DNA from: Salinibacter sp. 10B
GTDB taxonomy: Bacteria; Bacteroidota; Rhodothermia; Rhodothermales; Salinibacteraceae
Direction: 5' to 3'
Assembly (NCBI RefSeq): GCF_002954405.1
Contig: NZ_MQWC01000004.1
Coordinates: 1,138,301-1,202,300 of the forward strand
Length of the DNA: 64,000 nucleotides
In this document: piece by piece, positions 1 to 64,000 of the stretch
Layout: every line of letters starts with the position of its first letter
Position numbering within the stretch: the first letter of the stretch is position 1
Position numbers and translations under genes: made by a program
The notes under the pieces: model-generated
The model's database searches: none
Told to the model about the DNA's origin: nothing
What the model saw: only the letters and a program-made list of their open reading frames with translations

Positions 1-1353
1 GCCGCCGTCTCTGCCGCCGCCGGCCTCGCGCCCTCCGCCTTTGCATCGGACGTGCAGCGCTTACCCGTGTCGGAGCCTCCGACGGTCCCTCCGAACGATC
101 GCATTCAATTCGCGACCATCGGAACCGGCATCATTGGCTTTGTTAACACGCGCACGGCCCACAATCTCCCTGGTGCCGAGTTCGTAGCGGCAGCCGACTG
201 CTATGATTCCCGGCTCACACGCGTCAATGAGGTGTTCGGCGACGACATCTTCACGACCCGAGACTACCGAGACGTCCTTACCCGATCGGACGTGGACGCG
301 GTCGTGATTTGCACGCCCGACCACTGGCATGCCGAGATCGCTCAAGCCGCCATGGAGGCCGGCAAGGCGGTGTACTGCGAAAAGCCAATGGCGCACACCC
401 TTGACGAAGGCGCCGCGATGGTGGAAACTCAACAAGACACCGGACAACTCCTCCAGGTGGGCAGCCAGTTTGCGAGCTCCATCGTGGTCAATAAGGTCCG
501 CCAGCTCGTCTCTTCCGGAGCCATCGGCGACCTCAACATGGTCGAGGCTCGCTACAACCGAAACTCGGCACTCGGAGCCTGGAAATACTCCATCCCGCCA
601 AATGTCTCCCGGGAAAACATTGCCTGGGACCGGTTTTTGGGCGACGCCCCCGCCCGCGACTTCGACCCGACCCGCTTCTTCCGCTGGCGCAACTACTGGG
701 ATTACGGTACCGGGCTTGCGGGAGACCTCTTCGTCCATCTGCTGACGATTACGCATCACGTCACGAACTCCGTTGGACCAACGAGCATCTCTTCCACCGG
801 CGGCCTTCGCTTCTGGACCGACGGGCGCGAGGTGCCGGATGTCCAAACGGCGCTATTCGAGTATCCGGAGACGGACGCTCACCCGGAGTTTACCCTCTCG
901 CTTCAATCCAACCTAGCGGACGGAAGCGGCGGAGGCACCCTGCTCCGATTCGTGGGCAGCGACGGCGCCATTACCCTGGAGGGCAATACAGTCAAGTTGT
1001 CCCAAACGCGACGTTCCACCCCTTCGGTCGAGCAACTCGTAGAGGGCTACAACTCGGTCCGCACCTTCTCGGAAGCGGTACAGGAAGAATTCCGGACAAG
1101 CTACTCGCCGGACGAGGAGGACTTGGCCGCCGACGACATGTCCACGGAGAGTGAGTTCGAGGCCCCGGACGGTTACAGCTCCCGCCGCGACCACATCATG
1201 AACTTCTTTGCCGCAATGCGCTCGGGCGACACCGTCGTGGAGGACGCCGTGTTTGGCCATCGGGCAGCTGCCCCGGCACTCCTCTGCAACCGGAGCTACC
1301 GCAACGGTCAGCGCTACGAGTGGGACCCGGAGGCGATGGAGGTGGCATCCTGA
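1..1353 (+). CDS. Gfo/Idh/MocA family oxidoreductase, exported (5' end outside window)
   Basis: The reading frame is open from the first base, so the gene begins upstream. The first codons read as an Ala-rich signal peptide end (AAVSAAAGLAPSAFA), typical of Tat-exported members of this family in Bacteroidota and Planctomycetota. An NAD(P)-binding Rossmann start follows (ATIGTGIIGFVNTR), then VVICTPDHWHAEIAQAAMEA and the signature YCEKPMAHT, whose EKP lysine is the family's catalytic residue. The C-terminal half, with an RWRNYWDYG segment, fits the alpha/beta substrate domain. Members oxidise or rearrange sugars and inositols; the substrate here cannot be read. The GTG at 52 is internal to the signal region and not a likely start. 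It converges on the galactokinase-like gene, with about 120 bp between the stops. Confidence 0.9.
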   Translation, partial: AAVSAAAGLAPSAFASDVQRLPVSEPPTVPPNDRIQFATIGTGIIGFVNTRTAHNLPGAEFVAAADCYDSRLTRVNEVFGDDIFTTRDYRDVLTRSDVDAVVICTPDHWHAEIAQAAMEAGKAVYCEKPMAHTLDEGAAMVETQQDTGQLLQVGSQFASSIVVNKVRQLVSSGAIGDLNMVEARYNRNSALGAWKYSIPPNVSRENIAWDRFLGDAPARDFDPTRFFRWRNYWDYGTGLAGDLFVHLLTITHHVTNSVGPTSISSTGGLRFWTDGREVPDVQTALFEYPETDAHPEFTLSLQSNLADGSGGGTLLRFVGSDGAITLEGNTVKLSQTRRSTPSVEQLVEGYNSVRTFSEAVQEEFRTSYSPDEEDLAADDMSTESEFEAPDGYSSRRDHIMNFFAAMRSGDTVVEDAVFGHRAAAPALLCNRSYRNGQRYEWDPEAMEVAS

Positions 1354-1475
1354 CGGTTTAGCGCACTTTCCTCCTGCGGATCTGAGAAGCCTCCCCGGTC
1401 TTCAACGACGCGCCTCCTTCGGGCCCGAACAGGACCGGACCCCGAGCGCAACCGGCTCCCTCCTGCGCCCTCCGT

Positions 1476-2717
1476 TCACGGTGCCAAAATGTGAGGGGCG
1501 TGCCCGTGTGCATCCGCAACCTCATGTGAGAGCTGCCGAAGCTCTCGCTCAAATGCATTGGGACGTCCTGCAACAATCACAGCCCCCGAGCGCCCCGTCA
1601 TGCAGGCCCCGTAGAGTCCATCGTGCGTGCGACTCTCGGCCTCAGCCACAATCCGATCCGCAGCGGTGCTAGTGCCCTCCCACTCGTCTCGCTGTGATGC
1701 ATGCGACATGAGGAGAAGCGCCCCAATCATCTGCCAGTCCGACCGCCGCATGGCGGCCACGTGCTTCTGTACCCGGCGGTTTTCCGTAACGAGGTGCCGA
1801 ACCACCGGACACAACGCCTCGGGGAGGACTGCGATGGCATCGTCGAGGTCTCGGTGTTCAAGCTCACGGAACGAGGTCAACCCCGAAAAGCCGTTCTCTC
1901 GGAGGCGGCGGAGCGCGTCGCGGGCCTGTGCCTGCCGTTGTCGATGAAACTCGACCGGCCGCGGCTCCGGCGCCCCAGGATCCAGCACTGCCCACCGGAG
2001 CGCCGTCCGGGCCTCGGTCTCCACCGGTAGATGCTCACGTGTCGCCGTGTCGACCAGCGTGAATGCCGGCTCGGGCCCGGCAAAGGTTGCGAGCAAATAG
2101 CCGGTGCTGTACGGACAATCGAGGGCCGTCCCAATCTCTCCCGCCAGCAGCGGTACCAAATCATCCCGAAGACTCTGCACGGAGTTGAGATCGATGGCCG
2201 TCGAGACGTCGAGGGCCCGCACGACTCGCATCACCGCTACGGCCAGCGCAGCCAGGTAGCCATCCCGGCAAATGCCCGGCACTGTGCTCACCACAGCGAC
2301 CTCCACCTGATGATCTGCCAGCAACTCCTGTAAAATGCGACGCATAGCCACGAGCCACGAGGGCGGGGCCTCGGCCTCGTCCGTCCACGTCTCCTCGTGT
2401 CCCGCAAAGGTGATTTGCGTTGTCTCTGCGTACCGGGCAGCCACGGCCACTCCCTGCCGCAACGGCAGAAATAGACCAAAGCCATCGGAATAGTGCGTCT
2501 GGTCCGCCTGCACGCCAACCGTTCCACAGGCAAAGGACGTCGACACCGGCGCGGTCGCCGTGCCCATTCGCTCCTTCAATAGGTCGCGCGCCCGGCGCTG
2601 GAGCCCATCTGCCCCCGGCGCTTCGTACTCCTCAAACTGCTCGGGCGTACCGACGAAGGCATCATCGGCATAAAACGGAGGCACAAACGCCGCGGACGGC
2701 GACGAATCAGGCGACAT
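1476..2717 (-). CDS. Galactokinase-like GHMP protein with eroded active-site motifs
   Basis: The 413-residue length and overall pattern match galactokinase. Residues 71-80 (ADQTHYSDGF) sit where GEHTDYNDGF is expected and lead into a FLPL segment. Residues 338-350 (SHASQRDEWEGTS) match the family's SHxSLRDDYxVS block, and residues 370-382 (GACMTGRSGAVIV) match GARMTGGGFGG. Important residues are missing: the ATP loop GLSSSA is replaced by PGICRDGY (147-154), and the GIMDQ segment with the catalytic Asp is replaced by CPYSTGYLL (201-209). Family membership is well supported. Loss of kinase activity is inferred, so a regulatory or binding role is possible. It stands alone, with no galactose genes nearby. 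Confidence 0.7.
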   Translation of the reverse strand: MSPDSSPSAAFVPPFYADDAFVGTPEQFEEYEAPGADGLQRRARDLLKERMGTATAPVSTSFACGTVGVQADQTHYSDGFGLFLPLRQGVAVAARYAETTQITFAGHEETWTDEAEAPPSWLVAMRRILQELLADHQVEVAVVSTVPGICRDGYLAALAVAVMRVVRALDVSTAIDLNSVQSLRDDLVPLLAGEIGTALDCPYSTGYLLATFAGPEPAFTLVDTATREHLPVETEARTALRWAVLDPGAPEPRPVEFHRQRQAQARDALRRLRENGFSGLTSFRELEHRDLDDAIAVLPEALCPVVRHLVTENRRVQKHVAAMRRSDWQMIGALLLMSHASQRDEWEGTSTAADRIVAEAESRTHDGLYGACMTGRSGAVIVAGRPNAFERELRQLSHEVADAHGHAPHILAP

Positions 2718-3371
2718 TGGTAATGGCTGTTGCGTCGATACAGAACGCGCTTAAAGTCGGCGGGGGGAGTCGCTCAAAGAGTCGTACTCGGTGGAAAACC
2801 ATGTGCTCGAACGTCAACGACGCAGCCTACCCACCGGACAGTTTGCTCATAGCACCGAACAATTCCCCTTCAACCGTCACTCCAGACCTTGATCTAGGCC
2901 ATCTTGTAGGATTACGAAATTAACCGCAGTACGATGCTGCGTTCTTCGCATGTCTCTGTTCCCTCTCGTGAGGAATTTCCAGGGGGCTTCCTCCGATAGG
3001 TCCGGTCGGCATTTTATTTCATGAGTCGCTAGGCTCGTCTGGAAGCATCTTTCTTTCCCTGGAGTCTCCCAAGAGACTGCATCCGACGTTTAATCTCATA
3101 AAGTCACAAGATGGCCAGAGGCTATCTGACGTACGGGTGGATGGGCTTAGGAAATCACAGATTCCCAAAATCAAGTTTGGACATCTAGATGTCCAGGAGC
3201 GACGAAGGAAAATCCGGAAATCGTTAGTGTATTTTGGGGAGTTTTGCCTGAAAATGGAGACTTCGCAGGAAAGGTCGATGACATCGCCAGACATTTTTCG
3301 GGTGCTCAGAGCCGCGGAGTGTAAAAGCGTCCGCTCGTTAGCAACGAAGCGATAGCCCCCTCTTCCATCGC
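2718..3371. other. Intergenic stretch of about 650 bp, relatively AT-rich
   Basis: No convincing gene was found. Two overlapping frames of about 70-90 codons exist on opposite strands (around 3019-3355), but their translations are rich in Ser, Arg and Cys and resemble no known family. The composition between about 2930 and 3350 is poorer in GC than the flanks. A perfect 16-bp palindrome lies at 3179-3194. Confidence 0.5.
3179..3194. repeat. Perfect 16-bp palindrome
   Basis: The sequence GGACATCTAGATGTCC is identical to its reverse complement. It lies in the AT-richer non-coding stretch between the galactokinase-like gene and fmt. A near-copy, GGATATCTCAGATGTCC, occurs at 28166-28182 inside a REP-like element, so it may be the core of a dispersed element. 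No function can be assigned. Confidence 0.6.
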
Positions 3372-4301
3372 CTATGCGTGCCCCAAGCGCTCTCCTTCTG
3401 AAAGAGCGTACCCGTTCAGGAAGTCCTCAGCGTCCAGTCGCTGCTTGCCCGGCTGCTGAATGGTCACAACCTCAACGGCCTCCTGCCCACAGGCCACCAC
3501 CAGTCGCCCGTCGGTCGAAAGGATTTCCCCGGGCGCCCCATTGCCCTCAGCTCGCCGTGTCCGGTAGAGCTTGAGTCGGGTATCTCCATGCATCGTCCAG
3601 GCTCCAGGATACGGAGAAAGGCCCCGCACGTGATTGTGCACCGCCTCCCCCGGCTCGCCCCATGGAACCTCGCAGTCTTCGTCATGGATCTTGGGCGCCG
3701 GAGTGGCCTGGCTGTCATCTTGTGGGCGCGGATCTACGGTGCCTGCTTCTATCTGTTCGACCGTCTCGACCACCGCCTCGCCCCCGAGCACTTTCATTCG
3801 ATCGTGCACCGATCCCGCCGTCTCGTTGGGGCCAATCGTCATGGACTTCTGCAGAATGATATCGCCCGTATCCACCGACGGCTCCAAGAAGAAGGTCGTC
3901 ACACCGGTCTCGGTCTCCCCCTGCATGATGGCGTGATTGATGGGGGCCGCCCCTCGATACTTCGGCAGCAAGGACCCATGAAGATTGAAAGCGCCCTCCG
4001 ACGCGGCCGTAAAGACCGAGGGCGGCAGAATTTTGTAGGCGACCACCGCAATCACGTCCGGTTCCAACGCTGCTACCGCCTCGGCAAACGCATCATCGGT
4101 CACGTCCTCCGGCTGAAGGATGCGTTCAATGCCCGCCTCTTGCGCCGCAGCCTTCACGGGGGTCGGCGTGACTTCCTGCCCTCGCCCTCGCGGGCGGTCC
4201 GGACCCGTGGCAACGGCAACGGGGTCGTACCCAGCGTCGATGAGTTGCGTGAGCGAGGGCACGGCAAACTCCGGCGTGCCCATAAAAACAATTCTCATCT
4301 G
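3372..4301 (-). CDS. fmt: Methionyl-tRNA formyltransferase
   Basis: Transfers a formyl group from 10-formyl-tetrahydrofolate to Met-tRNAfMet for translation initiation in the cytoplasm. The protein starts MRIVFMGTPEFAVPSL, a classic Fmt start. Residues 105-119 (NLHGSLLPKYRGAAP) hold the catalytic Asn105 and His107 with the SLLP loop, and Asp144 lies in SVDTGDIILQ. The C-terminal domain contains RGLSPYPGAW, also typical of Fmt. The length is 309 residues, normal for the family. The start at 4301 was chosen by homology; the open frame extends 16 codons upstream, but that stretch is a short tandem repeat. ftsY lies upstream on the same strand. Confidence 0.96.
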   Translation of the reverse strand, partial: QMRIVFMGTPEFAVPSLTQLIDAGYDPVAVATGPDRPRGRGQEVTPTPVKAAAQEAGIERILQPEDVTDDAFAEAVAALEPDVIAVVAYKILPPSVFTAASEGAFNLHGSLLPKYRGAAPINHAIMQGETETGVTTFFLEPSVDTGDIILQKSMTIGPNETAGSVHDRMKVLGGEAVVETVEQIEAGTVDPRPQDDSQATPAPKIHDEDCEVPWGEPGEAVHNHVRGLSPYPGAWTMHGDTRLKLYRTRRAEGNGAPGEILSTDGRLVVACGQEAVEVVTIQQPGKQRLDAEDFLNGYALSEGERLGHA

Positions 4302-4344
4302 CGATTTTCGAATTTCGATTTCAAATTGCGAATTCGAACGCCCC
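4302..4344 (-). repeat. Short tandem array directly upstream of the fmt start
   Basis: Read on the minus strand, the leader consists of degenerate units of about seven bases: ATTCGCA, ATTTGAA, ATCGAA, ATTCGAA, AATCGCA. The array ends two bases before the ATG. It belongs to a set of similar heptamer arrays in front of ppx, ubiE, purB and hemB. No Shine-Dalgarno sequence is visible. The function is unknown. Confidence 0.65.
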
Positions 4345-4378
4345 GGCACGGTGTATGGAAATCGCCATTAGTGCGGAC

Positions 4379-5350
4379 TCAGGCAACTCCCTTGAACAGC
4401 CCTTCCACAAATCCCTTGCGGTCGAACACCTGCAGGTCTTCGATTCCCTCCCCGACCCCAATGTACTTCACTGGCACCTGAAACTGGTGCGACACGCCGA
4501 TGACAACTCCCCCTTTGGCCGTACCGTCGAGTTTGGTGAGGGCAAGGCCCGTGACATCTACACTTTCCGTAAACTCTTCGGCCTGCCGGAGAGCATTCTG
4601 CCCAGTGGAGGCATCGAGCACGAGAAGGACCTCGTGCGGCGCGCTCTCCGTCCGTTTCTGCATAACCCGCTTCATCTTCGCAAGCTCGTCCATCAATCCG
4701 CCCTTCGTGTGCAGGCGCCCGGCAGTATCGATCAGAACAACGTCCGTATCACGGGCCTGCGCCGCCTCAATGGTGTCGTAGGCCACGGCCGCCGGATCGG
4801 ATCCGTGCTGCTGCTTGATGATCGGCACCTCCGCTCGGTCGGCCCAAATCTCCAGCTGTTCGATGGCCGCCGCCCGAAACGTGTCCGCCGCGCCCACCAT
4901 CACGCTCTTCCCCGCCTGCTTGTACTTGTGCGCCATCTTGCCGATGGTCGTGGTCTTGCCAACTCCATTGACCCCCACTACCATGATGACGTGCGGCTTG
5001 TTTGGAAGCCGAGCGTCAAAGTCCGCCGGGCGCTCGTCCTCATCCTCCAGCATGAGCTTCGCGATTTCGTCGCGGATGAGGAGGTTGAGTTCCTCCGTCG
5101 ACACGTACTGGTCCTCTGCCACGCGGGCCTCGACGTGGTCGATAATATCGAGCGTGGTGTCCACGCCCACGTCGCTGGTCACAAGGATCTCCTCCAACTC
5201 ATCGAGCAGTTCCGCGTCTACCGAGTCTTTTCCCCGCACCATGCGGTCAATTTTGCCGAAGAAGCTCGTCCGGGTCTTTTCCAGCCCTTCTTCGAGCTTC
5301 TCCTGCTCTTCGTCGTCGTTCTGGTTGATGAAGCGGTCGAGAATGCCCAT
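4379..5350 (-). CDS. ftsY: Signal recognition particle receptor FtsY
   Basis: A membrane-associated GTPase that pairs with SRP (Ffh) to deliver nascent membrane and secreted proteins to the translocon. Residues 1-110 form the helical N domain and part of the short acidic leader. The G domain carries GVNGVGKT (126-133), DTFRAAA, the DTAGR switch and TKLDGTAKGG near the C-terminus, all diagnostic of FtsY/Ffh. It has 323 residues and lacks the long acidic A domain of E. coli, which is common outside Gammaproteobacteria. The ATG at 5350 (MGILDRFINQ) is preferred to one 17 codons upstream, because the extra residues are not conserved-looking. It follows the pgsA-like gene on the same strand by 54 bp. 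Confidence 0.96.
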   Translation of the reverse strand: MGILDRFINQNDDEEQEKLEEGLEKTRTSFFGKIDRMVRGKDSVDAELLDELEEILVTSDVGVDTTLDIIDHVEARVAEDQYVSTEELNLLIRDEIAKLMLEDEDERPADFDARLPNKPHVIMVVGVNGVGKTTTIGKMAHKYKQAGKSVMVGAADTFRAAAIEQLEIWADRAEVPIIKQQHGSDPAAVAYDTIEAAQARDTDVVLIDTAGRLHTKGGLMDELAKMKRVMQKRTESAPHEVLLVLDASTGQNALRQAEEFTESVDVTGLALTKLDGTAKGGVVIGVSHQFQVPVKYIGVGEGIEDLQVFDRKGFVEGLFKGVA

Positions 5351-5404
5351 AGAGGTCGAAGTACAGGTCCTAAACAGAGTGACAAACGAAGGAGGCGGCA
5401 AGAA

Positions 5405-6106
5405 TCAGCCGAGAAGCAACGGGCGGCTCTTTCCGGACGCCGATACGGTAGAGGACGCCTCCGAAGAGCTTGTGGTTGGCGCGTCCGACGCGGTGTCGGA
5501 CGCGTGTTCCTGTTGCGGAGGTGGCGCCCGACGAATGGCGTTGAGGTAGCGCACAACATAGACGCCAAAGGAAAAGACAAAGAGTCCGGCCGACATCCAG
5601 AGGCAAACGTTAAAAACAGGAAGATCAGCTTTCAAAATGACGCTCACGACGGTGAGGGCCAGCCAAAGGCTCGCGGCTTTCCCCGCCCAGGCGCTCATGA
5701 GCACTTTGCCGGACCGATTTGCAATCCATGCTCCTCCGGCGAGAATGAGCAAATCACGCCCGACGATGACCCCAAAAAACCAGAGCGGGAGCTCAGGCGC
5801 CCCCTGCACCTCGGGCCTGAAGGTGAGCACTGACACTGTGAGCACGGCCGCCACCTTGTCGGCCACGGGATCGATCACCTTGCCCCACTCAGAGACGGTG
5901 CGCGTCCACCGGGCCACCCGCCCGTCGAACCAGTCGGTCATGATGGCAATGACGGTAAGCCCCAGCAACCAGTCCAGCGGGCCATCTTGCCACAGCAAAA
6001 CGGCAATCGGAAACACCAGGATGAGCCGCGACAGACTAAGCGTGTTCGCGATCGTCCAGAACCGTCCGAGGTCCGGCCAAAGTGTCGAGGAAGAAGACGT
6101 GGACAT
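5405..6106 (-). CDS. pgsA: CDP-alcohol phosphatidyltransferase, PgsA-like
   Basis: An integral membrane enzyme that probably joins glycerol 3-phosphate to CDP-diacylglycerol, the committed step to phosphatidylglycerol. The family motif DGx2ARx8Gx3Dx3D is complete: DGRVAR, eight residues, then G, D and D, ending in GKVIDPVADK. It is preceded by LSLSRLILVFPIAVLLW, which fits the first membrane helix. Several hydrophobic segments follow. The C-terminal 40 residues are Ser/Thr-rich and look disordered. The start at 6106 (MSTSSSSTLW) was chosen over an ATG 18 codons further upstream. The exact alcohol substrate is inferred; other CDP-alcohol transferases share the motif. ftsY follows on the same strand. 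Confidence 0.85.
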   Translation of the reverse strand: MSTSSSSTLWPDLGRFWTIANTLSLSRLILVFPIAVLLWQDGPLDWLLGLTVIAIMTDWFDGRVARWTRTVSEWGKVIDPVADKVAAVLTVSVLTFRPEVQGAPELPLWFFGVIVGRDLLILAGGAWIANRSGKVLMSAWAGKAASLWLALTVVSVILKADLPVFNVCLWMSAGLFVFSFGVYVVRYLNAIRRAPPPQQEHASDTASDAPTTSSSEASSTVSASGKSRPLLLG

Positions 6107-6379
6107 ACCGATTCGGGCGCAAATGACAGGTTCCCAGGAGACCAGAGGACCGTGCTCCAACGGGCAGCAATCGGGACGTTGCCAATCGGCAAAGGGCTGT
6201 GGTGGGGCAGATCCCGGATGTATCCAAGGTAGTAGAGAATTCGGTCCACCTCCACTATCCTGTGCGATGACGACAGAAATCCATGCGGATTTTGTTCGTC
6301 GTTATGCCCTGTAAGGGAGATTATAAGCTCCCCTGGTCCGCTCCGTTTTTCTCCATTCGCACGTCGACTTCCCGTCAGA

Positions 6380-7495
6380 ATGCTTCTTCTGTTCGGCGGT
6401 GCCCTCGCCGTTCTCCTTCTGTACGCCCTTCTTCTGAGCTGGGGATGGCGCCGTGCTCGTCGAGAGACGCCCGCGCTGGACGCCAACGATCTTCCTGCAC
6501 TGTCGGTCGTAGTCGCCGCCCGCAACGAGGCGGACGTCCTCCCCTCCCTTTTCGAGGCTCTGGACGAGCAGTCGCATCCCTCCTACGAAGTCGTCATCGT
6601 CAATGACGCCTCAACCGACGACACTTCTGCCCTCGCGGCGGACTGGGCGGCCAACCGCTCGTGGGCCCAGGTGGTCCACGTCGAGGACCCGTCGCCTCCC
6701 CGCAAGAAGCACGCCCTCACACAGGGCATAGCCGCTGCCCAGCACGACCTCTTGGCCTTCACTGATGCCGACTGTACGCCGCCCCCGAACTGGCTTTCGG
6801 ACCTGGCGGCAGCCCACGCCGCCACAGACGACGATTGTGTGCTCGTGGGATACAGTCCTCTTCGGGGCACCGGCCTCCTCGGGTACTTTGCGCGCTATGA
6901 AACGCTGCTCCATGCCCTCTACATGGTCGCTGCAATCGGATGGCATCGACCGTACATGGCAGTGGGCCGCAACCTCAGCTACCCACGCTCCGTCTTCGAA
7001 GCAGTGGATGGGTTTTCCCATGCTGGCGGAGGCCAAGCCTCAATGAGTGGCGACGACGACCTCTTCGTGCAGGCGGTACACCGACAAGACTGTGCTCCTG
7101 TCCGTGCTCTTCTCGCCCCCAGCACGTTCGTGCCCACCTCCGCCCCGCCCTCCTGGCAAAGCTGGTGGCGGGCGCGGCGTCGGCACGTCTCGGCCGGTCG
7201 ACACTACTCGTGGACGGTGGGCCTCCACCTCACGCTGCTCCACACCAGCCTCGTCCTGCTCTGGATCGCCCCTCTGATGCTCGGGACGCTCGGGGTTGGC
7301 CTTCTCGCGACGAGCCTCCTCGCCCGCCACGCCCCGCTGGGACTTGCCGCGGAGACGCTCGACGAAAACGATCTGCTGCCCCTCTTTCCACTGTGGGAGT
7401 TCGGGTATGCGTTGTACCATGCGACGGTGGTGCCGTTGGGGCTTTTTTCCCCCCCGGACCACTGGGATGAACCGGAACGCCCCACCCAGGACTGA
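6380..7495 (+). CDS. Membrane-bound family 2 glycosyltransferase
   Basis: Residues 4-22 are a membrane anchor. Residues 41-180 form a GT-A fold: LSVVVAARNE, VVIVNDASTDDTS, and the metal-binding FTDADC (Asp129, Asp131). A later GDDDLFVQ supplies the acidic block typical of processive or N-acetylglucosaminyl-type family 2 enzymes, followed by a WW-R-RRH motif (SWWRARRRHVSAGRH) like the Q/RxxRW element. Two or three hydrophobic helices close the protein. It probably makes a cell envelope or exported polysaccharide; donor and acceptor are unknown. The stop abuts the nadA stop with no base between them. Confidence 0.88.
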   Translation: MLLLFGGALAVLLLYALLLSWGWRRARRETPALDANDLPALSVVVAARNEADVLPSLFEALDEQSHPSYEVVIVNDASTDDTSALAADWAANRSWAQVVHVEDPSPPRKKHALTQGIAAAQHDLLAFTDADCTPPPNWLSDLAAAHAATDDDCVLVGYSPLRGTGLLGYFARYETLLHALYMVAAIGWHRPYMAVGRNLSYPRSVFEAVDGFSHAGGGQASMSGDDDLFVQAVHRQDCAPVRALLAPSTFVPTSAPPSWQSWWRARRRHVSAGRHYSWTVGLHLTLLHTSLVLLWIAPLMLGTLGVGLLATSLLARHAPLGLAAETLDENDLLPLFPLWEFGYALYHATVVPLGLFSPPDHWDEPERPTQD

Positions 7496-8590
7496 CTACC
7501 CGATCTCCAGCATCCGTTCCACCGCCTCCAGCGCACGAACGCGGACCGCTTCCTCCACTTCAATCTGGTACTGATTGTTCGCGAGATTGCGTCGCGTATC
7601 CTGAAGCGTGATCTCGTTCATGTGGGGACACCGCTGCCAGCACATCCGAAGCATGTCCTTCTCTGGATTGGCCCCCATGATGTTTTCGCCCATCGAACAC
7701 TCGGTGAGCAACAGATAGCTCTCCGCGTTGGTGTTTTCGACGTAGTCGATCATCGACGAGGTGCTGCCCGAATGATCGGCCTCCTCCACAACCTCCGGAC
7801 TGCACTCCGGATGGGCGAGCACCACCGTGTCGGGGTGTTCCTCCCGCGCCTGCTTAATGTCGTCGACCTGAAACATCTCGTGAACAACGCAGCGCCCATC
7901 CCATCCAATCAGGTCGGCATCCAGGTCCTCAGCAGGGGCCCCATCTCCCCCCGTCGGAGCTCCATCTCCTCCTCGCCCCTTCCGCTCGCGCTTCTGCGGA
8001 AAAAGGATGTCCTTCCCGGTCTCATTGGCCACGTTCTGAGCCAGAAACTCGTCCGGAATAAAGATGACGGTCTCCGAGTCCAGCGACTCGACCACCGCGG
8101 CGGCGTTGCTGGAGGTACAGCACACGTCGCTTTCGGCTTTTACGTCGGCGTAGGTATTCACGTACGTCACGATGGGCACGCCGGGATAGCGCTTGCGGAG
8201 CTGTCGCACATCCTCTGCCGTGATGCTTTCCGCAAGAGAGCACCCGGCCTCCTCTGCCGGCAAAAGCACCGTCTTGTCCGGATTCACGATCTTCGCCGTC
8301 TCGGCCATGAAGCGCACGCCGCAGAACACAATCGTATCCGCATCGGCCTGCGCGGCCCGTCGGCTCAACTCCAACGATGATCCTGTGTAGTCCGGAATCG
8401 TGTGGAAGAGGGCCGGCTCCATGTAGTTGTGGCCAAGGATGACCGCGTTGCGCTCCTTCTTGAGCTGGTTGATCTCGGCGGCAAGCTCGGCCTTCCGACG
8501 CAAATCGACCTCATGGGCGTCATCGAGGCGTTCCTCCAGCACGTCGTAGAGTGCGTCGGGGGACGTCAGAGTAGCGGCGTCGTTCTTCAT
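7496..8590 (-). CDS. nadA: Quinolinate synthase A
   Basis: Condenses iminoaspartate with dihydroxyacetone phosphate to quinolinate, using a [4Fe-4S] cluster. The likely cluster ligands are Cys117 (EEAGCSLAES), Cys234 (GWDGRCVVHE) and Cys321 (QRCPHMN). ILGHNYMEP, CGVRFMAET and VTYVNTYADVKAESD are family blocks. Residues 199-225 form a hydrophilic Gly/Asp-rich insertion containing a repeated GGDGAP, just before the second cluster cysteine; most homologues have a short loop here. It is the last gene of a nadB-nadC-nadA cluster, 53 bp after nadC. Confidence 0.96.
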   Translation of the reverse strand: MKNDAATLTSPDALYDVLEERLDDAHEVDLRRKAELAAEINQLKKERNAVILGHNYMEPALFHTIPDYTGSSLELSRRAAQADADTIVFCGVRFMAETAKIVNPDKTVLLPAEEAGCSLAESITAEDVRQLRKRYPGVPIVTYVNTYADVKAESDVCCTSSNAAAVVESLDSETVIFIPDEFLAQNVANETGKDILFPQKRERKGRGGDGAPTGGDGAPAEDLDADLIGWDGRCVVHEMFQVDDIKQAREEHPDTVVLAHPECSPEVVEEADHSGSTSSMIDYVENTNAESYLLLTECSMGENIMGANPEKDMLRMCWQRCPHMNEITLQDTRRNLANNQYQIEVEEAVRVRALEAVERMLEIG

Positions 8591-8643
8591 AGCGGGTTGG
8601 GACTGATCAGCTGCAGGTCGTTGAAGCGCACGGGCCCGTGTGT

Positions 8644-9582
8644 TCAGCCCGTTCGAATGCTTAGATCCAGCGTGGCAGCGGAGTGGGTGAGGGCCCCGAC
8701 GGAGATGCGATCGACCCCGGTCTCGGCAACGGTCGCGACGGTGTCGAGGGTCACATTGCCCGATGCCTCCAGAAGGACGCGTCCGTCGGTTCGGGCAACG
8801 GCCTCGCGGAGCGTGGGGGGATCCATGTTGTCAAGCAGAATCACGTCGGGCGCTTCCGTCAGCGCCTCTTCCAGCTCATTGAGGCTTTTTACTTCCACCT
8901 CCACCGGATACTGCTCACCGTACTCATCACGGACGCGACGCAGGGCGTCTGTGATCCCACCGGCGCCGTCGATGTGGTTGTCTTTCACCAAGATCATGTC
9001 AAAAAGACCAAGCCGGTGATTTTGCCCTCCGCCTTGTCGGACGGCGTACTTGTTGGGACGTCGGGCACCGGGCAGCGTCTTGCGGGTGTCGAGAATCGCA
9101 GCATCGGTATGCGCCACTGCGTCCACGTACCGACGGGTGAGTGTCGCGATACCGGACAGGCGTCCTACGAGGTTGAGGGCCGGGCGCTCGGCCGTCAGCA
9201 GTGCCTGCCCTGGGCCGGACACCGTAGCCACTGTTTCCCCAGGCTCGACCCGTGCGCCATCGTCCGTGTGCGCTTCCAGCGACAGGCGTGCATTTACAAG
9301 AGCGAACAGGGCGCGTGCGAGGGGCAGCCCGGCCATCACGCCCTCTTCTTTTGCCACCAATCGTCCCTCCAGTTGCGCGTTTTCGGCGAGGGTTGCGGCA
9401 CTGGTGACGTCCTTTTTCGAGGGATCGTATGCTCCGGGGGTCCATTTTCCTGCCGGATCCACATCCTCAGCAATGCTGAGTTGGAGCAGGGAAAGCACTG
9501 TGCGATGGCGGAGGGCATCCGGCAACACCTCTCTCGCCCGTTCGAATGCTGGGGATTGCGTCTGCGTCTCCATGGCTGTCAC
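8644..9582 (-). CDS. nadC: Nicotinate-nucleotide pyrophosphorylase (quinolinate phosphoribosyltransferase)
   Basis: Converts quinolinate and PRPP to nicotinate mononucleotide, CO2 and pyrophosphate. Family blocks include EDVDPAGKWT near the N-terminus, LNLVGRLSGIATLTRRYVDA, the substrate-binding ILDTRKTLPGARRPNKYAVR with the conserved Arg/Lys residues, HRLGLFDMILVKDNHI, and VILLDNM followed by LEASGNVTLDTV. It has 312 residues, slightly longer than usual because of the N-terminus; an ATG three codons in (METQTQSP) is an alternative start. It lies 36 bp after nadB and 53 bp before nadA, so it is probably co-transcribed with both. Confidence 0.96.
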   Translation of the reverse strand: MTAMETQTQSPAFERAREVLPDALRHRTVLSLLQLSIAEDVDPAGKWTPGAYDPSKKDVTSAATLAENAQLEGRLVAKEEGVMAGLPLARALFALVNARLSLEAHTDDGARVEPGETVATVSGPGQALLTAERPALNLVGRLSGIATLTRRYVDAVAHTDAAILDTRKTLPGARRPNKYAVRQGGGQNHRLGLFDMILVKDNHIDGAGGITDALRRVRDEYGEQYPVEVEVKSLNELEEALTEAPDVILLDNMDPPTLREAVARTDGRVLLEASGNVTLDTVATVAETGVDRISVGALTHSAATLDLSIRTG

Positions 9583-9618
9583 GTTAGCAGAGAAAAAGAA
9601 TGCGCTCCGTCCCCCGCC

Positions 9619-11133
9619 TCACGCGTCCGCATCCGTGGCCGCCGGCACCTCAGCTGGGACATCGGACCGGTAGTGACACCCGATGGACCGGTCATTGGCC
9701 CGGGCTGCCTCGGCAATACGAAGGCCCACCGTGCAGGCAGAGCGCACCTCCGACGCGGCACGGGACACAGGCGGCGTGACGGCAGCGTCGAGATCAGCCG
9801 CCACCTCCTGCAGTGTGGCCGCCGCCGTTTCAAGCCCCCCCGCCGTCCGGCGCAGGCTTACGTGGGTATCCATTACGTCCCGAATTCGCCGGACCGCGGA
9901 CTGGAGCACTTCAGGCGATGGTCCTGGTCCTGTTTCAACCATAGTGGAAGAATCGGGGGACGAAACCGAACCATTGGCGGCAGCCTCCCCTGCCCGAAGA
10001 CCCCAGACGAGCCCCTCCAAGAGCGAGGTCGACGCCAGTCGGTTGGCCCCATGTACCCCGGTTCGTGCACACTCCCCGACCGCGAAGAGCCGATCGAGGG
10101 TCGTGCGGCCCCACGTGTCGACGTCAATTCCCCCGCAGAGAAAATGCTCAGCGGGCACGACGGGAATGCCCGTGCTCGGATCTACCCCATTGTCTTCACA
10201 GAGGGACATGAGATCGGGAAACGTGGACGCAAAGTCGAGCGGAGACACGTCGAGCACGACCTGCCCCGTCTCCTCATGCTCCTGCTCGACGGCCCGGGCC
10301 ACCACGTCTCGTGGGGCCAGTTCAGCATCTTCATGGTACGCCGGCATAAAGCGCTCGCCGTTTGCATTTCGCAACAGCGCGCCCTCCCCTCGCACCGCCT
10401 CGCTCACGAGGAACGGGTCCCCGCTTTCCACACAGACGGTCGGGTGAAACTGCACGTACTCCAGATCGTCGACCGCTGCCCCCGCCCGAATCGCCATTGC
10501 GACCCCATCGCCTGTGGCTCCTCGTGGATTCGTCGACTGGCCGTAGAGGGCCCCAATGCCCCCGGTTGCGACAATCGTGGTGCCCGCTGTCCAGGGTCCC
10601 GCCGTGCCGTCCGATTCAAGCAGTGCCCCCGTCACCGATTCGCCCTCTCGCAGGAGCTCCAGCGCCGCCGTGTCGTCGCGGATCTCCACTCGCTCGTGAT
10701 CGGCGAGATAATTCAGAAACGGGATGTGGATGTGCTTGCCGGTGGAGGCGTCAACGTGGAGAATGCGATCCGCCGAGTGAGCCGCCTCTCGTCCATAGTC
10801 GAACGCAGCGCCGTTGCCCCCGGTGTCAAAGCCAATGTCGAGCGTGTCGATCAGGACGTCGCGCACCGCCGCGTCGGCGTGCTGCACGAGCACCTCTACG
10901 GCGTCGGGATCGCTCGTTTCGCTCGACGCCGCGATGATGTCCCGCTGAAACTGCTCAGGCTCTTTGCGGGACACAGCAATCCCGCCCTGCGCCCACCACG
11001 TGGAGGCCCCTTCGGGCCGGGTGGCCTTCGTCGCGATGGTGACCGAAGCGCCCTTGCGTGCGGCCCCCAGCGCGGCGGAGAGGCCGGCGATGCCGGAGCC
11101 GAGAACGAGTACGTCGGTAATGGATCGGGACAT
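9619..11133 (-). CDS. nadB: L-aspartate oxidase
   Basis: A flavoprotein that oxidises L-aspartate to iminoaspartate, the first step of de novo NAD synthesis. The N-terminus has an FAD dinucleotide loop, DVLVLGSGIAGLSAAL, followed by STWWAQGGIAV, the expected flavin-contact block. ATGGIGALYGQSTNPRGATGDGVAMA, split across the FAD domain, and the HPTV and HGANRLASTSLLEGLVWG blocks are diagnostic of NadB rather than fumarate reductase. The C-terminal helical domain is present. The start at 11133 (MSRSITDV) is preferred; an ATG three codons upstream (11142) is also possible. It is the first gene of nadB-nadC-nadA, with a possible operator upstream at 11274-11304. Confidence 0.96.
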   Translation of the reverse strand: MSRSITDVLVLGSGIAGLSAALGAARKGASVTIATKATRPEGASTWWAQGGIAVSRKEPEQFQRDIIAASSETSDPDAVEVLVQHADAAVRDVLIDTLDIGFDTGGNGAAFDYGREAAHSADRILHVDASTGKHIHIPFLNYLADHERVEIRDDTAALELLREGESVTGALLESDGTAGPWTAGTTIVATGGIGALYGQSTNPRGATGDGVAMAIRAGAAVDDLEYVQFHPTVCVESGDPFLVSEAVRGEGALLRNANGERFMPAYHEDAELAPRDVVARAVEQEHEETGQVVLDVSPLDFASTFPDLMSLCEDNGVDPSTGIPVVPAEHFLCGGIDVDTWGRTTLDRLFAVGECARTGVHGANRLASTSLLEGLVWGLRAGEAAANGSVSSPDSSTMVETGPGPSPEVLQSAVRRIRDVMDTHVSLRRTAGGLETAAATLQEVAADLDAAVTPPVSRAASEVRSACTVGLRIAEAARANDRSIGCHYRSDVPAEVPAATDADA

Positions 11134-11273
11134 GTGTCGCATCGGTCGCTGCCGAGCGGAGTAGAGTGAGTGGTTCAATGCCGTGACGAGGCCCATGTTC
11201 GGCCCTAGACGTGGCTTCTTCTCTGAAGCCATTGCCAATTAGGGATGCGTACGCCATCTTTAACGCCCGGGAA

Positions 11274-11304
11274 AGTTTCCAACGATTGTGTGAGGTTGGA
11301 AACT
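11274..11304 (-). promoter_or_regulatory. Perfect inverted repeat upstream of nadBCA, possible operator
   Basis: The arms AGTTTCCAAC (11274-11283) and GTTGGAAACT (11295-11304) are exact reverse complements separated by 11 bases. The site lies about 140 bp upstream of the nadB start, between it and the terminator of the receptor gene. NAD synthesis operons are commonly repressed by NadR, NiaR or NrtR proteins bound to palindromes. The assignment is inference, and the sequence matches no consensus that I recall. Confidence 0.45.
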
Positions 11305-11330
11305 CAACCGCTCCCCCCCCAGGAGGCCCT

Positions 11331-11368
11331 AAATACAAAACGGGCGGCCGTCTTTCGACGACCGCCCG
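11331..11368 (-). terminator. Rho-independent terminator of the TonB-dependent receptor gene
   Basis: The 12-base arms at 11341-11352 and 11357-11368 pair around a four-base loop with one G-T wobble. On the minus strand the stem is followed by a T-rich run (TTTTGTATTT). It sits 46 bp beyond the receptor stop codon. Confidence 0.85.
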
Positions 11369-11414
11369 CCTGGAGTCTGTGCTCGAAGTCCACACAGTCT
11401 ACCAACCCGCTTCC

Positions 11415-14400
11415 CTAGAACGTGTACTTCACGCCCAACTGGACCTGGTACAGCGAACTGTACGTCGTGCCGCTGGTGCGGAGATTAAAGATGTCCTCCT
11501 TGTCCTGGATGATGGCCCCTTCACGGGAGCCTAGGCCCGACTGGTAGGTCGGGGTCGGGTTGCCATCGTCATCCGGGTCCTCGAAGCCGGCAAACTCAAC
11601 GGGGCTAAAGGAGCCCTGACTGGCGTAACGGTAGCCCCAGTCGGTGCCGAATACGTCGCCGAGAAGCGACGAGAAGTTGTAGATGTCAGCCGTGAACGTC
11701 AGCCGCTGCGTACGCCCCAAAAACTCGCCGCTGTAATTCACCGCGAAATTGAGGTCCACGACGCCCTCGAACGGCGTGCGATCTCCATTCCGCTCGGTAT
11801 ACTCACCGCGGTTACTGTTGAGGTACTCCACGTTCTCGACGAACTGGGCGAGATCCGCACGCTGCTGTTCAACGGTGCGGAGCACATTGTCGTCGTCATC
11901 GGTGATCGGTTGCAGGTTAAACTGGCTCACCTCCTGCGGCATGTAGAAGAGCGGGGAACCGCCTTCGTCGCCAATCATGATCTCCGCTGCAGGATCGGTC
12001 ACGCTCCCGATGGTGTAGGAGAACGGCCGACCCGACGAACCGCTGTAATAGAGCGACAGGTTCGTCGAGACGTTCTCCGTAACCTCCTGGCGGTACATCA
12101 CTGAGACCTGCACCTGGTGACCGAGCGCATACTCCGAGCGGCCCAGCGTGAGGTTGTTGGTGCCATTCACGTGCTCATTACCATCCCACAGGGATCCGAC
12201 GGTGTCGCCGCCATAGGTGTTGAGGCTCCGGGCATCACCATAAGTGTAAGAGACGCGGCCGCGCATCGTGCCGCCATCCCAAACCGGCGTGGCCTCCTTC
12301 TGGAGACGAGCGGTCACCTCGTAACTGTACCCACGGGTGGTGTTGTCCATCAGGAAGATGTCGCCGTACCGACTGTCGATGGTGATGCTCTCATCAGAAT
12401 ACTGTTCCGCCCGGTAGATCGGTCGGTCATCCCCGGTCGGTCCCTCAAGGTTGGCGTTGGGCTGCTTCAGGTTCACGTTGCGCGTCACGATGTCCTGAAG
12501 CTGACTGCTGTACTGCCCCTCAAGCGTTCCCACGAGGCCAAACGGCAGCTGACGGTCGATCGCCAGCGTGGTGCGCCAGAGGCGCGGGTACGAGAAGTCA
12601 TCCCGAAAGATGAACAGATTGCCGGTCGGCGTCAACTCATCAACGGAGGAGGGCGGCGTGGCCCCAAACGCACCGCCGCCGAAGATGCCGGCATCGTCGA
12701 ATTTGGTCAGCCCATTCGCTGGTCGGCGCAGTGGAATGGGACCGGCGAAGCCGAGGCCCACCGCGACGTCACTCGACACGCCGTCGTTGAGGAAGGCGCC
12801 GCCGGGCCACACGAACGGAAGCCGGCTCGTGTAAACGCCGGTGCCTCCCCGGATTTGGGTCGTGCGGTCCTCGTCGAGCGCATAGTTGAAGCCAGCCCGC
12901 GGGGACCAGAACGCGCGCCAGTCCGGCATCTCGCCAGCACGGGCGCCCTTCAGGTCATAGAAGCTGCTCACAGACGGACCTTCAAAGTCCGAGGATGCGA
13001 GGTCCGTGCCGTAGAGGGTTGCCGAGTTGGCGTCGGGCGCCATTCCCGGATCCTTCAGAATCTTCGGAATGTCGGCCCGCAGCCCGAACGTAAGGCGGAA
13101 CCGGTCGGTCACCTGCCACTGATCCTGGGCATAAAAACCAAGCTTCACGGCGTTGAAGTCGGAGCGCAGGCTCGTGTCGTCGCCCTCCGGAAGTTCAAAC
13201 TCCGGCGTGCTGGGGTCATCGTCGAGGAGGGAGTACTGGTGGATGTAGAAGCCTGTCTGCGGCTCCGCATTCGGGTACGTGTTCTGGCAGATGGGCCCCG
13301 GCTGATCAATGCCGTACTGCCCCTGATTCTGCTGGGCGTAGTGGCAAACCGTCTCAGCAAAATCATCAACGGAATTAAACTCATACGACCCCGGCCCGAA
13401 GATCGCGAATCGATTATCGATGCTGTAGAACTCGTTATGCGTTCCCACCGTCAGGGTGTGGTCGCCGACAAAGAAGTCCGTCTGGTTCGAGAACGTCGCG
13501 ACCGTCTGCTCTAGGTAGTTTGGATAGGAGAACGCTTCCGAGCCCAGTCGGAATTCTCCACGGGCCCCATCGGTAACCGTGATTGACGGAAACGGCTCGC
13601 CCTGCACGCCGCGATCATCGACCACGTTCTTGAACGTTGCGGTCGTTTTCGTGGCAATTCTGGAGCCGAAGGCCCCGTTCCACTGCAGCATCGCGTTGTG
13701 CTGCGTGTTCGGGAAGACCTCCGAGTTGTTCGAGAAGTTGACGAACTCCTGATCGCTCTGAAAGCGGTCGCGGTTGTCGTTGTCGTTGTAGTAGTACCGC
13801 GCCGTCAGCTTATGATTATCCGTAAGGTTATAGTCGAGTCGCGCCAGGAACTTCGTCGCGTCGAGCGTAGAAGTCTTACTGCCTGGGAAGCCCGGATCGT
13901 AGCCCGTATTTCGCATCATGAAGTCCCGGACTTCGTCGAGCTCGTCCAGTTCGTTCGGATCATCCTGTTCCTGCTGGTTCGGATCCGTGCCTAGCTCCTG
14001 CCCGAGGAAGGGCGTCTGAACCGGCAACGCATCCTCCGACCGCCGGATGTCGACGTTAACGAAGAAGAACAGCTCGTCCTCAATGATCGGCCCCCCGAGC
14101 GTACCGACGATTCGGTTGTCGGAGGCCGAGGGCAGTCCGTCCACAACCTTATTGCCCCGAAAGGTCAACTGATCCTGCGTGAGCGCCGTCCCGCGACGGA
14201 AGTACTCGAGCGAGCCCTCGTAGTCATTCGTCCCACTCTTCGTGACGAAGTTGATCGCGCCGCCGGTAAAGCCGGACTTGGTGACCGAAAACGGCGACAC
14301 GTCCACGGACACCTGCTCCACAGCACTCAAACTAATCGGCGTTGCACCGGACTGTCCGCCGTCGGTGCCCTGAGCGGACAGACCATACACGTCATTACTG

Positions 14401-14993
14401 ACGGCGCCGTCGATGTAGATCGAGTTGAAATTCGTGCTCTGCTGACCGATCGAGATTGCCGCGCCGTCGTCGTTGGAATTCACGACGTAGGACTGGGGCA
14501 ACAGCCGAGCAATGTCGGCAATTTTCCGGCCCATCGTGGGCTGCGACTCGATCTCTTCCGTGCTTATACTTGTAGACACTCCTTCTCGCTCAGAAGACAG
14601 GATGCCGCTCGTCTTCCCGATCACCTGCAGCTCCTCCATCTCCGCGGTCCGCTCCTCGAGCGTGAAGTTGAGGCGCAACGTCTGGCCAAGGTCCAAGGTC
14701 ACGCCTTCCTCTCGCTTCGACTGGTACCCGACAAAGGATACCGTCACGCGGTACGGCCCGCCAACGCGCAGATTGGCCAGAGTGTATCGGCCATTCTGGT
14801 TCGCTGAGGTCCCATATCGGGTACCCGACGGGACGTGCACAGCAACGACGTTCGCTCCCGGCAAGGGTCCCCCGTCCGCCGTCGTCACTTCTCCTCGCAT
14901 GGAGGCCGTCGTTTCCCCCTGTCCAAGCGCCATGGTCGGGCCCAGAAGCAGGAAGGTCAATAACAGGATTGGTATCGTAGCCCAACGTCTCAT
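11415..14993 (-). CDS. Oar-type TonB-dependent outer membrane receptor
   Basis: A 1192-residue outer membrane protein, probably importing a large or polymeric nutrient using TonB energy. Residues 1-24 are a signal peptide (MRRWATIPILLLTFLLLGPTMALG). Residues 29-105 form a carboxypeptidase-like regulatory domain (MRGEVTTADGGPLPGANVVA, then GRYTLANLRVG). A plug domain follows at about 130-240 with TEEIESQPTMGRKIADI, SIYIDGAVSNDVYG and the GFTGGAINFVTKSGTNDYEGS block typical of Oar-like receptors. The rest is a beta barrel ending in an aromatic C-terminus (QLGVKYTF). The start at 14993 was chosen for the signal peptide; the frame is open 55 codons further upstream without it. There is no SusD partner, so it is not a classic SusC pair. 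Confidence 0.92.
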   Translation of the reverse strand: MRRWATIPILLLTFLLLGPTMALGQGETTASMRGEVTTADGGPLPGANVVAVHVPSGTRYGTSANQNGRYTLANLRVGGPYRVTVSFVGYQSKREEGVTLDLGQTLRLNFTLEERTAEMEELQVIGKTSGILSSEREGVSTSISTEEIESQPTMGRKIADIARLLPQSYVVNSNDDGAAISIGQQSTNFNSIYIDGAVSNDVYGLSAQGTDGGQSGATPISLSAVEQVSVDVSPFSVTKSGFTGGAINFVTKSGTNDYEGSLEYFRRGTALTQDQLTFRGNKVVDGLPSASDNRIVGTLGGPIIEDELFFFVNVDIRRSEDALPVQTPFLGQELGTDPNQQEQDDPNELDELDEVRDFMMRNTGYDPGFPGSKTSTLDATKFLARLDYNLTDNHKLTARYYYNDNDNRDRFQSDQEFVNFSNNSEVFPNTQHNAMLQWNGAFGSRIATKTTATFKNVVDDRGVQGEPFPSITVTDGARGEFRLGSEAFSYPNYLEQTVATFSNQTDFFVGDHTLTVGTHNEFYSIDNRFAIFGPGSYEFNSVDDFAETVCHYAQQNQGQYGIDQPGPICQNTYPNAEPQTGFYIHQYSLLDDDPSTPEFELPEGDDTSLRSDFNAVKLGFYAQDQWQVTDRFRLTFGLRADIPKILKDPGMAPDANSATLYGTDLASSDFEGPSVSSFYDLKGARAGEMPDWRAFWSPRAGFNYALDEDRTTQIRGGTGVYTSRLPFVWPGGAFLNDGVSSDVAVGLGFAGPIPLRRPANGLTKFDDAGIFGGGAFGATPPSSVDELTPTGNLFIFRDDFSYPRLWRTTLAIDRQLPFGLVGTLEGQYSSQLQDIVTRNVNLKQPNANLEGPTGDDRPIYRAEQYSDESITIDSRYGDIFLMDNTTRGYSYEVTARLQKEATPVWDGGTMRGRVSYTYGDARSLNTYGGDTVGSLWDGNEHVNGTNNLTLGRSEYALGHQVQVSVMYRQEVTENVSTNLSLYYSGSSGRPFSYTIGSVTDPAAEIMIGDEGGSPLFYMPQEVSQFNLQPITDDDDNVLRTVEQQRADLAQFVENVEYLNSNRGEYTERNGDRTPFEGVVDLNFAVNYSGEFLGRTQRLTFTADIYNFSSLLGDVFGTDWGYRYASQGSFSPVEFAGFEDPDDDGNPTPTYQSGLGSREGAIIQDKEDIFNLRTSGTTYSSLYQVQLGVKYTF

Positions 14994-15658
14994 CGTGATT
15001 AAGAGATTGATTTCAGTATCGTGTAGAGGGTCGCACCGATCGTCACGCCGTCTCCTCAGTCCTCGATTCCGAATGAGGACTCGCAGAACAGCTTCGCAAA
15101 CGACATCGCTCTCCACATTAGCGGCTCTCCGCCTTTTTATCCACCGTTTCGCGTCCAAAATTTGATGCCTTGTTGTACTTTCACCTCGGACTAACGATTT
15201 GATAACGACACATTACACATCCTTCACATCTATGTCCCCCACGCAAAACTTGGAAGCGTTTTCTGCACCTTCCATTAATTTTCCACGTGACAACAACAAT
15301 TCTCACACTTTTTTCTTGCAGCACGCCCGAACAAAGGGGAGACGCTGTTGCAAAGATCGGCTTCAGCTTAGTCGTCCAGTCGGCCAAAAAAAGACCTCAA
15401 ACCACCTCACCATCAATACGCTCCAATAGTGGACACACACCCGGAGAAAGCCGATCCATAGATGCCACTTTTTTGGCTCAATATCGTCTCTTCGACATAA
15501 GCAAATGTTCAGTTCCTCTGCAGTCAAACCCAAGGGTCGCCGATCCACTTGAGTCTCTCCCAGGAGCGGGAACACCCCGTGCTGCCAAGCTGGGAAGATC
15601 GCATCGCACGAAATGAGGAACCGTCAACGTTCTGGAGCTGACCGACGGACCCCGCCAC
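14994..15658. other. Intergenic stretch between receptor and kinase genes
   Basis: About 660 bp with no convincing gene. It includes an AT-rich stretch around 15180-15340, probably holding the minus-strand promoter of the receptor. I could not place a confident -33/-7 pair of the Bacteroidota type. Small frames here read as Ser/Thr/Arg-rich junk and overlap the kinase 3' end. Confidence 0.4.
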
Positions 15659-18600
15659 TCACTGAAGACGATTCTCAAACCACAACACAGCGTTTTCCGA
15701 CTGAGACGCTGTAAGTACGTCCAAATCGCCGTCCCGCTCCACGTCCGCGACTTCCAAGGAGAGAACGTCCGGGAGCTGGGTTGCAATGGGCTGCGGCGTA
15801 CCGAAGGCGCCGTTGCCTTCATTTTCAAACCAGACGATCTTGTCGCTGTCGAACGAGGCTGCGAAGATGTCCCGGTGGCCATCCCCGTTGAGATCGCCGG
15901 AATCGATGCTCTCTACGGTTCGCAGGTCACTCACTAACACCCGTCCGGACCCGAAGGCGGGCTCGGCCCCGATCGAATCGGTACGGTTTTCGAAGAGAAC
16001 GATGGGTTCTCCCCCCGCCTTGCCGACAATCACATCCGTCCATCCATTTCCGGTAATGTCTGCCGTGTGTACTTCAATTGGTTCGCGCAGGTGGGTCCCA
16101 ATCGGAGCCCGCTCCACAAAACGGAGCGAATCGGACTGGGGGACTGGCTCGTAGCGGGCAATCGTACTATCCTGATACGAAACGACGAGCACATCGGGAA
16201 TCTGATCGCGATCGAGATCCGCGATGTGCAGGGTTTCGAGGCCGCGCACCCCCTCCGTGATGGGACGTCCCTCCGCAAAGGTCCCGTCCCCGGTATTCTC
16301 GTACCACCGGACCGTTTGGTCTAACAAAGCCCCACTTATCACGTCGGTGTCCCCGTCCTGGTCGAGATCGGCCGCCCGCACCGTGACCGCTCCGTCGGCT
16401 GCGGGCGAAAGGGGACGCGGGTTGCCGAATTCGCCTCCCCCGCGGTTTTCGTACCAGGCAACCACGTCGTTGCGAAGGGAGGCGGACAACACGTCCACCC
16501 GCCCGTTGCCATTGAGGTCCGCCGTGTACACGTCTACGGCCCCGTCGACGGCCGAGTCCAGGGCTTCCGGCGCCTGAAAGCCCTTCTGGGACGACAGGGC
16601 ATTTTGACTCCAGGACACGGCCCGGTCTCCCAGAGAGGCAATCACGACGTCGAGATCGCCGTCGTCGCCTAGAGAGTCGGCCCGTACCACCTGGGGCTGA
16701 TCTACCTCTGCCGTCACGGTTTGCCGAGCTCCGTTGAAGGGGACCCGGAAAGTGACGTGGGCGTGCGCCGTATCGCCCGCCGCATCGGCGAGGACGTACC
16801 GCACCCGAGCAGTTCCAGCAAACGCAGCCGCCGGTCGAAAGCGAAGACGGGCCGAATCGATCACCGTTACTCGTCCGACGGAATCAGGGAGCGCCCCGAC
16901 CGACCGAACGCGGAGCGCCGAGCCGTCCGGGTCCCGATCATTCTCCCGAACGTTGACCACGGATGCGTCTGCCGTCGTCATGAGTTGATCGGCACGCGGG
17001 CGGGGAGGCTCATTGCTAACCCCCCACCACCCGACCACCAAAAGCACGACCAGTCCCCCCAGCCCAATGGCCACGTTCCGGAGCGAGGCCTCGTTCGCGA
17101 TGGGAGCACGATCCTGCGCTTCCGCCCGGTCGAGGGCAGCCCGAACAGTCGTCGACCTGCCCGGCTTTACCTTCACCTCCTGATCCCAGCTTCGCGCCCC
17201 CTCAGCCGCCTCTGCCCGCACCCGGTGCGTACCCGGTGCAAGATCGAACTGCTTAGTCTGGCCGGCGTCGAGCGCAACCGTCCGTTCCCCATCCACCGAC
17301 ACGCGAGCAGGACGGTCCACCTCCACCCGAACGGACCCCGACTCTGTTGCCCCTTCGAGGCCGGATTCGTCCTCCCCAGATTCGCCCTCGTCCCTCCCCG
17401 ACGCTCTCGGCGCTCTGCCGCCAGCCGTCCTCCCAGCCGGTTCCGCCTGCGCCTCGGGAGAATCTGCCGTTTCCGTAGGCTGGCCGGACGGTTGGGCTTC
17501 CTCTGTTGGCCCCGGGTGCACGGGCTCCGCTGCCTCAGGGGAACCGGCGCTTTCCGGCTGCACCGTCTCGCCGTGCATCGGATCCCCCCTGTCGGGCTCC
17601 GTTGCCTCCGACGGGCCCGCTGCTTCGGCTTCAAAGTCGATGTCTACGGACGTGGGGGCCCCTGTCGTCACCGACACGACCTCTTGCCACACCAGAGCGT
17701 CAAGCGAAAACCGGGTCCCCTCCTCCTCTGCACGTGTGTCCGTGGCCGTGACCGTCGCCTGCCCACTGTTGGTCCGATCGGTCCGCACCGCCCGTAGGCG
17801 ATGGCTGCCTCCTTCTACGCCAATCGTGAACGTCTTCGCCGGCGGAAGCGTAGCGGTCTGTTGCCCATCTACGTAGAGTCGGCACGCGTGCGTAGCGGTC
17901 ACCTGCAGCTCAGCCGTCCCCTCCAGATCGGGTGCTCGGTCGAGGGTCGTCGCCTCGCCAATCCACCCGGGCTCTGCATCGGCGGGAGCCTCGGGCAACA
18001 GTTCAGCAAACGCCTCCATGGACTGGGGACGAGTGTCCGGACGCACCTCAAGCCCTGCCGTGACCGCCTCGTTTGCGGCCTCCGAGAGAGAAGGAACGAG
18101 CTCGCGTGGAGCCACAAGCTCGTCATCAAGGATGCGAGCGGCGGCCTCCGGCGGCTTGTAGCCGGTGAGGGCCCGGTACAGCGTGGCCGCACAGGCATAG
18201 ACGTCGGTCCACGGCCCCTGGTCACCGTGACTATGATACTGCTCGTGGGGAGCGTAGCCTCGCTTCAACACGACCGACATGCTATGCGTGCGCTCTCCGA
18301 CCGCCGTACGTGCCGCCCCAAAGTCCAGCAGCACGACCGTTCCGTCGTCGGCGAGATACACGTTGTTCGGGTCAATGTCGCGGTGCAGAATGTCCTCCTC
18401 GTGCACCGCCGCCAATCCGTCGACCACCTGCTCCATGATGAGAAGGGCCTCCTCCTCTGGGATAAATCCGTTTCGGGCCTCCAGATACTCGCCCAACGTT
18501 CGCCCCTCGTAAAAATTCATTACGAGGTAGGCCGTCCCATTTCCCTCGAAGAAGCTTCGCACCCGAACGATATTGGGGTGTCGCTCAAACTTGGCGAGGG

Positions 18601-18898
18601 TACGAGCCTCCTGTAGAAACCGCTCAAGCCCATACTCGAAGTCCTGATCTCCTCCGGCCGACGACAACGGCTGGATCGTATCGCCGTCGGTTTCACGAAC
18701 GGCAATGTCATTCGGCAAATACTCCTTGACCGCCACCACCATCTCCAGGACCTCGTCAAAGGCGAGATACGTGATGCCGAAGCCGCCTACTCCCAAGACG
18801 CGCCCTACTCGAAATTGGTCGTCCAGAAGCGTCCCCTGATCGAGTGCAAGGGGACTGCGATTGGAAGGATCGTCCTGAAAAATGTCGTCCCGATCCAT
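15659..18898 (-). CDS. Transmembrane Ser/Thr protein kinase with FG-GAP/VCBS-like exterior
   Basis: A 1079-residue receptor-like kinase. The kinase domain (about 28-302) has the Gly loop GVGGFGITY (36-44), VAVKEYLP with Lys58, HRDIDPNN (172-179, Asp in place of the usual Lys after HRDI) and LDFGAAR (191-197). Two PEGA-like beta domains follow at about 328-385 and 521-590, separated by a Glu/Pro-rich linker. A membrane helix covers 608-626. Outside is an Ig/cadherin-like domain (about 640-720), then repeated VCBS/FG-GAP blades to the C-terminus, each with an acidic D-x-D-x-D style loop such as DLNGNGRVDVLSA. Such blades form calcium-binding propellers. The ligand is unknown and the gene stands alone. 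Confidence 0.9.
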   Translation of the reverse strand: MDRDDIFQDDPSNRSPLALDQGTLLDDQFRVGRVLGVGGFGITYLAFDEVLEMVVAVKEYLPNDIAVRETDGDTIQPLSSAGGDQDFEYGLERFLQEARTLAKFERHPNIVRVRSFFEGNGTAYLVMNFYEGRTLGEYLEARNGFIPEEEALLIMEQVVDGLAAVHEEDILHRDIDPNNVYLADDGTVVLLDFGAARTAVGERTHSMSVVLKRGYAPHEQYHSHGDQGPWTDVYACAATLYRALTGYKPPEAAARILDDELVAPRELVPSLSEAANEAVTAGLEVRPDTRPQSMEAFAELLPEAPADAEPGWIGEATTLDRAPDLEGTAELQVTATHACRLYVDGQQTATLPPAKTFTIGVEGGSHRLRAVRTDRTNSGQATVTATDTRAEEEGTRFSLDALVWQEVVSVTTGAPTSVDIDFEAEAAGPSEATEPDRGDPMHGETVQPESAGSPEAAEPVHPGPTEEAQPSGQPTETADSPEAQAEPAGRTAGGRAPRASGRDEGESGEDESGLEGATESGSVRVEVDRPARVSVDGERTVALDAGQTKQFDLAPGTHRVRAEAAEGARSWDQEVKVKPGRSTTVRAALDRAEAQDRAPIANEASLRNVAIGLGGLVVLLVVGWWGVSNEPPRPRADQLMTTADASVVNVRENDRDPDGSALRVRSVGALPDSVGRVTVIDSARLRFRPAAAFAGTARVRYVLADAAGDTAHAHVTFRVPFNGARQTVTAEVDQPQVVRADSLGDDGDLDVVIASLGDRAVSWSQNALSSQKGFQAPEALDSAVDGAVDVYTADLNGNGRVDVLSASLRNDVVAWYENRGGGEFGNPRPLSPAADGAVTVRAADLDQDGDTDVISGALLDQTVRWYENTGDGTFAEGRPITEGVRGLETLHIADLDRDQIPDVLVVSYQDSTIARYEPVPQSDSLRFVERAPIGTHLREPIEVHTADITGNGWTDVIVGKAGGEPIVLFENRTDSIGAEPAFGSGRVLVSDLRTVESIDSGDLNGDGHRDIFAASFDSDKIVWFENEGNGAFGTPQPIATQLPDVLSLEVADVERDGDLDVLTASQSENAVLWFENRLQ

Positions 18899-19043
18899 AC
18901 TGTGAGCAGATGATCAGCCGAAAGGCGCGGAGGTAGGATATGCCTAATTAAATTGGAAAAACGGCCGTTCCGCAATTTCGAGAAGAGACTCCGTCCTATC
19001 GACGGCACACAAGAGATCGTTACGTCCCGCCCCCTGCCCAAAC

Positions 19044-19077
19044 GAAAAAATGCCGGACCGCCCTGAAGCGGTCCGGC
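19044..19077 (-). terminator. Rho-independent terminator after the PfpI-family gene
   Basis: The 10-base arms GCCGGACCGC (19052-19061) and GCGGTCCGGC (19068-19077) are exact complements around a six-base loop. On the minus strand the stem is followed by ATTTTTT. It lies about 30 bp beyond the stop of the PfpI-like gene. Confidence 0.9.
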
Positions 19078-19106
19078 AGAAGAGTCCAACTTCCGGAAAT
19101 GCGACG

Positions 19107-19703
19107 CTATGCAGGCACCGGATCCTCGTGCTCAATGCGGGTGCCAAGTACGTCGAGGAATTGCTCCAACCAGGCCGAATGCGCGGGCCATGCGGGGCCC
19201 GTCACGAGATTCCCATCCGTTATGGCCTCGGACATGTCCACCTCTACGAACGTGCCGCCAGCTGCTTCCACCTCAGGAGCACAGGCCGGATACGCCGAAC
19301 AGCGCTTCCCTTCTAACACGTCGGCCGCGGCCAAAATCTGTGCAGCGTGACAGATGGCTGCAATCGGCTTGTTTTCGTTCGCAAAGTGCTGCACAATCTC
19401 TAGCACCCGGTCGTTGAGCCGAATGTACTCCGGTGCTCGTCCTCCCGGGAGACATAGGGCATCGTAGGCCGTTTCGTCGACCTCATCAAACGTGGCGTTC
19501 AGGGCAAAGTTATGCCCCCGCTTTTCGCTGTAGGTCTGGTCGCCTTCAAAGTCATGAATGGCCGTACGCACCGTATCGCCCGCCGCTTTGTCCGGACACA
19601 CGGCATGGACCTCGTGCCCGACCATTTGGAGAGCCTGGAACGGGACCATTACCTCGTAATCCTCTACGTAGTCCCCAACAAGCATCAGAATGTTCTTGGA
19701 CAT
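19107..19703 (-). CDS. DJ-1/PfpI family protein
   Basis: A 198-residue single-domain member of the class I glutamine amidotransferase-like superfamily. The nucleophile elbow is AAICHAAQ, with Cys118 and His119. An acidic residue near the N-terminus (Glu14 in GDYVEDYEV) fits the family's conserved Glu, and [13 protein letters not shown] is the usual block before the elbow. Relatives act as proteases, deglycases or stress chaperones; the activity here is not determined by sequence. It is monocistronic, closed by a strong terminator. Confidence 0.9.
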
Positions 19704-19809
19704 GGACGTACCTCCGGGGTTATTGAAGTGGGATGGCGAACGTGCCTCTTTTCACAGGGACACGATTGAAAAGATCCCGTAAAGACCGTCTCCCGGGCCC
19801 GATCGCTTC

Positions 19810-20187
19810 CTAGATGCCGACCGCATCAACGATCCGGTCCTCATACTTCTGCATCATCTTGCGAGCGAGGGCCTGATTGCCGTCCTTCGTGATGGCGAGC
19901 CCGTGATAGTAGGTGCGGTCGCCGATGATTCGGGTAATGACCAGCACATCCTCGGCTCGCCCCATCAGTTCCTGGATCGAATCCGGATCCATTTCAAGCA
20001 GGTCGAAGGCCTTCCGATAGGACTTGATAACGTCCGAGAATGCCGCCGACGCAACCGATCCATCGAAATCCGGATCGATCGACCGTCCTCCCATCGACAT
20101 CCCACTTTCAATGTCGACCACATCCGTCGAAATAAAGTTGTCGACGTCTTGCTCAAACTCTCTAAGGATTTCGTCTAGTTCACTCAT
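19810..20187 (-). CDS. Small acidic protein, possibly Roadblock/LC7-like
   Basis: A 125-residue acidic protein without signal peptide or membrane segment. The C-terminal part (AEDVLVITRIIGDRTYYHGLAI, then TKDGNQALARKMMQKYEDRI) resembles the strand-helix end of Roadblock/LC7 domains, which regulate small GTPases and motility in bacteria. The similarity is judged by eye and weak. No GTPase partner lies next to it. Its leader (20190-20217) carries an AT-rich short tandem array. The gene is probably real, given its codon pattern and spacing to the neighbouring genes. Confidence 0.6.
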   Translation of the reverse strand: MSELDEILREFEQDVDNFISTDVVDIESGMSMGGRSIDPDFDGSVASAAFSDVIKSYRKAFDLLEMDPDSIQELMGRAEDVLVITRIIGDRTYYHGLAITKDGNQALARKMMQKYEDRIVDAVGI

Positions 20188-20189
20188 GA

Positions 20190-20217
20190 GGAATAAAGGG
20201 TAAAATTACAAAATGAC
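20190..20217 (-). repeat. AT-rich short tandem array in the leader of the small acidic protein gene
   Basis: On the minus strand the leader contains units of seven to eight bases such as CATTTTG, TAATTTTA and CCTTTAT, ending two bases before the ATG. It resembles the other leader arrays in this window but is more degenerate. Confidence 0.4.
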
Positions 20218-20270
20218 ACGATTCACTGGGACCGCTCTCCAGCCCCCCCCATCGAGGGTGCCGCCCCCCA

Positions 20271-20726
20271 TCACCGGTCTGCGGTCGAGGGAGTGGCACT
20301 CGGTGTAGAAGAATCGGCAGTCGCCCACCAAGCGTCAAGGCTATATCGGCCGGGTCCCAATAGCAAGAGTGCAACAAACACGGTTGCCATCTCGGTGGCG
20401 TGCCAGGGCCCTTCTCCGGCCGCGAGATGACTGGCCGTAGCCACCGCCATCGTGAGGAGCAGAAACACCAGGACGGGACGAAGGAACAGGCCGAGCATTA
20501 ACAAAATGCCACCGGCAAATTCGGTGAGGGCAGCCATAAACCCCCAGGCTGCGGGCCATACCGTGACCCCAAAAATCGCCATGTTGCTCCCAAGATCGGT
20601 CCATGTCTCCAGCCCTCCTGAAATCTTCGCCCAGCCGTACGCAAAAACGAACGAGGCTCCAATTCCAACGCGAAGCAGAAGAAGTACGAGATCAACCGAA
20701 GCCCAGCGGGACAAACGCATTGGCAT
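20271..20726 (-). CDS. DoxX family membrane protein
   Basis: A 151-residue protein with four predicted membrane helices. LLLLRVGIGASFVFAYGWAK, the GGLETWTDLGSNMAIFG loop, ALTEFAGGILLMLGLFLRP and LLLGPGRYSLDAWW are typical DoxX/SURF4-like blocks. Relatives include quinol oxidase subunits and oxidoreductase partners of unknown reaction. It lies next to a close paralogue (20816-21226) on the same strand. The C-terminal 20 residues are Ser/Thr-rich and probably disordered. Confidence 0.88.
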   Translation of the reverse strand: MPMRLSRWASVDLVLLLLRVGIGASFVFAYGWAKISGGLETWTDLGSNMAIFGVTVWPAAWGFMAALTEFAGGILLMLGLFLRPVLVFLLLTMAVATASHLAAGEGPWHATEMATVFVALLLLGPGRYSLDAWWATADSSTPSATPSTADR

Positions 20727-20815
20727 GCGGGATTGAACAAAAGGAAACGCGTGGGCCTGGAGTCAACTCTTCGAAACAGAATCCGCCGTCCTGAAGAGCT
20801 CCCCTTCACGGGACC

Positions 20816-21226
20816 TTATCCAAACTGCTCATCCACACTGTACTTCCCGGGCCCAACGAAGATGAGACTCACGAAAACCCCCGCGTACAGCAGCGCCATC
20901 TCGGGCCCTCCGTCAATGGCTCCGGTGATATGAGCCGTGGCGGCGACCAACATGTTGATCGTCACAAGAATAGCAGCGGGCCGCGTGAGGAGCCCCGCAG
21001 TCACGAGCAATGCGCACACAAATTCCGCAACTGCGGCCATGAACCCCCAGAACATGGGAGCAAAGCCAAGCCCGAAGATCTCCATCGTGCCCCCGAGGCC
21101 GGCCCATTGTTCGGGCCCACCGGTAATTTTCCCTAGTCCATGCCCAAAGGCCAGATACAACCCAAAGAAGGCGCGGAGAAGCAGCAATCCGAAGTCGCGA
21201 TATTTGTCGAGATGTGTCCAGACCAT
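20816..21226 (-). CDS. DoxX family membrane protein
   Basis: A 136-residue four-helix membrane protein similar to the next gene downstream (20271-20726): LLLLRAFFGLYLAFGHGLGK, GGPEQWAGLGGTMEIFG, AVAEFVCALLVTAGLLTRPA and VGPGKYSVDEQFG. The two appear to be tandem duplicates with about 90 bp between them. The function is unknown beyond the family. It probably heads a two-gene unit on the minus strand. Confidence 0.88.
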   Translation of the reverse strand: MVWTHLDKYRDFGLLLLRAFFGLYLAFGHGLGKITGGPEQWAGLGGTMEIFGLGFAPMFWGFMAAVAEFVCALLVTAGLLTRPAAILVTINMLVAATAHITGAIDGGPEMALLYAGVFVSLIFVGPGKYSVDEQFG

Positions 21227-21404
21227 GAAGCCGATGATTCTCGTAAGAAAAATGACGATTCGACTTCCATGATAGGCAACGGCAGGGGAGAGTCACAATC
21301 GCCCAATTCCATCAGGCTGCGGTTCGTGCCACCACGGTGCTATTGCCGAACCGTACGGACCTCCGTTTCGGCCGGAACCCCGAACGGCCGCCACGCCCTC
21401 CTCG

Positions 21405-22705
21405 TCACTCTTCCAGCCCCACCCGCCGGAAGATCCGATCCACATTCCGCACGTGGTACCGCGGGTCGAATACGTCCTCAATCTCCTCGTCGGACAACAC
21501 CTCGGTAATCTCTTCGGCCTCGGCCACGACCTCTTGAAACGGGCGCTCCTCCTCCCATGCCGTCATGGCGAGGGGCTGCACACGGTCGTAGGCATCCTCC
21601 CGGTTCAAGCCCTTGTCGATGAGCTTCAGCATGAGGCGCTGGCTGTTGTAGAGGCCGTACGTCTCCTCCATGTTTTCGCGCATCGTGTCCTCGTAGACGA
21701 CGAGGTTGTCGATAATGCCGCTGAAGCGGCGGAGCGCGTAGTGCAGGAGCGTGGTCGCGTCCGGCAACACAATGCGCTCGACCGACGAGTGGCTGATGTC
21801 GCGCTCGTGCCACAGGGCCACGTTGTCAAACTCGCTGTTCATGTAGCCGCGCAGAAGCCGCGCACACCCGGTAATGTTCTCGGAACCCACAGGATTTCGC
21901 TTGTGCGGCATGGCCGACGACCCCTTCTGCCCCGCACTGAACGATTCTTCCGCCTCCCGTACCTCGCTCCGCTGCAAGTGCCGCACCTCTACGGCCATCT
22001 TTTCGAGCGTGGCGCCAATGCCGGCGATGACGCTGAGGTAGTTCGCGTGCCGATCGCGCGAGAGGACCTGCGTGGAGATAGTAGCGGGCTTGAGGCCGAG
22101 GCGCTCACAGGTGTACCGTTCCACCTCCGGCGGAATGTGGGCAAACGTCCCCACCGCTCCCGAGAGTTTGCCCACGCGCATCTCCTCGGCCGCTCGCTCA
22201 AAGCGCTCCTTATGGCGATTCATTTCGTCGTAGAAGCGGGCCATCTTGAGGCCGAACGTCGTCGGCTCGGCATGCACCCCATGCGTGCGCCCCATGGTGA
22301 GCGTCTCCTTGTGCTCTCGGGCCTTCTCCGCCAGTACGTCGATCATCCGGTCCAGCTGGGTGCGGATGAGGCTGTTGGCCTTCTTGATGCGCACCATGTA
22401 GGCAGTATCCACCACGTCGGTGGAGGTGAGGCCGTAGTGCACCCACTTCTTCTCCTCCCCCAGCGTCTCGCTGACGGCTCGCGTAAAGGCCACCACGTCA
22501 TGCTTCGTCTCCTTCTCGATTTCCTTGATGCGATCGACGTCGAAGTCGGCTTCATCGTAGAGCGTCTCCACGTCCTCGGGCGGAATGGCGCCAATCTCGC
22601 TCCACGCGGCACAGGCGGCGAGTTCTACGTCGAGCCAGGACTGAAACTTCTGCTCTTCGCTCCAGAGATCCGCCATGGGCGGGCGGGTATAACGATCAAT
22701 CATGC
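21405..22705 (-). CDS. purB: Adenylosuccinate lyase
   Basis: Catalyses two fumarate eliminations: SAICAR to AICAR, and adenylosuccinate to AMP. The fumarase/aspartase superfamily signature [14 protein letters not shown] holds the flexible catalytic loop. [15 protein letters not shown] supplies the His region, and [12 protein letters not shown] is another substrate-contact block. The protein is 433 residues from the ATG at 22705 ([10 protein letters not shown]), the normal length. The frame is open nearly 200 codons further upstream, but that segment has no similarity to the family and overlaps a repeat-bearing leader. It has no purine genes beside it. Confidence 0.96.
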
Positions 22706-22736
22706 GATTGGAGAATGGAGATTCCAGAGTGGGAAT
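22706..22736 (-). repeat. Short tandem array directly upstream of the purB start
   Basis: On the minus strand the leader holds heptamers of the form NTCTCCA: CTCTGGA, ATCTCCA and TTCTCCA, preceded by ATTCCCA. The array runs to within five bases of the ATG. It parallels the arrays before fmt, ppx, ubiE and hemB. Confidence 0.6.
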
Positions 22737-22836
22737 GAAGAAAAAAAAGCTCGCCGGAGCCAGAGACATCATCCTTGAGGACGCACTATTGCCTGTCGCG
22801 ACTTGCGCATCAGGATCAAGAGTGACACCGTCCAGT

Positions 22837-22860
22837 CCCGATACGGAATACGCAATACAT
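22837..22860 (+). repeat. Heptamer array CGGAATA-CGCAATA followed by CATCCCC
   Basis: Two units of CGNAATA (22844-22857) are followed by CATCCCC. The same order of heptamers and the same CATCCCC tail occur at 56745-56771. It lies between a DoxX-like gene and purB. Confidence 0.6.
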
Positions 22861-22993
22861 CCCCCCGGCGACGCGCACGTCCGCGGCTTCTGGTACGGCG
22901 AACGAGAACCAGCATCCACAAGATAACTGCCCTGTCGCCGCGAATGCCAGCGTCGACCGGCGAGAGGCGTGAACGTTTCGTTCAGACGCCCAA

Positions 22994-23359
22994 TCAGATG
23001 CCGGACCGGCACACTGCCCAGTACACCCAGGCCATCAATGCGAATTGTAACGGCAGCCGAGCGTAGAGCACCCAGAGTGGGATCTGAGAAAAGGCCTTCG
23101 GGTGACGCACCATGTAGACGTGTACCGGGAAGACGGCACATAGCAGCAGGATGAGCCCCCAGCCCGCGTATGGCCGGACACTGGGAACGAGAACCCCGAT
23201 GCCTCCCAGGACTTCGGCAACACCGCTGAGGTAGACAACCAAGAACGGACGTGGGACATACGGCGGTACGACCCGAACGAAGGTCTCTGGCCACAGAAAA
23301 TGGGCGAGTCCTGCGCCGATAAACAAGGCAGCGATGGCGTAAATCGAACCGATGTGCAT
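22994..23359 (-). CDS. DoxX-like membrane protein
   Basis: A 121-residue protein with four hydrophobic helices. [26 protein letters not shown], split between helices, and [19 protein letters not shown] match the DoxX-like group with a VPxxxPxP loop. [23 protein letters not shown] also fits that group. It is more divergent from the two DoxX proteins on the other side of purB than they are from each other. The start at 23359 ([10 protein letters not shown]) was chosen because the upstream open frame (81 more codons) is not hydrophobic and crosses a T/C-rich leader. Confidence 0.82.
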
Positions 23360-24119
23360 GAACGTATGGGAAAATGAAAGGGGAATTTCTGTCGCACGTG
23401 ATGCTATACTGCTCCGCCCCGCTCCACTGTCCCCCAAGTGTCTTCCCTTCGATCCTTGGGGAATATCACCTCCCTCGTTTTCCAGCATGCCGGTCCGGAT
23501 TAACGCCGCGAAGCATTCGGAGCGCAAACTCACCCGAGCCCGGGCGAGACCAAACGCCCAACGGCTTGCCTGAACGACCTTACCCCCCAAACGACAAACC
23601 ATTTAGAAGAAACGGAGGCTCTTCCCTCTGTCGTGCAACATATGTACAACAGATTGCAACATTTGCAATAACGTTCGTCCGCCGGCTCCTCTATTCTGGA
23701 TGACGACGCTGAAGATCACGTCATCTCGTGACAAGCACAAACTTCAGGATCTCAACCCCAGAACGCACTCCGGCCTGCACTCGGCTGCTATCCATGTATC
23801 GGCTGAGATATTAGAAAAAACGGACCCAATGCAAATACCTTGAATATTAAAATATGATGTTGTATACTATCATTTGAATTAAAGCTCCTTATTCCGATCC
23901 GTTAGGGTCGACCAATCGAAAACCGCTTCCTCTTTTGGTTGCGTAGATTGCACACAGAGCGCTGTTGCACTACACACTCTCTCCTGCGCCCCTCCCGCTC
24001 CACATTCGTGCCCATCAGCGGGCCGTTGACATCGATCCCTCAAGCTGAACAGCGGAAGACACCAACGCCCCCTGCTCTCTACCCTTCTTTTTTTATCACG
24101 TACGCAAAGCAAATCCCTT
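23360..24119. other. Intergenic stretch of about 760 bp before the tail-collar gene
   Basis: No gene was found. Composition falls to AT-rich between about 23640 and 24110, which is consistent with a long leader or promoter region for the surface-protein cluster that begins at 24120. A dyad-like stretch with TTGCAACATTTGCAATAAC is near 23654. I could not identify a specific promoter. Confidence 0.4.
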
Positions 24120-24686
24120 ATGGAGCCATTTATCGGACAAATCACCATGGTCGGCTTCAACTATGCCCCGCAGGGCTGGGCCCTGTGTAATGGGCAAACA
24201 CTTCCGATCTCGCAGAACCAGGCCCTCTTCTCGTTGCTCGGCACCTACTATGGCGGCGACGGACGCACGACCTTCGCGCTCCCCGACCTGCGCGGTCGCG
24301 CCCCGGTGCATCAGGGGCAAGGACACGGCCGCCACTACTCAATGGGACAGCAGGGCGGCCGAGAGGAAGAAACAATGAGCATCGACCAGATGCCGGCGCA
24401 CAACCATCCGATCCAGATCACGAAGGCCAATATTGAGGCACACGTCGGAGAAGGAAGGGGCGAATCGGCGGATTCCAAAACGCCAGACGGTAGTCTCCTT
24501 GGGAATCCAACTGAAAGCATCTACTACAAAGACAAAGGCCCGAACGTGTCCCTCTCGAAGAGTGCCATAAGTGTAGAAGCTCAATCAGGCAATACGGGCG
24601 GATCTCAACCCGTGTCGAAGATGCAGCCCTACACGACAGTAAACTTCATCATTGCCCTGCAAGGCCTTTATCCGCCCCGGTCCTGA
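24120..24686 (+). CDS. Phage tail-collar domain protein (microcystin-dependent protein family)
   Basis: A 188-residue protein starting MEPFIGQITMVGFNYAPQGW, followed by ALCNGQTLPISQNQALFSLL and GTYYGGDGRTTFALPDLRGR, which is the tail-collar fold. The QMPAHNH block and the C-terminal YTTVNFIIALQGLYP are the usual continuation in the microcystin-dependent protein (MdpB-like) family. No signal peptide is visible. The family is found in phage tails but also in cellular gene sets with surface proteins, as here. It is followed by a DUF6916-like gene and a large secreted protein on the same strand, without any other phage genes. Confidence 0.92.
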   Translation: MEPFIGQITMVGFNYAPQGWALCNGQTLPISQNQALFSLLGTYYGGDGRTTFALPDLRGRAPVHQGQGHGRHYSMGQQGGREEETMSIDQMPAHNHPIQITKANIEAHVGEGRGESADSKTPDGSLLGNPTESIYYKDKGPNVSLSKSAISVEAQSGNTGGSQPVSKMQPYTTVNFIIALQGLYPPRS

Positions 24687-24729
24687 TGACCTCCTCGGCC
24701 TATAGACTCTGGAATGAACCGGTACAACC

Positions 24730-25065
24730 ATGTCTGATATCCACAATCGCGAGCACTATGAGGGAACGGAAGGAACGACCCTCATAGTGAAGATCGACGA
24801 GAACACGACCGTCGAACTTACACAAGTCGACTACAACGACACCAGCAACGCTCAGATTGACGGGTTTTCTGTCCTCTTTGAGGGCTCGGACGATGCGATT
24901 TTCGACCAGGGACTCTACTCCGTCGAGCACGCCGACGTCGGCGCGGGCGAGGTGTTTCTCGTTCCGGTCCTCAGTCAGGATCCCGAAAAGCGGAAATACG
25001 AGCTCGTCGTGTCGAAACTAAAAAAGGACGTCAACGAGGCTGGAGGCGACGCAGGACAAGGCTGA
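24730..25065 (+). CDS. DUF6916-like small protein
   Basis: A 111-residue acidic protein. The pattern DGFSVLFEGSDDAIFDQGLYSVEHADVG, spread over residues 45-72, and VFLVPVLSQDPEKRKYELVVSK match the DUF6916 group, whose members regularly sit next to tail-collar proteins. The function is unknown. It lies 43 bp after the tail-collar gene, so the two are probably co-transcribed. The family call is by eye and moderately sure. Confidence 0.7.
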   Translation: MSDIHNREHYEGTEGTTLIVKIDENTTVELTQVDYNDTSNAQIDGFSVLFEGSDDAIFDQGLYSVEHADVGAGEVFLVPVLSQDPEKRKYELVVSKLKKDVNEAGGDAGQG

Positions 25066-25156
25066 CCCGTGTAGGGTGAATACACTTTCTCACCGGGGCG
25101 AATCCACGAAGAACCCGTCTGCTCGTCATTGATCACCAAGTAGACAGATCCAGAAA

Positions 25157-27961
25157 ATGAATACTGCTTCCCCTGCCACTGTCCCAAAAGCGACTCTCGT
25201 TGTCTTTCTCTTCGCTTTCGTCGGAACGGTCGCTCCTGCGTCCGCCCAGGTATCGACGGAGAAACTTGCATGCTCGTACGGTTCCCAGTCACCTATTTCG
25301 GCTCAGATCAACAATGCCGTTGACTCGGGGAACGCTTTGCTGGTCGTTCCTGCGACCGCGTTTTCGACGAATTCATTTACAGTGACTATTGACGACGGGA
25401 GCGGGACGAGTCAGTCTCTCTCGCAGGTGTACGGCTTTACCGATAGCGGATATGACGGTCACTGGTTGCATGCGGACTTCGACTCGCAGGCCTGGCCGAG
25501 TGGGTCGACGATCACCGTCAAAAACGGGAGCACCGACCCACTCGGGTTTTGTGCAATTGAGGTCTCGGGGTTGGAAAAATCGAATGCGGTCGACGTGACG
25601 AGTGGAAATTTCAACCCTTCTCGGAACATAAACGCCTTTTCCGGCAGCGTGACGACGACGCAGGCGCAAGAGCTCTTGCTCGGAATCACGAGCTTCGGGT
25701 TCGATGGCGTCATATTTGCAGATCCCGGAGCTAACTTTACCAAGATTGCAGAGACGGACAACGGGAACACCCCCGATGACGGCAACGCAGAAGGCAATTT
25801 GATGCTTGCCACCCGAGAGGTGAGTTCGAAAGGAACGTATGAATCGACGGCGTTCCTGGAAGCTCAAGACTTCTGGAACGCGTCTATCATCGGACTCAAA
25901 ATCCAGGCGAACGCCTCCCCCACCTTCACCGCCGGTTCGAGCACGTCGCTGAGCGTCGACGAAGACGCGGCGGCCACGTCCCTCAACTCGCAATTGGAGG
26001 TGGACGACCCCGACGGGGGCCAAACGCTGGAGTGGACCGTATCGGCGGCCCCGTCCAACGGCAGCCTGTCTGGATTCCCAACCACTGCCGGCAGTGGAAC
26101 CGAAGTGCAGCCCTCCGGCCTCACGTACGATCCGAACCCCGACGTCAGCGGCTCGGACGCCTTTGACGTGCAGGTATCCGACGGCAACGGCGGCTCGGCC
26201 ACCATCACCGTAAACGTCACCGTCAATAACCTTCCGCCCGCGTTCAACTCGTCCAACTCGGCCTCCGTCCCTGAGAGCAGCACCGGCACGGTCCTGGACG
26301 TCAACGCCGACGATGGCGGCGAGGGAAGCAACGACAGTGGAGTCAACTACACACTCAGCGGCGGTGCGGATGAGGGAGTGTTCAACATCGACGTGAACAC
26401 TGGTGAACTGACTCTTGACACCGCGCTCGACTACGAAAATCCCACCGACAGCGACGGCAACAACGACTACGTGGTGGAGGTCAGCGCCGACGACGGCGAA
26501 TCGAGCAACAACATCGCCACACAGACAATCACCGTCACCGTGACGGATGTCAACGATCCGCCGACGCTTGCCCTCGGCTCCACGAGCGGATCGGTCGACG
26601 AAAACAACAGCCCCCCGAACGTCCTGACCAGCATTACGATCAACGATCCGGACGGCGGAACCAATAATCTTTCGCTCAGCGGCCCCGATGCCGGGGACTT
26701 CAACATCAACGGCAGCAATGAGCTCGAATTTACTGCGACGGCCGACTTCGAGTCAAAAAGCAGCTACGACGTGACCGTCGAGGTCAGCGACCCAAATGCT
26801 GGCACCGATAGCCAGGACTTCACCCTCTCGATTACCGACGTGCCGGACCTTCAAATCACCGACGGCGCCTCGCAGAATCTGGACTTCACCGCCCAGGTGT
26901 CGCCGGGCTCCGATGACAATCCGGTCGGTCTCTTGAAGCTCGTCGCCGAGGAAACTGGGGCGGCCTTTACTGGGGCAACCATCTCAAACAATGCTCCTGG
27001 TGTCTCCGGCATCAAGCGCGCGGCGCTCTACTGGTCGACCGACCAAAATTTTGACCCGGGGAGTAGCGACCCGCTGCTCGCCGCCTTCGACGTGACTGAC
27101 AATAGCGCCGAGGCAACATTCACGTTCAGTGGCTTCAACCAGCCAGTGCCTTCCTCGAACGGCTTCTTCTTCCTCGCGATTGACGTTGCCTCCAGCGCCC
27201 CCGACACCGACGTCCGCTTCTCCCTCGACGGGCTAACGGTGAGCAAAAGCGAGATCGCGACGGTGAATGGAACCAGCCAGTCGAGCTTCTCGGCACTGCC
27301 GCTCTCAAACGGCTCGACGGCCTTGCCGGTGGAGTTGGCTCGCTTCGACGCAACGACGAGCAAAACCGACGGGGTGACCCTTCAGTGGCAAACGATTTCG
27401 GAGACCGACAACGCTGGATTTGACGTGCAGCGCCGCGTAGCAAGTGCCCATGGGGGGCGCCGGATCGGGAGCTCCGTTAAGCCGTCTCGACGAGACGGCC
27501 TGACTGAAGATCAGACATGGCAGACCGTTGGATCCGTGGACGGCGCCGGCACGACGACCGAGGCGCAGTCCTACCACTTCGAGGACGCCGACGTCCCGTA
27601 CGCCGCCGACTCACTGACGTACCGTCTTAAGCAGGTCGATACCAACGGGACAACCAGCTACTCTGACCCGCTCACAGTGTCTCGCCCCTCGGTACAGCGG
27701 GTGCAGCTCTTGGGCACGTCTCCAAATCCAGCCCGCACGCAGGCAATGGTTCGATTTGCGATTCCGAAAGGCTCATCCAAGCACGTAGCCTTACACCTCT
27801 ACGACGTCATGGGACGGCAGGTGCGCACGGTACAAACCACCGCCGAACCCGGACGGCACACCCTTCAGTTCACGACCGATCACTTGTCGAGCGGCGTGTA
27901 CTTCCTGCGACTGCAGGCCGGATCCACTGTCAGAACCCAGCGGCTTACCGTGGTGCGCTAG
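25157..27961 (+). CDS. Large secreted surface protein with cadherin-like repeats and sorting-type tail
   Basis: A 934-residue protein. Residues 1-31 are a signal peptide (ending VGTVAPASAQ). Residues 32-255 form a domain of unknown type. Three cadherin/Ig-like repeats follow (about 258-355, 356-465 and 466-560), with DxNDxPP-type linkers such as VTDVNDPPTL. A further beta domain spans about 565-720. The last 85 residues (LLGTSPNPARTQAMVRFAIP, then YDVMGRQVRTV and GVYFLRLQAG) resemble the type IX secretion sorting domain, including the NPA start and GVYFLRL end. It is probably an adhesin or matrix protein. It follows the tail-collar and DUF6916-like genes. Confidence 0.88.
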   Translation: MNTASPATVPKATLVVFLFAFVGTVAPASAQVSTEKLACSYGSQSPISAQINNAVDSGNALLVVPATAFSTNSFTVTIDDGSGTSQSLSQVYGFTDSGYDGHWLHADFDSQAWPSGSTITVKNGSTDPLGFCAIEVSGLEKSNAVDVTSGNFNPSRNINAFSGSVTTTQAQELLLGITSFGFDGVIFADPGANFTKIAETDNGNTPDDGNAEGNLMLATREVSSKGTYESTAFLEAQDFWNASIIGLKIQANASPTFTAGSSTSLSVDEDAAATSLNSQLEVDDPDGGQTLEWTVSAAPSNGSLSGFPTTAGSGTEVQPSGLTYDPNPDVSGSDAFDVQVSDGNGGSATITVNVTVNNLPPAFNSSNSASVPESSTGTVLDVNADDGGEGSNDSGVNYTLSGGADEGVFNIDVNTGELTLDTALDYENPTDSDGNNDYVVEVSADDGESSNNIATQTITVTVTDVNDPPTLALGSTSGSVDENNSPPNVLTSITINDPDGGTNNLSLSGPDAGDFNINGSNELEFTATADFESKSSYDVTVEVSDPNAGTDSQDFTLSITDVPDLQITDGASQNLDFTAQVSPGSDDNPVGLLKLVAEETGAAFTGATISNNAPGVSGIKRAALYWSTDQNFDPGSSDPLLAAFDVTDNSAEATFTFSGFNQPVPSSNGFFFLAIDVASSAPDTDVRFSLDGLTVSKSEIATVNGTSQSSFSALPLSNGSTALPVELARFDATTSKTDGVTLQWQTISETDNAGFDVQRRVASAHGGRRIGSSVKPSRRDGLTEDQTWQTVGSVDGAGTTTEAQSYHFEDADVPYAADSLTYRLKQVDTNGTTSYSDPLTVSRPSVQRVQLLGTSPNPARTQAMVRFAIPKGSSKHVALHLYDVMGRQVRTVQTTAEPGRHTLQFTTDHLSSGVYFLRLQAGSTVRTQRLTVVR

Positions 27962-28633
27962 TGGTCAGTCAAGCTGAAGCTGCCGGGTGCCGAATTGAAC
28001 ACGCTGTGTTGAATACGCCATTCTGCGGCCTGAATACAGTCCACTGACCATCGTTCTCCCCGACATGGAAAACGTGACGCACCACTAGTGGACCGTTACA
28101 GATGAACATGCGAGTTGAGGCCGCGATTTCAAAATTCCCAAATTACGGTACGTCATTTCGAGCAAGGATATCTCAGATGTCCATCGTCGAGAAATATCCC
28201 TACCGAAGTCAATGGCTTTTGAGAGGCTCTTCGGCTTTGGCAATCTCAGATTGCCACGCTCGGCGCGACCTGCCAGGGGAATCTTGAGATCGCTTAGAAC
28301 AGATAAATGACGTGTAACAGAGCACTAGTCGCTCTCTCCATAGCACGTGCCCCCCCTCCAAGCGGCGTCGGCCTTCCGGGATCGACGTCGCTTGGTGTAT
28401 GTAGGGATCCTTATCATCCCCTAGACCTCCGTATGCCCCCGTTTCTCACCTTATTCCCTGGTGCCCCCGACTTGAGAAGCACGGTGCTACGGCTCTCCCA
28501 AACAGTAGTCAACAACGACCCGCCTTGACCTTCCGCCCCCGTCCCAATACCATTACTGTGTGGAATATATGTCCGCTTCGGTGGACGACGGGTTTTCTCC
28601 CCTCGACACCTCTCCCACAGTGGCCGCAATGTC
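27962..28633. other. Intergenic stretch of about 670 bp before lexA
   Basis: No gene was found. It contains a REP-like degraded element (28152-28292) and, nearer lexA, a small hairpin with a TTCG loop at 28570-28585 (GTCCGC, TTCG, GTGGAC). A LexA operator might lie just upstream of lexA, but I recognise no consensus for this phylum. Confidence 0.4.
28152..28292. repeat. Degraded REP-like dispersed element
   Basis: The segment opens with GTCATTTCGAGCAAGG and has GTCGAGAAATATCCC about 35 bases later. This resembles the common GTCATTTCGAGCGnnGCGAGAAATCTC element scattered in many bacterial genomes. It also holds a near-palindrome GGATATCTCAGATGTCC (28166-28182) and a perfect inverted repeat GGCAATCT-C-AGATTGCC (28239-28255). 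The relationship is recognised by eye only. Confidence 0.5.
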
Positions 28634-29275
28634 ATGGGTCGGAAAAAGCTTACCGCCAAACAGCACGAATTTCTGCAGTTTCTGATTGACTACACACGTG
28701 AGCACGACGTGTGGCCGACCTATCGGGAAATTATCGATCACTTTGGGTACAGCTCCCCGAACAGCGTCACCCAAAACCTGAAGGCGCTGCACCGAAAGGG
28801 ACACCTCACTCGCAATGAGGATGGCTTCCATCTCGCAGAGCGTTATAAAGAAAAGAACGAGCCGGGTATTCCCATTAAAGGAGTCATCTCGGCAGGCACG
28901 TTGCAGGAAGCCGTAGAGGCAGACCTGGGGACCATTACCCTCGACATGCTTTTTTCCAACCTTGATCGCATCTTCGCCATTCGGGTGTCGGGGCAGTCGA
29001 TGCGCGGCGCCGAAATCCACGACGGTGACTACGTGCTCCTTATTGACGAGGACATCCCTGAGGGCGGTATCGGGGCGGTGCTCTACAACGGCGAAACATC
29101 GCTGAAACGCGTCTTCCACGACGAAGACGGCTTGCGGCTAGAACCCTGCAACCCTGAATACGACGACATCCACATTCAGCCGGATGTTTTCGAGGAGGTC
29201 ACGATCCTCGGACGATATGTGGGGCACATGAGTGACGACGGGATTTACAGAAATTCCGGTAGCGGTGTGGTTTAA
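28634..29275 (+). CDS. lexA: LexA repressor
   Basis: SOS response repressor that cleaves itself when RecA filaments form. The N-terminal winged helix covers residues 1-70 (LTAKQHEFLQFLIDY, then SPNSVTQNLKALHRKGHL). The autocleavage site is Ala87-Gly88 in VISAGTLQEA. The Ser/Lys dyad is Ser122 (SGQSMRGAEI) and Lys158 (ETSLKRVF). The length of 213 residues is usual. The start at 28634 matches the family. It is followed by two initiator tRNA genes on the same strand. Confidence 0.96.
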   Translation: MGRKKLTAKQHEFLQFLIDYTREHDVWPTYREIIDHFGYSSPNSVTQNLKALHRKGHLTRNEDGFHLAERYKEKNEPGIPIKGVISAGTLQEAVEADLGTITLDMLFSNLDRIFAIRVSGQSMRGAEIHDGDYVLLIDEDIPEGGIGAVLYNGETSLKRVFHDEDGLRLEPCNPEYDDIHIQPDVFEEVTILGRYVGHMSDDGIYRNSGSGVV

Positions 29276-29332
29276 TGTGTCCCGAAAACACCATTTACTC
29301 AATTTTCTCATTATTCGCATCATCGAGAGAAA

Positions 29333-29363
29333 CTTTTTTTAGACTCATAGGTGGAGTAGACTG
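29333..29363 (+). promoter_or_regulatory. Probable promoter of the first initiator tRNA
   Basis: A T-run (29333-29340) and TAGACTG (29357-29363) precede the tRNA by seven bases. The second tRNA copy has the same arrangement, with CCTTTTTC and TAGGGTG at 29751-29781. Conservation between the copies supports a promoter, but the element identities are inferred. Confidence 0.45.
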
Positions 29364-29369
29364 AAATAT

Positions 29370-29441
29370 CGCGGCGTGGAGCAGTGGTAGCTCGTCAGGC
29401 TCATATCCTGAAGGTCGCAGGTTCGAATCCTGCCGCCGCTA
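29370..29441 (+). tRNA. Initiator tRNA-fMet (CAT), copy 1
   Basis: The cloverleaf is complete: acceptor CGCGGCG/CGCCGCT, D stem GAGC/GCTC, anticodon stem TCAGG/CCTGA with loop CTCATAT (anticodon CAT), and T arm GCAGG-TTCGAAT-CCTGC. Initiator marks are the unpaired first acceptor position (C1 opposite T72) and the A11-T24 pair in the D stem. The anticodon stem has two G-C pairs plus A29-T41 instead of the usual three G-C pairs. Mature CCA is only partly encoded (ACCG). Confidence 0.93.
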
Positions 29442-29459
29442 CCGAAATAGCCGCGATCC

Positions 29460-29503
29460 AACGCCGGTTTTCGGTCCCTCAGGGCCGGAAATCGGCGTTT
29501 TTC
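29460..29503 (+). terminator. Terminator after the first initiator tRNA
   Basis: An imperfect long stem (AACGCCGGTTTTCGGTCC pairing with GGGCCGGAAATCGGCGTT) with a short loop is followed by TTTCTTTG. It lies about 20 bp downstream of the tRNA. Confidence 0.75.
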
Positions 29504-29750
29504 TTTGTGTCCCCCAATGAACTGAATTTCCGCTGCTGCTAACTACGCGGGGGTGAGATCAAAGCAGTCTGGGGGAAAATCGAGGAGACTACGAGACGTA
29601 CGGTGCATCTTCACCAGTCGTAATGGTGAGCCGCCGGCACTGTACGACAAGTCCAGCAACCGTTACTGCCGGGCGACTCCCAGTAGGCCCTCTCATTTTT
29701 TGTCTGGTCTCAGTATCACTTTTGTCATTTCTCCACGACCTCGGCGGAAA

Positions 29751-29781
29751 CCTTTTTCAGAAATACGGGTGTAGTAGGGTG
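29751..29781 (+). promoter_or_regulatory. Probable promoter of the second initiator tRNA
   Basis: CCTTTTTC (29751-29758) and TAGGGTG (29775-29781) match the arrangement before the first copy. The bases just before the tRNA (AATACATC versus AATATC) are also similar, so the duplication included the promoter. Confidence 0.45.
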
Positions 29782-29789
29782 CAATACAT

Positions 29790-29861
29790 CGCGGCGTGGA
29801 GCAGTGGTAGCTCGTCAGGCTCATATCCTGAAGGTCGCAGGTTCGAATCCTGCCGCCGCTA
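29790..29861 (+). tRNA. Initiator tRNA-fMet (CAT), copy 2
   Basis: Identical over its whole length to the copy at 29370-29441, exactly 420 bp downstream. It has the same C1-T72 mismatch, A11-T24 pair and A29-T41 in the anticodon stem. The 3' CCA is not encoded (ACAG follows). Its own terminator follows at once. Confidence 0.93.
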
Positions 29862-29865
29862 CAGC

Positions 29866-29907
29866 AAAGCCGCTAAGCCTTTCTCGGGCTTAGCGGCTTT
29901 TCTTTTT
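29866..29907 (+). terminator. Terminator after the second initiator tRNA
   Basis: AAAGCCGCTAAGCC (29866-29879) pairs with GGCTTAGCGGCTTT (29887-29900) around a seven-base loop, followed by a TCTTTTTG run. The stem is almost symmetrical and could also stop minus-strand transcripts of dsbD, whose stop is 35 bp away. Confidence 0.88.
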
Positions 29908-29941
29908 GTACACCGATGGTCCCCCTCTCGTACCACGAATC

Positions 29942-32029
29942 TCAGGATTCGCGCTTGGGCTCCTCGGAGCGAGCCGCCTCGATCCCTCGTTCCAAAAACT
30001 CGTCGAAAGTCCTCGGAGAAGCCATGCCCTGATGCTGCGCAAGCACCTGCTTGTCGGGGGTGATGATGGCGTAGGTGGGAAGGGCGACCGTCCCGGTGAG
30101 CTCGCGCTGGAATTGTCGAAGCGTCGGTCCTCGTTCGGCGTCGTCGGTGTGGAGCCGCAGCAGGGCAAGGTCCTCTCGCAGGTGGGCGGCCACGACGGGC
30201 TCGGGAAAGACGTTCGTCTCCATCTCCCGACAGTTGGTGCACGTGTAGCCGCTAAAGTCGACGAAGAGGGGCTGCCCACCGGTCCGAGCGTCGGTCAATG
30301 CCGCCTCGATGTCATCCATATTCCAGTCGAGCTGGGAAACCGACGGTGACGCCCCTCCGGACGCTGCTTCCGTCACAAGACGGGTAGAGGAGTCGCGCGG
30401 GGGCAGATACGCATCGAGGCTGCCCAACGACGCTCCCCAAAGCCCCGGTGCCACGTAGAGGGCGCCTCCCAAAAACAGCATTGCCGCAAAGAGGCGTCCT
30501 ACGCCAATCCGCACCGGCCCACCCGCTGCACTCTCGTCGCCCGCCGCCTCGGATTGCGGAGCCCCGCCGGTTGCGAGTGGCAGCTTCCCGAGCAGATGCA
30601 GCCCCGCCAGCCCGAGCAGCACGACGGTAAATGCAATCACCAGGGACCGTGAGAGCAGCCCCGTGCCCCACACGAGATCGGCGTTCGAGAAGAACTTGAG
30701 CGCGGCGACCAGCTCGATGAACCCGAACGTCACCTTGAGGGTGTGCATCCAGTGACCGGAGGTCGGCAATTGACGAAGGCCGCTCGGAAAGAGCGCAAAC
30801 CCCACAAAAGGTAGGGCAATCACCGTCGAGAAGGCGAGCATTCCCACCACCGGATCAATCCACGTGCCCTGTGCGGCGGCCGCCAGGAGGCCACCCACAA
30901 ACGGTGCCGTGCACGAAAAGGAGACGACGGTGAGCGTGAGCGCCATGAAGACGACGCCCACGTATCCGCCGTAGGCATTGGAGGACCGGTTGAGGGCATT
31001 GAGCAGTCCGGACGGCAGGCGGAGTTCGTACAGCCCGAGCAGCGAGAGGGCGAACGCTAGCAGCGTGCCCCCAATCGCAAGGTTCACCCACGGATTCGCC
31101 GCGACGACCTGCGCCCCGGAGGCGCCTAAAAGCGCCGCGGCCAGGGCCCCAAGTCCAGTGAACGTGGCGATGATTGTGAGGCCGTACACCCCCGCCAATC
31201 GGAGGGTCTCCCCGGGGCCGTCGGCGTGCTTCGTAAAGTAGGAGACCGTGAGGGGAATCATCGGGAACAGGCACGGCATGAAGAGGGCGCCCAGCCCCGC
31301 ACCGGTGGCGAGCAGTAGAAGCCCCCAGAGACCCTGCGTTCGCTGCTCACCACCGGCGCCCGAAACGGCGGTCGTCGTATCCGCGTCGGTCCCGGAGGTC
31401 GAATCGGAGGCCGGGGCCACCAGTCCCTCGAAGCGGGCCTGCTCGAAGGCCTCGCGCGGCGTCCCGTCCGCAACCGTAATCGGAACCGAGATCGACGTCG
31501 TCTGGGGCGGCATGCACAACCGGTCGTTGCACACCATGTAGCGAACCGACGCCGTCAAGGTATCGGGACCGCGCGATGCCTCCGGCCCCACGGCGAGGGC
31601 TGCCCGTACCTCAAACTGCCCGTTCAGGTAGCGCGCCTGGGAATCGAAGTTGGGATCGTACTGGGTCGTCGGCCGAGACTGGCGAAGGGGACGCTCGACC
31701 GTCAGGCCGGGGGGCACCGCCTCGAAGGTAATCGCCAACGGCCGTCCCGCCGGCGAATCCAGCGCGTACGTGTGCCATCCCTCGGTCACTCGCCCGTGAA
31801 AGCGAATCGTCAAGCGCTCGCCCGAACGTGCAGCGGAGGGCTCGCTCTCGGCGCGCCACTCCACATCGCCCTGCGCAGCACTCGACGACCCGCCCCCCGG
31901 CGCCAATCCCTGCCCGTATGCCGGCAGAGAAATCATGAGCAGCACCAGTCCCCAGCAGCCCCCCCGTCCCCAGGGGCTCCTGCCGGTGAAAAGTCCCGAG
32001 AGAAAACGAAAGACGTCTGTGAAATACAT
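29942..32029 (-). CDS. dsbD: Thiol:disulfide interchange protein DsbD
   Basis: A 695-residue inner membrane protein passing electrons from cytoplasmic thioredoxin to periplasmic thiols. The N-terminal periplasmic domain contains YMVCNDRLCMPP, with the two redox cysteines. The central domain has about eight membrane helices, starting near LWGLLLLATGAGLGALFMPC, with cysteines in ALFMPCLFPM and SFSCTAPFVGG. The C-terminal thioredoxin-like domain carries YTCTNCREME. The first 40 residues include a hydrophobic export signal ending at PAYGQ. It is the last gene of a minus-strand redox cluster with two TlpA-like proteins. Confidence 0.94.
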   Translation of the reverse strand: MYFTDVFRFLSGLFTGRSPWGRGGCWGLVLLMISLPAYGQGLAPGGGSSSAAQGDVEWRAESEPSAARSGERLTIRFHGRVTEGWHTYALDSPAGRPLAITFEAVPPGLTVERPLRQSRPTTQYDPNFDSQARYLNGQFEVRAALAVGPEASRGPDTLTASVRYMVCNDRLCMPPQTTSISVPITVADGTPREAFEQARFEGLVAPASDSTSGTDADTTTAVSGAGGEQRTQGLWGLLLLATGAGLGALFMPCLFPMIPLTVSYFTKHADGPGETLRLAGVYGLTIIATFTGLGALAAALLGASGAQVVAANPWVNLAIGGTLLAFALSLLGLYELRLPSGLLNALNRSSNAYGGYVGVVFMALTLTVVSFSCTAPFVGGLLAAAAQGTWIDPVVGMLAFSTVIALPFVGFALFPSGLRQLPTSGHWMHTLKVTFGFIELVAALKFFSNADLVWGTGLLSRSLVIAFTVVLLGLAGLHLLGKLPLATGGAPQSEAAGDESAAGGPVRIGVGRLFAAMLFLGGALYVAPGLWGASLGSLDAYLPPRDSSTRLVTEAASGGASPSVSQLDWNMDDIEAALTDARTGGQPLFVDFSGYTCTNCREMETNVFPEPVVAAHLREDLALLRLHTDDAERGPTLRQFQRELTGTVALPTYAIITPDKQVLAQHQGMASPRTFDEFLERGIEAARSEEPKRES

Positions 32030-32084
32030 CGGTGAAAGACTCGGTCAAGCTGGGAGCAGTCAGTGAGCTAAGGATCCGGCACAA

Positions 32085-32723
32085 TCAGCCATCGGGGCCG
32101 GACTCAGAGGTGAGCTGCTCCAGCACTGGTTTCAACGCCCCCTTCAAGAGCAATCCCGTGTGCTGGTACCGGATCTGTCCGCGCTTGTCGATGACGAAGG
32201 TTCGCGGAACGGTCGTTGTAGATCCATACTTGCGATACGCCACCCCGCGATCGGCAACCTGAGGATAGTTCAGCGTCTGGTCTTCGGCAAACTGCCGAAC
32301 GGCCGCCAAGCCCTCCTCGTCTACCGAGAGGCCGACGAAGGTCACCCCATCCTCCCGAAACTGCCGCTGAAGATCCACAAACCCGGGAATCTCGACGCGG
32401 CAGGGCGGGCACCAGGTGGCCCATACGTTGAGGACCACCACCTCGCCGCGATGCTCAGAAAGCTGAAAGGTCTCTCCATTCATCCGCTGGAGAGTAAAAT
32501 CTGGGGCTTGCGGCCCACTCTCCGGAAGGTCGATGTTTGGGGAAATATCGTACCACAGGTACACGCCAAAGGCGAGAACGGCGCCCCACATCCAGTTGCG
32601 GCGAAGAAATCGACCAACGCGCCTGGCAAACGTCCAGACCGGCTGCGTCTCCGTACCGGTGGACGACGAGTCGGCGGCGTGCTGAGGAGATGGCGATCCC
32701 TCGCCCGTGGAGGAAGTCGTCAT
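32085..32723 (-). CDS. Membrane-anchored TlpA-like thioredoxin
   Basis: A periplasmic thiol-disulfide oxidoreductase of the TlpA/ResA group. A single membrane anchor (WMWGAVLAFGVYLWYDI) follows a basic, Ser-rich N-terminus. The redox domain begins APDFTLQRMNGETFQLSEHR and holds WATWCPPCRVEIPGF, then the family's cis-Pro block near TVPRTFVIDKRG. The start at 32723 (MTTSSTGEG) was chosen; the frame extends 24 codons upstream into the region after the next gene. It probably receives electrons from the adjacent DsbD. Confidence 0.92.
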   Translation of the reverse strand: MTTSSTGEGSPSPQHAADSSSTGTETQPVWTFARRVGRFLRRNWMWGAVLAFGVYLWYDISPNIDLPESGPQAPDFTLQRMNGETFQLSEHRGEVVVLNVWATWCPPCRVEIPGFVDLQRQFREDGVTFVGLSVDEEGLAAVRQFAEDQTLNYPQVADRGVAYRKYGSTTTVPRTFVIDKRGQIRYQHTGLLLKGALKPVLEQLTSESGPDG

Positions 32724-32784
32724 GATGACAATGCATTGATGAGCGGAACAGTGACAGGGCGGTCTTGGATGAGCGAGCGGCCTT

Positions 32785-33351
32785 TTACCATCCACTGGAG
32801 TCCGTTTGTCCCAACAGCGTTTTCAACTGGAGACGCAACTGCTGTTCGGGAAAAAAGCCGACCTTCCGATGCCGAATCTTCCCTTCCGGCCCAATCAGTA
32901 CGGTGGAAGGCAATACTCGAACGCCGCCATACTTGGCAGCAACCGTGCCGTCATCTACGACCAAGGGGTAATTGATCTCCATCTTTTCGGCGTACGGCCG
33001 AACGCTCGAAAACCCATCCTTATCGAGCGATACCCCGACGAAAGTCACTCCCTGCTCTCGAAACTCCTTTTGAAGCGCAATGAACCCCGGAATTTCTTGC
33101 TTACACGGAGGACACCACGTCGCCCAGAAATTCAGAACAATAATCTCGCCACGATGCTCGGAAAGCTGAAATGGCTCCCCGCTCATCTTCTCGAGCGTAA
33201 AGTCGGGCGCAAGACGCTGTCTCTCCGTGGGGGCCTGCTGCGGCCCGGCAGAGGATTGCCCGGCCGCTGGGGCGGAGAGACTTCCTCCAATGAGAATGGC
33301 CAGAATGAAGGACGAAAGAGACGAAAGAACGGAAGACCAACGAGTAATCAT
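32785..33351 (-). CDS. Exported TlpA-like thioredoxin
   Basis: A second TlpA/ResA-like protein, 188 residues from the ATG at 33351. Residues 1-30 are an export signal (LSSLSSFILAILIGGSLSAP). The redox motif is WATWCPPCKQEIPGF, and LPSTVLIGPEGKIRH holds the cis-Pro region. It is clearly paralogous to the gene at 32085-32723, which lies 61 bp downstream on the same strand; both share FQLSEHRGE and RQFREDGV/KEFREQGV segments. A longer frame (61 codons more) lacks a sensible signal. Confidence 0.9.
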   Translation of the reverse strand: MITRWSSVLSSLSSFILAILIGGSLSAPAAGQSSAGPQQAPTERQRLAPDFTLEKMSGEPFQLSEHRGEIIVLNFWATWCPPCKQEIPGFIALQKEFREQGVTFVGVSLDKDGFSSVRPYAEKMEINYPLVVDDGTVAAKYGGVRVLPSTVLIGPEGKIRHRKVGFFPEQQLRLQLKTLLGQTDSSGW

Positions 33352-33572
33352 AGAGTCGACCAAAGGTAGAAGCATCAGAGAACCGTGAGGACCGGGGCAG
33401 GTAGTCCGGAACGGATGCGGTTCTTCCGCCCCGGAAAGCAAACACCAGCGGTCGGAAGACCCATCCCCCGAACGGATGGCCCCAGAAACAAAGACGGGCT
33501 CCGTCCAGCGCAACCCACGCGGCCGGACGGGCAAGCGACGATGTCGAACGCTCTCGACACCGAACGGACAGA

Positions 33573-34058
33573 TTATAGTCGCAGCACGACGCTGCGAACG
33601 GTTCTCCGGGTCTCCTGAGGATAGGAGGAAGACGAGAGGTGTGATTGGTCGTCGTCTTCAACCGACGCGACGACGAACCCGAGAGGCGGGGATTGGTCGA
33701 CATCGGACGAGCACCTCACGTCCTGTCCCGCATTGCCCCGATTCACCAGCCGAACGGGACGGGTGGCACCGGCACTGAATTTCTGCGCTGGATGATCGGA
33801 GCGGCACTCCGAGCGTGATTCCGCGGGGGTCGAATAGGCTGACAGTTGCCCCGGAGAATGCTCGTTCTTCGATGCGGTCGATAGGCGCCGCGTCTCTAGC
33901 GTATTCGCGCCTCCTACGGATGCCTCCACACGTCCGGGACCGTCCTGCTCACAACCAGAAATGGATCCGGGGGACCCAAGCGTAACGACAAAAACCCCTC
34001 CTACCAACAGCGCCAGCAGCGCAGGAAACGCTCGATATGAAGACCTGCTTTCGTCCAT
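33573..34058 (-). CDS. Hypothetical protein, possible exported
   Basis: A 161-residue frame with a hydrophobic stretch near its start (FPALLALLVGGVFVVTLG) followed by SGC, which could be a lipoprotein or membrane signal. The rest is Ser/Arg-rich and matches nothing that I recognise. It precedes the TlpA-like genes on the same strand, with a 220 bp gap. It may be a chance frame. Confidence 0.3.
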   Translation of the reverse strand: MDESRSSYRAFPALLALLVGGVFVVTLGSPGSISGCEQDGPGRVEASVGGANTLETRRLSTASKNEHSPGQLSAYSTPAESRSECRSDHPAQKFSAGATRPVRLVNRGNAGQDVRCSSDVDQSPPLGFVVASVEDDDQSHLSSSSYPQETRRTVRSVVLRL

Positions 34059-34428
34059 GTTAGGACATGTGGATACCTCTTGACAATCGATGAGCGATAC
34101 TTGTCCACCGAGGATCGAGTTCCGGGCGCACTTCGGCTCTTCAATTTATCTTCCATCCTGACGTTGAGAGACGAAAACAGCCGTTTTGGGTTAGAAATTA
34201 TCTGTCGGCCCGGAGCCACTCAAAAACAGGGATCCCAGCACGGAAACGCCCTCAGTGCCCATCTAAATTCATACGTCCCCGTCTTTTGAGATCCGTCCAA
34301 AGCCCTTCGTCTACCGCCCTCCGCGGAGCCCACCCATGCACGCAGAACTCACGGCACAATCCGGTGCGGGCAGGGTACAGACGAACGACCATTGTTCGAA
34401 TCCCTCTGAACCGTGTCTCCAGCGTTGC
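34059..34428. other. Intergenic leader region of cysS
   Basis: About 370 bp, AT-richer around 34130-34270. No gene or riboswitch is recognisable. The cysS frame is open through the last 93 bases, but those codons do not resemble the family. Confidence 0.4.
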
Positions 34429-35976
34429 ATGTCGCCACCTACCTTCCGCCTCTACAACACGCTGACGCACGAAACGGAGCCCGTCGAGCCCATTGAGGAG
34501 GAGCATCTCCGCTTCTATAGCTGCGGGCCGACGGTCTACACCTACGCCCACATCGGCAACTTCCGCTCCTTCATTACGGCGGACCTCATCCGCCGCACGG
34601 CCGAGGCAATTGGGTGGGACGTGACGAACGTAAGCAACATCACGGACGTGGGCCACCTCACGCAGGATGACCTCGTGGACCCTGGCGGCGCGGATAAGAT
34701 GCAGCAGGCCCTGGAGCGAGAAGGCGAGCGGTTCGCCAACATCAATGACCTCGCCCGTCACTATACGGAGGCATTTCTGGACGACTGGCGCGCCCTTAAC
34801 CTGCGCGAACCGGAGGTCCGTCCCCGAGCCACCGAGCACGTGACCGATCAGCTCCACGCCGTGATTGAGCTCGTGGAAAAGGGACATGCCTACACCACGG
34901 ACCAGGGCGTGTACTTCAGCGTGGAGAGCTTCGACGACTACGGCCACCTCAGCGGCAATACGGAAGCCCAACAGCTCCAGGCCACCGACCGCGACGTGGT
35001 GGAAGATCCCGATAAGCGCGATCCGCGCGACTTTGCGCTCTGGAAGCACGACCCCGATCACCTGATGCACTGGCACAGTCCGTGGGGATGGGGCTACCCG
35101 GGCTGGCACATTGAATGCTCAGTGATGGGCATGCGCTACCTCGGCGACCGGTTCGACCTCCACACAGGCGGGGAGGACCTCATCTTTCCCCACCACGAGT
35201 GCGAGATCGCCCAGAACCAGTCGCTGGCCGGGCACAAGGTCATCAACTACTGGGTGCACACCCGCTTCCTACAGGTCGAAGGGGAGAAAATGTCGAAGTC
35301 GAAGGGCAACTTTTACACCGTCCGCGACCTCATCAATCCCGGACCGGACGACGACCACGTCCCCGACCCCATCCGCGCGCAGGGAGGTGTTGATCCTCTC
35401 GCTCTCCGATACACCCTCCTACAAGGCCAGTACCGTAAGCCGTTCAACTTCACGCTCGACACCCTCCGCACTGCTGCCCGGCACGTGCAGCGTTTCCAGG
35501 AAGCGTCCGACCGCGTGGACGAAGCGATGGAGGCCGACGTTGATGGGCCGGACCCAATCGGTCCCCAGCTTGGAGACATCTATGACCGCATGCTGGAAGC
35601 CATGTGCGACGACCTGAACACGCCGGCCGCCACCGCGGCCGCACTGGAGGGGGTAAAGACGATCGAACAGGCCGATTCGCTCAGCAGCGCCGCGGCCCAC
35701 AGTGCTCGCCACTGGCTGGACCGCACAAACGATCTTCTCGGCATCGTAGAGCCGGAGCATGATGCAGATGCCTCGTCCGCTTCTTCCGGCAACGATGCGC
35801 TCTCCGGCGACCATATTGCCGACTCTGTAGACGAGTTGCTCGACGAGCGCGAAGCCGCCCGCTCCGACGGCGAATACGCCCGGGCCGACGCCATCCGCGA
35901 TACGCTGGAGGCACTCGGCATTGAGGTGATGGATACCCCCGAGGGCACAGAATGGCGTCACAAAACGGACCTGTAG
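34429..35976 (+). CDS. cysS: Cysteinyl-tRNA synthetase
   Basis: Charges tRNA-Cys with cysteine. It starts MSPPTFRLYNTLTHETEPVE, as in the family. The zinc-binding first Cys is in YSCGPTVY, the HIGH element is HIGN (41-44) and WHIECSVMGMRYLG holds another zinc ligand. DLIFPHHECEIAQ provides the rest of the metal site. EKMSKSKGNFY is the KMSKS loop. The C-terminal DALR and anticodon region is shortened but present, with an acidic linker (PEHDADASSASSGNDAL). The start at 34429 is preferred to ATG 34336, which would add 31 unrelated residues. Confidence 0.97.
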   Translation: MSPPTFRLYNTLTHETEPVEPIEEEHLRFYSCGPTVYTYAHIGNFRSFITADLIRRTAEAIGWDVTNVSNITDVGHLTQDDLVDPGGADKMQQALEREGERFANINDLARHYTEAFLDDWRALNLREPEVRPRATEHVTDQLHAVIELVEKGHAYTTDQGVYFSVESFDDYGHLSGNTEAQQLQATDRDVVEDPDKRDPRDFALWKHDPDHLMHWHSPWGWGYPGWHIECSVMGMRYLGDRFDLHTGGEDLIFPHHECEIAQNQSLAGHKVINYWVHTRFLQVEGEKMSKSKGNFYTVRDLINPGPDDDHVPDPIRAQGGVDPLALRYTLLQGQYRKPFNFTLDTLRTAARHVQRFQEASDRVDEAMEADVDGPDPIGPQLGDIYDRMLEAMCDDLNTPAATAAALEGVKTIEQADSLSSAAAHSARHWLDRTNDLLGIVEPEHDADASSASSGNDALSGDHIADSVDELLDEREAARSDGEYARADAIRDTLEALGIEVMDTPEGTEWRHKTDL

Positions 35977-36199
35977 CGCTCTTCGACGGGGCATACGCCT
36001 CGTCTCCCAACCGGATGGCGTCGGCGTTCTGCCGTTCTCTTCCGTCCTGCCCCGTAATTGCCCCTCCCGTTTCAGAAACTTAACACGATTGAAGGGCTCT
36101 GCACCGGTTTTCCACTGACAGCCCGATCGCTCTTTCTTACCCTTTGACTCGGTCCGGAGCCACTCTCACGTTCCAGTTCACTCATTCCCCTTCTCAACC

Positions 36200-36895
36200 A
36201 TGCTCTCTTCGATGTCTCGATTTCGACGCCCCCTTCCTCTCGTTGCGGCCCTCCTTTCGGCCGTCCTCTTGCTCGGCGGATGCGCAAGCCTAACAAACAC
36301 GCAGAAGGGCGCCGCCATCGGCACGGGGGCCGGGGCCGCAGCCGGGGCCGCCATTGGTAAAGCGGCTGGCGGCACAGCCGAAGGAGCCATCATCGGAGCC
36401 GTCGTGGGCGGCACCGCCGGTGCCATCATTGGGAAGCGAATGGACAACAAGGCCGAAGAGCTCGACGAGCAACTGGAAAACGCAGAGGTCGAACGCGTCG
36501 GTGAAGGCATCAAAGTAACCTTCGACAGCGGACTCCTCTTCGAATTTGACTCCTCCACCATTCAGGGTGCGGCCGAGGAAAACCTCACCGAGTTTGCAAC
36601 CACCATGCGTGATTTCGAGGAATCCAACATTCTCATTGTCGGCCACACCGACTCGAAAGGGCCGGCGGACTACAACCAGGGCTTGTCGGAGCGCCGCGCC
36701 CAGTCTGCCGCCGACTTCATCACTCGCAAGGGCATTTCCTCGGACCGAATCGAAACGGTAGGCAAGGGCGAGTCCGAACCGGTGGCGTCCAACGACACCG
36801 AGGCGGGCCGGCAGCAAAATCGCCGCGTCGAGGTTGCCATCTACGCCAGCAAGGAGTATCGACAGGAAGTCAAGCAGCAGGCACAGTCCAACTAA
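36200..36895 (+). CDS. OmpA-family lipoprotein with glycine zipper
   Basis: A 231-residue outer membrane lipoprotein (YfiB/Pal-like). The signal ends in LLLGGC with Cys28 as the lipid site. Residues 36-75 form a glycine zipper (GAAIGTGAGAAAGAAIGKAA) that may span or associate with the membrane. The C-terminal OmpA domain (about 105-225) binds peptidoglycan: FEFDSSTIQ, VGHTDSKGPADYNQGLSERR, and a final NRRVEVAI. A second ATG at 36212 (MSRFRRP) is an equally possible start. Confidence 0.93.
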   Translation: MLSSMSRFRRPLPLVAALLSAVLLLGGCASLTNTQKGAAIGTGAGAAAGAAIGKAAGGTAEGAIIGAVVGGTAGAIIGKRMDNKAEELDEQLENAEVERVGEGIKVTFDSGLLFEFDSSTIQGAAEENLTEFATTMRDFEESNILIVGHTDSKGPADYNQGLSERRAQSAADFITRKGISSDRIETVGKGESEPVASNDTEAGRQQNRRVEVAIYASKEYRQEVKQQAQSN

Positions 36896-36906
36896 CCGTA
36901 TTTTGA

Positions 36907-36930
36907 GGACGTGCCTGGACGTGCTCGGCA
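36907..36930 (+). repeat. Short direct repeat GGACGTGC between ompA-like gene and hemB
   Basis: GGACGTGCCT is followed directly by GGACGTGCTC, a 10-base period. It lies between the OmpA-like gene and hemB. It may be chance and is included because a clearer array lies just before hemB. Confidence 0.3.
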
Positions 36931-37028
36931 GTAACAGACGGCCCTTTGGCGACGATCTCGTCACACGGATTGTGTACCTGCCCGCGGCTCGTCGGCGTAA
37001 TGTGAAGGTGCTCCTCAACCATTTGCCC

Positions 37029-37049
37029 TACGCAGTACGAACTACGGAT
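37029..37049 (+). repeat. Heptamer array in the hemB leader
   Basis: Three tandem heptamers, TACGCAG, TACGAAC and TACGGAT, each starting TACG. They end 14 bases before the hemB ATG. This is one of the clearest members of the leader-array set in this window. Confidence 0.65.
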
Positions 37050-37063
37050 TTCTCTTTCCCTCC

Positions 37064-38086
37064 ATGCCCTCTTCTGCCGATTACGACCTCCCCCTTCGTC
37101 CCCGTCGCCTCCGTCGGACCGAGAACATTCGCCGCATGGCACGGGAGACGCGGTTGTCCACAGACAACTTGATTGCCCCGCTCTTTGTGATGGAGGGCGA
37201 GAACGAGCGGGAAGAAGTGCCGTCCATGCCGGACACTTATCGGCACACCGTTGACCGGCTGGTGGACAAGGCCGAGACGCTCTCTGCACTGGGCATTCCG
37301 GCCGTCGCCCTCTTCCCCGCGATTCCGGCCGCACGGAAGACCCCGGACGCGGCGCACGCCCTGGAGCCGGACCACCTCTACCCGAATGCGGTGCGCGCCC
37401 TCAAGGAGGCGGTGCCAGAGCTGATGGTGATCACGGATACGGCGCTCGACCCTTACAACAGTGACGGCCATGACGGCATCGTGCGCGACGGCGAAATCGT
37501 GAACGATGCGACGATCGACGTGATGCGGGACATGGCGGTACTCCACGCCGAGGCCGGAGCCGACATCGTGGCGCCCTCCGACATGATGGACGGGCGCGTG
37601 GGCCTGATCCGTGAGGCCCTTGACCATGCCGGACACGCGAACACGGCGATCCTCTCGTACACCGCCAAATATTCGTCGGCCTACTACGGCCCCTTCCGGG
37701 ATGCCCTCGACTCGGCGCCCAAGGGCGACGAGGAAGCCCCCGACAAGGCCATTCCGGACAACAAGGATACCTACCAGATGGACCCGGCCAACAGCGAAGA
37801 GGCCGTCCGCGAACTGATGTTGGACCTGGAGGAGGGCGCCGACATGGTGATGGTGAAGCCGGCTCTCCCCTACCTCGACGTCATCCACCGCGTGAAGCAG
37901 CACAGCGACGTGCCGGTGGCTGCCTACAACGTGAGCGGCGAGTACGCCATGATTAAGGCTGCTGCCCAAAACGGCTGGCTCGACGAAAAGAACTGTGCCC
38001 TCGAAGCCCTCACCGGCATCCGCCGTGCCGGAGCCGACCTCATTCTCACCTACTTTGCCGAAGATGCCGCCCGCTGGATTGACTGA
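37064..38086 (+). CDS. hemB: Delta-aminolevulinic acid dehydratase (porphobilinogen synthase)
   Basis: Joins two 5-aminolevulinates to porphobilinogen in haem and tetrapyrrole synthesis. The two active-site lysines are Lys202 (SYTAKYSSAYYGPFRDA) and Lys265 (MVMVKPALPYLD). The metal site reads DTALDPYNSDGHDGI (125-139), with no cysteines, so it is the magnesium-dependent type rather than the zinc type. PDxYRHTVDRLV and VAAYNVSGEYAMI are further blocks. It has 340 residues, a normal length. An outer membrane protein gene follows on the same strand. Confidence 0.97.
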   Translation: MPSSADYDLPLRPRRLRRTENIRRMARETRLSTDNLIAPLFVMEGENEREEVPSMPDTYRHTVDRLVDKAETLSALGIPAVALFPAIPAARKTPDAAHALEPDHLYPNAVRALKEAVPELMVITDTALDPYNSDGHDGIVRDGEIVNDATIDVMRDMAVLHAEAGADIVAPSDMMDGRVGLIREALDHAGHANTAILSYTAKYSSAYYGPFRDALDSAPKGDEEAPDKAIPDNKDTYQMDPANSEEAVRELMLDLEEGADMVMVKPALPYLDVIHRVKQHSDVPVAAYNVSGEYAMIKAAAQNGWLDEKNCALEALTGIRRAGADLILTYFAEDAARWID

Positions 38087-38138
38087 CTCCTCTGGATTCG
38101 ATTCGTCTCCTCTTTCGCACTCAACCTCACCCCTGACC

Positions 38139-38657
38139 ATGAAGCGTCTCCTCCTTACTGTCTGTGCCCTTTTTCTCTTCACGGCCCTGCCCGCCGAGGC
38201 TCAACCCACCTGGCGACACCAACTGTACTTCAACTCCGGGCCGCAATTCGTGATGGGGGACCAGTCCGATGCCTACAAGACCGGCCTGGCAATTGACGCC
38301 GGGTACTACTACCGGGCCTCCCGAGCCGGATTCGTCGGCATTGCCGGGGGATATCACCAATTCAAAGGAAAAGGAGCTGTCGGAGACCTGAACGTCATCC
38401 CGGTCCACCTTGCCCTCAAGTACAACTTCTCCCTTACGGGCGTCCAGCCGTACATCGGTGGAGAAGTGGGCCCGTATTTCCTGAGCAACGGTAGCTCAGA
38501 AACCAAATTCGGCGCCGTTCCTCGCCTCGGTCTGCGGATTCCATTGGCCGAAGGCATCGACCTGGACGTCAACGTGAAGTACAACATCATTTTCCAGGAC
38601 TCGGAGAACTTCACGTACGTCGGCACGAACGGCGGATTTTCCTACATCGTGCAGTAA
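38139..38657 (+). CDS. Small outer membrane beta-barrel protein
   Basis: A 172-residue protein with a clean signal peptide (MKRLLLTVCALFLFTALPAE, cut at AEA-Q). The rest alternates polar and aromatic residues as in an eight-stranded barrel: LAIDAGYYYRASRAGFVGIA, YNFSLTGVQPYIGGEVGPYF, and a C-terminus NGGFSYIVQ. It resembles the OprF/OmpW-like outer membrane beta-barrel family. The function is unknown. The start at 38139 was chosen for the signal peptide; a longer frame overlaps hemB. Confidence 0.85.
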   Translation: MKRLLLTVCALFLFTALPAEAQPTWRHQLYFNSGPQFVMGDQSDAYKTGLAIDAGYYYRASRAGFVGIAGGYHQFKGKGAVGDLNVIPVHLALKYNFSLTGVQPYIGGEVGPYFLSNGSSETKFGAVPRLGLRIPLAEGIDLDVNVKYNIIFQDSENFTYVGTNGGFSYIVQ

Positions 38658-38754
38658 ATTGGCCTGCGGACGGGAGCGTGCAGTCCTCCACACTGCACGC
38701 CCTCGTGCTGCCGCCCCCTCTTGTCATCCTCTCCTCGGAAACAGCACCCCGACA

Positions 38755-39270
38755 ATGGCTATCGAAATCTCCCACATCGACTACAGCGACCTCTCCGGCG
38801 GCCTTGTCCGCATGATGGACCGGTTTAAGGAGGAAGGCACGTTGACCGGCGAGATTGAACAGGACGACCGCCTCCGCGACGATCCCAATGCGGCCCTGCT
38901 CGGCCTGCTCTACGACCAGCGCGTCCGCGCCGAGTCGGCCTTTACCGGCCCACTCCGCCTCAAAGACCGCCTCGGTCATCTCGACATGGCGAAGATTGCC
39001 AAGATGGACTTCGAGGAGTTCCAGGAGCACTTCGCAGAGTCGCCCGCCGTGCACCGCTTCACCAACAAGATGGCGGAGAATACGCAGGAGGTGGCGGGGC
39101 TCATTGCGGAGAAATACGACGGCAATGCCGCGAATATGTGGAACGACGGCGCGGACCTGGACACGATCGAGAAGCGGCTAAAGGAGCTGCCCGGCTTCGG
39201 CCCGGCGAAGGCCTCCAAAATCAAATACGTCCTCCACTACTTTGGGCATCGGGACTTTTCGGAGGCGTAA
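38755..39270 (+). CDS. HhH-GPD family protein (uncharacterised group)
   Basis: A 171-residue protein matching the uncharacterised HhH-GPD group described as TIGR03252: ALLGLLYDQRVRAESAFTGP, ESPAVHRFTNKMAENTQEVA, and a helix-hairpin-helix with ELPGFGPAKASKI. The superfamily contains DNA base-excision glycosylases, but this group has not been assigned a substrate and I do not see the full glycosylase catalytic Asp context. The start at 38755 (MAIEISHIDY) is supported by family alignment. Confidence 0.85.
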   Translation: MAIEISHIDYSDLSGGLVRMMDRFKEEGTLTGEIEQDDRLRDDPNAALLGLLYDQRVRAESAFTGPLRLKDRLGHLDMAKIAKMDFEEFQEHFAESPAVHRFTNKMAENTQEVAGLIAEKYDGNAANMWNDGADLDTIEKRLKELPGFGPAKASKIKYVLHYFGHRDFSEA

Positions 39271-39382
39271 ACCGCGTCCGTCCAGGCCCGAACAATGCTG
39301 AAGGATCCGGTATAAGCATTCTCGCCCCTTTATGGCCCGGCCGTGCCCCCTGCCCGCCCTGTTCATCTCCCCCGCAGCAATC

Positions 39383-39568
39383 ATGTCTGACAGCAGCAAC
39401 GCAGTGGATAAAGGCGTCTCTTTCCTGACCGCTCTCGGCATTGCCCTGGCGACGACCATTTCGTATTCCACGTACAGCTCCGTGGGATGGGCCTTCGTTC
39501 ACGGGCTGTGCAACTGGTTCTACGTGGCCTATGCCCTATACTTCAACGTAGCACAGTTTTCAGCCTGA
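39383..39568 (+). CDS. Small two-helix membrane protein
   Basis: A 61-residue peptide, MSDSSNAVDKG followed by two hydrophobic segments: LTALGIALATTISYSTYSS and VGWAFVHGLCNWFYVAYALY. The motif SVGWAxxHGxxxWFYVxYxxx is one that I recognise from small uncharacterised membrane proteins in Bacteroidota and Rhodothermota. The function is unknown. An upstream ATG at 39332 would add a Pro/Cys-rich piece and is less likely. Confidence 0.7.
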   Translation: MSDSSNAVDKGVSFLTALGIALATTISYSTYSSVGWAFVHGLCNWFYVAYALYFNVAQFSA

Positions 39569-39588
39569 CCGGCGAAACGGGACAGACG

Positions 39589-41331
39589 CTATTCAGACGC
39601 CGTTTCCTTGACCGTGCCATTAGTGGTGGGCGCCGACGGTCCGAAGAGCGACTGGCTGGCGTGGTCGTTCGCAAGCAGGTACGCCTCGTAGTGCCGACGG
39701 GGGGCAATGTGATCGATGCCCTGCGCCGCAAAGTGCTCAACGACCGCCGTGGCCCGGCTCCCATCCGTTGGAAGCGTCCATTGGGCATGCCGAGCCAGCA
39801 GGGCAAGTTCAAGTGCGTGGCCGAGGGTGAGAGCAAAGCGCCGCGCCCCAGCCTCTACGGCGTCCGACCCATCCTCCAGGGCTTCGGCTAGCCACTCCAT
39901 GGCGTTTCGAAATGCCCCCTGCGCCGTCTCTACCGCCTGTTCGAGAGCAGGCGTCTCTACGGCCTGTTCGCACCGAGCCAGCTCCGCCCGTACCGCCGCG
40001 AAGCGTCCATCTTGACGCAATTTCTGTAGGGCCGTCAGCGCCATCACGTTGGTCGTGCCCTCCCACAGCGGCAGCGCATAGGCGTTGCGAAGTAGCATGG
40101 GAACGCCGGTGTCTTCGACGTACCCGCCCCCACCAAACGCCTCCATGATTTCCCCCAGTACATTGGTGGCCTGTTTGGCCGTGGTCAGCTTCACCAACGG
40201 CGTGAGAACAGAGAAGAGGTGGCGCTCCTGCTCGCTCATCTCTCCGGCCTCCTGCTTTCCCAACAGCTCCACGAGTCGAAACGTGAGGTGGAAGGCCCCC
40301 TCGAAGGTCGCCTGCAGGGACGCCATTGTGTCGTAATGGAGCGGCTTCTCAATGATGGGCGTACCAAAGGCCTCGCGGTTTCGACTAAAGTCGCGCGCCA
40401 GGGCAAGCCCCCGCCGCATGAGTCCTGTCGCTAACACGGCGTTCCAGGTGCGTGCAATGCGCACCATCGGCCCCAGGGTGCGCGTTCCCTCGCCGACGCC
40501 GGACACGGGACGGGCCACCGCCCCGTCGAGCTCCACCTCAGAAACTGGCAACTTTCGGGCGCCCATCTTGTCCTTCATCCGATTCACCTGAATCCCGTCG
40601 TGGGGCGACTCGCTCCCACTCTCCCGAATCGGAACGTGAAACAATGTAAGGCCGTCGTCCGCAACGTCCTCCGTACGGGCGAGCACGAGGGCCATGTTCG
40701 CGGTCGTCGAGCTCGTAAACCATTTGTGTCCGTGCAGGCGCCAGGTCCCATCGGCGTTGCGGTGAGCGGTGGTCTCAATCTGGCTAAGATCCGTGCCGCC
40801 CTCTTTCTCGGTGCGCCATTGCCCGCTGGTCCAGAATGTGTCCGGAGAACGACTGAGGAGGTGCGGAAGCGCCTCGTCCACCAAATCCTCAGAGCCATGA
40901 TTTAGAAGCGTGCGGGCCGCACCATCGGTCGTAGCGAGGAGGAACCCCAGCATGTCGGTGCCGGGCAACAGCAGATAGGCACGCGCAAACTGGTCAATAC
41001 GGCTGTAGCGCCCGTGCTCCTGTTCATACGCGGCGGCGATGACGCCCCGGGAGGCCGTCTCCTCCAACCCGCGCTGCCACAACTCCGTGAGCTCGACGTG
41101 GTCGATGCGGTCGCCCTGCGGGCCGTACCGGGTAAGGGTGGGATCGTTGCCCCGATCTTTCAATTGCAGATCGTAGAGCTCCCCGCCAGCCAACGCGCCC
41201 AGATCGTGGAGATCGGACTCGACATCGGCCCGCATCTCCGACGGAAGCACGCGCTCCAGGTAGCGCCGCAACACACGGTCGTCGCTGTACTGGTTGTCGA
41301 GCTCGGCAATTTTGGTGGGAGAAGCCGCCAT
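39589..41331 (-). CDS. AidB-like acyl-CoA dehydrogenase family protein
   Basis: A 580-residue flavoprotein. LTRYGPQGDRIDHVELTELW, TSGQWRTEKEGGTDLSQIET and GTWRLHGHKWFTSSTTANMA match the AidB subgroup, in which the middle domain binds FAD. NREAFGTPIIEKPLHYDTMA and GEIMEAFGGGGYVEDTGVPM form the C-terminal helical domain. E. coli AidB is part of the alkylation response and binds DNA, but many relatives are ordinary acyl-CoA dehydrogenases. Which applies is not visible here. It converges on the small membrane protein gene with a 20 bp gap. Confidence 0.88.
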   Translation of the reverse strand: MAASPTKIAELDNQYSDDRVLRRYLERVLPSEMRADVESDLHDLGALAGGELYDLQLKDRGNDPTLTRYGPQGDRIDHVELTELWQRGLEETASRGVIAAAYEQEHGRYSRIDQFARAYLLLPGTDMLGFLLATTDGAARTLLNHGSEDLVDEALPHLLSRSPDTFWTSGQWRTEKEGGTDLSQIETTAHRNADGTWRLHGHKWFTSSTTANMALVLARTEDVADDGLTLFHVPIRESGSESPHDGIQVNRMKDKMGARKLPVSEVELDGAVARPVSGVGEGTRTLGPMVRIARTWNAVLATGLMRRGLALARDFSRNREAFGTPIIEKPLHYDTMASLQATFEGAFHLTFRLVELLGKQEAGEMSEQERHLFSVLTPLVKLTTAKQATNVLGEIMEAFGGGGYVEDTGVPMLLRNAYALPLWEGTTNVMALTALQKLRQDGRFAAVRAELARCEQAVETPALEQAVETAQGAFRNAMEWLAEALEDGSDAVEAGARRFALTLGHALELALLARHAQWTLPTDGSRATAVVEHFAAQGIDHIAPRRHYEAYLLANDHASQSLFGPSAPTTNGTVKETASE

Positions 41332-41644
41332 ACGGAAAAAGAGCTTGAGTCAAAAAAACGCAGACCATATTTACGGTACCGAACGGAGGCGTTTCCGGCT
41401 TTGGGGCCCTGCGAGAAGGGTCGTGTAGGATAATCCCCTGGGTCGTCGTGGGGCCGTTCCGGACACGCGTCCGCCTTCTTTCCTGCCCTGTACACGAGGA
41501 CAGATCCCTCCATAAGGGAGGATCCCGAATCCGCCTGCGGGATTCGGGGATGAACGTGAGAACGTGTGGACGTTTGGAGGAATTCCGTACACACATCCCC
41601 CGAATGGAGCACGCGAGTTCGTATGAGTCGCCTTTCTGCTGCCT
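41332..41644. other. Intergenic stretch between AidB-like and PqiC-like genes
   Basis: About 310 bp without a gene. It holds a 9-bp inverted repeat CCCGAATCC/GGATTCGGG (41524-41532 and 41540-41548) and, immediately beside it, an octamer array. Confidence 0.4.
41552..41575 (+). repeat. Octamer array GAACGTGA-GAACGTGT-GGACGTTT
   Basis: Three tandem octamers, GAACGTGA, GAACGTGT and GGACGTTT. They lie in the intergenic region upstream of the minus-strand AidB-like gene, next to a hairpin at 41524-41548. It resembles the leader arrays but has an eight-base period. Confidence 0.5.
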
Positions 41645-42310
41645 CTACTGCTCTTTTCGCTCTAGCGTCTGCAAACGGTCTCGGATATCCTCCGCCAGTA
41701 CAACGAGCGAGGTATCGAGCTTGGCAACGAGATCGGCAAAATCGGTGACAGGCCACCCGTCCTCTCGATGCCGCGTGATCCCCCGAGTCCGAACCGTATC
41801 CCCTTCCGTTCCAAAGACCGTCCAGCCGATGATCATCTGCGAGTGTCCCTCCGGGATGGGCACATCATCATCCACATCGGGGCCGGGCGGGGCCGGTCCC
41901 ACCCCCTCAAAGCGCAAGACACGCAACTGCACGACGTAGTCGAACCCAACCCCGCGCGGCCAGGGCACCACCTCGGCCGACTGGATGCCGGACTGTTTCT
42001 CAAGATTCAGGGCCAGGACGCGGTTCAGGGCCGGGCCGAGGTCTTCCCCCCACCGGTGGAATTCCGCAAAATGGATCTCGTTAGGACCGCGGCGGGTCAC
42101 GATGGTCGGCGTATCCAGGTACTCGGGGAGGCGGGGTTTCCGAAGACCGAGGCGAAGCCCCGACATCTCCACGGTCGTATCCGCCGACAGGTCACTCCCA
42201 AGCAGGTAATAGCTCGTGTTGCTGGGACGAGGGGTGGGCAACTGCACGCAGCCCACCAGAAACAGGCCCATGAGGGCGGCAGCAAAAAGACAGAGACCAA
42301 TCCGGCGCAT
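41645..42310 (-). CDS. PqiC-like lipoprotein (ABC transport auxiliary)
   Basis: The outer membrane lipoprotein partner of an MCE lipid transport system. The signal is MRRIGLCLFAAALMGLFLVG with the lipid Cys21. SNTSYYLLGSDLSADTTVEM and LRLGLRKPRLPEYLDTPTIV are typical of PqiC (ABC-type transport auxiliary). It has 221 residues from the ATG at 42310. An ATG at 42358 would overlap the MCE gene by 14 bp. It is the last gene of the lipid transport operon. E. coli has a related protein in the pqi operon rather than in mla. Confidence 0.85.
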   Translation of the reverse strand: MRRIGLCLFAAALMGLFLVGCVQLPTPRPSNTSYYLLGSDLSADTTVEMSGLRLGLRKPRLPEYLDTPTIVTRRGPNEIHFAEFHRWGEDLGPALNRVLALNLEKQSGIQSAEVVPWPRGVGFDYVVQLRVLRFEGVGPAPPGPDVDDDVPIPEGHSQMIIGWTVFGTEGDTVRTRGITRHREDGWPVTDFADLVAKLDTSLVVLAEDIRDRLQTLERKEQ

Positions 42311-42344
42311 GCACGTGACGAGGTCGAGCGAAGAAAAACGGTGA

Positions 42345-43388
42345 TTACTGTTGTTCATTGGCCGGGGAAGACGGAGGAGCCTCCTTGCCCCGAATAAACA
42401 TACTCGGGTTGCGCTCCAGCGACTGGACGAGGATACGCAGCGCCTCAGCCGCGTTGGCGAGCTTTGACAATGCCTCCTGCATCTCGTAGCCGATGCCGGA
42501 GTCGGTGGAGATGGTCTGATCAAACTCCTTCATGGTCAGGCGCATCCGCTCCAGGGTCGCCCGCAACTCCTTTCCAGTGGCCTTCACCTCCTCGGCCGTT
42601 GGGTCCACCGAGGTCTGGAGCTCGTTGATCAGTCCCTGCGCATCAGCAATGGTTTTGCGCAGTTCCCCCGTCACCCGCGGCGCATCCTTGACAGCCGTCT
42701 GAATCTCGTCCGACTCCACCACCGTCCGTACCGACTCGATCGTCGCAAGGATCGATCGGTTGATTTCCTCAGCGTCGAGCTCATCCAGCTTCTCGTTTGC
42801 ATTCACGAGAAATGTAATGATGTTCTCGTTGATTTTGCTCACGTCAAACCGCCGCAGGTTCGTCATGAGGCCGGACGCCTCTTCGCCGAGGCGGGCCAAC
42901 GGGGAAAGCTCGGTCGGAATTTCGAGATGGGGCGAGCCGGCATGGGCATATACGACGGAGTCCGGATCCGAAACGTAGGTGAGCTCCACGTACAACTTGC
43001 CGGTCACAATGCTTTCGAGTTGAAGCTGGGCGCGAAGGCCATCCCCAATCTGATCCCGGAGGAGACGCGGGTTGTCCAGGTCGAGCGGCGCCCCGGTCGT
43101 GTCCGTCACGGGCTTTAGGTTGATGGCGTACTGCACCGGCACCTGGAACGTCTCGTTTTGCAGGTCCACGCGCAGCTTGATGTCGGTGACCTCCCCAATC
43201 GGCACGCCTTTAAACTTTACCGGGGCCCCTACATCAAGCCCATTCACCGACTCGTCGAAGTAGCTGATAAAGGTGGTGCGCTGGTCAAAGATCTGGTTTG
43301 CCCCCAATGCCCCCACCCCAACGATCGCGAGCACGATGGCGCCCACGACGAAAAGGCCGATGACGGTCGGATTGGCGCGTTGACTCAT
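42345..43388 (-). CDS. mlaD: MCE domain protein, MlaD-like
   Basis: A periplasmic lipid-binding protein anchored by one helix: PTVIGLFVVGAIVLAIVGVG. The MCE domain follows: FISYFDESVNGLDVGAPVKF, then KGVPIGEVTDIKL. The C-terminal 200 residues are helical, rich in Glu and Leu, and contain ETTVxxx-type heptad patterns (INENIITFLVNANEKLDELD) that fit the long coiled region of PqiB/MlaD relatives. It has 347 residues, longer than E. coli MlaD. The order on the minus strand is mlaE, mlaF, mlaD, pqiC. Confidence 0.92.
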   Translation of the reverse strand: MSQRANPTVIGLFVVGAIVLAIVGVGALGANQIFDQRTTFISYFDESVNGLDVGAPVKFKGVPIGEVTDIKLRVDLQNETFQVPVQYAINLKPVTDTTGAPLDLDNPRLLRDQIGDGLRAQLQLESIVTGKLYVELTYVSDPDSVVYAHAGSPHLEIPTELSPLARLGEEASGLMTNLRRFDVSKINENIITFLVNANEKLDELDAEEINRSILATIESVRTVVESDEIQTAVKDAPRVTGELRKTIADAQGLINELQTSVDPTAEEVKATGKELRATLERMRLTMKEFDQTISTDSGIGYEMQEALSKLANAAEALRILVQSLERNPSMFIRGKEAPPSSPANEQQ

Positions 43389-43420
43389 GAAATGGCAGGT
43401 GAGTGAAACAGGCCCCGGCG

Positions 43421-44188
43421 CTACTCAGCCTCAAGCGACCGGGTCAGAAATTGATACACACGCGGGTTCGGCGGGTTGCTTCGAAGCTCCTCGGGCGGAC
43501 CGAGGGCGGTCATCGTCTTGGTCTCGATGTCGAGATAGAGCGCGCGGTCGGCAATCGTAAAGATGCTCTCAAGGTCATGCGTAACGACGACGATGGTGGT
43601 GTCCAAACTGTCCCGCAGCTGGAGCACCAGATCGTCGAGCCGGCGGGCACTCACCGGGTCGAGCCCCGAGGTCGGCTCATCGAAAAACAGAATGTTGGGA
43701 TCGAGCGCGATGGCCCGCGCCAGGGCAGCGCGCTTCCGCATACCGCCGCTAATCTCGTGGGGGTAAAACGACTCAAACCCGCGCAGTCCCACCAGCGCCA
43801 GCTTCAGCGACACGATGCGGTCGATGTCTCCCTCATTCAGCGTCGTATATTCCCGCAGGGGAAGGCCAATGTTCTCGGCAAGGGTCATCGTACTCCACAA
43901 CGCTCCCTTTTGGTAGAGAACCCCCGTCCGGCGCAACAGCGCCGATCGCTCGTCCTCATCCAGCTCCCACAGCGCATTCCCTTCGAGCTTCACCGTGCCC
44001 ACCGAGGGCCGAAGCAGTCCCACCAGGTGCTTGAGCAATGTGCTCTTCCCCGACCCACTCCCCCCCATGATCACGACAATTTCTCCCGGCGCAATCTCAA
44101 ACGACAGGTCCCGCATCACAACAAAGGACCCGAAGGCCATCGTCAGATTCTGAACCGTAATGGCTGGAACGTCGGAGGCGGAGGACAC
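43421..44188 (-). CDS. mlaF: ABC transporter ATPase, MlaF-like
   Basis: ATPase of the lipid transport complex. Walker A is GGSGSGKST, the signature is EISGGMRKRAALARA and Walker B is NILFFDEPTSGLD. The block MRDLSFEIAPGEIVVIM precedes Walker A. I chose a GTG start at 44188 (VSSASDVPAITV), because the frame runs further upstream but would overlap the mlaE gene by over 100 bp with no homology. Another GTG or ATG nearby cannot be excluded. It lies 60 bp after mlaE and 32 bp before mlaD. Confidence 0.92.
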   Translation of the reverse strand: MSSASDVPAITVQNLTMAFGSFVVMRDLSFEIAPGEIVVIMGGSGSGKSTLLKHLVGLLRPSVGTVKLEGNALWELDEDERSALLRRTGVLYQKGALWSTMTLAENIGLPLREYTTLNEGDIDRIVSLKLALVGLRGFESFYPHEISGGMRKRAALARAIALDPNILFFDEPTSGLDPVSARRLDDLVLQLRDSLDTTIVVVTHDLESIFTIADRALYLDIETKTMTALGPPEELRSNPPNPRVYQFLTRSLEAE

Positions 44189-44247
44189 AGCAAGCGCAGG
44201 AACGCAGAAGGAAACAGCGATCGATGGACGAGAACCCTGGCGGGGAA

Positions 44248-45363
44248 CTAGACCTGTAAAACGGCGGCGGCCCAGTCGATAATGGCATTGGCGAGGACGA
44301 TCAGGATAATGCCGGTCACGACCGCGGACGTCGTGGCCTGGCCCACCGCTGAGGCGTCGTTGCCCGTCTGCATCCCCCGCATGCATCCCGCCACGCCAAT
44401 AATGCTGCCGTATACGACCGACTTTACAACCCCGATAATTCCATCGGACAGCACCACAGGCTCCAGGAGTCCCGTCAAAAACTGCGTATAGGTAAGGTCG
44501 AGCATCGTCGTGGCGACGGCCATTCCCCCAAGGATGCCAAGCATATCCGCATAGACCGTGAGCATCGGCATGGCGATCACGATGGCCAGAATGCGTGGGG
44601 TCACGAGAAAGTCGATGGGCGAGATGCCGAGCGTCTTCAGCGCATCAATTTCCTCCGCAATCTTCATGCTTCCAATCTCCGCCGCAAAGGCAGCTCCGGT
44701 ACGTCCCGTCATAATGATGGCCGTCATGAGTGCCCCGAGCTCTCGAAGCATGCCGTAGCTCACCAGATACGACACGTAATAGTCCGCCCCAAAGCGGCGA
44801 AGCACCACAGCGCCCAGAAACGCGATGATAAGCCCGACCAACAGGCTGATGACCGTCACGATGGGCAGGGCCGACGATGTGCTCGACTGCAGAGCCACCC
44901 CGAACGTGCGCCATCGCATGCGCACCTGCGTCGTAAAGAGGCCGATGATGCTCCGAACCGCTCGTCCAACGAACGTGAGCATGTTGACGACCTCGTCGTA
45001 CACGTCCAGTGCCCAAAGCCCGAGGCGCCCCAGAAGCCCCTCCGTGTCGACCTCCTCATCCGTCTCCTGCTCCGGCACGGCCTGCGAAAGGGACACGAGG
45101 CGCGCAAGCGACGACGGCAGGGTCTCGGTACGAAGCTCGACATCCTGTTCGCGGCAAAATTCGGCGGCCTCAAAAAGGAACGTGACGAGACTGCTGTCCC
45201 ACCCCTCCAGGTCGTCGGTGTCGAAGGCCATCACATCGACCGGGCCCGACACGTCCGCCTCAGCCACAGCGTCGTGCAGCGAGGGAATCGGACTGCGAAG
45301 CGTCCAGGTACCGGTGGGGCACACGACGAGCGTCCGGTCGGTGTATCGAGCGTGGACCTGCAT
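44248..45363 (-). CDS. mlaE: ABC transporter permease MlaE with fused N-terminal STAS domain
   Basis: Residues 1-105 form a STAS-like domain (ARYTDRTLVVCPTGTWTLRS, VDVMAFDTDDLEGWDSSLVTFL) where Enterobacteria use a separate MlaB protein. The rest is the MlaE permease with RMRWRTFGVALQSS, YLVSYGMLRELGALMTAIIM, the GRTGAAFAAEIGSMKIAEEI block and VKSVVYGSIIGVAGC near the end. It should form the inner membrane core of a phospholipid transporter with MlaF and MlaD. The start at 45363 (MQVHARYTD) is chosen over one 13 codons upstream. It heads the operon, 87 bp after the EEP-family gene. Confidence 0.92.
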   Translation of the reverse strand: MQVHARYTDRTLVVCPTGTWTLRSPIPSLHDAVAEADVSGPVDVMAFDTDDLEGWDSSLVTFLFEAAEFCREQDVELRTETLPSSLARLVSLSQAVPEQETDEEVDTEGLLGRLGLWALDVYDEVVNMLTFVGRAVRSIIGLFTTQVRMRWRTFGVALQSSTSSALPIVTVISLLVGLIIAFLGAVVLRRFGADYYVSYLVSYGMLRELGALMTAIIMTGRTGAAFAAEIGSMKIAEEIDALKTLGISPIDFLVTPRILAIVIAMPMLTVYADMLGILGGMAVATTMLDLTYTQFLTGLLEPVVLSDGIIGVVKSVVYGSIIGVAGCMRGMQTGNDASAVGQATTSAVVTGIILIVLANAIIDWAAAVLQV

Positions 45364-45450
45364 CGGAGGAGCCGTTACGCAAGCAGAGAAGCAGAGGGGC
45401 AAAAGTGGATCCGCAAAAAAGGACCATTCGGGCCTCCCGCACGGGCACCG

Positions 45451-46467
45451 TCAGGGAGTCGCAGGGGCGGAAGCGGTCCACTGCACATCCATATATACGG
45501 GCAGATGATCCGACAGGCTCCGCGCCTCCTTCAACGATGAAAACTGAGGCGTGAAGTCCAGCACGCCGCCCCGTACAGCTCGAAGGGGACCGGTTTCAAA
45601 AAAGACGTTGTCGTACTCACTGGCAAGATGTCCATTGGGCCCCGGATCGCGCGTGCGGCCCAGGCTGGTGGGCTGGTCGTCGAGCACCGCCCGGTAGCCA
45701 AGACGACGCAACTCGTCGAAGGCCGCGTCATCCTCATCGAGGTTGAAGTCCCCCAGCAGAATAACGTGATCCGCCTCGTATCGACGGTGAATTCGATCGA
45801 GGAGAGCCACTTCGCGGGCCGGATTCTTCGAACTTGGGACGGCGTGGAGGCTCGCCACGAGAATCCGCTGGCCTGTTTTTCGGTGCTCAAAACGGGCCAG
45901 GTACGGCTCGCGATCGATGGCGTCGGCAAGTGACGATTCGAGCCAGGCCTGCCCCACAAGCCGCACGCGCGAGGGCTTCCAGAGAAACGCATAGCGCTCG
46001 GTGCCGGGACCGGTCGTCGGATCGCTGAGACGGTAGTCCCACGCAAACCCGGTACGATCGAGGGCGTCGTCAAGCTTGCCGATCGCCTGTGCCCCAGGGG
46101 GAGAGGTGACAACCTCCTGAACGGCCACGAGGTCGAAGTCGCGCAAGGTTTCGGCCGCCACCGAAATCTCTTGATCATCTTTCGTACGGCCGAAGTTGTA
46201 GAGATTCCAACTCACGACGCGAACGTGAGGACCGTCAATCTCTCCTTCAACGCTAGACCCCTGCGGCTCAGTGTCGAGCGCGCCTCCCTCTTGGGGCAAC
46301 GGAAGGTTGGGAATGTCGACCTCTGGCAGCTCAACCGATTCGGGGACGCGAATACCCGTCTCGTCGAAATCAAATCCCGGAACATCGATGCCGGTGAAGT
46401 ACTCGACCCCACCAAGAAGGCCGACCAGCAAAATGAGAAGTAAGAGGCGGCGAAACGTGTCGTCCAT
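45451..46467 (-). CDS. Exported endonuclease/exonuclease/phosphatase (EEP) family protein
   Basis: A 338-residue protein with an N-terminal membrane segment (LLLLILLVGLLGGVEYFTGI) and a Pro/Glu-rich linker. The EEP (DNase I-like) domain shows VVSWNLYNFG, LVAVQEVVTS, LVASLHAVPS, HVILLGDFNLDED and SLSDHLPVYMDV, giving the expected Asn, Glu, Asp/Asn and His metal/catalytic residues. It may be an extracytoplasmic nuclease or a phosphodiesterase. It is upstream of the mla operon on the same strand but may be independent. Confidence 0.9.
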   Translation of the reverse strand: MDDTFRRLLLLILLVGLLGGVEYFTGIDVPGFDFDETGIRVPESVELPEVDIPNLPLPQEGGALDTEPQGSSVEGEIDGPHVRVVSWNLYNFGRTKDDQEISVAAETLRDFDLVAVQEVVTSPPGAQAIGKLDDALDRTGFAWDYRLSDPTTGPGTERYAFLWKPSRVRLVGQAWLESSLADAIDREPYLARFEHRKTGQRILVASLHAVPSSKNPAREVALLDRIHRRYEADHVILLGDFNLDEDDAAFDELRRLGYRAVLDDQPTSLGRTRDPGPNGHLASEYDNVFFETGPLRAVRGGVLDFTPQFSSLKEARSLSDHLPVYMDVQWTASAPATP

Positions 46468-46595
46468 GCAAAACAGGGGGCCGTGGAGGAGAGCGGACGT
46501 TCAACGTACACGTCCGCCGGCCAAAACTCGACTCTCCTCTGTAAAAACTGGATTTTGTCCTGCCGTCGTCGATCTGAATTTAGCCCCGTCGGGGC

Positions 46596-46772
46596 TCATC
46601 GTCGGGCGATAATCCAAACGGCATGGACCAGCCCCGGAATGTAGCCAAGAAGCGTCAACAGTACATTGAGCCAAAACTGCGTGCCCAACCCTTCCTGCAG
46701 AAATACGCCCAGTGGCGGCAGCAGGACAGAGAGCACAATGCGGAGAAGATCAGCAGTGGAAGCAGAGCTCAT
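46596..46772 (-). CDS. Pmp3/YqaE family membrane peptide
   Basis: A 58-residue two-helix peptide, read directly from the minus strand. It begins MSSASTADLLRIVLSVLLPP, continues LGVFLQEGLGTQFWLNVLLT and ends LLGYIPGLVHAVWIIARR. PPLGVFLQxGxGxxFWLNxLLTxLGYIPGxxHAxW is the defining pattern of the Pmp3/YqaE group, whose members affect membrane potential and salt or cold stress. This fits a halophilic or stress-tolerant host. It lies about 130 bp upstream of the EEP-family gene on the same strand. Confidence 0.93.
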   Translation of the reverse strand: MSSASTADLLRIVLSVLLPPLGVFLQEGLGTQFWLNVLLTLLGYIPGLVHAVWIIARR

Positions 46773-46871
46773 GGCAGGCCTGGGATGAATGAAAAGAGAA
46801 GTGCTTCTTGTACGGATGCGCTCAGTGCATCGTTACAGAAATTGCGGGACGGGGAAAACCCGGACCACGGC

Positions 46872-47435
46872 TCACCAGAGAAGAACGACCAGCCCGGCCC
46901 CGAGCGATACAGGGATCAGCAGAAAACTCACGGCCGTCGCGCCCACGACCAAAAGCACGAAGCCCGGGGTCACGAAGCGGAGGAGGGCCCCATACCGAAC
47001 GAGGAGGGCGCGATTTTCGAGCAGAACGGCCCGCAGTGTCCACACCCGTTTCAGAATGCCCCACAGACGCCCACTCCACGTGTCGGCTGCCTCGGCCCGT
47101 ACAGATCGGGCCGCCTCTGCCGACTCCGAAAGGGTGCGGTCGGTCCGTTCCGCCATTCGATCCGGGAGCGCGCGCAACTCGCGAAGCCCCTGGTAAAACA
47201 TCCCGAGAATTACCCCAGGAGCGAGAAGCACAACGAGACTAGTGGCCGCCCCAAATAGAAGCAGCAATCCATCGCCCAGCGGCCACCAGAGAAGCCCCCA
47301 AAGCAGCACGCCTGCGCCTCCCGACGTGACGGCCAGAACCGCGACCGCCTTTATCAAGCGTTGAGCCAGCGTGGCGATGGAGCGAACGACGGACGCGAGG
47401 CGGCTGCGGTCGTCGGAAGCGGAAGAAGGACTCAC
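46872..47435 (-). CDS. Integral membrane protein of unknown function
   Basis: About 187 residues with hydrophobic segments around AVAVLAVTSGGAGVLLWGLL, GLLLLFGAATSLVVLLAPGV and FVTPGFVLLVVGATAVSFLL, plus a charged Arg/Glu/Ala-rich amphipathic middle (DRMAERTDRTLSESAEAARS). I do not recognise a family. I placed the start at the GTG 47435 (VSPSSASDDR); an ATG at 47480 would add 15 residues. It lies 99 bp upstream of the Pmp3 gene on the same strand. Confidence 0.6.
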   Translation of the reverse strand: MSPSSASDDRSRLASVVRSIATLAQRLIKAVAVLAVTSGGAGVLLWGLLWWPLGDGLLLLFGAATSLVVLLAPGVILGMFYQGLRELRALPDRMAERTDRTLSESAEAARSVRAEAADTWSGRLWGILKRVWTLRAVLLENRALLVRYGALLRFVTPGFVLLVVGATAVSFLLIPVSLGAGLVVLLW

Positions 47436-47998
47436 GTGAGCAAAAAGGAATGGGGAAAGAGTGAATGCACGTCCGTTCACAATTTCGTTCGACTTTCTAT
47501 TTCAATCAATTAGCGCACACGAAAACTGACGAAAGGATGCGAAACATATCGATCTACCGGGAAAAGCGGCGAAAACCACATCCTTGATGAATCGTCTCTC
47601 CTCGCGTGATTCAGACTCGTGACACCTTTTCGGTGATCCGTCCTTTTTGCGTTCACATTTTCGCTTCGCCTCGATGTCCGGTTCCTCCCGAACGATTCGT
47701 ACTGCGGACCGGACCAAAAAATAGAAGCCTCGGTCTTCTCGACGAGGCCGACCCCCTGATGAACGGCCCCGACCGTCCCAAGCGGAGGTCGGCGCCTCCA
47801 TCAAAGTGAGAGGCCTTTTTCTTGATGACACCTCTATCCCCCACCTACGATGCGAAGTTCGGGACAAACGTCCCACCGGGGCGAAACACTGCCACCGGAC
47901 CGGGGCTTCGTGCTTATATCCTGCCCGCACCGGCGATCTACGGGCGCGTTTAGTACCTTCGGTTTCGTTATTTCCTCAGGCTAGATCTTCGACGCACT
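47436..47998. other. Intergenic region with an orphan terminator
   Basis: No convincing gene. It must hold divergent promoters for the membrane protein gene (minus) and the DUF4168-like gene (plus). It includes a minus-strand intrinsic terminator at 47716-47748 that is not preceded by any minus-strand gene I could find. Confidence 0.4.
47716..47748 (-). terminator. Orphan intrinsic terminator on the minus strand
   Basis: GCCTCG (47727-47732) pairs with CGAGGC (47743-47748) around a ten-base loop. On the minus strand it is followed by TTCTATTTTTT (47716-47726 region). There is no minus-strand gene just upstream, only the opposite-strand DUF4168-like gene start at 47999. It might close a small antisense RNA. 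Confidence 0.5.
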
Positions 47999-48484
47999 AT
48001 GACTCGACGCTCCCTTACTTCCATCCGACTCGGCATTCTCACCCTCGCCCTTGCCTTCTGTGCCCCCCTCGCCTTCGGCCAAATGCCGCAGCCGGGCAAT
48101 GCGCAGACCCTCTCCTCCTCGGACGTGTCCGACCAGGAGATCCAGAAACTGGCCCGCATTATGATGACGGTTCGGACCTCGACCCGCCAGGACCGGATGA
48201 AGATGCGCAAGGAGATGAAGCAGAAATTCGGCAACCCGCAGGAGATGGATTCGACGCAGAAGGCGCAGGCGCGGCGTGAGATGCGGAAGCGACAGATGGC
48301 AATGCGGAAGAAGACGATGAAAATCATGCAGAAGGAGGCCAAGAAGGAAGGCATCAAACCGCAGCGGGTCCAGATGATTCTGAAGTCGGCCCGCCAGGAC
48401 TCGACGCTGCAGCAACGCGTCCGGCAAGCCATGAAGGCCCAGATGAAGAAGCAGTCTCCCTCTATGGGCGGTGGATCCAACTAG
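47999..48484 (+). CDS. Small secreted Met/Lys-rich protein (DUF4168-like)
   Basis: A 161-residue protein with a clean signal peptide (LGILTLALAFCAPLAFGQ). The mature part has DVSDQEIQKLARIMMTVRTS, which resembles the DUF4168 group, followed by a highly charged helix rich in Met, Lys, Arg and Gln (RREMRKRQMAMRKKTMKIMQ). The function is unknown; the helix could bind nucleic acid or other anions. It ends in GGGSN and has its own terminator. Confidence 0.78.
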   Translation: MTRRSLTSIRLGILTLALAFCAPLAFGQMPQPGNAQTLSSSDVSDQEIQKLARIMMTVRTSTRQDRMKMRKEMKQKFGNPQEMDSTQKAQARREMRKRQMAMRKKTMKIMQKEAKKEGIKPQRVQMILKSARQDSTLQQRVRQAMKAQMKKQSPSMGGGSN

Positions 48485-48504
48485 TCCCCCTTTCCGAGCA
48501 TATG

Positions 48505-48550
48505 AAAAGAAAAGCGGCCCTTGCCCCTGTGGCAACGGTCGCTTTTCTTA
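48505..48550 (+). terminator. Terminator after the DUF4168-like gene
   Basis: A long stem with AAGAAAAGCGG on one side and CGCTTTTCTT on the other, and an inner GCC/GGC pair around a short loop, ends in TTTTCTTATG. It lies about 20 bp beyond the stop. Confidence 0.75.
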
Positions 48551-48627
48551 TGTGGACGCCCTTTGTCTGACGATCAGCCTCCGCTGATTTCAGTGCTCGC
48601 CTTCCTTTCCACCTTCTCCTCACTCCC

Positions 48628-49974
48628 ATGCGTTCTCCTCCCCCCTCCCGTATTGCCCACTGGCGTGTGACAGGTCGTTCCCTCTTCGTCGTCTTGCTTG
48701 CAAGCGCGTTTCTCGTCGCCTGTGGAACCCAAAATGACCCTGATGAGTCTGGCGACGCCCCCACGGCCTCTGTCTGCGACCCTGACGATGACGGCCTCTC
48801 ACTGCCCGAAGGCTTCTGCGCCACAGTCGTGGCCGATAGCTTAGGCCCTACTCGTCATCTCACCGTGGCGGACAACGGCGATGTCTACGCCGCCGTTCGC
48901 GAAGTGACCAACGGCGGAGGCGTCGTGGCCCTTCGCGACACCAACGGCGACTACAAAGCAGACCGGACGGAATACTTCATCGGTAGTACCGGTGGCACCG
49001 GAATCGGCCTTCATAACGGCTACCTGTACTTCGGCCCCGATACGGCCATCTGGCGATACAAAAAGGCCGCCGACGAACTCGTCCCCTCCGGCGACAAGGA
49101 AGTCATCGTGACGGACTTCCCCGAACAGGATCAGCACGCCGTGAAGCCGTTCGACTTTGACCGTAACGGCCATCTCTACGTGAATGTCGGCGCTCCGTCG
49201 AATGCCTGCATGGAGGAAACGCGAACGAAGGGCTCGCCCGGCCAGGACCCCTGCCCCCTCTTAGAACAGTACGCGGGCATTTGGCAGTACAGTGCCACCG
49301 ACACCGGCCAGACCCACTCGCCGGACGCCCGCTACGCATCAGGCATCCGCAACGCCGTGGCCCTCACGTGGAATGATGCGCAGGACAATCTGTACGCGGC
49401 ACAGCATGGACGCGACCAGCTGAAGTCGTTCTTCCCGGACCTGTATTCTCAGGAAGAAAGCGCCGAGCTTCCCGCCGAGGAATTCTTCAAAGTGGACGAC
49501 GGCGACGATTTCGGCTGGCCCTACTGCTACTACGACTGGATGAAAGAGACAAAGGTGCTCGGCCCGGAATACGGGGGCGACGGCGAAACGGTGGGCCGAT
49601 GCGACCAGTTCGAGGATCCGATTCAGGCCTTCCCCGGACACTGGGGCCCGAACGATGTCCTCTTCTACAACGGCGACCAGTTTCCGGAGAAGTATCAGGG
49701 CGGGGCGTTTGTCGCGTGGCACGGCTCCTGGAACCGCGCGCCGCTCCCGCAGGAAGGGTATAAGCTGACCTTCACGCCCTTCAACGGCTCTACTCCCTCC
49801 GGCGACTACGAAACCTTCGCCGACGGCTTCACGGGCGTCGATACACTCCGAAGCCCGGGGAACGCTGACCACCGACCGACGGGACTCGCCGTAGGACCAG
49901 ACGGCGGTCTCTTCGTGGCCGACGACGAAGGCGGCACCATCTGGCGCATTGCGTACGTTGGAGAGGAAAACTAA
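48628..49974 (+). CDS. PQQ-dependent sugar dehydrogenase-like lipoprotein
   Basis: A 448-residue exported lipoprotein (lipid Cys32 in FLVACGTQ) of the glucose/sorbosone dehydrogenase beta-propeller family. LTVADNGDVYAAVREVTNGG, then KPFDFDRNGHLYVNVGAPSN, YASGIRNAVALTWNDAQDNL, DDFGWPYCYYD and FVAWHGSWNRAPLPQEGYKL match sorbosone-dehydrogenase-like proteins. PQQ use is inferred from the family. thrC follows after about 130 bp. Confidence 0.9.
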   Translation: MRSPPPSRIAHWRVTGRSLFVVLLASAFLVACGTQNDPDESGDAPTASVCDPDDDGLSLPEGFCATVVADSLGPTRHLTVADNGDVYAAVREVTNGGGVVALRDTNGDYKADRTEYFIGSTGGTGIGLHNGYLYFGPDTAIWRYKKAADELVPSGDKEVIVTDFPEQDQHAVKPFDFDRNGHLYVNVGAPSNACMEETRTKGSPGQDPCPLLEQYAGIWQYSATDTGQTHSPDARYASGIRNAVALTWNDAQDNLYAAQHGRDQLKSFFPDLYSQEESAELPAEEFFKVDDGDDFGWPYCYYDWMKETKVLGPEYGGDGETVGRCDQFEDPIQAFPGHWGPNDVLFYNGDQFPEKYQGGAFVAWHGSWNRAPLPQEGYKLTFTPFNGSTPSGDYETFADGFTGVDTLRSPGNADHRPTGLAVGPDGGLFVADDEGGTIWRIAYVGEEN

Positions 49975-50105
49975 ACGTCGACTGACAGAGCGACGCTCCT
50001 CGCGGCGGCACGTCGGGTTTCGGCGGGCCGCCGCTCGTCGTTGAGGGACCCTTTCGTACTGTCGACGGTCTCCCTCTCGCGTCCCCGGCCCCAACTTCTA
50101 CCTCG

Positions 50106-51416
50106 ATGCAATACCTGAGCACCCGCACGCCCGACCACAGCGTTTCCCTCTCCACCGCGTTGCAGGAGGGACTGGCGCCTGATGGCGGGCTGTACGTCCC
50201 CTCGCACTTTCCCGACCTCGCCCCCGAGGCCTTTGCGGACTGTGAAACTATCGAGTCCGTCGCCGAACGACTACTTCGTCCCTTTGCTGACGACGATCCA
50301 CTTGCCGACGTGCTTCCGAGCATCTGTGAGGCCATGTACGGCTTTCCAGTCCCCGTCCACGAGGTCGGCCGCCGGACGAGCGTGCTGGAGCTCTTTCACG
50401 GCCCCACCGCTGCGTTCAAAGACGTGGGCGCCCGCTTCCTGGCCGACAGCCTCGCCCGCCTCAATGAGGACGCCGACCGGCCCCTCACCATCCTCGTCGC
50501 CACCTCGGGCGATACCGGCGCAGCCGTAGCGGCGGCCTTCTGGCGCAAACCCAACGTGGAGGTGATCGTGCTCTACCCCAAGGGCAAGGTGTCCGCTCGA
50601 CAAGAGCAGCAGCTCACCGGCTGGAGCGACAATGTCCAGACCGTGGCCGTGAACGGTGTGTTTGACGACTGCCAGCAACTCGTGAAGGCGGCCTTCCAAC
50701 ACGACGCCTGGCAGTCCCGAAAGCGGCTCTCCTCGGCCAACAGCATCAACATCGGCCGCCTGCTCCCCCAAATGACCTACTACGCTCACGCCAGCCTCCA
50801 ACACTGGCGCGCCCACGGCACGCGGCCCACCGTGGTTGTGCCCTCCGGCAACCTGGGCAACGGGCTCGCCTGCCTTTACGCCCGCGAGTGCGGCCTTCCA
50901 ATCGGGGAGGTCGTGTTTGCGACGAACGCGAACCGTCCCGTCACGCACTATCTGGAGACGGGCGACTACCAGGCGTTCGAGACGCAGCAGACGCTCGCGA
51001 CGGCAATGGACGTGGGCAACCCCAGCAACATGGAGCGCCTGCGGTACCACTGGCCCACTGCCGAGGCGCTGCGCGACGCCATCACGGCCGAGCGCGTGAC
51101 GGACGACGAAATTGAGGAGCAGATCCGGCGCGGACCCGACGAGTGGGATACGGTGTGGGATCCGCACACGGCCACCGCCGTGGAGGTGCGCGAACGCCTC
51201 GACCCGAATGAGAACCGGGACTGGATGCTGGTCGCGACGGCCCACCCGGCGAAATTTCCAGAGGTGGTAGAACCGCTGGTGGGACACGAGATCGACATCC
51301 CCGATCCACTGGCCGAGGTGATGGCGCGATCGAAATCCGTACCTCAGATTTCGCCGTCTCTCGATGAACTTGGAGACATCGTGTTCGACACGGAAACCCC
51401 GACCTCCGTGTCCTGA
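50106..51416 (+). CDS. thrC: Threonine synthase
   Basis: Converts O-phosphohomoserine to threonine with PLP. The protein starts MQYLSTRTPDHSVSLSTALQ and has GLAPDGGLYVPSHFP, typical of the class. The PLP lysine is Lys105 in HGPTAAFKDVGARF. ATSGDTGAAVAAAF and SANSINIGRLLPQMTYYAHA are phosphate and cofactor contact blocks. It has 436 residues. No other threonine genes are adjacent. ade follows on the same strand. Confidence 0.96.
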   Translation: MQYLSTRTPDHSVSLSTALQEGLAPDGGLYVPSHFPDLAPEAFADCETIESVAERLLRPFADDDPLADVLPSICEAMYGFPVPVHEVGRRTSVLELFHGPTAAFKDVGARFLADSLARLNEDADRPLTILVATSGDTGAAVAAAFWRKPNVEVIVLYPKGKVSARQEQQLTGWSDNVQTVAVNGVFDDCQQLVKAAFQHDAWQSRKRLSSANSINIGRLLPQMTYYAHASLQHWRAHGTRPTVVVPSGNLGNGLACLYARECGLPIGEVVFATNANRPVTHYLETGDYQAFETQQTLATAMDVGNPSNMERLRYHWPTAEALRDAITAERVTDDEIEEQIRRGPDEWDTVWDPHTATAVEVRERLDPNENRDWMLVATAHPAKFPEVVEPLVGHEIDIPDPLAEVMARSKSVPQISPSLDELGDIVFDTETPTSVS

Positions 51417-51506
51417 TCCCTCCACTCGGAACGCCTCCGTTCCCCCGTCCCCACGCTCTTCTTTTCGAGTCGCACGCCCCGGCCCTCGAATTACGCCTGC
51501 CCCGTC

Positions 51507-53150
51507 ATGTCGGACAGCTTTTCCATCAGCGGCCACCTCGTCGACCTCCACGACCGCGACATCCGTCCGGCAACCGTTCAGGTTCGGAATGGCACTATTG
51601 AACGAATCGATCCGGCGAAGCACGTACCGGACCGATACCTGCTGCCCGGCTTCGTCGATGCGCACGTTCACGTGGAAAGCTCGATGCTGCCGCCATCGGA
51701 ATTTGCGAGGGCCGCCGTGCCCCACGGCACGGTCGGCACCGTGAGCGATCCGCACGAAATCGCCAATGTGCTTGGGGTGGACGGCGTGGAGTACATGATC
51801 GAGGACGGACGGCAGGTGCCCTTTCACTTCGCGTTCGGCGCCCCCTCCTGCGTCCCCGCAACGCCCTTTGAGACCAGTGGAGCTGAACTGGGCCCGGATG
51901 CCGTCGCGACTCTTCTCGACCGGGACGACGTGCCGTACCTCAGCGAGATGATGAACTACCCCGGCGCCATCCATCGCGACGACGACGTGATGGCGAAGAT
52001 TGCCGCCGCTCATGAACGGGGCAAGCCGGTCGACGGACACGCCCCGGGGTTACGGGGAGATGGCGTGGAAACATACGCAAGTGCCGGCATCGAGACCGAC
52101 CACGAGTGCTTCGAGATCGAAGAGGCCCGCGAGAAACTGGCGGCGGGCATGAAGATCGCCATCCGCGAGGGCTCGGCGGCAAAAAACTTCGACGAGCTCA
52201 TCCCGCTGATGGACGAGGCGCCGGATCGCCTCCTGTTTTGCAGCGACGACAAACATCCGGACGCCCTGGTTCGCGGCCACATCGACACGCTGGTGCGCCG
52301 GGCGCTGGCCCGGGGCTACGATCGGTTCGACGTGCTCCGCACCGCCTGCGTACATCCGGTTGAGCACTACGGGCTAGACGTGGGCCTGCTGCGTGAAGGG
52401 GACGCGGCGGATTTCATCGTGGTGGACGACCTGGACGCGATGAACGTGCAGCGCACGTACGTGGAGGGGCGCCTCGTGGCCGAGGACGGCCTCTCCCACA
52501 TCGACCGCGTCTCCTCTGAGGTGGTCAATCAGTTTGAAGCACGCCCGGTGGAGGCCGCGGACTTTCAGGTACAGGCAGAATCTGACCGAATGCGCGTCAT
52601 TACCGCCGTTGACAATCAACTGATGACGGGCGAGACGATCGTCGATACGCCGGTCGAGGACGGAGCAGCGGTGGCCGACCCGGACCGCGACGTGCTGAAG
52701 CTGGCCGTCGTCAACCGGTACACCGAGGCACCGCCTGCGATCGCATTCATTCGCGGCTTCGGCCTGGACGACGGCGCGCTTGCCTCCAGCGTCGCCCACG
52801 ACTCGCACAACCTTCTGGCGGTGGGCACGAGCGACGCGGCCCTCGCCGAGGCCGTAAATGCGATTATGGAGGAGCGGGGCGGCATCAGTGCGGTCGGGAC
52901 TGGCCCCTCGCACGTGCTCCCACTCCCCATCGCCGGCCTCATGAGCGACCAGCCGCACGACGCCGTGGCCCGCCGCTACACGCAGCTCAGCCGATTCGTG
53001 CAGAACGAGTTGGGCAGCCCCATGGACGCGCCCTTCATGACGCTCTCGTTCATGGCGCTCCTCGTCATTCCGCAGCTCAAGCTCAGCGACCAGGGGCTCT
53101 TCGACGGCGACGCCTTTTCGTTCGTCGATCGCTTTGTGGGCGGGAATTGA
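51507..53150 (+). CDS. ade: Adenine deaminase
   Basis: Converts adenine to hypoxanthine in purine salvage. The amidohydrolase metal motif is GFVDAHVHVESSML. The PHGTVGTVSDPHEIANVLG, DGHAPGLRG and SDDKHPDALVRGHIDTLVRR blocks are characteristic of the bacterial Ade family. The C-terminal part has HDSHNLLAVGTSDAALAEAV and ends with the Ade C-terminal domain. It has 547 residues and starts MSDSFSISGHL. It follows thrC by 90 bp. Confidence 0.96.
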   Translation: MSDSFSISGHLVDLHDRDIRPATVQVRNGTIERIDPAKHVPDRYLLPGFVDAHVHVESSMLPPSEFARAAVPHGTVGTVSDPHEIANVLGVDGVEYMIEDGRQVPFHFAFGAPSCVPATPFETSGAELGPDAVATLLDRDDVPYLSEMMNYPGAIHRDDDVMAKIAAAHERGKPVDGHAPGLRGDGVETYASAGIETDHECFEIEEAREKLAAGMKIAIREGSAAKNFDELIPLMDEAPDRLLFCSDDKHPDALVRGHIDTLVRRALARGYDRFDVLRTACVHPVEHYGLDVGLLREGDAADFIVVDDLDAMNVQRTYVEGRLVAEDGLSHIDRVSSEVVNQFEARPVEAADFQVQAESDRMRVITAVDNQLMTGETIVDTPVEDGAAVADPDRDVLKLAVVNRYTEAPPAIAFIRGFGLDDGALASSVAHDSHNLLAVGTSDAALAEAVNAIMEERGGISAVGTGPSHVLPLPIAGLMSDQPHDAVARRYTQLSRFVQNELGSPMDAPFMTLSFMALLVIPQLKLSDQGLFDGDAFSFVDRFVGGN

Positions 53151-53262
53151 AAATGAAACGGACGGCCGGGCAGATGTTACGTCGCTTGCATTTGCAGCGA
53201 CTCATTAAGCGAGAAGTAAGGACTGGTATTCTACTCGCTTGATGATCTTATTACCTGTCTCC

Positions 53263-54009
53263 ATGTCGCCTCCCGTCCGTCTCGTTTCGATCGTTCTCTG
53301 TGCCCTGCTGCTTGGGTGTGGCGGCGCGTCTGCTCAGCCGTTCGCCCCCCTCCCGATCGACGCTGCTCCTCGGGGCCTGACGCTCATGCCAGTGGAGAAA
53401 GTTCACGCACATGCCCTCCGCGTCCGCCCCTCGCCCCCGGATGCGCCTCTCCCTCTCCAGGAAAAACGCCCGTCTCCCCACTTCGGCCGCGCCCTGCTCG
53501 GCGGCACTTTTGGCGTTGGCATCGGCACAGGGACGGGACTCCTGTTGCTAGCTGCCTCCGCCTCCGTGGACCCCGAAACGGAAAGCTCCCCCGACGTCGA
53601 CCAGGAGGCCGGAGAGGCAGCCTCAGTGCTGGCCCTGCTGGGCGTCGCCGCAATCCTCTCCGGGGGGCCGTTCGGGGCTGTCGAGATGAGCGGCATCGAT
53701 CGGAATCGGCGCGATGCGTACATCGGCGCCGGCATTGGGGAGTTCGTCTTCGGCGTGATCGGCTATGTGATTGCCAACCAACTGCACCGGGGCACCTCCG
53801 CTCGACTGGCAGGCGTGGGCACGGGAGTGGTCCTCGGATCGGCCACCGGAGCCTTCTTCGGGGCCTTACACCAACGATCACAACGGGGCCTGCTGCGTCG
53901 TGCCGAAGGGGAGTGGTCGGTCGCCTCACCAACGGTTCAACTCCGCCTCCATCGATCCACTCGGCACCCTCCCTCGGTTGGGGTCACCCTGATGTCTGTT
54001 CGCTGGTAG
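53263..54009 (+). CDS. Hypothetical exported membrane protein
   Basis: About 248 residues with a signal (LVSIVLCALLLGCGGASA, a possible lipobox LLGC) and several Gly/Ala-rich hydrophobic segments, including GALLGGTFGVGIGTGTGLLL-like stretches, which look like glycine-zipper helices. No family is recognised. Its 3' end overlaps the convergent ppx/gppA gene by 26 bp. An upstream ATG at 53239 is also in frame. Confidence 0.6.
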   Translation: MSPPVRLVSIVLCALLLGCGGASAQPFAPLPIDAAPRGLTLMPVEKVHAHALRVRPSPPDAPLPLQEKRPSPHFGRALLGGTFGVGIGTGTGLLLLAASASVDPETESSPDVDQEAGEAASVLALLGVAAILSGGPFGAVEMSGIDRNRRDAYIGAGIGEFVFGVIGYVIANQLHRGTSARLAGVGTGVVLGSATGAFFGALHQRSQRGLLRRAEGEWSVASPTVQLRLHRSTRHPPSVGVTLMSVRW

Positions 54010-54949
54010 CGGCGAGTGCCCGGAGCGCGAGCCCGTGCCGGAGCTCATACGGGCTTACGCGCAGGGACGAGCGGGCGTAGTGCGACAGAATGCGATCTAG
54101 CAAAATGACGCCGATCGGAAACACGTCCGCCCGTCCTTCCATCGCGTCTGGATGAAGCGCCCGAATCTCCTCGACGCTCAATTCAAGCAGTCGGGTGCGC
54201 CACCGACGAACGTCATTCTGGGATAGGACGAAGCGTCCGCCGTGCAGGGCATCCCACGTGCTCTCCGGACCGGCGTGGATGAGCGCGAGGGCCGTGGCGG
54301 TGCCGGCCGTTCCAATGAGGGTTGGATCCGGACCGACAGAAAGTACCGTGTTGTTGAGAGTCGTGTCGATGAGATGTTCGACCCGATCGATCTCCTCTGC
54401 CGTGGGGGGCTGCGACGAAAAACACCGCTCGGTCAGGCGAACACAGCCCACATCGAGACTCACCCGATCCGTCATCGCCTCAGCATAGTCCAGTGTGTGC
54501 TGAGACGGATTGGTGCCGGAAATCAGCTCCGTGGAGCCGCCGCCAATATCGACGACTAAGCACACCCCTGTGAGATCGTCGAACGCCGAACAGGCCGCTG
54601 CAAAGCTCCAGGCAGCCTCTTCTTCGCCGGAAAGAACCTCAACAGAAAGCCCGAGATGATCGTGAATGCGATCGACGACAGCCTGTCGATTCGTGGCGTC
54701 TCGGAGAGCACTCGTTCCGGCCACCAAAATGCTCGTCGCGCCCTGCTCCTGTGCCGTCTGTTTGTACTCCCGAAGAGTGGCGAGTAGTCGGCGTTGTGCG
54801 GCTCGACTTATGCGTGCACTCGTATCGACCCCTTCGCCCAGTCGCACGAACCGCTCTACGGCATGCACGCGACGCAGCGTGTTTTCTTCGCTCTCCACCA
54901 CGAGAAGCTGGGCCGTGTTGGTGCCGATATCGATCGTGGCGAAGCGCAT
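53984..54949 (-). CDS. ppx: Exopolyphosphatase / pppGpp phosphohydrolase (Ppx/GppA)
   Basis: A member of the Ppx/GppA family that hydrolyses polyphosphate or the stringent-response alarmone pppGpp. It starts MRFATIDIGTNTAQLLVVES, and the phosphate loop appears as VCLVVDIGGGSTELISG and LIGTAGTATALA. It has 321 residues, the size of the short family form, lacking the extra C-terminal domain of the long Ppx enzymes. The start at 54949 is preferred because the frame continues 28 codons upstream through a heptamer repeat. prmA is upstream on the same strand. Confidence 0.93.
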   Translation of the reverse strand: MRFATIDIGTNTAQLLVVESEENTLRRVHAVERFVRLGEGVDTSARISRAAQRRLLATLREYKQTAQEQGATSILVAGTSALRDATNRQAVVDRIHDHLGLSVEVLSGEEEAAWSFAAACSAFDDLTGVCLVVDIGGGSTELISGTNPSQHTLDYAEAMTDRVSLDVGCVRLTERCFSSQPPTAEEIDRVEHLIDTTLNNTVLSVGPDPTLIGTAGTATALALIHAGPESTWDALHGGRFVLSQNDVRRWRTRLLELSVEEIRALHPDAMEGRADVFPIGVILLDRILSHYARSSLRVSPYELRHGLALRALAATSEQTSG

Positions 54950-54953
54950 AAGG

Positions 54954-54987
54954 AAAAGCGTTATGCGTGATGCGTAAAGCGTGATGG
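54954..54987 (-). repeat. Heptamer array in the ppx leader
   Basis: On the minus strand: CATCACG, CTTTACG, CATCACG, CATAACG, CTTTTCC. Four of these end in ACG, giving a clear seven-base period over 28 bases. The array ends four bases before the ATG and occupies most of the 50 bp between prmA and ppx. Confidence 0.7.
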
Positions 54988-54999
54988 AGCCCCCACCGA

Positions 55000-55836
55000 T
55001 TACGCCCCCCTCGTGCAGTGAACGGCCCACCATCCGTCCTCCGTATGCTCGCCGTCGATCTCAAAATTCAATTCGTGAAGTACCTCCCTTATGTCGGGCC
55101 GATCACTCGTAAGAAGCCCCGAAAGTAGAAGATGACCGGTACCGGAGAGTCGACGCCCAAGATCCGGAAGCAGTTCAAGGAGGGGATGCCGGGTCATATT
55201 GGCGACAATAACATCCGCGCTGCGGTCAGCGGGGACAGTGTCAATCGATCCCTCCCGAATCGTCACTCGGTCCTCGACGCCATTCTGTGCCACATTCTCC
55301 CGTGCATTCTGGACCGCTCCCGGTTCAATGTCGACTCCCAGGACGGAAGATGCCCCTAGCCGGGCGGCGGCAATCGCAAGCACCCCCGTCCCCGTCCCCA
55401 CGTCGATCACCGTATCGCCCGATGCCACAGTCCCTGCAAGCAGTCGGAGCACGAGCCGCGTGGTGGCGTGGTGTCCCGTGCCAAAGCTCTGCTTTGGATC
55501 GATACGCAGCACGGTCGCCTCCGTATCCTCCCGCTCCTCGCCCGTCGTCGGACACAGCAGAAACGGCCCGACCCGCACCGGGGTGAGGGACGCCTCCCAT
55601 TCCGCATTCCAGTTGCGCTCGCCCAGCACCCGGACCTCCAGGGCATCCGTATAGCCATCGGCCCGCAGGCGCGCTGCCACTCGTTCCCGGAGGGCCCCCG
55701 ACCACTCCTCCACCGGGACGTAGGCAATGAGCGTGGAATCGGTCTGCTGAAAGCCTGTGGCCCAATCGGAGAGAACCCCGATATACCGGTCGTGCTCCAA
55801 CAGCGGCACGGAAAGAGTCACTTCAATCGTATCCAT
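55000..55836 (-). CDS. prmA: Ribosomal protein L11 methyltransferase
   Basis: An S-adenosylmethionine-dependent methyltransferase that trimethylates ribosomal protein L11. The SAM site is DTVIDVGTGTGVLAIAAARL, followed by the acidic VLGVDIEPGAVQNARENV and VIVANMTRHPLLELLPDL. The N-terminal half (residues 1-110) matches the PrmA substrate domain, with EWSGALRERVAARLRADGYT. FGTGHHATTRLVLRLLAG is a block seen in PrmA. It has 278 residues. Confidence 0.94.
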   Translation of the reverse strand: MDTIEVTLSVPLLEHDRYIGVLSDWATGFQQTDSTLIAYVPVEEWSGALRERVAARLRADGYTDALEVRVLGERNWNAEWEASLTPVRVGPFLLCPTTGEEREDTEATVLRIDPKQSFGTGHHATTRLVLRLLAGTVASGDTVIDVGTGTGVLAIAAARLGASSVLGVDIEPGAVQNARENVAQNGVEDRVTIREGSIDTVPADRSADVIVANMTRHPLLELLPDLGRRLSGTGHLLLSGLLTSDRPDIREVLHELNFEIDGEHTEDGWWAVHCTRGA

Positions 55837-55854
55837 GAGAACCGGGCGTGACGA

Positions 55855-56586
55855 CTACTGTGGAACAGTGCCACGGTAGAGCGACGCAATGCCGAAGGTG
55901 AGGGGCTCCCAAAGCAATTCGGCGAACCCGCTGTCGTTCATCCGGTCCAGAAAGTCGGTACCATCTGGGAATTCCGCCACCGAGTTTGGCAAATACTCGT
56001 AGGCGCCCGCATCCGGACTCAGCGTACCGCCGATACGGGGCAGGACGTGACGGCTGTACCAGGCGTAGAGCTGCTTGATCGGAAACGTGCGGGGCCGACT
56101 GAATTCCAGCACGACCAGCCGTCCGCCGGGCCGCAATACGCGCCGAATGCCCCTCAGCCCCGCGTTCAGATCTTCAAAATTGCGCACCCCGAACGCGACC
56201 ATAGCAGCGTCAAACGAGTGGTCCCCGAACGGCAGGTTTTGCGCGTCTCCCTGCACGAGCGAGATGCGCGGCGACAGCCCCTGTCGGTCAATCTTCGTCC
56301 GTCCGTAGGCAAGCATTTCAGCAGAAAGATCGATCCCCACGACCTCCCGGGGATGCAGCATCTGCTCCGCCTTGATGGCAAGATCGGCGGTCCCAGTCGC
56401 CACATCGAGCACCCGTGTCGGTTGCTCATCGTCCAGCAGTCGAATCGCCCGGGTTCGCCAATACTGATCGATGCCGAAGCTAAGAACGCGGTTCAGCAAG
56501 TCGTACTGAGGCGCGATGGTGTCGAACATCTTCTCCACCGCTTCGGCTTTTCCTTCGACTTCCCCAATCGGAGGATGTTGGGACAT
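55855..56586 (-). CDS. ubiE: Ubiquinone/menaquinone biosynthesis methyltransferase
   Basis: Methylates demethylmenaquinone to menaquinone (MenG activity) in the membrane. RVLDVATGTADLAIKAEQML is motif I, and ISLVQGDAQNLPFGDHSFDA holds the family's GDA-LPF segment. RPGGRLVVLEFSRP and the start MSQHPPIGEVEGKAEAVEKM with FDTIAPQYDLLNRVLSFGID are typical of UbiE. It has 243 residues from the ATG at 56586. In this phylum the product is expected to be menaquinone. prmA follows after 18 bp. Confidence 0.95.
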   Translation of the reverse strand: MSQHPPIGEVEGKAEAVEKMFDTIAPQYDLLNRVLSFGIDQYWRTRAIRLLDDEQPTRVLDVATGTADLAIKAEQMLHPREVVGIDLSAEMLAYGRTKIDRQGLSPRISLVQGDAQNLPFGDHSFDAAMVAFGVRNFEDLNAGLRGIRRVLRPGGRLVVLEFSRPRTFPIKQLYAWYSRHVLPRIGGTLSPDAGAYEYLPNSVAEFPDGTDFLDRMNDSGFAELLWEPLTFGIASLYRGTVPQ

Positions 56587-56591
56587 GGGCT

Positions 56592-56617
56592 GTGTATTGC
56601 GTAATGCGTATTGCGTG
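56592..56617 (-). repeat. Heptamer array in the ubiE leader
   Basis: On the minus strand, CGCAATA, CGCATTA and CGCAATA in tandem, preceded by CCA and followed by CACAGCCC before the ATG at 56586. It is one of the clearest arrays. Confidence 0.7.
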
Positions 56618-56744
56618 GCGGCGATCAACCGGTGAAATGCGCACTGACCGTGGAGGCTCCGGAGTTTTGCCGAGCAGGTAAGAAGAAGTAGACAGTTATC
56701 GCACGGAGTCGACCGCCTTCCCCTTCAACACAACACCTGACGCA

Positions 56745-56772
56745 CGAAATACGCAATACGAAATACATCCCC
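56745..56772 (+). repeat. Heptamer array CGAAATA-CGCAATA-CGAAATA followed by CATCCCC
   Basis: Three tandem units with a CATCCCC tail, matching the copy at 22844-22864 in unit order and tail. It lies in the 240 bp between pfkA and ubiE, about 130 bp from the ubiE leader array. Confidence 0.65.
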
Positions 56773-56826
56773 TTCGGCAAAGGCATGCGACCAATGACCG
56801 TGGAGCCGAACGCGAAACTCAGCCTC

Positions 56827-57810
56827 TCAGCTCAGAATCTGCGTCAGCTTCAGAAGATCGTAGTCGATGGATTTGCGGCGGCCGTACACGTTGCGGAGAG
56901 GCGTGAGCTTCGTTTCGCCGTTCACGAGGCCCACCATGACGTCCGAATGGCCATCGAGCAGCGACTCGACGGCGGCAACCCCAAGCCGGCTGGCAAGGAC
57001 ACGATCGCTGGCCGTCGGCGCCCCACCACGCTGGGTATGCCCAAGAATGGTCGACCGCAGGTCGATGTCTGAAAAGTCCGGATCGTCGCGAAGGGCCTGC
57101 TCAATGCCACGCGCACCGCCGAGTTCGTCCCCCTCGGCCACCACGACAATCGTCGACCGGCGCTGGGCCGTCATGAGCGACAGGATCCGCTCCTTCACCA
57201 TGTCCATTTCGGTGATCGTCTCCGGGATCAGGATAAGCTCCGCCCCCCCACCGATGCCACAATTGAGGGCGATGAAGCCCGCGTCTCGCCCCATCACCTC
57301 CACCAGAAAAAGACGGTTGTGGGCGTCGGCGGTGTCGCGCACCCGGTCGATGTTTTCGATGGCGGTGTTGAGCGCCGTGTCGTACCCAATGGTAGCGTCG
57401 GTGCCGTACAGATCGTTGTCGATCGTGCCCGGCGCCCCAACAACGGGAAACTCATGCTCATCGTGCAGCTTCGAGGCACCCCGAAAGGTCCCGTCCCCGC
57501 CAATGGCGACGAGCGCATCGATTTTGTTCTGGCGCAACTGCTGGGCGGCCTTCGCACGCCCCTCTTCGTGCATGAACTCTTCCGAGCGAGCACTCTTCAG
57601 TACGGTCCCGCCCGTCTGCACGATGTTCGAAACCGATCGACGATCCATTTCCACGAAATCGCCCTCGATCATGCCCTCGTAGCCGCGCCGGATGCCGGTC
57701 ACGTCGAGGTCATTCGTGAGTGCGGTGCGCACGACGGCCCGGAGACATGCATTCATGCCGGGGGCGTCGCCCCCACTGGTGTACACGCCGAGGCGCTGTA
57801 TGTCCTGCAT
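56827..57810 (-). CDS. pfkA: ATP-dependent 6-phosphofructokinase
   Basis: Phosphorylates fructose 6-phosphate in glycolysis. The protein starts MQDIQRLGVYTSGGDAPGMN, then NACLRAVVRTALTNDLDVTG. The ATP loop is GGDGTF in VAIGGDGTFRGASKL, and substrate binding is in VVGAPGTIDNDLYGTDATIG and EVMGRDAGFIALNCGIGGGA. RSTILGHTQRGGAPTASDR matches PFK C-terminal blocks. It has 327 residues, normal for the bacterial enzyme. The start at 57810 is favoured over one 17 codons upstream. Confidence 0.96.
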   Translation of the reverse strand: MQDIQRLGVYTSGGDAPGMNACLRAVVRTALTNDLDVTGIRRGYEGMIEGDFVEMDRRSVSNIVQTGGTVLKSARSEEFMHEEGRAKAAQQLRQNKIDALVAIGGDGTFRGASKLHDEHEFPVVGAPGTIDNDLYGTDATIGYDTALNTAIENIDRVRDTADAHNRLFLVEVMGRDAGFIALNCGIGGGAELILIPETITEMDMVKERILSLMTAQRRSTIVVVAEGDELGGARGIEQALRDDPDFSDIDLRSTILGHTQRGGAPTASDRVLASRLGVAAVESLLDGHSDVMVGLVNGETKLTPLRNVYGRRKSIDYDLLKLTQILS

Positions 57811-58123
57811 AGGGGTAGAATATGACGAGTCGATGAGCGTCCAACGAAAGAGAGGGGCCAAAGCCCCTATGGGACCCTCTCCGCATTACGGCCCCGGAGG
57901 CGTCCCGCTTGGTTTGTCCGGAATGGGGGGTCCTTGCGGTCGGTGTGTAGCGCACTTCCGACAGAGCACAAAGCGGAGGAGAACCCGTAACTGAGCACGA
58001 ATACGTCCCACAATGATCATGACGGGCTGTCCCTTCCTCAAGCGGCTATTTTCGTCCCGGTGGAAGTAGGTCCCGAAAGCGCATTGCACGAGCGTCCCTA
58101 CCATCCCCTCCTGACGGCGAAGA
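57811..58123. other. Intergenic stretch between pfkA and DUF1460 genes
   Basis: About 310 bp. No convincing gene. A GGGGC/GCCCC hairpin is at 57854-57867 (CAAA loop) in the pfkA leader on the minus strand. A 72-codon minus-strand frame in this region ends in a Pro/Cys-rich tail and resembles nothing known. Confidence 0.4.
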
Positions 58124-59065
58124 CTAGGGACGGGCTACTACAATACCGATCTGATGATCGATCTTCTGAACGTACCGTTGAAGATCGGGCGAAACTACGA
58201 CGCCGTCGGAGAGGGAGGCATGCAACAGTCCGCGGCCGCCATCCTCATGGGCGTAGACGAGCCCGGTGTGGGTTACGTCAAGTCCCTGAATGGAGGTCGC
58301 GAGGGCGACGATGTCCCCTGCCCGTAACTGGTCGTAAACGGCCCGAATCGAGTCCTGCGGAACGAAGTGAACGGGCCGCTCCTGCTGCCGTGCTTGCACC
58401 TCCTGTTCCATCTTCTGCACGCAGGCATAGAGGCTGTCGTTGGTCGCAAACTTCTCATAGTCGGAGCGATGCGTGCTCATAAAGTCGAGCGTGTCGGTCA
58501 TCCGGCGTCCGCCGAGATCGTCATCGATCCGCTCCACGATGCCCCGGTCTTCATTGTCGGCTAGCCACTCGGTAAAGTAGTGCAGACGACTGCAATACCC
58601 TTGCATGCGCCCGTTCCGATAGCGCTGCTCGGCCAGCCGGCGCGCAAAGCCAGCGTAGGTCGAATCGCCCGCCATCGCCCCGCGGGCCATTGCCAGTGCG
58701 GTCTCGACAAACGTCACGCAATCAAAGCCGTCGAGCCGTACGACGAGCGTTTCGGTTGCCGGCTCATCCAAGGTCCCGGCGATGTACGGACGACCTCGAA
58801 ACTGGAGTCCAATCTCCTGCATCAGTGCTCCGACCGATTCGACCTCCGACCGATGGGCCATGGCGTGCTGCATGACGCTCGCAAACTGGGCAGCCGTGGC
58901 CGAATCCGGCGGCGTCAGCACACTGTCGGGAAGCGCTCCTACGGTTGAGGAATCGGGCGTAGCAGGATCAGCTGGATCCGCATCCGAAGCGGATTGACAG
59001 CCACTTCCCCCCACGAGAAGACCAATCGCAGCAATGAGGATCATGAAACGAGAGCAACGACGCAT
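58124..59065 (-). CDS. DUF1460 lipoprotein (putative peptidoglycan amidase)
   Basis: A 313-residue exported lipoprotein (lipid Cys23 in VGGSGCQS). The DUF1460 block VVRLDGFDCVTFVETALAMA contains Cys116, the expected nucleophile of this NlpC/P60-like family. RMQGYCSRLHYFTEWLADNE and GLVYAHEDGGRGLLHAS are further characteristic segments, the latter with the catalytic His region. Members are N-acetylmuramoyl-L-alanine amidases or of unknown function. aat lies upstream on the same strand, with 39 bp between them. Confidence 0.9.
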   Translation of the reverse strand: MRRCSRFMILIAAIGLLVGGSGCQSASDADPADPATPDSSTVGALPDSVLTPPDSATAAQFASVMQHAMAHRSEVESVGALMQEIGLQFRGRPYIAGTLDEPATETLVVRLDGFDCVTFVETALAMARGAMAGDSTYAGFARRLAEQRYRNGRMQGYCSRLHYFTEWLADNEDRGIVERIDDDLGGRRMTDTLDFMSTHRSDYEKFATNDSLYACVQKMEQEVQARQQERPVHFVPQDSIRAVYDQLRAGDIVALATSIQGLDVTHTGLVYAHEDGGRGLLHASLSDGVVVSPDLQRYVQKIDHQIGIVVARP

Positions 59066-59104
59066 GGGACCAAAGGCGTGTGAGACGGCAATAGGGCGTG
59101 CATT

Positions 59105-59818
59105 TCACCCATTCGACCCGCCCTCGTTTCTCTTCGCCGGGCGAGACGCGTCGAATTCAGACACAGGTCGATCCAGAAGGGACGCCTCCTCGTCCGCGAG
59201 CGGCCACCACGTCGTTTCTCTCCGCAGGGCCTCATCGAGGCGTTGCAGATAGTCGCGTCGCGGGATCTCCACTACGCCAAACTGTTCTAGATGATCGGTG
59301 GAGTACTGCGTATCGAGGAGCGTGTACCCCCCCGCCCGAAGCTGGCGCACCAGATGAACGAGCGCTACCTTGGAGGCATTGCTAACCTCAAAAAACATCG
59401 ATTCCCCGAAGAAGGCCCCACCGAGTGCGACCCCGTAGAGTCCCCCTGCGAGCGTGTCGTCCTGCCAGCATTCGACACTATGGGCCCGCCCTAGTTTGTG
59501 CAGGTCGGTGTAGGCCTCGATGATTCGGGGCGTAATCCACGTCCGGTGGCGGTCGGCACAAGCCCGAATCACACGCCCAAAGGCCCGATCACTCGTCACC
59601 GCAAACTCGCACTTCCGCACCCGCCGCCGCAAATTATGGGGCACGTGAAACGCGTCGAGCGGCAGATGAGCTCGCGGGTCGGGCGAAAACCACTGGACTG
59701 TGCCCGTGCGGTCATCCCCCATTGGAAAAATCCCACTGGCATAGGCACGAATGAGCACACGAGGCGTGAGGCGTATGTCGTCGGGCACGAGGGCGCGTGT
59801 GAAATGGGAAGGACACAT
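59105..59818 (-). CDS. aat: Leucyl/phenylalanyl-tRNA-protein transferase
   Basis: Adds Leu or Phe from aminoacyl-tRNA to N-terminal Arg/Lys of proteins, marking them for the N-degron pathway. Residues near AYASGIFPMGDDRTGTVQWF and SPDPRAHLPLDAFHVPHNLR match Aat. HSVECWQDDTLAGGLYGVAL and GGAFFGESMFFEVSNASKVA hold the catalytic region. LLDTQYSTDHLEQFGVVEIP is the C-terminal block. It has 237 residues, usual for the family. Confidence 0.95.
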   Translation of the reverse strand: MCPSHFTRALVPDDIRLTPRVLIRAYASGIFPMGDDRTGTVQWFSPDPRAHLPLDAFHVPHNLRRRVRKCEFAVTSDRAFGRVIRACADRHRTWITPRIIEAYTDLHKLGRAHSVECWQDDTLAGGLYGVALGGAFFGESMFFEVSNASKVALVHLVRQLRAGGYTLLDTQYSTDHLEQFGVVEIPRRDYLQRLDEALRRETTWWPLADEEASLLDRPVSEFDASRPAKRNEGGSNG

Positions 59819-59908
59819 TCTCGCTGAACCGTCAAACTATGCCGGGAAGCGAGAGTTTAGAAGACGAGTTTCGCTGCCCATTTCCACTCTTTTCCCTCCC
59901 CTTCTCCC

Positions 59909-60418
59909 ATGGACACCCCCAGTTACCGCGCGATCGTCGGCGACCGCTCGTTCGACCTCTCGTTTGAGGAGGACCGCGTGCTCGTGGACGGTGAGGCCAA
60001 GCCCTACGCCTTTGAGGTCCTGCGAGACGGCTACGTCTCCCTCATCGTCGACGGAGTGAGCATGCCCGTATCGGTAGAACCGATGGGCGACGGCACCATG
60101 CGCGTCACAATTGCGGGGCAGCGGACGGAGGTGCAGGTCAAGGATGAGCGGGATCTGCTGGTGGACGAATTCGGCCTAGGGGCCGATGCCGCTGCCGGAG
60201 GCGAAGTGCGCGCCCCAATGCCCGGCCTTGTCATCGACATTCTCGTGGACGAGGGCGAGACGGTGGAAGCCGATCAGGGCCTACTCGTACTGGAGGCAAT
60301 GAAAATGGAAAACGAACTCAAAGCTCCCTCCGGCGGTGTCGTGGGCACAATTCATGTGGCGAGTGACGATGCGGTGGACAAGGACGACCTGCTGGTGGAA
60401 ATCGAACCGGCGGAGTAA
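59909..60418 (+). CDS. Biotin carboxyl carrier protein-type subunit
   Basis: A 169-residue protein with a C-terminal biotinyl domain: VRAPMPGLVIDILVDEGETV and LLVLEAMKMENELKAP, in which Lys132 carries the biotin. The N-terminal part (about 1-90) is a beta-rich domain, DGVSMPVSVEPMGDGTMRVT, as in the carrier subunits of acyl-CoA or oxaloacetate-type carboxylases. The partner carboxylase is not in this window, so the exact substrate is unknown. The SDR gene follows in the same direction. Confidence 0.93.
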   Translation: MDTPSYRAIVGDRSFDLSFEEDRVLVDGEAKPYAFEVLRDGYVSLIVDGVSMPVSVEPMGDGTMRVTIAGQRTEVQVKDERDLLVDEFGLGADAAAGGEVRAPMPGLVIDILVDEGETVEADQGLLVLEAMKMENELKAPSGGVVGTIHVASDDAVDKDDLLVEIEPAE

Positions 60419-60487
60419 TCTCAGACCTAGGGGAAAGAGCCCCACAAACGCCGCACACTGCTTTTTCGCACAAGAGATCGGGATTTT

Positions 60488-61492
60488 ATGGCCGACGGGA
60501 CGGTTCTCGTGACGGGCGCTACCGGATTCATTGGCTCGGTACTTACCCGTCAACTCGTAGCCGATGACGCCAACGTACGCATCCTTCGCCGGGAGACCTC
60601 TTCGCTGGACTTGCTGGGGGCCGTCGCCAACGAGGTAGAGCACGCGGTGGGCGATGTCACCTATGCCCCCAGCTTGTACGACGCAATGCGGGACGTGGAC
60701 CGCGTCTTTCACGTGGCAGCCAAGGTGAGCTTTTCTCCTGGCGATCGGGCCTCTCTCCGGCGCGTGAACGTGAAGGGCACCGCGAATGTCGTAAACGCGG
60801 CGCTCGAAGCCGACGTGGATCGCCTAGTGCACACCTCCAGCATTGCGGCCCTGGGCCGTCCCCGTACGCCCAACTCGACGATCGACGAAGACACGTCCTG
60901 GCAGGACGCTCCGCATCGCACTGCCTACGCCCGCTCGAAGCGGCAGGCCGAAATGGAAGTGCATCGCGGCATCGCCGAAGGGCTGGAGGCTGTCTTCGTC
61001 AATCCATCGCTGGTCTTCGGCGTCGGCAATGCCCACACCAATACACGGCGCATTGTCGATGCCGTACGCAGCGGCTGGATGGTCGCCGTTCCTCCCGGGG
61101 GCACAAACGTCGTGGACGTGCGCGACGTGGCCGCTGGGCATCGTGCCGCCATGGCGAACGGCAAACCGGGCCGACGCTACATCCTCGGGGGCGACAACCG
61201 GTCCTGGATGGACATTGCCACGACGCTTGCGGAGGCCTTCGACGTGCCTCGCCCCCACTACACAATTCCCGTTCCGCTCCTTCGTGCCAGCTCGGCCGTG
61301 GCCGAGGCCGTCGCCACACTCACCCGATCTCAACCCCTCCTCTCCCGCGAAACAGCTCGCACCGCCTGCCACACCTACCGCTTCGACAATACACGGGCTC
61401 GGACCGAACTGGACTGCACCTTTCGTCCGTTTTCCGAGACGGCCGATCGACTCGCACAAGTCCTAAGCACGTCAAGAGCCGCCTCGGCCTAG
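60488..61492 (+). CDS. NAD-dependent epimerase/dehydratase (extended SDR)
   Basis: A 334-residue short-chain dehydrogenase. The NAD(P) loop is GATGFIG (10-16), and the active site has Ser117/Ser118 and the YxxxK pair Tyr147 and Lys151 (TAYARSKRQAE). VFVNPSLVFGVGNAHTN and RRYILGGDNRSWMDIATTLA resemble the dihydroflavonol reductase and hopanoid-associated sugar epimerase group. The substrate is not determined. It follows the biotin carrier gene by 69 bp. Confidence 0.9.
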   Translation: MADGTVLVTGATGFIGSVLTRQLVADDANVRILRRETSSLDLLGAVANEVEHAVGDVTYAPSLYDAMRDVDRVFHVAAKVSFSPGDRASLRRVNVKGTANVVNAALEADVDRLVHTSSIAALGRPRTPNSTIDEDTSWQDAPHRTAYARSKRQAEMEVHRGIAEGLEAVFVNPSLVFGVGNAHTNTRRIVDAVRSGWMVAVPPGGTNVVDVRDVAAGHRAAMANGKPGRRYILGGDNRSWMDIATTLAEAFDVPRPHYTIPVPLLRASSAVAEAVATLTRSQPLLSRETARTACHTYRFDNTRARTELDCTFRPFSETADRLAQVLSTSRAASA

Positions 61493-61597
61493 CCGGACGC
61501 CGTCCGGCCGATTCGGCCGGGGCGTTCTGATTTCAATCGATCTTGGTTACCGTCCTCGAACTTCGAACGGATGGCAGTACGTTTGGAAGCCCCCATT

Positions 61598-61617
61598 TTG
61601 ACTGACCAGTCAGTCAA
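61598..61617 (+). promoter_or_regulatory. Inverted repeat, possible TetR operator
   Basis: TTGACTGAC (61598-61606), CA, GTCAGTCAA (61609-61617): perfect nine-base arms around a two-base centre. It lies about 140 bp upstream of the TetR-family gene, whose relatives often bind such sites to repress themselves and the efflux genes they control. The assignment is inferred. Confidence 0.6.
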
Positions 61618-61689
61618 TACCCATTGAACTGACTTTTCTCGTTGATTCGTCCTGTCTTCGAATTTCACCCTGAACTTTCCGTCAGAATA

Positions 61690-61722
61690 TGACTATATCG
61701 TCATTGGCTGACTGGATAGTCA
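61690..61722 (+). promoter_or_regulatory. Second TGACTAT/ATAGTCA inverted repeat before the TetR gene
   Basis: TGACTAT (61690-61696) and ATAGTCA (61716-61722) are seven-base inverted arms with a 19-base spacer. Several other TGAC/GTCA half-sites lie around it. It may be a second operator or overlap the promoter of the TetR gene, which starts at 61755. Confidence 0.45.
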
Positions 61723-61754
61723 CATACTGACGCTTCGTCCACCCTCCCTCTTCT

Positions 61755-62444
61755 ATGTCCTCTTCTTCCGATTCCCTTTCTCGCCGCGAGCGGGAGCGAC
61801 AGATGCGCCGCGAGGCGATGCTCGATGCTGCCCGCTCCGTCTTTGCGGAAAAGGGGTACGCCGACGCCACCCTTGACGAAATCGCCGATCGTGCCGAGTT
61901 CGGCAAGGGGACGCTCTACAACTACTTCGAGGGTGGGAAAGAAGAGTTGCTCTTTGCAGTGTTCGAGGACATCATCGGCGAGATGGAGACGCTCATCCAC
62001 ACGGTGTTTCAGGATAGCCTCGAGGGCCAGAAGCCCCTCCGCGACGCCTTTCACACGTTCGTCGAGCGCCACTTTGAGCTGGTCCGTGACCAGCAGGATC
62101 TTTTCCTCATTCTGGTTCGCGAAGCCCACCTGATGGCCTTCAGCGACGACCCGGACCGAACGCAGTTCTTTCGTGAACAGCATGAGCGTCTGCTGAACGC
62201 CCTCATGCCGGTGCTGGAGGAAGCTGTGGATCGGGGCGAGATGAAATCGCTCCCGCCCTCGTCCGTTGCCAACCTTCTCCTTGCAAATGTTCGGGGGATG
62301 GGGACGCACTGCACCCTTGAGCAGAAGCATTGTCCGTGTGAAGAGCAGGAGTTTCTCAACCATCCGGAAAAGGCAGCGGATCTTCTGACGACCCTGCTCT
62401 TCGACGGTCTGGAGACGAATGACGTCCCCTCGTCCGCACCGTAA
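61755..62444 (+). CDS. TetR/AcrR family transcriptional regulator
   Basis: A 229-residue repressor. The N-terminal DNA-binding domain is at about 15-65, with MLDAARSVFAEKGYADATLD and EIADRAEFGKGTLYNYFEGG. The C-terminal ligand domain is helical and not assigned to a subgroup. It precedes a TolC-family outer membrane gene by 59 bp, which suggests that it controls an efflux operon. The nearby inverted repeats fit autoregulation. Confidence 0.95.
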   Translation: MSSSSDSLSRRERERQMRREAMLDAARSVFAEKGYADATLDEIADRAEFGKGTLYNYFEGGKEELLFAVFEDIIGEMETLIHTVFQDSLEGQKPLRDAFHTFVERHFELVRDQQDLFLILVREAHLMAFSDDPDRTQFFREQHERLLNALMPVLEEAVDRGEMKSLPPSSVANLLLANVRGMGTHCTLEQKHCPCEEQEFLNHPEKAADLLTTLLFDGLETNDVPSSAP

Positions 62445-62503
62445 CATTCGCTCTCTTTGCCTCGTCCTTCTGAGAAATCGCACGACCCGTGATTGGACCT
62501 GTT

Positions 62504-64000
62504 ATGCGCCGCATGCGCTCCTTCGTCTCCCCTGTCTCGGCCCTTCTACTTTGCTTCGGGCTGTTCGGACTTGCCCCCTCCGCCTCGGTGTGGGCCCAGG
62601 AGGTGTCTGAGGACCCTGCCGTCTCCGCCTCGCCGGACGATCCCGTCGTTCTCACCCTTCGGGCAGCTGTGGGCATGGCCTTGAAACAGAACCTCAACCT
62701 GAAGGCTGCACAGCTCGATGTGCGCGAGGCCGACGCTCAGGTCCGCGAGGCGTGGGGCAACCTTTACCCGTCGCTCGACCTAACGGGTAGCTATACCCGT
62801 AACGTCGTGACTGCCAACCCCTTCGCTGGAAGTGACGTCACGAGCTTTTTTGGCGGCGGCGGAGAAACCGAGTGGCTGGCCTTCAATGAGCGTCGTCGCC
62901 TGGACATGGACCCGTCCACGGACCCCATTTCCTACCGCGCCTTCACGCAGCGGCAGCGGGACAGCATCGCTGCGGCTGGGATCTCCCTCGGGGGGGGAGG
63001 AGACAACCCCTTCGGCGTCGACAATCAGTTCAACGGGGGACTCCAGCTTACGCAGACGCTCTATAGTAAACAGGCCTTTGCCTCCGTGCGAGGATCCGAG
63101 CAGTTCAAGGAGGTGAGCCGACATGCCCGCGATCGGGAGGTACAGAGAACGACCAACGAGGTGGTGACCTCCTTTTACCAGGCCCTGCTGGCCCAAGAGC
63201 GTGCCAGCGTTCGCAAACAGCGGGTGAAACGAGCCCAGAAAACCCTCCAGGAAGTGTCGATGCAGGTACAGCGAGGCGTCACTCCGAAGGCCCAGCGGCT
63301 TGGTGCCGAAGTGGAATTGTCGAATGCCCGCACACAGATGATCGAAGCCCGCAATGCGGCCGATCTCGCCCAGGACAACCTCAAGCGTACCATCGGGCTC
63401 TCTCCGCAGACGCCTATCCGGCTAAAAGGCGATCTGGAAAATCAGCAGGAGGATGGACTACAGCAGGTGTCCCTGGAAACCATTTCGATGTCGAAAGCAG
63501 TCGACCAGGCGATCGAAAACCGGCCCGACCTACAGCGCGCCCGCCTCAACGTGGAACTGCGCTCAATCCAAAAGGAAGCCTCTCGCGCCGAGTTTTTTCC
63601 CCGCGTCGAGGCGATAGCCAATTTCAACTACTCGGGCCGCGTCCCCGATAACCGCTCCCAGGTGCTCACCACCGATCCCCAGGACCCGACCAACCCGTTC
63701 TACTATCGCGAGCGGAGCCGCGGCTTTTTCAGCGACGACTTCTGGAATCCCTCCTTTAGTGTGGGCCTCCAGTTCAGCTGGAATATCTTCAACGGCTTTC
63801 AGAGCTCCTCCCGCCTCCAGCAGGCCGAAATTCAGCGACAGCGGGCGCAGACGCAGCTGGAACAGCTGCGGCAGGCCGTGCAGGTGGAGGTCCGCCGGGC
63901 CATCCGCAACCTCGAAAATGCCCGTGAGCGCATTCAGGCCCAGGAGGCCAACGTTCGCCGTGCGGAACTGAACTACGACCACATGTCGGAACGGGTTGAC
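62504..64000 (+). CDS. TolC-family outer membrane efflux protein (3' end outside window)
   Basis: An open frame of at least 499 codons that runs to the window end. Residues 1-31 are a signal peptide ending in APSASVWAQ. LTLRAAVGMALKQNLNLKAA and VREAWGNLYPSLDLTGSYTR are the usual TolC N-terminal block, and a second long helical half with VEVELSNARTQMIEARNAAD-like heptads follows, then the second repeat with NRPDLQRARLNVELRSIQKE. Barrel strands such as FSVGLQFSWNIFNGFQSSSR are visible. It is the expected exit duct of an RND or ABC efflux pump. The TetR gene is just upstream. Confidence 0.93.
   Translation, partial: MRRMRSFVSPVSALLLCFGLFGLAPSASVWAQEVSEDPAVSASPDDPVVLTLRAAVGMALKQNLNLKAAQLDVREADAQVREAWGNLYPSLDLTGSYTRNVVTANPFAGSDVTSFFGGGGETEWLAFNERRRLDMDPSTDPISYRAFTQRQRDSIAAAGISLGGGGDNPFGVDNQFNGGLQLTQTLYSKQAFASVRGSEQFKEVSRHARDREVQRTTNEVVTSFYQALLAQERASVRKQRVKRAQKTLQEVSMQVQRGVTPKAQRLGAEVELSNARTQMIEARNAADLAQDNLKRTIGLSPQTPIRLKGDLENQQEDGLQQVSLETISMSKAVDQAIENRPDLQRARLNVELRSIQKEASRAEFFPRVEAIANFNYSGRVPDNRSQVLTTDPQDPTNPFYYRERSRGFFSDDFWNPSFSVGLQFSWNIFNGFQSSSRLQQAEIQRQRAQTQLEQLRQAVQVEVRRAIRNLENARERIQAQEANVRRAELNYDHMSERVD

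Follow-up and report, generated by a model that had tools for sequence, protein, structure and literature searches.

The window, the whole 64,000-nucleotide stretch analysed here, carries on its minus strand a gene for a large predicted receptor kinase (Table 1). The open reading frame begins at an ATG, runs for 1079 codons to a stop and contains no internal stop. Its product combines a Ser/Thr kinase domain (Pkinase, PF00069, E 3.5e-33), one hydrophobic helix (mean hydropathy 2.26, its position corrected for the five additional residues that the open frame carries), a membrane-proximal Big_9 domain and a run of FG-GAP/VCBS repeats. In the Pfam search, FG-GAP_3 (PF13517) matched with an E-value of 6.5e-42 and five stretches passed individually; a profile built from the repeats of the orthologues counted seven in the window protein. 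No NCBIfam equivalog scored above its cut-off for the protein.

The gene is separated from the PfpI gene upstream by a terminator-like hairpin of 12 pairs followed by T6, which suggests a separate transcription unit for the kinase gene. The stretch contains seven terminator-like sites, where shuffled sequence gave 3.1 (sd 1.9), and no sigma-70-like promoter was found in it. A TonB-dependent outer-membrane receptor is encoded next door, and Pfam identifies a secreted protein with a Por_Secre_tail domain at 25157-27961. Elsewhere in the window, at 24120-25065 on the plus strand, Pfam recognises a protein with a phage tail collar domain and, after it, a DUF6916 protein.

Table 1. Features of the receptor kinase gene and its upstream flank.
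Feature	Coordinates	Strand	Basis
Whole gene, kinase / TM / Big_9 / FG-GAP, 1079 aa	15659..18898	-	ORF call, translation, Pfam
Ser/Thr protein kinase domain, residues 30-297	18008..18811	-	Pfam PF00069, phmmer, Foldseek
Catalytic loop HRDIDPNN, residues 172-179	18362..18385	-	alignments
Lys212 codon, P+1 loop (VLKRGYAPHEQY)	18263..18265	-	alignments, pair counts
Conserved cytoplasmic region C-terminal of kinase, ~323-420	17639..17932	-	whole-protein match ranges
Acidic Pro/Glu-rich linker, ~424-524	17327..17629	-	sequence, by eye
Second PEGA-like region, 526-590, sub-threshold	17129..17323	-	PEGA, CarboxypepD_reg scores
Single transmembrane helix, 609-627	17018..17074	-	hydropathy; helix in model, low pLDDT
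Big_9 / cadherin-like Ig domain, 629-717, membrane-proximal, outside	16748..17014	-	Pfam PF17963, E 4.2e-12
Seven FG-GAP/VCBS repeats, ~745-1078, predicted 7-bladed propeller	15665..16666	-	Pfam, repeat profile, fold
Terminator-like hairpin between upstream PfpI gene and kinase gene	19051..19078	-	

We searched for relatives with the whole protein against 60 genomes, its own included, and with the exterior against all 27 genomes of the family. The order kinase, transmembrane helix, Big_9, FG-GAP recurs in complete proteins of three relatives (G009, G016 and G022), so the layout is more than a chance joining. In a fourth relative, G008, a contig ends in a 389-codon fragment that lacks the kinase part and is 76% identical to the exterior of the window protein. 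Counting the window's own genome (G000), the exterior thus occurs in five of the 27 family genomes and two of nine genera. It was not found in the other 22, several of them incomplete; among family genomes at least 90% complete it is present in 3 of 14. Its absence from most of the family indicates that it is not generally needed.

In the window, G009, G016 and G022 alike, the kinase gene has PfpI and two DoxX genes beside it. PfpI was also present in nine of nine further genomes queried, and in seven of these nine, within 16 kb surroundings of PfpI, the DoxX pair lay nearby in six and a kinase match in none. The kinase gene therefore fills a slot that stands empty in many relatives. Downstream, a homologue of the TonB receptor is present in the window, in G016 (second gene on) and in G008; in G009 none stands beside the kinase, and in G001 (L287) one occurs near PfpI where there is no such kinase. 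A partnership with this receptor is hence unsupported, and any link between the two is speculative. Nor did a cognate phosphatase or FHA protein, proposed as a check in the original prediction, emerge close by: PP2C_2 (PF13672) and FHA (PF00498) gave two and four matches in the gene's own genome, every one outside the window and the nearest about 197 kb away. That genome holds eleven Pkinase matches, one of them under the family cut-off, and both PP2C_2 matches and two of the four for FHA are no more than 5 kb from another kinase.

Between kinase and membrane, the original prediction had placed PEGA-like domains. PEGA (PF08308) had no match in the piece 320-425, which holds the first of these regions, and scored 16.2 bits against a cut-off of 20.8 (E 0.0098) on the piece holding 526-590. 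CarboxypepD_reg reached 21.7 bits on this second region, against a cut-off of 32.3. The assignment comes down to one sub-threshold match in the second region, and PEGA is ruled out as its filed family because the score falls under the curated cut-off. By eye, a region of the 526-590 type could not be recognised in the three complete orthologues. The stretch at about 323-420, C-terminal of the kinase, is covered by matches in G009, G016 and G022 and in an Amt-kinase fusion described below.

To characterise the exterior, we built AlphaFold2 models from five sequences. The best of five (mean pLDDT 80.3, pTM 0.77) is nearly all strand after the helix and forms a 7-bladed propeller; the other four had mean pLDDT values of 78.7 down to 56.2. 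Foldseek placed fungal PVL-type lectins, KICSTOR, BBSome and integrin alpha chains among the matches listed, with TM scores on the query of about 0.35-0.60 over the best 50 listed. In VIA-align, aldos-2-ulose dehydratase scored Z 35 and integrin alphaIIb Z 33 (rmsd 2.6 over 328 residues). Every one of the 981 aligned chains reached a Z of at least 8, so these scores speak for a common fold and give no indication of function. The propeller exterior originally read from the repeats is thus borne out as a predicted fold, by the best model and by the alignment to integrin alphaIIb.

The location of the propeller departs from what had been supposed. The TonB-dependent receptor and the Por_Secre_tail protein indicate that an outer membrane exists, so the exterior, behind one inner-membrane helix, should by its predicted topology lie in the periplasm and not at the cell surface. 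This placement does not imply that the receptor senses cell contact or a ligand at the surface. What is supported of the original reading is the layout of kinase, transmembrane helix and propeller and the catalytic-loop variant; the PEGA-like domains are not confirmed.

Receptors that join a kinase to a propeller across the membrane are already known as a kind. PknD, a receptor of Mycobacterium tuberculosis with a six-bladed, NHL-type propeller, has the closest layout described and shares the order kinase, transmembrane helix, beta-propeller. The window protein differs in its seven FG-GAP/VCBS blades, its Big_9 domain and its PpkA-like kinase without HRDxK, and NHL is absent from the 12 Pfam families listed for it; the FG-GAP/Big_9 protein is a variant on the PknD kind. 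Integrin-type FG-GAP/VCBS propellers, as presented in the available text of PMC3192720 and PMC8023676, have seven repeats with DxDxDG loops and belong to the 7-bladed integrin-alpha class, as here. Within these two accounts of bacterial FG-GAP/VCBS proteins, the word kinase occurs 0 times in the main text of PMC3192720 and once in the available text of PMC8023676, where the 6-bladed protein kinase PknD is mentioned. Among the matches listed from the open-access literature, none described an FG-GAP receptor kinase, although an earlier description may exist. The earlier statement that no such architecture had been described therefore survives for the exact domain order, but not for the union of kinase and propeller, which PknD exemplifies.

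No frame uniting kinase and FG-GAP appeared among the matches listed in 82 genomes from the phylum to which G298, a KSB1 record, belongs (at most nine candidates per genome), nor, in a weak test with at most three candidates per genome, outside the own genome among 198 genomes of the own phylum. The repeat profile run against 307 kinase ORFs produced 12 matches, all copies or cuts of the window, G009, G016 and G022 genes; 148 of these ORFs are at most 600 aa long and 80 loci were cut near the kinase, which leaves their exteriors largely out of view. The kinase domain also matches the PADLOC model PD-T4-6 (1.7e-47), and its NCBIfam MAD6 score of 139 lies below the cut-off of 460. We rejected the anti-phage kinase PD-T4-6 as an identity for the whole protein: among the best 25 of 34 matches, 24 stop at or before residue 325 and the remaining one covers 20-508, short of the exterior.

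We then examined the kinase domain. Its nearest solved chain by sequence is PpkA (5hnv, phmmer 3.7e-54), and PpkA 5hnv is also the nearest solved fold to our model of the domain (mean pLDDT 87.0; Foldseek TM 0.82/0.92, rmsd 1.9, 37% identity). Across an alignment of 15 sequences, window included, K58, E97, D174, N179 and D192 are invariant, corresponding to the beta3 Lys, alphaC Glu, HRD Asp, catalytic-loop Asn and DFG Asp. The HRDxK lysine is absent; the loop reads HRDID, with Asp176 at the lysine position, and the alignments confirm HRDIDPNN as a variant carrying Asp where Lys is usual. In PKA, the HRDxK lysine makes contact with the gamma-phosphate and with the region of the catalytic Asp. 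A different lysine, Lys212, lies seven residues before Glu219 in the 15-sequence alignment; it stands where PKA has Thr201, with the seven-residue spacing of Thr201-Glu208 in PKA. Residues 207-209 of the activation segment, just before Lys212, are modelled with a pLDDT below 50.

PpkA itself bears on this position. The protein of 5hnv and 5x1q-5x1t, from Serratia, likewise lacks the HRDxK lysine (HRDIS) and carries a lysine in VLKPGFAP; by count, its equivalent of Lys212 is Lys203. The window protein differs in having Asp where PpkA has Ser and in its propeller exterior. PpkA kinases act in type VI secretion, according to the available text of PMC3953482, and Pfam found no T6SS families among 8 neighbouring ORFs screened. 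WNK kinases have a catalytic lysine relocated within the active site, as described in the accessible parts of PMC1821047 and PMC12599244. There the residue that moved is the beta3 ATP-binding lysine (PKA K72), whereas in the window kinase it would be the catalytic-loop lysine (PKA K168).

We gathered related kinases, 280 loci at the final count, from whole genomes and 80 named contigs; the contig search patterns fix neither lysine site, though one fixes residues beside the P+1 site. Going by record titles, PpkA-like kinases were found in Pseudomonadota, Bacillota, Nitrospirota, Synergistota and Chloroflexota as well as in the window's own order. A first count of 148 domains already set K/T and K/S (HRDxK position/P+1 position) against S/K, A/K, D/K and T/K. 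After 62 identical cores were dropped, the 307 ORFs left 245 domains with distinct cores; a further 25, which lacked the HRD Asp, the Asn or the DFG Asp, had a gap at a site or were too short, were set aside to give 220 intact kinases. All 139 with HRDxK lack Lys or Arg at the P+1 site, where they have Thr (106), Ser (31), Ala (1) or Asn (1). The 81 without HRDxK carry P+1 Lys in 76 cases, Arg in one and neither in four, and both lysines together occur in 0 of the 220. D/K rows number nine, every one from the window's own order. The four exceptions look intact and read D/T, T/T, Q/A and H/T; in G009, of the same genus, two neighbouring kinases (L050:2731-4998 and 5857-8049) are D/T and T/T, with both lysines absent.

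Such a pattern could also arise if two old subfamilies with fixed residues had passed them on by shared ancestry, with no functional compensation, a reading that we consider doubtful. Many S/K rows do cluster on the tree, and the independent-pairs test, the stricter check, found few pairs: five in 128 rows (four same, 0 opposite, one undecided) and three in 220 rows (one or two same, 0 opposite), neither result significant. Ancestry fits less well with the 6-7 changes at each site on trees built without the two columns, with the lack of any opposite pair, or with the rarity of neither-lysine kinases and absence of both-lysine ones. A Pagel-type test of correlated evolution likewise favoured dependence (LR 46.0, chi2 p 2.5e-9); 0 of 84 simulations under independence reached this value, the null maximum being 12.2, although few events can inflate such a test. 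For that reason we grade the exchange of lysine between HRDxK and the P+1 loop, as read from these sequences, as probable. The open-access literature yielded no report of it among the matches listed, and an earlier description may exist; the available portions of PMC1821047, PMC3192720, PMC12599244, PMC8023676, PMC8436480 and PMC3415842 contain neither the lysine exchange nor an FG-GAP kinase.

The exchange informs whether the kinase is alive. If loss of the HRDxK lysine had abolished catalysis, the protein would be a pseudokinase scaffold that signals by conformation or binding alone. We think this improbable, even with Asp in the catalytic loop where Lys is expected and with degenerate paralogues of the superfamily in this bacterial order, 13 rows without HRD. 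Those rows all lack HRD together with an intact DFG, three retaining the DFG Asp, but the window kinase keeps the beta3 Lys, HRD Asp and DFG Asp, and loss of any of these is what marks bacterial pseudokinases in the available text of PMC12599244. The lysine exchange is, moreover, kept in the 76 kinases with intact motifs. The degenerate paralogues are L009, which comes from the window's own genome, L023-L026 and L028-L035. Because the five invariant residues are intact and Lys212 matches the missing lysine, we do not judge the kinase dead: an inactive domain, the outcome named as refuting the original prediction, is not what the residues suggest, HRDIDPNN does not in itself point to one, and the protein is probably a working receptor.

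Related modules occur with other membrane parts. In G009, L042:2663-5332 encodes an ammonium transporter domain (PF00909, 3.3e-116) and Pkinase (1.5e-30) in one frame; it shares 70% identity with the window protein across residues 2-427 and is, from its sequence, a candidate ammonium-sensing Ser/Thr kinase. Other related kinase modules carry TPR repeats and several TM helices. This joining to varied membrane parts supports a signalling role. It also weighs against an envelope-binding or structural protein whose propeller does the work while the kinase is incidental, which we regard as very improbable: several of the best exterior Foldseek matches are fungal lectins, at a modest TM of about 0.45 on the query, but a similar kinase joined to Amt, TPR and multi-TM parts in relatives is what would be expected of a signalling module.

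We therefore favour, as likely, a PpkA-like receptor Ser/Thr kinase that spans the inner membrane once, with a periplasmic propeller as sensor and catalytic competence through Lys212. The predicted Ig domain and 7-bladed propeller would bind a protein, a glycan or a component of the envelope, and the DxDxDG-type loops may hold metal ions. Binding would cluster or realign the chains, and the cytoplasmic kinase domains would autophosphorylate in trans and relay the signal. On the evidence of covariation, Lys212 would take over the role of the HRDxK lysine, with Asp176 as its possible salt-bridge partner; we infer competence because that role appears to have moved. In a wider joint reading, to which we give an even chance, PpkA-like kinases moved the HRDxK lysine to the P+1 loop reciprocally and more than once, the window's own order turned the vacated site into Asp, and such modules became joined with membrane sensors, among them an integrin-like propeller and an ammonium transporter.

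A bacterial kinase whose loop reads HRDIS, HRDIA or HRDID could be mistaken for a catalytically impaired enzyme. If true, the pairing rule, a lysine in HRDxK or in the P+1 loop and never in both, would help to sort working from dead kinases and would be directly testable by mutation. The exchange would then be another way of rebuilding a kinase active site. The predicted architecture further suggests that in a bacterial receptor kinase the sensing is done by an integrin-type propeller.
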